DNA of 29,765 nt from Paramacrobiotus metropolitanus (taxonomy: Eukaryota; Tardigrada; Eutardigrada; Parachela; Macrobiotidae), in assembly GCF_019649055.1 (NCBI RefSeq), contig NW_026570611.1, positions 1-29,765 of the forward strand, in the 5' to 3' direction. How positions within the stretch are numbered: position 1 is the stretch's first letter; the number at the start of each line of letters is the position of its first letter. A program made the translations under genes and the position numbers. The notes beneath the pieces were generated by a model. It did not search any database. It saw only the letters and a program-made list of their open reading frames with translations, and was not told the origin of the DNA. This document shows, one piece after another, positions 1-29,765 of the stretch.

Positions 1-116
1 TAAGTATATATCGATAAATTACCGTACGGTATCGTCGGTATGTACAATGCATATAATAATATGTACTTGTATTCAAGGAACATCTTCGGCTACGTCTCTA
101 CGTTTCTTAAATGTAT

Positions 117-250
117 ATTTTATCAGTCGTTTTCCCATTCCCATTCCCATTACGAAATACCATTCCCAACTACTGTTCTGTTTCCCAAAACCAATACCAA
201 TACCATTACCAATTCCCAATACCAATTCCCGATTCCCATTCCCAGGGTTT
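117..250. repeat. Degenerate hexanucleotide microsatellite
   Basis: Pyrimidine-rich hexamers of the type TTCCCA repeat at 131-152, and CCAATA/CCAATT-type hexamers continue to about 243. All reading frames across it give low-complexity Pro/Tyr/Ser/His peptides, as expected of a simple repeat, so the short open frames here are not genes. Confidence 0.85.
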
Positions 251-1295
251 ATTATTACCCCGGAATCTATCTATTGCAACAGTGCAACACTGAATCCAGC
301 TAAATCAGATTTATATTTGGCTACGCGGTAGAGCATGTAAAGCTGATGACAATTGCACATAGCGTCTGCTTATAACTATGTGCGCCGTGCATGCATGCAT
401 GCGTGACATTTTGTGTAGCTATTAAAGAGCACATGCTCGTATTATTGATGAATCGAGCCGCCTGCCTCAGTGGCATAACATCCATTATCATGAGCACTCT
501 GAGTCTGATCAGCGAGCAGTTATGTCTAATTTATTTTTGGAACCCTTAATTTTAATTATAAATCATTAAATTTTGAAACTAATCGTGCAGTACTTGCAAA
601 ATGCAACTGTTCCCTCCGTCGACGACCACATTTCTAGCCTTTATCTTGTGAGTTACCCTAATATACCTAATTAGTTCCATAACTACGTATCGCTCCACTA
701 CCAGTACGTTGGAAATTGCTTCTGAGTATCTCGATCTAAACGTTTCGACGACCTACAAGTGCTCCACTGCAGATCTTGACCGAATTAGTTTGTTAATTTT
801 TCCTACTGCATCCTGCAATCACTGAAATCCGCATTTCTTTGGCAGTTTGTACGGTAAGCTGCAGCCTGTAGAACAAATAAATTTATTACAATTTGTATAT
901 CATTATATCGTACAATTGGAAAACTAAAATTATATCTATATCCTATATTCTTTGCAGTACCCACGATTTACTGTTAATTTTAGCAAGTCAAGAAATACTA
1001 CAATTACTATAAAGTGCAAACTGTTGCAGATGCTGTAGATACAACTTTTGCTCATATTTCTAAAAAATTTAAAGCAACACTGCAACAGGATCATACTCGT
1101 ACAATGTACGACAAAAAGAGGTTGAACCGATCAGTCGGTCCGCGGTTCAAAATAACCTCGCAACGACACGCCACCACTAAAACTTGGACGCTTACTTACT
1201 ACTTTCAGACGCTCGCGCTCCGTGAATATCAAAGTGCAGCTATACGAGTTGCATATCAAAAGGTGTAGAAAAAAATTTTTTGATACTAAACCTGT
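251..1295. other. Intergenic DNA, no gene seen
   Basis: About 1 kb of mixed AT-rich sequence. It has a short CATG run near 389-404 and several short open frames without coding character, splice context or recognisable motifs. I see no RNA gene and no conserved protein. Confidence 0.6.
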
Positions 1296-1449
1296 GGCTG
1301 TTTATGGCGAACAGCACAAATTCTAGCCATTTTGCTTTCTCGTAGGCACAGCATAGGATCTGTGCGCATAACCGTTTGTCTTGCAATCAATGCTTAAGTC
1401 TATGGGAAAGCAAAATGGCTAGAATTTGTGTTTTTCGCCATAAACAGCC
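1296..1449. mobile_element. Foldback element with 44-bp arms
   Basis: The left arm (1296-1339) and right arm (1406-1449) are reverse complements at 42 of 44 positions; the two mismatches sit together near the middle. The 66-nt spacer itself holds a small hairpin with GCACAG and CTGTGC arms. There is no open frame. A near-perfect long hairpin of this size fits a miniature inverted-repeat transposable element or a solo foldback element. I found no clear target-site duplication, so insertion by transposition is inferred. A long hairpin RNA precursor is the alternative. Confidence 0.75.
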
Positions 1450-1659
1450 TTTCGCGACGTGCTTGATGATGAATTAACGGTGTGCCCTGAGTTTGTTACT
1501 TGTTGCTAAACACAGGGTGTAATGCTCTGAAGAACTGCTGGCATTGTCGCCTGCGCACCGAGCGAGATGGCTGCATGTATACTGCCATAATTAATTCATT
1601 ATTGCCGATGCGGACACGCCGGCGCAGTGGACAGCGACGGCGTGGTCGCCAGTGCTGGC

Positions 1660-2110
1660 ACATCAGGCCAGCACGATCAGTCAACCGGCGTTGGGGTGCA
1701 GACAGTTAAACTGCGTTCCAGCGAAACGATCCCCTGCTCAACCGGTTATGTGGACGGCGACCGCGACTTCTTCCCCTTTGACTCCACAGAGGTCACGGCG
1801 CGCCAGATCCACATGGGCAGCGTCTGGTCGTTGCCGTTCTACAGGGAGACTTCTGGCAACCGAGTTTGCGACAACGTCCCAGCGTGCGTGGCACTGAGTG
1901 ACGAAGAGAGCGGGCCGTTGCGCTTCCCAGCCCGGCGTCTTTTTCGGTTACCACCAGCAGACGTAAAACGCTGTAACTCTTAACGGCCAACTCAAATGGT
2001 GTCTTGCGCTTACCATTCTGTGGGACAAAAAGGGAATTCTTTTTCTGATGCCGGCTGGTGTCCTCATCCGGCAGCACGACACCATCACGGAGCAGAATTT
2101 TTTTCACTGT
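1660..2110 (+). pseudogene. Decayed N-terminal copy of the downstream F-box gene
   Basis: The + frame around 1750-1940 encodes a segment that aligns with residues 43-105 of the protein starting at 2669. It shares the order Asp-rich start, PFD/DFD, IH..SVW.L, then VALxDE..GPLRF. After 1940 the same frame diverges and stops at 1981-1983. Further similarity (an RLPF motif, then a hydrophobic segment) seems to continue to about 2100 in shifted frames. I see no F-box, no start codon with good context and no matching downstream exons. It is best read as a truncated, frameshifted tandem duplicate. The homology rests on alignment by eye. Confidence 0.6.
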
Positions 2111-2668
2111 TTGTTAGCAAACGCACCACATTTGAAACTCGCTTGCAAGCGAGTTGTATGAATTAGCGACGACTATTTGTACAAACGGACAAGTGCCGTG
2201 CCATTCGTTTGTGCTAAGCATTTGAATTACTTTCGCAAAAACGTGTATCATCTTGATACATCTGTTTTTCTCAATAGCCTTTAACTTTTGAATTCTGTAA
2301 ACATGGTAGGAAGTACGTACGCCGGCATAGCATACCACGGAAGAAAAATGCAAAATTGTAGTTGTGTGCTGTCTGTAGTTCGTTTTTAATTGTGATCCAT
2401 CAGTTTTACTTTTACGACATCGGGCCATTAAGGGTTCGGACTGATCCCATGTTATCGAATAGATGTTGATGGGCAAAGTTACTTATGTGGCTTTTTTAAT
2501 AAATTCAATACATATGTACTGTTCTGCAGGTTCCTTGCTCGTAAAGATTTCAGTGTCACCTTTCTGCATCAATCGTTGACCGGCGTACGAGCAAGAGCTA
2601 TACGAGTATCGTTCGACTACCCTAGCTAGCTTTCAAATCTTGTTGCGGTCGGGAGTATTTCTGTCACA
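2111..2668. promoter_or_regulatory. Upstream region of the F-box gene with palindromes
   Basis: This gap should hold the promoter of the gene at 2669, but I see no convincing TATA box. It contains a perfect 20-bp palindrome at 2136-2155. It also has a 10-bp inverted repeat (CTTGCTCGTA at 2534-2543, TACGAGCAAG at 2586-2595) ending 73 bp before the start codon. A 120-codon minus-strand open frame covers 2114-2476, without splice or homology support. Confidence 0.4.
2136..2155. repeat. Perfect 20-bp palindrome
   Basis: AACTCGCTTGCAAGCGAGTT reads identically on both strands with no spacer. It lies just past the end of the decayed F-box copy. It may be a binding site for a dimeric factor or a chance or recombination product; nothing here decides which. 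Confidence 0.7.
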
Positions 2669-5269
2669 ATGACTGCAAGAAGCGCGGGACCGTCGTTTCG
2701 ACGCCTGTTGGCGGGCCCCAAGGGAATCAACTACCTGAACACCGTGGTGGTGTGGATCGAGAACTGGACATATTGGTTGGGATACATCCAGGACATTTGG
2801 GAAGAATACGTCTACGTTGATTTCGACTGCTCCACAGTCGGTGCCTGCTGGATTCACTCTTCGTGCGTGTGGCCGCTGCAGTACTGGCAAGACAGCCCAG
2901 GCTACTCTTTTCGTAATTATCGATCGACACCGATATTTGTCGCGCTGCGCGATGAGCCCGGCGGACCTTTGCGTTTCCGCTCAGCTGTGGCTGTATGGGA
3001 TTCGGATAGGGAATGCGGCAAGACATACATCCGTGCGGAAATAGTGGAAGAAGGCAGCGAATCTCCGGTTGCGGGCGGCGTGGAAGTAGTGGACCACTGG
3101 CAAGCGATCAGCCGGCTGCCCTTTGACGAGCCTTCGCTGCTGGGCCGAACTGAAGGACTGCTGTACATTAAGCACGTGATTCCCTTGACCAGAGCGCAGT
3201 TGGCCGTCAACACAGCTGCCGACGCAGCACGCCTAATTCAAGAGCTTCTTGACGCGTACAGAACACAGGCATCGGTGCATCTGTTGAATGCGGACTTACG
3301 TAAGCTTTGTCGCTTTCATCTACGCATCGGCGAGGATGGATGCACGGTGATGATTATCGCCAACCGGACCGACAGCGACGCCACGGAGCGGACGCAGCAA
3401 ATGTTGTTGCGCATCTTGGAGAACCATGCGTCTGCCACAGGACATCCGCCGGCAATGGCTCACATTAGCGATAGCACGGGAATGCCGTGCGCCGTACAGT
3501 TAGGTCAGTGTTTGATGAGTGGACTAAGTATGTACATTATGGACTGCACATTAAGTACACTGAATGCCTGCCTACATTAGCCACGGGACCATGGAAGCAG
3601 GGAGCCGCATCGCGTGCATTCGTTAGCCAGGACACTGCCAACTGGCGAAACCGTGCTTTTGCACTGCAATGTAGTGAGTAAGTGTATGCTGTTGTCCCAC
3701 AGGTATGGAGTCCGACACCGTCGACCAAACAGCCGCCCTCTCTCACCTTCCGCCGGAAATCTCCCTGGCCATTCTGACTGGTCTGGACGTGCACAGTCAA
3801 GCGAACGCTAAACGGTAATGTCGAGCGCTGCTGCTCTACAACTGTACCTGGTTGTTTTGCCGTGTTCGTGGCCGTGTATATCTACCGAGTAATCAGTCCT
3901 TTTAATTTACCGCACAGAATGCTAGATGAATCGTTGACCAAGTTTACCAGACTGCAATGCTGCAAAAATTGAAGTTACTCGTAAGATGCTGCTGCGCGCT
4001 TTTGCCAGGTGTTCACTTCTCAAAAGTAAAATTGCAATTGAGGGACATGATTGTAACAAAACGGTAATAGTAATCGAAAAGGTCACAGTAGCATACGTTA
4101 ATCATGTAAAATGTCTGGTAGAGCAAACGTCTAAGCGGTTTCAGTGTTTTACATAGTACACTCTCGAGTAACACTGCTAAATTTAGTAATCGATCTAGAC
4201 GTGAGCAGAAATAAAAGTATCAGCAGAGTCAGTTGCACACTGCAGTGTTCCGGTAGGGTGTGCGGCCTGTGGCAACGGATACTGAGCGATCCCTGCTCGG
4301 GGGAGCATCTCACAGTTCTGGTGGAAAACGTAGAAGCGACCGAAAGCGATGATCACCGGTGCTATCATACAGCCTGGATGCTCATCCGAACGATAACAGC
4401 CGCCACGAGGAGCGTGGCCATCGTAGCTCGCCAAGATAACCCGCACAGTAAAGGCATCGACAACCGTGCCATGATGTGGGAGTGGCACATCTTGGACTTA
4501 GCAATAAACATTAAATGGGCCATGAACATCATGCCGCCGTGGGTGGTGCTAAAATCCTTTCAGTTGGAATATAACAATACGGGCTATGTTGATGATAATC
4601 TGGAATTTCTACGATTACATTGTCAACGATTCGTCATGCTCAACTGTAGACTGTCAAAATGGTTCGCTTATTCGCTGTGGAGAGTCATCTACGATCCGTC
4701 GATATTTCCTCCACTGATACCGCTACCGGCACGCGAGCGACGCTTCCTCGTTCCCTTCGACTTACGCAGACAGAAGTTGCCCATTGACAATATGGAAATC
4801 CGATTAGACAAGCTGGTTATGCAGTGTGCGGACGAGCGGGAGCACTTCATCAGTCGCTTCATGTGGGGCGTAGACGCGCACTGTGTGCCCATCCCGGAGG
4901 AAGTGTACAGCAGAGTGGCGAAGGTGCACGCGCGCTGGCAGCGCAGTCTGGCGTACCCAGCTGAATGGCAGACCATCCGCAAGTACCTCAGCATGTAAGT
5001 GCTTCCCTCGCTCAGTCGTACGTAGTAACTGTTATGTCGTTTGGAACCGTGGCCCTTTAACAGATACACCGAGCATCTGCAGCTGCTTAGGTATTGTCTG
5101 CAGGTACAGCGGATTCCATGCCGACGGCAGTCCACGGACGTGGGACGATGTGGACCTCAGGAGGATGGACGTGCGCCAACTGAGCAAGCAGGCGCTCCTC
5201 AGCATCGACGCGGCGTTTGGCGTTCGGCCTTTTACCGGGAGTTCTGTCAGCACTGCGAACCAATCTTAA
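2669..5269 (+). CDS. F-box protein with lineage-type N- and C-terminal domains
   Basis: Exons 2669-3503, 3703-3814, 4257-4994 and 5104-5269 join with matching phases (835+112+738+166 = 1851 nt, 616 residues, stop TAA). Donors are AG|GTCAGT, CG|GTAATG and AT|GTAAGT. Residues 291-332 form an F-box: it begins LPPEISLAILTGLD and ends VCGLWQRIL, split by the third exon boundary. F-box proteins generally bring substrates to SCF ubiquitin ligases through Skp1, so that role is inferred. Residues 45-110 hold a Tudor/Agenet-like pattern (VYVDFD..., WIHSSCVWPL) that recurs in the decayed copy upstream. The C-terminal part (residues 333-616) has no LRR or WD repeats that I can see. It ends with a TWDDVDLRRMDVRQLS motif that may be family-specific. 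Start chosen as the first ATG of the open exon; further 5' non-coding exons are possible. Confidence 0.8.
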
Positions 5270-5375
5270 CCATCCCCGTTTCACTACCAGCCAGCTTTAG
5301 CATGCCAAGCTGTAATTATTGTTACCCTTGCCGGAAATGGGCTACCTTGCTCGAATAAGACTAATTAGTGAATTA

Positions 5376-5381
5376 AATAAA
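5376..5381 (+). terminator. Poly(A) signal of the F-box gene
   Basis: A canonical AATAAA lies 107 nt after the stop codon, giving a short 3' UTR. A weaker AATAAG lies 20-odd nt earlier. Confidence 0.6.
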
Positions 5382-6138
5382 AAGCTCAGCGCACCACCAA
5401 GCCACTGGTGGGCGTGTAACTTTTTATTAATATTTTTCTTTATTATTAGTACCGAACTAAAGGAGTCAACTCCTTTTAATGCAGATATCGTACCGGGCTC
5501 TTGAAAATTGTTTTGGTTAATTGTCTTCTACGCTTTTCGGTTTGGTTGTATGAGCTGATAAAAGTTACCCAACTTACTTACAGAAGCCAGGGAGTGCAAT
5601 CTTAAAACCAGAAGAAGGATCACCATGCTACGGAGAATAACATACTAACCAGGGGTCCAGGGTACATTTTCCCCCTCCAAATTCAAAAAATTCTCATGTT
5701 TTGTGAAATGGTAGTTACTACCGTACTAACTGTAGTATGCTTAAAAATATTTTTATCTGCCATCGTCAAGGGGGAGTGGCAAGACAAAAGTTAGAAGTCT
5801 GCATGCTATCACTTACTGTGTAATGCAGTGCAGTATAAGTTATTCGTGATTATTATGTTTAACCTTTTGCAGCAGCACCGTGGTCTTTCACACAGCTGTC
5901 GCGTAGGATGTTAAAAAATATGCCCACTTGCTAGGGCTCGTGCCATTGCTGTCTTAGAGCATATTTTCGAAAATTTTTTATGAAGCGCAGCAGGTATGTG
6001 CTTGTTATTAGTACGGAAAGATTGTTTGCATAGCTTATTGTTTTTATTGTTTACAATTCTAATCGATGAACAATTCTTGAAAACGTGTACTCAAGCTGCA
6101 ATGGCACGAACGCAAGTGGGCCTCTTTAATATCCCTAC
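5382..6138. other. Intergenic DNA, no gene seen
   Basis: AT-rich sequence between the F-box gene and the CGAC-rich element. I see only short open frames and no splice-bounded coding segment, RNA gene or strong repeat. Confidence 0.55.
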
Positions 6139-7092
6139 TTGACAGCTATCAGGCGTACGAGTCTGCGCGTGGTGCTCCGCCCATATGTGGCGTATTGCAG
6201 ATTTCGACCAGGAAACGGCGGATTTCCGACCCGCAACGGTGGACAGCCATTTGAAACCGACACCGACACCGACACCGGTAAACTCGTGGTTTTAGGTCGA
6301 CTTTGGTCGGAAATAGGTTGAATCTTGACTTCTCAACGGCCAAAATTAATTCCTAACACTAAATTTAAACTTTCAACGGATAGAAGTAAATTCTTTCGGA
6401 GAAACCGACCCAAAATTTTACTTTTGTCGGAGAAACCGACCCGTTAGGTCGACAAACTCAGCTAACAAAGGCTAACCGACAACAGGACGGAAATTGCTGC
6501 CTTTCTCATTTCTAACGGCGTTTTAACCGTCAGAAAAATTCTAAAATTCCTAAAAACTATTTCTAACGTATTAGAAATCAAAATTTCGACCAAATAAACT
6601 TTTTGGCCAACCGAAAATCAATTATTTTTCTTGCAAAAAATAGCGCGAAAATTCACAAATTTCCTTGTGACGTCAGAACGACCGGATTTTAGTACTTAGA
6701 GGGCAGCCAATCAGCGTGCAGAGGAAACTTCCCATAGCTTAACATAGGCGTAATTCATCGTTTTTGTGACTTTTGCACGCGGCTCGCATTCTGTGGCGTA
6801 TGCAGTAAAGTGCAAGACCACTTAAACCTGTGACGTCATACTGGTCAGCTCAGTAGTACAGGACGTACATTCAGTATACAGAGTCATCAACAGACAACAA
6901 TAACATCTCGTCGGACGATCCTGACCCACGGAAGTTCCTAAACAAAAGGAAGTTCCTTATTTCATCGAACATCCCCAAAGAAGGGATTGTTCGATTTAAC
7001 GGTTAGAAACAACAAGTTTTTAAGGTTCAACCGGAACTGACCTGCTTTAAACCTCGATTCGATAACAATGTCGAATCCCAGGAAGAATAAAT

Positions 7093-7129
7093 ACGCCAGG
7101 GAGTATAACAACAGTTACTCCCGGCGTAT
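7093..7129. repeat. Short hairpin in the CGAC-rich element
   Basis: TACGCCAGGGAGTA (7093-7106) pairs with TACTCCCGGCGTA (7117-7129) across a 10-nt loop with a single bulged base. It lies in the non-coding leader part of the element, upstream of its coiled-coil frame. Confidence 0.55.
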
Positions 7130-7857
7130 ATTCGTGACGGGCCCATACCAACTGCGGCACGCCGGTAGGGAATGAAGTCAGTTGTCCTCAACGGAATCAG
7201 TCAAGTGGGCTGAGGCAAGGGAGAAACGCAACGAGCGGATCCTCCTCGCCGACTCAAATCCAACATCGGGCGACAGTTTCTAGGACGCTTGGGATAAAAC
7301 ATTCCTTGAGCCCCAGGCTGACTCGGCAGCCCCTCCCACCCGACCGGAGGGATGCGGTTAAGCTGCGACAACATTGTCTTATGCCGGTCACGAGTGCTCA
7401 TACGACGCACCGACCACTACAGACCCAACCGAAGGAACTCAAGTGTGCTCACAGGAAGCTTAAGACCCGGTAGCGACAACGACAGCCGCCGAGGCCGGAC
7501 GCGAATCACCCAACTCGACGAGTGAAGCACAGAAGCCGACCTCCGAAGTCGGTCAACATCAACCGACAAAGGAAGTCGACCAACAGAAGGTCGACCAACC
7601 ACTTATCAAAGAGGTCGGCCAGAAGTACCCGATCAAGGAAGTGGGTGTGAAGTCTATCAATATTGTAGTTAATGTTTATTAATTAACCACACACGAGTAC
7701 GACAACTGAATGAATGATTGAAGTATAACACTAGTAAATACAGTAGTACTACACTGACAACATTGCTACGACAATACGCAATTATGTACGTACACTACAG
7801 TCGGTCAAACCCAACCGACCAGCCTGGAACAGAAATCAACCGTCAACAAGTCGGAAA

Positions 7858-9080
7858 TTGGAGTCCAGCCGACCAAACCAACGGTCAGAAAGGAAGACAT
7901 CGAGGCACCGCCACGAAGCGGCCTTCATCCAGGTGGATCACCGACCAACATACCGGCATCTATCGAAAGAGCCATTTCTCCGTCAAGTCGATCTTCGCCG
8001 ACCGAAGGCAAATCGACTCGAGCAACAGAAGCTCAACCAACGGGTGAAGTCGACTACGTCGTCGACAAGTCGACCTGTCGACTTATCGAGGAAATCAATA
8101 AGTCGCCCTGTCAGCGTACCAATGAAGTTAACACCACCCATGCTCGAACTGGGCGGATCGGGCAGAGAGGGAACTCCGTCACCGACTGGCGAAGTTATCG
8201 GCCCGACGGAATCACCTCCCAACAGTACGGACGGTCTCTTCCAAACGCCAGAGAAGTCCCACATGGACATCACAGATACCAAGCCAGTGCACTTGAGTAT
8301 ACGGCACGGAAGTCGATTTCGGCAACACCGCCGGAGAAGATGCAGGATATCAACAAACTCCGAGAACGATGTCACAACTGATCACACAGATCGTGTTGGC
8401 CGACAAGATTGTGAACTCAACGGAAGTTTCGTGCGCACAGTCGGTAGAAACCGATCGAACGGAAGAAGTGGAAAACTGAGACGGCAGCGGCCAACCAAGG
8501 CAATTGCCGACCAACAACGCGAAATCGACCGACTGAGAGCCATACTTAAGCGCGTCGACGGACTATGTCGACATGACATTGACGAAGTAGCCTTACTTAA
8601 TGGCAAGTTGGATCGGTCAACGGCTGCCGTCATCTAACTGAAGAGACAACTTGCCGACACGGAAAAGGAACTAGCCGATATACAAACAGCACTGGTCGCC
8701 TCAGAACAGGCAGCCGGACAGTTCCATGAAATGCTGAACCGAGCTAATAAAAAAGCCGAAGTCTATCGAAACGAAGTCGATCGGTACATAGTCAAAATGC
8801 AGCATGCCGACAACGAGGTCGACCAGCTCCTGCTACTGACTGACCGACTACAAGCGGAGTTAAAAATCCTTCTGGCAAGGAGCCGACAACAAACGCCGAC
8901 TCACTCTGGCCATATCCGACCTCCACTGACCAGAAGACAGCCATCGCCGACTTGGAAGAAGCTAACACACAGTTAGCCGACCAAGTAAACGGATTGAACG
9001 ACTACCTCAAAGAGGAGCAGAAACTCCGAGCCGAGCCAGGACGGTTTATGGAACGAAGTGGTTCCCACCCGGAGATTTGA
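7858..9080 (+). pseudogene. Broken coiled-coil reading frame inside the element
   Basis: One + frame is open from 7858, interrupted by a single TAA at 8635-8637, and continues in the same frame to about 8890. Between 8880 and 8893 it must shift by one base to continue as another 40-odd residues up to a TGA just before 9082. Around the TAA the peptide is a clear heptad-type coiled coil (QQREIDRLRAIL, then KRQLADTEKELADIQTAL, then NEVDQLLLLTDRLQAELKIL). Upstream, 8280-8480 shows protein-like stretches in different frames, suggesting more indels. The N-terminal half is Ser/Thr/Pro and Arg rich. Coiled coils occur in structural proteins and in capsid-like ORF1/gag proteins of retroelements; nothing visible separates these options. 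Confidence 0.5.
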
Positions 9081-9415
9081 GACCCGAATCGTTTGAACAT
9101 GCGAGGATTCGACTTCTGTTGAGCGAGACCTCGGTCGCCTAACTTGGCCGACCAGGGCGCATATAACGACCAACAAGAGTCGATCCGCAGTCCAGCCGGC
9201 TACCCCCAAACAACAAGGTCGGGCGCCGCTGTATCGACCAACAGAAGGCCGACTGCATCCAAGAGGAATCCAACCTAACTCGTATGGCAGAGTTAACGAT
9301 CTGCCAAGGGAATTTTATCCACTATCACCGTGAATGATACCGTTGCAATCGGCATTTCGTTCCCCTTTTTTCGACCGCTTACTAATTATTTATTTAACTG
9401 CACATTATTAGCTAA

Positions 9416-12313
9416 AGTTATTTATATATTGTACATTCGCTGTGTTGGAGCGGATTTATTACTGGATTTCCCGAGTATTACTCCACCTTCTCCTTCCCCA
9501 CGACGGCGGTGCGGCGCTGGAGCGACGAAGTGGTCCCCTTGAGCGATTTCCGCAGCGCCCTACCGCCAGCCGGCGACCCCTTCGAATGCCGCTACGTGAA
9601 CCTGCAGCACCCCTTCGATCTCTTGCAAAACATCGCCAAGAGCGTCTCGCTGACTACTTTCGTGGTGCTGCTGCGCTGGCTGTGGGAGGAAGTCGCCGTC
9701 TTCCACCTGCGCGCTCTGAACCTTCTCCAGCTGCTGGAAACGTAGCACGAATATGTGGCGCCGTCGCCCGTCATGCTGCAGCTGTGGACCGGCGCCGCCG
9801 CGATTCCTTTTGACCAATGGGCGCCCCAGGTCACGGAGTTGGTGCGCCGGAGGATGGTGAAGTTCCTCAATGTGACTGCCCCCTGCAGGCGGCCAAGGGT
9901 AAGTTGGAATTTGCTTTTGCCATTAATTGGTTATCTGAACCAGTTTCTTTGCATTTATTTCTAATCATTTTCTCATTAAATGGTTTTAATGATTTACGTT
10001 TTTGTAGCTTATCACTTTTGTAATTTACAGCTTATCATTGATGGCTAATTTGTGCGACTTCCCGCTCCAGGTGGCCAGCGGTGAGTGACATTTTCTTCTC
10101 CAGCAATGGATTTTCTGAACCAATTAAATTAGTTTTATTTTGGTCATTTGTGTATGCACTGATTTTAATAATGTACGTTTTTGTAGTACATTACTTTTGT
10201 AATTTACTGCTTATTATTGGTGGATAATTTGTGCGACTACCCGCTCCAGGTGGCCAGCGGTGAGTGTGACATTTTTTCTCCATTAATCGATTTTCTGAAC
10301 CAATTAAATTAGTTTTATCTTGGTCATTTTCTTATGCACTGATTTTAATAATTTATGTTTTTGTAGTACATTACTTTTGTAATTTACTGCTTATTATTGG
10401 TGGGTAATTTGTGCGACTGCCCGCTCCAGGTGGCCAGCGGTGAGTGTGACATTTTTTCTCCATTAATCGATTTTCTGAACCAATTAAATTAGTTTTATTT
10501 TGGTCATTTTCTTATGCACTGATTTTAATAATGTATGTTTTTGTAGTACAGTACTTTTGTAATTTACTGCTTATTATTGGTGGGTAATTTGTGCGACTGC
10601 CCGCTCCAGGTGGCAAGCGGTGAGTGCGACATTTTTTTCTTCATTAGTTGATTTTAGTAGGCCAATTAATTTAGATTTGTTTTGGTACTAGTAATTTTTT
10701 CATGCATTAATTTTACTAATTTATGTTTTTGTAGTACAGTACTTTTGTAATTTACTGCTTATTATTGGTGGGTAATTTGTGCGACTGCCCGCTCCAGGTG
10801 GCAAGCGGTGAGTGCGACATTTTTTTCTTCATTAGTTGATTTTAGTAGGCCAATTAATTTAGATTTGTTTTGGTACTAGTAATTTTTTCATGCATTAATT
10901 TTACTGATTTATGTTTTTGTGGTACATTACATTTGTAATTTACTGCCTATTATTGGGGGGTAATTTGTGCGACTGCCCGCTCCAGGTGGCCAGCGGTGAG
11001 TGCGACATTTTTTTCTTCATTAATTGATTCTAGTAGGCCAATTAATTCAGATTTATTTTGGTACTAGTAATTTTTTCATGCATTAATTTTACTAATTTAT
11101 GTTTTTGTGGTACATTACATTTGTAATTTACTGCCTATTATTGGTGGGTAATTTGTGCGACTGCCCGCTCCAGGTTGCCAGCGGAGATTGTGACCTTTTT
11201 CCTCCAATAACTGATTTTCTAAACTGATTTATTTGCATTTAATTACTATTTTTTCGTAAGTTATTTTTAATGATTTATGTTTGTTAGTGTAATATTTTTC
11301 TAATTTGCTGCTAACTATTAGTGGCTGATTTGTGTGATTGCCCGCTGCAGGCGGCCAACGGTGAACTGAAAAGTTTTTCTCTATTAATTGATTTTTAAGC
11401 CGATTTATTTGCATTTATTACTCGAGTCTGTATTTCTGTCCGTTTTCGTACAAATTATTTTTATTATTTTATGTCTTTTTAGTATGCTATTTTTGCAATT
11501 TACTGCTTATTATTGGGTGCAGGTTTGCAGATCTTGTTGTGGAAATGTAAGTTTGGGCATCATTTTTCTTGAATGTTCTCTGCATATTTTATACCGTTTA
11601 ATAAATAATTTAATTGCTTGCTGTTTTTCGATTATGTAGTTTATGAACTATGCAAGCTCTGAGTTGTATTAAAAAATAATGTTTTAATAATTTTTTTGCA
11701 GTTTGAACTTTCTGAACCTTTTTGTTTAATTTTGAATAAATTATTGGCGCTCGAGGAAAAAAATCGCGAAGTTAAATTTGTCTTGGATGTTCCTTCGCCA
11801 GATGGCTAGCAGGTTTTTTGTAAATATCAAATGTTGCTGCATTATTCGTGAATTCCTAATTTTCTTGACAGATATATTTTCTGGAGATTGTTCTATGAAT
11901 TTATTTTTTCTTACAAAGTTCTTGAATAAAATAATTTGATTAATTGAATAAGGCGGACTGTTGAGTGTGCATTGTTTTGTTTTCCATGCTGCAGATGGCG
12001 TGGCCAGCATCAGCTGCGAAACGCGGCGTTTTCAGCAGATCGGGCGGATTGTGGAGGAATTGGAGTGCCGCCTGCAGCAGCGCACCTGGCTGAACCGGCG
12101 CACCTACCGCAAGGCCGTGCTGCAGAAGCGGCCGGGGACGCTGCTGGGTCTGGAGGAGCAGTGGCGGCTGGAGTGCCAGGTGGCCGAGCGAATCGCCGAG
12201 ACTGCCGGGCGGCCGGTGGACCTGCACTTCCGCCTCACGCTCCTCCACAACGCCGTCGAGACGGAGCGGCTCTGCATCTTCCTCGCCGCCGAGGAGTCCT
12301 CGAATGATCTCCA
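9416..12313 (+). CDS. Unidentified multi-exon protein, with disruptions
   Basis: Proposed exons are 9416(or later)-9898, 11523-11546 (a 24-nt microexon), 11702-11812 and 11995-12313. Their donors include GTAAGT after 9898 and after 11546, and strong acceptors precede 11523 and 11702. The first three are phase 0. The first exon encodes a well-formed helical region rich in Leu, Trp and Val (LLRWLWEEVAVFHLRALNLL) but has an in-frame TAG at 9743-9745. The third exon (LALEEKNREVKFVLDV) needs one extra base near 11806-11811, beside another TAG, to join the fourth in phase 1. The fourth is Arg/Glu-rich and helical (IGRIVEELECRLQQR). It ends either at a donor CCA|GTAAGA or at the overlapping TAA (12315-12317). 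No start codon is visible, and I do not recognise the family. It is either a pseudogene or a real gene with assembly errors. Confidence 0.5.
9870..11360 (+). repeat. Intronic tandem array of ~180-bp units with repeated 5' splice sites
   Basis: About nine units lie head to tail. A ten-base block (GTGGCCAGCG and variants) preceded by CGCTCCAG starts at 10071, 10250, 10430, 10610, 10798, 10986, 11174 and 11351, so spacings are 177-188 bp. The first equivalent is the end of the coding exon at 9873-9898. Units 2-7 are followed by an intact GTGAGT donor; unit 8 reads GAGATT and unit 9 GTGAAC. Most units also carry a TTTTTGTAG acceptor-like site, mutated to GTGG in two late units. Each unit thus resembles a copy of 'exon 3' end + donor + early intron'. 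Later units share a T-rich variant segment, showing local homogenisation. Confidence 0.85.
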
Positions 12314-13271
12314 GTAAGAACGCATTTTCAACTGTTTCAGCACAATAGTTACGCGAGAGATTCGCTTCAATAGGAAATTGATTTTTGGTGTTTTTTTCTT
12401 GAATTTTTATCGCGTATTTATCCGATTATCTTCTGTATGTATAGCCAAGTTTACTTTTTTTCCAAAAATCGCTATTTTATTCCGTACGCAAACAGCAGAT
12501 TTTCCACGATCATAATAATTGTACGCTGAAGCGTACACCGTTACATTCGTTAAGTAACGGACCAACGAGGGTATCATTTATCGCCGACTGACCATGAAAA
12601 CAGCCACGACAGTATTTTTCTTAGTAACGTTTTATGACGGCAATGTGTACGCTTCGCATGCCGTATACAACATGGAACAAAAAAACCACAGCCCCTTTTA
12701 AAGAATACGCCAGTCAAAAAAATAAACCTTCCCGCTAGATCTAAAAACATCCATAAAAACACCGTCCAGTACTAAAAAAATATTATAACACAGTCGGAAA
12801 AAGATCCATACACAGATTCTGTTGACGTTTAATAACCACAGTCGAGACGAATTTTCGAATTCTAGACTTGAGAAATTAATTCTGTTAATTAACGCCCGCT
12901 CAAATCCTTCCGCAGTTCAATGGCGCTGCAACAAAAAAGCCACAATTAACACTAAGAAAACAATGTCCTTGATCATAGCTCAATAAGAAATTTAGAAACT
13001 CCTGATGATTTCAATTTAATCCGACTTTTAACAGAAGTAAATATCAATTAAAAATTCATTTCTGAAATAGCAATTTTGGCGCTCGATCGGGATGCAATAA
13101 TTATCGAAAAATAGAAATTCACAACGACGTGAAAAAGAGAGGGCGAGAAAAATTAATTATCCATAATAAAGCCAGAAAAACTCAAAATGCTATAAAATAA
13201 TGTATTTTATAAGAGAGAAATAAAGGGAAAGTAAAGTAAAGGAAACTAAAGTAAAAAGTAACAGCGAGAAA
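12314..13271. other. AT-rich 3' flank or intron
   Basis: No coding segment is evident. An AATAAA at 12721-12726, about 400 nt after the possible TAA at 12315, could be the poly(A) signal if the gene upstream ends there. From about 13200 the sequence becomes strongly A-rich and leads into the tandem repeat that follows. Confidence 0.45.
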
Positions 13272-13790
13272 AACACATTTTTCCTTAGAATAATTGCTAA
13301 ATCATTTGGAAATAATTATCTGGTAATTATTATGTAACAACGATTACTACGTAATTATCAGGTAATTATTAACGATTAAATAAAAAAAAAATTTCATCGC
13401 ACAAATTTAATTGTAAAAAATAAAACACGTTCCGGAAATATTGCTAAATTCCTCGTATTTATTAAAAACAATCGGGTAATTATTATGCAGAAATATTTAC
13501 TAATTATCGGTTAATGAGTAAGGATTAAAATCCAAATACTCCGCACCTACTACGTAAACTACACGAAATAAACAAACCAGATTCCCAACTAACTGCGAAA
13601 GTACTTGTTTTCCGCTGTATCGGGTACCCATTATGCGAAAATTATTATTAATTATCAAGTGATAATTAACGATTAAAATATGAAAAAAACTCAGCACGCA
13701 TATTTACTACACCAGATAAAACAAACCACATTCCGGAATAATTGCTAAATTGTTGTGATAATCATCAGAGGATTATTACCATTAAAATTG
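13272..13790. repeat. Diverged ~151-bp tandem repeat, about 3.5-4 units
   Basis: A block of the form ACACATTCC..AATAATTGCTAAAT, followed by GGTAATTATTATG and AATTATCAGGTAATTATTAACGATTAAA-like sequence, recurs at about 13272, 13424, 13577 and 13727. Units share perhaps two thirds of positions; the third is the most diverged. It lies just 3' of the stop codon of the minus-strand gene at 13892. It does not encode a protein. Confidence 0.6.
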
Positions 13791-13891
13791 AAATAACGTT
13801 AAGCCATGTCTGTACAACTAATAAATTAAGCAACCAGTATAAATAAAATCAGTAACCGGATAAAACATGGATGTTGGCTTACCGTCGTTCT

Positions 13892-16646
13892 TTACAGAAA
13901 AACTTCCGCATCCACATCCATTTCCGCCACTTCGTCCTCTTCTAACATGTTTTGGTCCAAAAACTGCGGGATAATCACTGGAGATTCTAAGAAAAACAGT
14001 AAAAACGGTCAGAATGGCTAGCAGAATAACAGCTGAAAAATCCCAGATATCACTGCTGGTTATACCTGGAGCGGCACGGACGCACGCCACACTATTCTGA
14101 TACAACCGCTCGTCCACAATCGCATTAGGCTGCAGGTATGAAATGCCATTTCCTTCATTATTGAACGTTCTGCAAACAAACATACATCAGCTGCACACGT
14201 ACACATCACTGACGAAATGTAGCTTACATTATTGTAAGGTGTCAGTACACGTTGGGTTTACGGGAACACTAAACATATGTCGTATACGGCAGTACGATTG
14301 TAGTGCACTGGCTTCTAATGCTTAAGCACACATTGTAAATGAAACCTGCGCCTCCTTCCGTCGCGGCTCAGTTATCTGATTATCTCATCCGTGGCGTAGC
14401 GCGCCGCAGTATGCACAAATAGCCCAACACAATAAATCTCGGATTAATCGCAGCTGCAGCGCAAACTTGCTTAAGAAACATGCTTTGACTGTACTTACTG
14501 TCTTTTGTTGCCCATGGCTTTGGGAATGTCGCGAAGTCCCGGAAGGGGCTGGATGCGGATACGGAATAATCCTGATTCTGTGGGAAACCATAAATTGGGA
14601 GCGGTAATCTGCCCAATCTGATCATCCAAAACGTGCAGACGGAAGCGCTGAATCAGCTCGTTTACATGTCTATTGCGGTCCATAAGAAAATCAGCCGCTT
14701 CCTGTTCGTCTACAAACCAATGACACTTTAACACGTGCCGGTCATTACAACAAGCACTGCAGGACTTACTGATCTGAAATTCTAAGTCCTGTCGGGGCAA
14801 CTCCAGCGGACCACCGGGAACCGCGGGATTGGCCGGAGGTTGGACGCCGGGGAGACGTTGGCGCGCGCCACCACCGGCACCTGGCGGCAGACCACCCGGG
14901 GGCGCCCCCTGCATCCGTCCCTGTACCGGTTGTCCGCGCAAGATGGGAGGCGCCGCGGGCGGTCCGCGCAGGATGGGAGGCGCCGCGGGCGGTCCGCGCA
15001 GGATGGGAGGCGCCGCGGGCGGTCCGCGCAGGATGGGAGGCGCCGCGGGCGGTCCGCGCAGGTTGGGAAGCAGCGCCCACTGGAAGAGAGGCAGTGCCGG
15101 CGGTGGCCACATCAGCGGAGGCATTGCTGGCGGTGCCCACAGAAAGGGAGGCGGGACCGGCGGTCCGCCCAGGATCACACCTGGCGGAGGCGGTTCCGGA
15201 GGACGTGGAGTTCCCTGTGTCACCAGCATGATAGGGGGGTGCGCCGAGGCCGGATACGGACGGATCTGACCGCGGATATCCGGGAAGAACCGGGTCGGCG
15301 GGGGCGGGGCCGAGGTCGGCGACGGGCCGCCGAAAGCGCGCCCAAACTGGAAATAGCCGGATGATGAGGGAGCGGCCTGGGTCTCCATTCGGGGCGGCCC
15401 TCGACCAGCCGGATTTTGGTGAACATCGGTGCCCGGTGTCCGGGGGCGCAGGCTGGAGTGGCGCTGTACCACCTGGACAGCGTCCGTCGGCTGGGAGCTT
15501 CCTGGATGGCCGGGGAACGGATCGGACCTGATGGCAATAATTGCGCTAGTTTATTATGACTCGCATGTCTGAACATATGCAAAACTGTCTGCTCAACGAG
15601 AAACTGAATATATTTGTACGCAGGTATATGAAGGAGCGTAATTTGTAAGTACGCATAAATTCACCAACTGATTTCGTTAATGACTTTGAATTTATTAATT
15701 TTCATAACAGACAGTCGCTACGCGGTATCACTGGTATTTACTGTACGCGTGTCTTAATTGCTGTCAATGTGCGAAAAGTAAAGGTGAAAGAAACGGTTTA
15801 ATTGAAACATCAATCCGGTATAAATGTAGTTTAATGTACTTTATCAGGCACATTAATTCTGATAAATATTGTACTCGTACTTTACACGGTAATACGAGTC
15901 ACGAACGATACTAGTCGTGTCGTACCAGTACAGTAATTAACGTTAAAAGGTAACAAATCTAATTCATGAAATCTTTTAACAACACATTAAATAATCGAAA
16001 TAATTATTCTAATTATTATTAACTTCTAATTATTAATCGGAATAATTAATATTAATCGAATAATTATAACTGGCACTCACGTAATATGATAATCTTAAAT
16101 TCAGTACTGCAGCCAAGAAAATTTACTCGTGAACAGCGGTATAATCGACCTTCACCGAACTGCCGAATATTCATTTTTTATATTATTATTTATACTGCAT
16201 AAATTTGGTACACGTACCGGTTGTCCACCTGTGCAACGGGGAAGGGTTCCATCGGGGTGGAGCGAAGCGGCTGCGGTCCCGGCCCACTCCCGGGCGGATA
16301 TCCCGACGTCATGCGCATTCCCTGATCGCCGAGCACGCCGGCCCCAGCGTTCCCGCCGCCCGACTGCTGCGCGGGATAGAAGGAGGCGTGCTCAGAGGGC
16401 GATGGCGTCGGGGCCGACGGCGGTGGCCGGCCAGCAGTGGAGGCGCGCCCAGCAACCGGGGCATTCGGTGCCGGACGAGGCGGTCCCGTGGGAGAAGGGC
16501 TGCGGCTGCGGCTGCGGCTGCGAGCGCGCCGCAGGGGGGAAACCGGACCTCCGAGGATCGTCGCCTGGCGAACAGCAGTGCGGGCCGTGGGGGTCTCGTG
16601 CCGCGGGGAGTGGGGAGGGACGCTGGCCAGGGCTCCCAGTGCTAAT
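13892..16646 (-). CDS. Proline-rich protein with RS-like stretch and acidic tail (5' incomplete)
   Basis: Read on the minus strand, exons are 16646-16218, 15527-14770, 14709-14499, 14169-14066 and 13986-13892. All junction phases agree (1597 nt with one leading base; 531 residues plus TAA). The first exon is Pro/Ala/Ser rich with an RSRSRSRSPSP stretch. The second is dominated by proline and includes four copies of GPPAAPPILR. The third holds a helical segment (NEQEAADFLMDRNRHVNELI) and a compact region ending GLRDIPKAMGNKRQ. The last two give TFNNEGNGISYLQPN and an acidic end (LEEDEVAEMDVDAEVFL). Introns are 690, 60, 329 and 79 nt. Low-complexity Pro and RS regions suggest a scaffold or RNA-processing factor, which is inference. 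No start codon was found; an upstream exon past 16647 is likely, and that acceptor has only a weak pyrimidine tract. Confidence 0.65.
14941..15060 (-). repeat. Coding minisatellite, 4 x 30 bp
   Basis: Four head-to-tail 30-bp units are essentially identical; only the first differs, at its first base. They lie within the proline-rich gene and each encodes the decapeptide GPPAAPPILR. Near-identity at silent sites shows recent expansion or continuing homogenisation. The unit is a multiple of three, so copy number can change without breaking the frame. Confidence 0.9.
16497..16532. repeat. GGCTGC hexamer run encoding the RS stretch
   Basis: About four to five GGCTGC units on the + strand read as alternating Arg and Ser codons on the minus strand. 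They make the RS-like stretch of the proline-rich protein. Confidence 0.75.
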
Positions 16647-16649
16647 CTG

Positions 16650-16860
16650 TAACCCGAACAGGGTTGTTTGGGCCTGTCAAACTCCCCTGTTCGGGACCAG
16701 AAAGCTCAAGTCCGAGGTGCCATTGTGCGGGCCAGAGAGCTCAGGCCTACCGGCAAACGGGCGGAAGGCCTATTTGTAGACCCACTCTGAGCAAGTTCTG
16801 GTTCCGCCTGGGCCTATCTAAACACGATATGCAACGGCGTTCGGGCCCAGTCCAAACATT
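16650..16860. repeat. GC-rich repeat-like patch with an 11-bp perfect inverted repeat
   Basis: CCCGAACAGGG (16653-16663) and CCCTGTTCGGG (16685-16695) form a hairpin with a 21-nt loop. The patch continues with several GGGCC-containing words to about 16855, ending in a loosely inverted GGGCCCAG. A patch of similar style, sharing GGGCAAGTTCT-like and GGCCAGA words, lies at about 18330-18510. Both could be remnants of one repeat family; the link is weak by eye. Confidence 0.35.
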
Positions 16861-16960
16861 AAATTTATTTAGAATTTCAGTTGCTTTTTTATTTTGTATT
16901 TTACTTAAATCCAACGCTTTACATGACTTAGAAGCTTTATTATTAAGTGACATAATAGGC

Positions 16961-16976
16961 TTTATTAATATTTATT
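16961..16976 (-). terminator. Poly(A) signals of the small minus-strand gene
   Basis: Two TTTATT words on the + strand (16961-16966 and 16971-16976) read AATAAA on the minus strand, 95-110 nt after the stop codon at 17071. Confidence 0.5.
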
Positions 16977-17070
16977 GTAGCGCATCACATGCACTGATCA
17001 CAAGTCTGCATTAATCACGGCATAAACATGGAAAAACAGGATGCACAGCGGTTATATGTACATTCATTTC

Positions 17071-18212
17071 TCAATATTTCGGCTCAATAATTTCGTAGTT
17101 AACATTCGCATCAGCTTTGCTCGAAGGCACATCCGACTTGATGGCATACAACTTCTCTCCCAAGTTCTTCTCCTCGGAAATATTTCGCAGCTTCAGTGGG
17201 TTCATGCGCGTGCTGGCAGCGGGCAGGCGTTCGGGAAAAATTTTCATCGGAAAGGGAGAATTTATGCGCAAGATCCTGAAATTAAATATTATATTTATTA
17301 GTCCACTTATTAGTAATAAAATAATGGTTTTATAATAATAAAATAATGATAATAATAATAATAATGATAACAATAATAATAAAATAATGATGTAATAAAA
17401 TAATGATTTTATTACCTTTAATCAATAATTTATTGCATTTTGAAATTAATGAAATTGGACTACAAACAATTTGGATTTTCTTCGCAAACGAAAACTTCAC
17501 ACCCACAATTCAATACAGGTTCGACAATAATTAATTATTTAAAACTTAAAACAAGGGTAATAACGTGTCGCATCAGTAAAACTTTAGTAAAAAGAATTCC
17601 CAATGCAAATAAAATATACAGTATCTTTGATGTTTGCATGTTGATATTAATACTCAACACTGTATTCGAAGTACTTATAACGCACGCACCTGCATGGGAT
17701 CATCTTGTTTTCTAATTTTCTAATATTTCACATGTTCCGGAACTTCCATGCTTGATCCTAAACCATGGGAGGCTTCGACAAGTTGGATCTTCAGTGGAAA
17801 AGAGGTTTTTGACAATCAGTGAACTGACGCAAGTCGAGAGCTGGCAAAACCACTAACCGTTGCAACAGCAAAGGCTTAACTCACACAATCACAGCGCAAA
17901 AACAGCAATCTTAACCATTTCCCAGGAGCAATCGTTATAAGTTTCATATATACAAAAATGCCTTCGTGATTACAACAATTCCGTAAAGCAAAAACAGAGG
18001 TCTGAGAAAAATCAAGTTGGGAACTTGGGAGAAGAGCAGTTTATAATTTATTGCTATAAGTTTGCAATTTGCAGAAACAATCACTACCAGCACTAACACG
18101 CTACACTGATGTGTAATAAGTACAGTATGGTGCGTCTACACTGCAGCAACGGTAGCACCGCCTCAAGCGCGGGAAAAGCAAACTACCCCGGCAGGCAGTT
18201 CAGATCGTCCAT
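17071..18212 (-). CDS. Small two-exon protein of 76 residues, unidentified
   Basis: The terminal exon (17275-17071) is bounded by a clear acceptor (ATTTCAG). It encodes a basic, Pro-rich segment (SPFPMKIFPERLPAASTRMN) and ends EIIEPKY before TGA. A first exon at 18212-18187 begins ATGGACGAT and encodes MDDLNCLPG. It ends in phase 2 at a donor GG|GTAGTT, matching the phase needed by the terminal exon, and the sum is 231 nt. The 911-nt intron between them has no other good coding segment. The terminal exon is well supported; the first exon is a plausible but unproven choice. The protein is acidic at its N-terminus, mixed-charge later, and has no signal peptide or membrane segment. I do not recognise it. 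Confidence 0.45.
17331..17410. repeat. AAT-type trinucleotide repeat
   Basis: An interrupted run of AAT/ATG trinucleotides inside the intron of the small minus-strand gene. It is a simple microsatellite. Confidence 0.8.
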
Positions 18213-18504
18213 CAAAATGTTTCAGTACATTGTATTGTAATAATATTTATTTAATTACTTGCTGAATAATTTTGTTGATGTAATTTTGTTAGCTTTTAAC
18301 TTGGAATTTGTGTAATTATTTATGATTTTCTGGGCCAGAATATTTCAGCACTACGCTGGGCAAGTTCTTCCCACGAATCTGAACCAGATCTGGCCCACAA
18401 TACGTTGGCCCGGAAATGCCATTATCCTGGAACAGAAAATGCTCCGGATAGGCCAGAGTGTTTCGTGCCCCGATCGGGCTTGATTTCGTTTCTAGAAATT
18501 GCAC
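18213..18504. other. Upstream region of the small minus-strand gene
   Basis: AT-rich to about 18325, then a patch with several GGCCCA/GGGCCA words to 18504. No gene was seen. A promoter for the minus-strand gene would lie here, but no TATA box or initiator stands out. Confidence 0.35.
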
Positions 18505-18640
18505 TGGGCTGGCTGATTGTGGACACTGGAGAAGGCCAAGATAGAGGAAGAGGAAGGTGGATCGCTGACGCCGGCCTCCGTGGTGGGCATGTCGCTGGAC
18601 TCGCTGCTGTCGGATGAGGATTTCTCCGCCATATCAGGAA
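18505..18640. other. Exon-like island, strand uncertain
   Basis: This GC-richer island is open on both strands. The minus strand begins with ATG (18629-18631) in a fair context and reads MAEKSSSDSSESSDMPTTEA onward to a TAG at about 18494. The plus strand reads EKAKIEEEEGGSLTPASVVG, then a DSLLSDEDF motif, with a stop upstream at about 18516. Neither has a convincing splice site: the plus frame lacks a pyrimidine tract before it, and the minus frame lacks a strong GT donor. It may be the first exon of a minus-strand gene or an internal plus-strand exon. Confidence 0.35.
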
Positions 18641-19360
18641 AGAGTTTCAAACAACCAATCACTAACCTCCGACTGATGACACCCAGCTATCCCTGCAAAC
18701 ACACAATATCATTCGCTTGATTATTCAGTATTTTCGCCTGAAATTCCCTGATTAATAACACCATTTCGCAGCAACGCAAGCCAATAAACGCGCGAGAAAC
18801 CGAGAAACCACAAAGCTCTACACTCGATTTTTGAAGATAGTGCCGTCAGAGAGATCCTGCATAACTTATCGATGGCCATAAAATGAATAAACGGTAAACC
18901 GTGTTCCATTCAGAAACTGCCAAACGCACTCACTTTGCAACAATTCAGGGAAACGGTTCACGACTTCAAAACTCTTGGAAAACAGAAAAAAGATAACCCG
19001 TGTACAGTCGGTCGTTGATTTGTTCACAGCTGGCTTGCAGAGTAGCAGTCGCTCTAAAATCAGATCGTAAACTGATAAGCAAAAAACTCCAGGGACCAGT
19101 GCACTGAGTGCAGCGACTCCATTGCACTGCCTGATGTCCATCCACAGCTAGCTGCAGTACTTACAAAGACGGCCCCGCCCAAACTGCGTGAGGTGGCAGC
19201 TACTTGTGCAATTCACGGAAAAGCGGCTGCTGCTCTGTAAATGCAACCAGACTTCAACCATTTACCCGTCCAACCAAAATTGTGAAAGAAGTACTTAATG
19301 CCTACAAAACGATGTAAATAAATCACTAATAGAAAACTACAATAAAATTTGGTATTGCAG
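18641..19360. other. Intergenic or intronic DNA, no gene seen
   Basis: Mixed-composition sequence between two exon-like islands. Only short open frames without splice boundaries are present, and no RNA gene is apparent. Confidence 0.5.
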
Positions 19361-19458
19361 TGGTTAAAAATGGACCACCTGGTGGAGCAGCGGATGATTG
19401 CGGTGGCCATTCAGTACACGCGGCGGCTTCTTCCTCTCCACTGCACGACCGCCCCCCG
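19361..19458 (+). CDS. Candidate orphan exon with start codon
   Basis: A good acceptor (GGTATTGCAG) precedes 19361. An ATG in strong context (AAAAATGG) follows at 19370 and opens MDHLVEQRMIAVAIQYTRRL and a short tail. A possible donor CG|GTGACG after 19458 would give phase 2. Without splicing, the frame stops at 19460-19462. No partner exon was found downstream on this strand before the glycine-rich protein gene. It may belong to a gene with distant exons, be a decayed exon, or be chance. Confidence 0.3.
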
Positions 19459-20557
19459 GTGACGGCGACAGCATTGTCCGTTTGTCCGATGCCTGATTGT
19501 CATCCTTTTAATTACATCCGAAAGAACAATGTTTTTTTTTCCGAAAGAGCAATGTTTTTCAACATTGCAGAAACTTAAATTAAACCGACAATATACAAAG
19601 GTCTCATTTTTTTAGGAATTGTTTCAGAAAAGTAGGCGGGTTTGACGATTGGCCAGGAAAAGAAAATTTGATTTTACTCATTTTTGACAAAAATTGTTGC
19701 TGTTCAGTTAAGGACATTCATGTAGCTTACGTTATCGTTTCGGGTCTAGGGGTTGGTTGTTTCTAGTTTTTTTTAGCGGAAGGGATCTGTAAAATTTATT
19801 TAAATTTGAATAATACGGTATGCTGTAAAATAATGAGAAAACCTGAATAAAATAAATAAAATGAATTTGATGTTGGCAGTATGTTTGACAAATTACAAAA
19901 ACTCTAATAATATTGTAAACGAAAACGTATTTAACTGGCAATGAAGACAAAATTTTAAATCACCCATAGAAAAATTAAATCGATTTTTTTCTTATTAGCA
20001 AATAGCAATGCATTATAAAAATAAAAAATGCCAATAAAAATTGCGAAGAAAGCCCGTGATAATTATGCCCTGTTAAGTTAAAGTTTCATTAATAACTTAA
20101 ATCTAACAAATAATTAATATTTGGATATTTTTAGTAACTGCAGAAAAGAACACCAAAAACCGAAACTATATGCCAGAAAAAGCATGAAGTAATTATTGTT
20201 ATTTTGTAGCAATAAACAGGTACGTTCATTAATTATTTTATTGTTAATGCCGCAGCACAAACAGACAGCATTTGTCATGCCGGTAATTGTTGAAGTCAAA
20301 GAATAAAAATTATTCAAAATAAAGCATAAATAATTATAATAATTGAAAATAAATATCGTTTTCTATGAAACTAGAAATAATCTTAAGAATAATTTTAAAA
20401 GGTTGGGAAAAAATTGAAACAGTCCACATGCAGATAACTGAAAGTCTACGATACGATCGGAACCAGCAATCGCAAAATTGCTAATGTTATTATTATTAAT
20501 GTTATTAATATTATCATAATAAATACGGTAATACACTAGATCCCGAGCAATTCGTGA

Positions 20558-21666
20558 ACCGGAAGTGCTACTGCTGTAACTGCATCACTGCATTGTTTTA
20601 ACAGGTAGCAGCCATCAAATAACAAAAAGGCAGGCTCGGGCACACTACATCACACTCAAAGTTTAAACATTAAAAAACTGTTTCAATTTTAAATTAAAAT
20701 TTGAACAATAAAATTAAACATTGCATCACTTACTAGTTAGACTACTCAGTAAAATAAGCGTTTGATAAGAGTACGTATAGCATTAAACCGATTAAACGCA
20801 TTAAACCGAGCTGGTAAAAAAAATTAATAAAAACTGGAAACTGACAATATTCCACACTTGTACTAGTACTGAACCCAGAACGTATGATACAGTGCAACTA
20901 CAACCGGACCGTGATACATAGCCGGTTCAAAATAAGTAGGGAAAATATATATAATATTATAACTTACTTGTTCGCTGCAATGAGTGCCGGTCAGAGACGC
21001 ACAATATTAAATATCATGTGTCGACCGGATATAGTATAAGTACCCGGGTACATGGCACCAAATGCCGTGCGCAGGTACTGCAGGAACGAAAACCACTACG
21101 AGTATTCTAATATTTTTGCGGCACCATGTACCGGGCACTTCCCTTGATAAGAATGAGATCTCGCCGGCACAATAAAAATTATTAGATTAACATAAACCCA
21201 GTAGCATGTGCTCAAACTGTGTGAATCTGCAGCAGTACACAATCGGCCGGCACACGTACAAATCGCCAAAGGGAATTCCCGAGCAGTTTCAGTGCGTTAA
21301 TATTAATTTTATCTGCTTCATTAACTGCAAAACTTATTAATAATCCACTCAATCCAGTAACACTTCCGGCACAAGTACACACTTGGATCTAATCCCGGGA
21401 TTTGCAGTTTTTATTACCTAAATGTATCACGCACTACCACTTCCGGTCTACAAGTTTGTTCTGATTTTATTCTGGGTTTTTCTTGGGCTTACAAGATACG
21501 TAGTTAGTAGAATTTGTTGTACGTCTGATATTATGTATATTTTTAATAAGATTAATCTCGTGGTACTTGCTACTTCCGGTCCTTAATTTCATTCTGCATT
21601 TTTCATAGTATTACTTTGTTGTTAAAATTATTATCCAAATTTAAATAGCGCGGTACCACTTCCGGT
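20558..21666. promoter_or_regulatory. Cluster of five ETS-type motifs
   Basis: ACCGGAAGTG is present on the + strand at 20558-20567. Its reverse form appears at 21361-21369 (CACTTCCGG followed by C), 21438-21447, 21571-21580 (TACTTCCGGT) and 21657-21666. The core CCGGAAGT is the known consensus for ETS-family factors such as GABPA. The last three are followed by similar sequence (a short spacer, then TTNATTCTG/GGCATTTTT), so they belong to a diverged repeat about 85-135 bp apart. Function is an inference; the motifs may simply have spread with the repeat. Confidence 0.4.
21043..21135. repeat. Imperfect inverted repeat, ~16-bp arms
   Basis: CCCGGGTACATGGCACC at 21043-21059 pairs with GGCACCATGTACCGGG at 21120-21135, with two small offsets. 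The total length of 93 bp and lack of coding capacity fit a small foldback element remnant. Confidence 0.5.
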
Positions 21667-22874
21667 CCACAATTTATTCGGCATTTATGCATGTTAGATT
21701 TACTTGTACTTGAACATTTTTTTTTACTGTCTTCACTCAACAATGTGCCATAAAATTATTAGAAAACACGAATAAAATAATCAAAACGTATTTAACGGTG
21801 GCAGTATGATCTAACTTTCGGAACAACTCCAATAAAAATTCGTAAAAAACTGTGTTAAATTCTTATTGCATATGGCAGCGGCAACAAAAATTTAAAAATG
21901 CACCAATAAAAAAAATAAAAAAAGTTTATTGTTGGTAATGTGTAATTAAAATTAAAAAAACGCCAATACTACGGTCAAAATCACGAAAGAAAGTAGCCCG
22001 TCATTGTTATTTGCTAGCAAACTGTAATTTGATAAAAATTTATTTCTTATAGGCACATATTATTCAATAATTTTTAGTTACTTATTTATTATTTTATTTA
22101 TTAATATTTTTTAGTTATTTTATTTATTGTAGCTTATGAGAGCACTAAAAGACCGAAGAAAATGCCAGAAAAAAGTTGTTAATAATAATAAATAATTATG
22201 TTTACTATTTTTTCATTATTGCGTACTATTAGCATTGTTACTTTCGAGCCGGCACTCGAGCAATGACCAATATGAGTCATGACAACTGTTGCCGCCATGC
22301 CGGTGTTGCGTCCAACTGTAACGCTTACAGCATTGCCGCTGCACAAACTGCTCAGACTTTGGATGCAGATAATTACTGTGTTAAATTAAAAAATAAATAA
22401 TGTAAATAAAAATTAGTATGAAGAATAGATAATTATTAAAATGAAAAATAAACAATATTATTTGTGAAACCAGAATAATCATTATTAGTTTTAATACGTA
22501 AAATAAATTAAAAAATAAAAAGTTCACGTGCAGAAACTGGAAATCCGTGTTGCGATCTGCAAAAGCAATCGGAAAAATTTGTTTCGAATTTTCCAGTTTC
22601 AACTGTTAATTTTTTTGTATACTCGTACGGCGTTCAAAATGGCAGCACTCTGAGCACAATTCTTTTTTTATTATTTTATTTACACCAGTGCTGTAATTTA
22701 GTTTTACCGTAGAGATTATAATAATTTTATTAATATTTTTGCCTGAATAAATTATGATTTACGATTTCCTAAATAAAAAAAAATTAATTTAACCAAAAAT
22801 GTCCCAAATTTACCCAGAAGTCAATAACGTTTTTTTAAATAAAATTTTTCTGACTTTGCTGTTAATTTCTGCAG

Positions 22875-22992
22875 TTCTGTGCGATGAAAATTAAAATGTT
22901 AAAAAAACAGTTGTACTCAACTGACTTGTGAGTAATAATTGAAATAAAAGAATAAAATATTCCTAGTAAATTTAAATTTTCATCGCACAGAA
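22875..22992. repeat. Perfect 18-bp inverted repeat
   Basis: TTCTGTGCGATGAAAATT at 22875-22892 is the exact reverse complement of 22975-22992, with an AT-rich 82-nt spacer. Pairing extends imperfectly into the spacer. A related word (TTTCATCGCACA) also occurs near 13393, hinting that this is a dispersed element. Confidence 0.6.
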
Positions 22993-23040
22993 GTGTAGAA
23001 AGTAACGGCTACGTCCACAATTAATGGCAATAATATCCAG

Positions 23041-23755
23041 CGATTAACCCACAAATAGAACAATTGTGCCGATTACACAATACACTTCATTATCGGCTTT
23101 CGTTGTCGGTTTCCCATGGCCAGGACATGGTTGTGCAATGCCGCACTTGGCAGCGATTGCGAAATGGCCGCGCGCATTTTCAAAATATCCGAGTCGGCGT
23201 TTTCGCGGAAAAACAGGCCGGTTCATGATCAGACAAGTGGTGTGTGTATTGTGTAGTGTGTACGCAATTTTGTTCAGTGCGTATGACCGCGCAGTCAGCA
23301 TACCGATTCGCGGCTGAAAATTTGAATGCCCAGCCGCCGCTTCTGATTGGCTGCTGCGGTTATCCTGCCACGCTATTCGTACAAGCGGCTGCACTGTACA
23401 CGTGCGCATACGCTCGTACGCCGACTTCCGTGTGGATATGCGCAGCGGCTGCCGTGCTGCGTGTACACAGCACGGCGTACACTATCGCGCAACACCCGGG
23501 GCAATTTCTCCGCCCGCGTGTAGCCGACCGAGTTGCCTCGTTGCGGCTGCGACGACGCCATCATCAGCACACGGCATTTCATTTTCATTTTCAAGCAACT
23601 GAATCGAAAAGCGTTGGGCTGTCTCGTCGGGAGAAGCCGGTTCGTCGTGTTTCGTGCGGGTTTTCGGGGTTTTGGCAGCGTCCATCGGGCTGCTTCGTGG
23701 TTTTCCGTGATTCTTGTTTGTGTGAAGTTTCGGTTTTCTTCCTAGTCCATCTCAG
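23041..23755 (+). promoter_or_regulatory. CpG-rich promoter and untranslated first exon of the glycine-rich protein gene
   Basis: GC and CpG content rise abruptly from about 23100. An inverted CCAAT box (ATTGG) is at 23346-23350. The region ends in a good donor CTCAG|GTACGT after 23755, and a matching acceptor follows a pyrimidine-rich tract at 24079, giving a 324-nt 5' UTR intron. Several open frames cover this region, but none has a strong start context or joins the RRM frame, so I treat it as 5' UTR. The transcription start is not resolved. Confidence 0.5.
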
Positions 23756-24080
23756 GTACGTGGATTTGAAGTTTGTAGAATTATTTTTGTGGTAGATTGC
23801 TGCGTAGAGAGCCGCGGTGATCCGTGTGGGTCCTCCGCGGAAAACCGATTTCCTCGCTGCTGTGTTGACTTTTTCCCGTTGATTTTGTAATAGAAAATTC
23901 ACAGACTGTTTAAAGGTAATTAATCAGCAAAATTTTTCCGTGTAACTGTAGTGATTTTGCGAAATTTCAATTTGAAAGGGATAGGAAGATTACGGCTTGG
24001 GTCGCCGCCGTATAATGGGATTTCCCCAATGTTTTTTCCTTTCCCTGTTCTTTTTTCAATTTAATTGCGATGTGATCAGG

Positions 24081-24110
24081 ATGCTGATGGTGTGGAACGC
24101 TTGTATGTAG
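24081..24110 (+). other. Nine-codon upstream ORF
   Basis: Immediately after the proposed acceptor at 24079, an ATG opens a nine-codon frame (MLMVWNACM) ending in TAG, 19 nt before the main start codon. It could reduce translation of the main frame or be bypassed by leaky scanning; its own ATG context is moderate. Confidence 0.4.
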
Positions 24111-24129
24111 AGATCAAGGCATTCCAACC

Positions 24130-25567
24130 ATGGATAGCGACTATTCTGGTGGCGGACGTTCGTTCGGTCCGCGGCGGCAGCTTCCAGGGTACGCCGACCC
24201 GGGATGAAGTCGGGTGGATTCCGGCTGCATGTCGGCGGCATCGCCGACAGGGTGAGCGAAAACAGGTCCGTCAGACCTTCCAGAAGGTGGGCAACGTCAA
24301 GGACCTGTGGATGTCCACTAACAGCGACTCGCCGCGTTTCGGCTTTGTGGTCTTCGAGGACCAGGGTGATGCGGAGAACGCCATCAGCAATGTCAGCGGA
24401 CAGGAGCTGGGCGGATCCGAGCTGCGTGTGGCCTGGGCCAAGCCGCGTGACCAGCGTAGCGGCGGGGGACGTCGTGGAGGATACGGCGGTGGCGGCGGCT
24501 ACGGAGGCGGTGAGTTGCCGAAAATTCGATTTTTTTTGAATTTTTTATTGAATTTATCGGTGAAATTTTCGAGTTAATATTTAGCCGTTCAGATTTTGAA
24601 ATTACATTTATTTAATCACAATTTTGAATTCATTTTGATGATTTAATTGCCGAATTTTTCCCGTAAGAAGAATTATTTTTTAAATTTATTCAATTTAAAT
24701 GCCGATTTTCTGTTGATTTTATTTTGGTCATAATTCAGTAGTGCAGTAATTTTATTGCTGAATTGTTTGGGTAGGATTTCAGAAATTCAAATTTCGAATT
24801 TTTCTTAATTTTCGTGTACTGACTTCCGCATAAAATTTCCGTGAAATCGATTAATTTTCCCATGGTGCTGCGATAAAAATTTGTCAGATTAATCTTAGGC
24901 CACGCACATATTTTAGCCGTATTTCTCATGGTTCGGGTAAATTAAATCTAAACAATTCCGGAATTTTAAAAATATTATTTTTTTATTGCATTTGAAAATT
25001 CGTCTAAAATTGATCAATTTAAGATGAAGAAAATTTGAATGAAAACTCAAGCCGGTGATCGATTTAATCAGTATTTATTCTACGCTTATTCAGCGCTTTG
25101 TTAATGTGAATGATAACGTGTTACGAGATGGGATATTCTGGAGATACTTTCTGAATTTATTCTGGTTGATAATACGTGCATCATCCGGTGTCCTCAGTGG
25201 CCTCAACCGGTGGTTGTTGTCTTGTGTAGGCGGCGGGTATGGTGGCGGCGGCGGGGGATACGGAGGCCGCAGTGGAGGTTACGGTGGCGGAGGGGGCGGC
25301 GGCGGCGGCGACCGCTCGTGCTACAAATGCGGCCAGTCGGGCCACATTTCGCGTAACTGCCCGGAGAACGACGGGGGCAGTGGCGGCGGCGGCGGAGGCT
25401 ATGGCGGCCGCAGCGGGGGATACGGCGGCGGCGGGGGATATGGCGGCGGCGGCGGCCGGGGAGGTGGCGGCGGCGGCGGGGACCGTTCGTGCTACAAGTG
25501 CGGCCAGTCGGGGCATATTTCCCGCAACTGTCCGGAGAACGACGGCGGTGGCCGTGGCGGTTATTAG
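24130..25567 (+). CDS. Glycine-rich RNA-binding protein: RRM plus two CCHC zinc knuckles
   Basis: Exons 24130-24509 and 25230-25567 are joined by a 720-nt intron in matching phase 1. The start ATG lies in an ideal context (CCAACCATGG) and opens [20 protein letters not shown]. The RRM follows, with RNP2 LHVGGI and RNP1 RFGFVVFE, then RG/GGY repeats. Two knuckles each read [14 protein letters not shown] (C-X2-C-X4-H-X4-C), separated by Gly-rich spacers; the second is a 171-bp duplication of the first. Such proteins bind single-stranded RNA and act in mRNA processing, stability or translation. The RRM needs one extra base near 24199-24204 and another near 24262-24266 to be read through; with both, the protein is 239 residues. 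The rest is intact and the knuckles are well preserved, so assembly errors look likelier than a dead gene. Confidence 0.8.
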
Positions 25568-26570
25568 AGGACCCCCTTCTTCTTCATCCAGGCATCCTCC
25601 CCCATCGTATCATCCGTGTTTAAGCTCGTGGGTCGTTTTTTAACTTCCATTATATTTTTTTGATAATAATGTCCGTTTAGCGCTTTATTTTCGAGCTGAA
25701 GAATTCCTCTCGTAGTACGTGTGCGTGTTTGTACGAAGCCGCACCGGTTGTTTGTTACGTATAGAATTTCCGTTTTCCGGCCTTGACCAAAAAAGAGAAA
25801 TCTTCTCTCTCTCTCCGCGGTGGGTGGGAGACGTGTTTCTGCACGCACAAATGATTCTTGGCGACATGGTTGTTTGTTACGTCTGTGGAAAAACGCGCTC
25901 CTTATTGCGCTGTGTGTAGCTCGGAGATATGATGTTTTTGACGAATACGTGGCTGTTTCTCTTTTTGTCCGAACGCAGTTTTGAGTCTTGGTGTACAGAG
26001 GAGCTCGGTTTAACTTAGTATTATTCTCTCTTCTTCGATAAAGTCCAGTTCTCGTGTGTGGCGTGTGCTTTCCGGTAATTCCATAGGAAACGCGTACAAT
26101 TAAATTAATGGTGAATTTATTCGTGGTAAATACGGCAATAAAAGCATAGGAATTTAATAGCAGAAAAATTGGGAAATAATTTATTTTAAATTGGGGAAAA
26201 TTGGAATTTGCTGATCTGCAATTAATCAATTGGATGTACTGGTGCTTTAAGAAAGTAAAACTAAATTTGCCGTTTTTTTGCGGATAATTACATGATTTCA
26301 AATAAATAATGGTACAAAATAAGCAACAACGAAAACCCAAAAAAAACCATTTATTTGTGAGGAAAAAATTAAAATCGCGGCATTTTAGCGAATCATTTGG
26401 GTTTGATTTTAACAGCGCATATTTGACAACTGGTACCGTTACGAAAAATAATTGAGAAATTATTTCCTGCGTATTTTTTGCGCTTCGATATTTATTTTAT
26501 CAGCATTTCTCATTTTTCAGATTTTTCTGCTTTCACGAGCAAATAAAATCGGTAAATGCAGGTAAAATTA
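25568..26570 (+). other. 3' UTR of the glycine-rich protein gene and intergenic DNA
   Basis: The first 570 nt are probably 3' UTR, ending at AATAAA (26137-26142). A short CT-rich run lies at about 25803-25816. The minus strand is open for 258 codons (26340-25564) across this UTR. The peptide shows no recognisable domain, so I do not call it a gene. After 26142 the sequence is AT-rich without features. Confidence 0.5.
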
Positions 26571-26870
26571 AAGCGGCGCATACAGTGAATGTCCAGTACG
26601 TAACACTGCAAACCGAAGGCTGCCCACAGAGAACAGCGCTGAAAGAGTCGCATTCAGGCACTTGACAGCGCTGAAATCAGTTCAGAATTTTTGTTTGGTT
26701 TTAGCATTTAAATTCTAATTAATCTTTAAATTAACATCGTGATTTGTAGCTCAGAATAGTTAATATCACCAAACCGAGATGAATTTGCATTTTTTATTCC
26801 TGCGCATCAAAAAAGTACGGAGCAACAAAAGCAGCGCATATAGCGAATGCACAGTACACAACTTCCGGCT
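26571..26870 (+). promoter_or_regulatory. Duplicated ~45-bp block upstream of the last gene
   Basis: AAGCGGCGCATACAGTGAAT with its continuation (from 26571) recurs as GCAGCGCATATAGCGAATGC with its continuation (from about 26831). They are about 256 bp apart, with a shared CAGTAC and a similar GGCTGCC end. The pair lies 230-530 bp before the proposed start codon, so alternative promoters or a duplicated regulatory element are possible. An ACTTCCGG word falls at the end of the second copy. Confidence 0.4.
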
Positions 26871-27101
26871 GCCGTCGTCAGTGTGAAGGCGTACAACGGA
26901 GACAGCATGGCCCGCGCAGCGTTTACCCCTACCCCACTTGTGCACTGGCCGAACGCAAACACGTTCGCCGTTCTGCCAGTCTTTGTTGTTGTCCGACGCG
27001 GTTGGCTCGTTTCCAGTTTGTCTCCGTAGATTCCGCCGTATATTCCCGTTTAAAATCTATCTTTTATTTTTTTAATTTTAAGTTTTTAATCCGGATGCCC
27101 C

Positions 27102-29756
27102 GATGCCCGCCGTGGCCCGTGCCGCTGGTGTCAATGGCCCGTCTGCTGACGCTGCTCGGCAGCAGCAGAGCAATGGACGCAGCGTATCCGGTAAATCCCC
27201 TGTTTGACTGTGTAGCTGAGCGCATTATTTACGAGAATCTTGTGTGTTTGTGGAGCGTCCTCCCGGCCGCGTTTTGGCCCGGACCCGCAGCGCGATGGCC
27301 GCGCGGTGGTTGAGACAGGGGAGTCGTTGGCCTGGACGCCGTCTGCGTCGTCCGCGCTGTCGGCCAGCAGGATCGCTGAACTGCGGCGCTCGCTGTTCAT
27401 TCCTGTCTGCCCGACGAGATCGAGCTGAACGAGCTGGCCGCGCGTCTCACGCTGCTCGGGAATATTCAGGAGATTATTATCAAGAGGAATCTGCGGGTAA
27501 GTTTTGCCAATACGGATTTATCATTTTTTTGTAGATTTTAAAAAAAATAATCTGCTTGAAAAAATGTGGAAGTAATTCAGTTATTGATTTAATTAGTCAT
27601 TTTTTATTCGGTCGAATTTCGTCGCCATTTTCCGTTCTCGATTTTGCGTGATGTGGTATTGGCCGTGTTGCCATAGTTTTCCGCTGTTCTTGCCATTTTT
27701 GAGATGCGGTGGTTGTCATGGTAAATGACCGTAATTTTCTTGAGAATTTGCTCCAACCAACGACTTTTTAATAATAGCGTCTGTGGCCCTGCTACAACTA
27801 TGGTAACATGCGCAGCACCGCAAATAATTTTTTGCCAAACGTTTGAATTATTTTATTATTTTCGTACGTGCCAATTGGCAATTCAAATTTTGCTCCGAAA
27901 ATACGATTTTTATTACAGCATTATTTTGGTCGGCTTTCGTTGAATGTTCAGTTTTTGGTAAATCCTGTTTTTAATTAGGAAATAATTTTTACTCGCTGAA
28001 AGCGGATTGTGGTAAATTGAGGCGTATTTTAGCACGTTTTTTCTTCGATTAATTTGAAAAAGGGATTAATTATTAATAATTATTGATCAGGTGATTTGCA
28101 AATTATGAATCAATTATTATGCAAATGCAGTCGATTATTCGGTGCATTTCTTGTTGGTCGCTTATCTATTTTCATTTATTTTTGAAATTATTCTTGTAGT
28201 CGTGCCTGGCTTCCTAATTATTACATAATTACTTGTGAATTCAGAGGTTGCCCATCTCCATTTTTTTATGGGAATGGATCCCATTTTTTCCCCATTTACC
28301 ATTTTTCTATACTAAAATGGTATGGATGGGAAAACTGTATTTATGGATGGAGATGGATGGGAAAAAGAAGAAATGGGCGGAAATGGGAAATTTAGGAAAT
28401 AGGATAAAAATGCCGGCAAATTTCACAAAAACCCCCGACACCTTCGCGCTTCGCGCGAAATCGTAATAATTTTAAATGGTACGATCAAGAAAATTTAGGC
28501 GAAAACAGCGCTGAATTCACGCGTCGTGTAAAAAGCTGATTACCAACGCGGCTTTCCGCCAACCGGTGTCAAGTAAGTTTTTGGTTGTACGTTTAAATTT
28601 TATTTTTAAAAAATGGGACGCTGAAATGGGGATGGAAGAAAATGGGCCTGGTCCAAAAATTATGAAACGGAGATGGGTGGGAAAAACTGTAAGAAAATGG
28701 GGTATGGATGGGATATGGAAAAAACAGAAATGGGCAACCTCTGCAGTTGTGATTTGTGAAGTAACATGACATGGCATGACGCATTAATTCTGCGTTTGTG
28801 AGGTTTATTCCAGACGGATCGAACCGAATCTATTTCTTCAACCATTAATAAAATTTAATTCTTAAAAATTGCCAAAGATGTGTTAGTACTTGTTCGGTTT
28901 TTCTGGTTCGTTTACGGATTACAGAGTGCTTGTAAAATTATTTTTGTACCGATTTCTTTTTTGTAGAAGTGACTCGCATTTGTACTAATTTAAACACATT
29001 TGTAATAATTTTGTGTAAGTATTTGCTAGATTAATCACGTAGCAGCTAAAATTCGAAACAGATCTAACCGAATTATTTTTTCAACCATTAATAATTTATT
29101 TCTGAAAATTGCCGAACACTATCCGCTCGATTTTCGAATCGCCGAATCGGATCAATTTGTACAAAGCGTGCCGTGTGGAAATTTTAGATACTTTGCGCAA
29201 AACGCAGCCAGAATTAATTGATTTAATTTTGGAATTATGTAATTTATTTGCCGGCGACCTGGCGGTGCGCCGATAAGAATCCCGTTGCGTGAACAGTAAG
29301 TAATTATATAATTGGCAGGCGGTGCGCTTCTGCATCGTCGTCTTCGTGGAGGAGGAATCGGCGTTCGACGCGCTGCAGGCCGGCCTCGTGGTGCAGGAGC
29401 AGCGCGTGGCCATGGAGCCGCGCCGGTCGCCGGACGGCCACCCGCACCCGCCGCGGCTGCCCCGCGACACGCCCACGCCCCTCATCGTCCAGCGCGCCCC
29501 CGGTGGCCGCGGCGTCCCCCTGTCCGTGCTGCCGGCGGGGGTGCCGGTCCTCAGCCAAGAAGAGGCTTACGAGCACCACCGCACGGGACGGCCCCCGGGG
29601 GCGGTGGCCTTCCGCGCCCCCGTCCTCCACAGCTGGCTGGAGCTGGTGGAAAAGAAGCAGCAGCTGGCGGTGCCCGTGGTGCCGCTGGCCGGGGAGGCCG
29701 TCCAGCGGAAGAAGGCGCTCCACCACAAATTCTCCTTTCTCACCGAGACGGATGAT
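27102..29756 (+). CDS. Probable RRM protein, 3' end beyond window
   Basis: A GC-rich first exon runs to 27496 (donor CGG|GTAAGT, phase 0). The next exon, 29319-29756, follows an acceptor TTGGCAG and ends at GAT|GTAAGT, phase 0, at the window edge. Across the junction the protein reads LFIPVCP, then DEIELNELAARLTLLGNIQE, IIIKRNLR and AVRFCIVVFVEEESAFDALQ. This matches an RRM layout with RNP2-like LFIPV and RNP1-like RFCIVVFV. The second exon continues Pro/Arg-rich and ends ALHHKFSFLTETDD. Between FIPVCP and DEIEL (about 27401-27404) one base is missing from the frame. The start is uncertain: ATG at 27102 opens MPAVARAAGVNGPSADAARQ, but its frame stops before the RRM unless a further splice or indel intervenes. 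RRM assignment is by pattern only. Confidence 0.5.
27497..28241 (+). other. First part of the 1.8-kb intron of the last gene
   Basis: AT-rich intron sequence running from the GTAAGT donor to the inserted element. No exon-like segment or RNA gene was seen; the intron resumes after 28743 and runs to the acceptor at 29318, also without features. Confidence 0.5.
28242..28743. mobile_element. 502-bp non-autonomous element with 14-bp terminal inverted repeats
   Basis: CAGAGGTTGCCCAT at 28242-28255 is the exact reverse complement of 28730-28743. Internally, the left part is pyrimidine rich (CCCATCTCCATTTTT) and much of the rest purine rich (ATGGATGGGAAAA repeated), giving further foldback pairing. 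The CAG..CTG ends resemble hAT-superfamily termini. The expected 8-bp target duplication is not evident, although TTGTGA occurs in both flanks. No transposase is encoded, so it would depend on an autonomous partner. It sits in the intron of the last gene. Confidence 0.65.
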
Positions 29757-29765
29757 GTAAGTAAA

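Follow-up and report, generated by a model that had tools for sequence, protein, structure and literature searches.

In the tardigrade Paramacrobiotus metropolitanus, a tandem array of ~180-bp units multiplies the junction between an exon (exon A) and its intron. With a probability of roughly 0.57, we favour the reading that this junction was duplicated and is removed together with an intron running from 9899 to exon D at 11995, with its copies acting as decoys or as donors used on occasion. Positions refer to the window, the whole stretch of 29,765 nucleotides that was analysed; the exons and the array lie on its plus strand.

On this reading, a segment of ~180 bp that joined the final 28 nt of exon A to its 5′ splice site and the beginning of the intron was probably duplicated in tandem and amplified by unequal exchange, with the oldest-looking copies now at the edges and the interior younger and homogenised. 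Splicing would most likely excise the whole array with the intron, pairing the exon A donor at 9899 with the exon D acceptor, whose AG ends at 11994. The GTGAGT hexamers of the six interior units would then be decoys, sites of intermediate splicing or alternative donors of minor use.

An exon–intron junction repeated in tandem

The repeat, its boundaries, its signals and its pattern of identity can be read directly from the DNA. Homology begins at 9871, inside exon A, and extends to about 11516, covering eight full units of 177–188 bp and a partial ninth; TRF finds a match at 9920–11419 with a period of 188, 8.2 copies and a score of 1705. When delimited by cutting at the donor position, the full units cover 9899–11360 and measure, in order, 182 bp (u0, 9899–10080), 179 bp (u1, 10081–10259), 180 bp (u2, 10260–10439), 180 bp (u3, 10440–10619), 188 bp (u4, 10620–10807), 188 bp (u5, 10808–10995), 188 bp (u6, 10996–11183) and 177 bp (u7, 11184–11360); the partial unit u8 (11361–11516) runs on for 156 bp. 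The core pattern TGYGAYTGCCCSCTSCAGGYGGCCA occurs nine times at up to three mismatches, with 9 of 9 matches inside the array (mean of 100 shuffles: 0.00) and the tail of exon A from 9871 as the first of them; the pattern was derived from the array copies themselves, and the count is therefore descriptive and not a discovery. The first-pass annotation had described about nine units of ~180 bp, each repeating the exon end, and the eight full units, the partial one and the nine cores bear this out.

Interior units u1–u6 are 82–98% identical among themselves. Unit u0 shares 75–79% identity with these; for u7 and u8 the figure is 67–73% against all other units, and the edge units (u0, u7 and u8) span 67–79% overall. 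The edge copies of the core, in the tail of exon A and at 11333, have the bases CTGCAGGCGGCCAA in common, which are absent from the interior. A homogenised interior with divergent edges is the usual outcome when unequal exchange recurs within an array; the edge units here are probably old and the interior ones homogenised, as in an array grown by that process. The graded divergence (67–98%) would also speak against a simple assembly artefact, although the exact interior copy number could still be wrong.

Two short repeats were seen around exon D. One 9-mer of the array core, GTGGCCAGC, is found again at 12000–12008, where it lies five bases into exon D and in the frame of that exon; its five matches in the window comprise four in the array and this one (shuffle mean 0.12), a recurrence that may hint at a shared origin of the array and exon D. 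The 8-mer CAGATGGC, noticed by eye, stands at 11799–11806 and at 11992–11999, flanking the intervening stretch like a direct repeat around an insertion.

Splice signals within the array

Donors were scored with a metazoan donor matrix and ranked among the 1663 GTs on the plus strand of the window; acceptor ranks are positions among 1447 AGs. The parent donor of exon A, GTAAGT (9899–9904), ranks 2 and outscores its array copies: the GTGAGT hexamers that open u1 to u6, at 10081, 10260, 10440, 10620, 10808 and 10996, are tied at ranks 7–12. Seven strong donors are present within 1.1 kb. The donor had been described as decayed in the last two units, and indeed it is lost in u7 (GAGATT at 11184) and weak in u8 (GTGAAC at 11361, rank 97). 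As in the human IFI6 gene discussed below, a consensus 5′ splice site recurs in tandem units; here it stems from an exon/intron border and is present as six GTGAGT and the parent GTAAGT, with two copies lost or weak. Core and donor recur at every coordinate given by the first-pass annotation, including the six GTGAGT sites from 10081 to 10996, and its central claim that the array multiplies an exon end together with its donor is well supported.

Acceptor-like signals recur as well. TTTTTGTAG stands before the five blocks that begin at 10008, 10187, 10367, 10547 and 10735 (u0–u4) and is replaced by TTTTTGTGG before 10923 and 11111 (u5 and u6), in agreement with the earlier description of an acceptor-like TTTTTGTAG in most units and its decay in later ones. 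These TTTTTGTAG sites are moderate acceptors (ranks 58–169). Close to them in score is the CTCCAG placed eleven bases ahead of each donor, with ranks 35–108 for the sites ending at 10070, 10249, 10429, 10609, 10797 and 10985. The best AGs of the array, at 10835, 10647 and 10103 (ranks 4, 5 and 7), are neither TTTTTGTAG nor CTCCAG sites and sit 22–27 nt downstream of a donor. The acceptor of exon D ranks 34, to be compared with rank 30 for the acceptor TGTAG at 25229 in an RRM gene, according to our own gene model.

Reading frames of exons A and D

Exon A is held by an open frame at 9416–9898, whose 5′ end is that of the frame and may differ from that of the exon; its GC3 reaches 0.88. The main frame (9416+3n) meets a TAG at 9743–9745 and is open again beyond. 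Exon D, at 11995–12314, follows the acceptor CTGCAG and has a GC3 of up to 0.97; its 3′ end is uncertain, placed by a TAA at 12315 or by a donor just before. Prompted by the TAG of exon A, we considered an alternative genetic code and rejected it: no consistent picture emerged when single stops were taken as sense codons, and the ORFs 7747–8637 and 8638–8976 are separated by a TAA, not a TAG.

For the final 28 nt of exon A (9871–9898), which are homologous to the unit cores, two readings compete. F0 continues the main frame and ends in phase 0, whereas F1 encodes CDCPLQAAK and ends in phase 1, as exon D requires. The unit cores, too, are open in F1. This reading needs a one-base shift near 9869 with respect to the exon A frame used to ~9868, about where homology with the array begins. 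Codon usage over the last nine codons favours F1 by 4.1 nats, or by 4.6 when exon A is excluded from the training set. This margin is weak: a different frame comes out ahead in 199 of 787 leave-one-out control windows from eight presumed coding stretches, and does so by at least 4 nats in 70 of 787. Variable sites of the core are distributed 0/3/7 over F1 codon positions 1/2/3 (columns 43–69), by our own tally of a stretch that was picked after viewing the alignment.

Frame changes also seem to occur in the RRM gene, at 24111–24300, where the RRM residues likely switch frame at ~24260 and a glycine-rich upstream start in the third frame is possible. We read these changes, which look as if single bases were missing, as base errors of the assembly or as marks of a pseudogene. 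The shifts, one likely and one possible, have the same direction as the one F1 needs, making base errors in the assembly a plausible cause of the shift near 9869.

A possible further exon (FELSEPF...) starts at 11702, after an acceptor-like AG at 11701 (rank 62 of 1447). It is open for 35 codons, and its frame has a codon-usage score of 3.6 nats over 33 codons.

Exon-like blocks and the joins they allow

All eight full units contain a block of 73 nt. The first-pass annotation had it open in one frame before GTGAGT, which is the case in each of the six such units; the block of u7, at 11288–11360, has a stop in the frame that is open in the others. An acceptor, an open block and a donor occur together in the five TTTTTGTAG blocks, at 10008–10080 (u0, with AG before, GTGAGT after and one stop-free frame) and, with the same signals and frame joins, at 10187–10259 (u1), 10367–10439 (u2), 10547–10619 (u3) and 10735–10807 (u4), as well as in one 64-nt block that starts in u8 (11483–11546, AG before and GTAAGT after). 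The remaining units have lost a site. A stop-free frame is weak evidence of use: of 1765 overlapping 42-mers drawn from presumed non-coding parts of this window, 662 would leave that frame open as well, as would 89 of the 295 in the T-rich subset. Codon usage in the AT-rich part of the interior block gives its highest score, 4.5 nats, in the main frame of exon A, versus −1.6 and −3.2 in the others.

We assembled joins that start after the TAG of exon A (from 9746 in F0) and run to 12314, using the six blocks that have both AG and GT, five of 73 nt and one of 64 nt. In F1, skipping the array (9898 to 11995) gives a join that is open and in the exon D frame. With one block included, the join is out of frame for each of the six, and no combination of two to four blocks is open and in frame (0 of 50). 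F0 makes the opposite prediction for the first two cases: skipping the array meets a stop, and one block leaves the join open and in the exon D frame in 6 of 6 cases; two to four blocks fail here too (0 of 50 combinations). Block lengths are of the form 3n+1, and for this reason none or two blocks give a frameshift in F0. Since the blocks are homologous, the agreement of all six amounts to about one observation, and the rough chance that phase (1/3) and openness (662/1765) both fit is about one in eight. Single inclusion in F0 is equally compatible with the 10-nt stretch from CTCCAG to GTGAGT, again in 6 of 6.

The inclusion of one copy is the sole version of use with a testable frame logic, and it depends on the frame in which exon A ends. 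That the reading frame enforces exactly one copy, the array being a redundant or splice-counting device and not a source of protein variants, we regard as highly doubtful.

Conservation along the unit

Changes were counted by parsimony on a fixed tree, drawn by eye from the identity matrix. The 73-nt block accumulates 0.45 changes per column versus 0.75 in the intron part (u0–u7), or 0.49 versus 0.95 when u8 is included; a rank test gives p = 0.003 and p = 0.0001, respectively, for columns that are not independent. Circular placements of a block of the same size are equally conserved in 29 of 180 cases (u0–u7) and in 17 of 180 (with u8). The likelihood-best segment, columns 135–193, lies off the splice borders, and its score was reached in 1 of 200 column shuffles. 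On codon positions 1/2/3, the AT-rich part of the block shows 7/12/4 changes and the core 0/4/6 (u0–u7 in both). The coding-type evolution expected of mutually exclusive exons is thus not seen in the AT-rich part of these blocks among u0–u7. The donor hexamer is free of changes among u1–u6, as are 39 of 174 six-column windows. Core and donor taken together carry 4 changes in 39 columns of the interior units, against a mean of 10.2 over placements, and 29 of 179 placements are as low. The unit is unevenly conserved, yet there is no clear sign of copies being maintained as exons or donors.

An RNA hairpin that masks the donors was also considered and found unsupported. ATTTACTGCT pairs with AGCGGTGAGT in the predicted folds of four of the eight units (at 10199, 10379, 10559 and 10747), with z-scores of +0.37 to −1.97 and a fold that varies by unit; two-sided changes are present in 1 of 21 consensus pairs, and in 2 of 32 over whole units. 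Local folds of the eight units are not clearly stronger than those of shuffles (z of −0.16 to −1.97). The donor of exon A is unpaired in its predicted local fold.

Similarity searches and surroundings of the array

No tblastn-confirmed relative was found for an 80-aa piece of exon A in viral and prokaryotic contig collections or for exon D in viral contigs; the 23-base core pattern has 0 matches in viral contigs, and the array DNA no match among plasmids, searches that say nothing on eukaryotes. Exons A and D have no Pfam match at E up to 1. Among ten ORFs scanned against Pfam, only RRM_1 (24 kb) and zf-CCHC (25 kb) exceed their curated cut-offs, and a LexA match in ORF 2630–3577 is below its own. 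The window holds no tRNA genes and nothing at the Rfam gathering threshold.

The RRM gene carries CCHC zinc knuckles at 25.2–25.6 kb. The ORFs 1591–1980, 2630–3577 and 4135–4995 are reminiscent of tardigrade proteins, and the first two, with 40% identity over 55 residues, are apparently relatives. A 30-bp repeat at 14932–15068 (4.6 copies, 98% matches) lies in a long proline-rich ORF on the minus strand, 14495–15550. The region 7001–9000 is A-rich, with an AT skew of ~+0.3, and contains the ORFs 7747–8637 and 8638–8976 in one frame with the TAA between them; Pfam matches of the latter are limited to sub-cut-off coiled-coil. This region is possibly a decayed mobile element.

Origin and possible use of the array

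Duplication of the junction and its removal with the intron would account for homology that starts inside the exon, for the difference in identity between edges and interior, for the rank of the parent donor and for the open F1 join; codon usage in F1 and the 0/3/7 and 7/12/4 distributions point the same way. Against this reading stand the shift that F1 requires, the weak codon margin, and the lower variability of the block together with its constant length of 73 nt, which could mean constraint. We infer the duplication history, the choice of splice sites and the lack of a selected function. Another reading, a dead or misassembled locus, seems unlikely; exon A would then belong to a pseudogene, or base errors would be combined with a wrong copy number, and splicing within the array would be without consequence. 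The in-frame TAG at 9743, the possible shift near 9869 and the likely and possible one-base shifts of the RRM gene at 24.1–24.3 kb all fit such a locus, and interior copies that are up to 98% identical could have been miscounted. However, the units differ in a graded manner (67–98%), unlike the product of simple copying, and a strong GC3 bias is kept in both exons.

Evidence of use is weak: changes in the AT-rich stretch of the block are not codon-like, conservation of the interior donors is ordinary, and the TTTTTGTAG sites are outscored by other AGs of the array. The copies might still give rise to cryptic exons, to stepwise intron removal or to nested alternative 5′ splice sites. One such use, which we consider quite unlikely, is an array from which one exon of many is taken, with exon A read in F0 to its end and exactly one 73-nt block (or the 64-nt block at 11483) placed before exon D. 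It would require no shift at the end of exon A, and it agrees with the F0 joins, where only a single block is open, and with the best codon score of the AT-rich interior block, also in F0. But changes in that AT-rich part have no third-position preference, the encoded blocks are nearly identical and choice among them would diversify little, their homology reduces the frame agreement to about one observation with a chance near one in eight, the 10-nt stretch fits as well, and the TTTTTGTAG sites are modest. Regulated nested 5′ splice sites, with splicing or expression tuned by donor–acceptor distance or by copy number, are in our view improbable. Seven strong donors in 1.1 kb, a GTGAGT unchanged across u1–u6, few changes in core and donor, and the precedent of repeat units acting as donors in IFI6, as recounted in a passage of PMC4526556, argue for them. 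Nevertheless, an array donor used without an upstream acceptor would leave 182 nt or more of AT-rich intron sequence in the mRNA; windows and placements as conserved as the donors are common, and donor-masking folds are not clearly above shuffles. Duplication of the junction, with excision of its copies, remains the reading we prefer.

Relation to known systems

Tandem exon duplication with mutually exclusive use is a known arrangement. The array resembles it in its row of similar blocks with acceptor and donor, of lengths not divisible by three, but differs in that its blocks are near-identical and their AT-rich part is without coding constraint. Minisatellites, for their part, vary in copy number between individuals, and the splice-donor minisatellite unit of IFI6 is reportedly 12 bp long. 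That is much shorter than the ~180 bp found here, where the unit also carries acceptor-like sites and intron sequence. In human IFI6 (6-16, G1P3), according to the account in PMC4526556 (citing Turri, Cuin and Porter 1995), two downstream units of the repeat act as donors, which results in three mRNA species. In both cases tandem repeat units supply several splice donors; their use is reported in IFI6, whereas here the donors are predicted from the sequence.

Two other systems concern the birth of introns. As described in a part of PMC3629103, two introns in fission yeast SPOG_01682 and SOCG_00815, attributed to tandem duplication, are built of tandem repeats and span several 24-nt units. A passage of PMC4974935 likewise traces an intron of potato RdRp to a duplication that carried intron/exon structure. 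Tandem copies with splice signals create alternative donor/acceptor pairs there as here. In those accounts, however, a new intron was gained, as proven by relatives, whereas here the junction of what is apparently a pre-existing intron was multiplied about nine times.

The array belongs to a known kind, and what distinguishes it is a long unit that carries donor, acceptor-like site and intron together. A ~180-bp repeat of such a kind was absent from the titles and abstract openings among the matches listed, which does not show it to be unpublished.

If the copies are used, a single intron would offer as many as seven near-equivalent donors one after another. It would then be a natural test of how a spliceosome selects between nearly identical sites that lie at different distances, and of whether splicing is tuned by the number of copies. 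If the copies are not used, strong donors can multiply inside an intron and be ignored.
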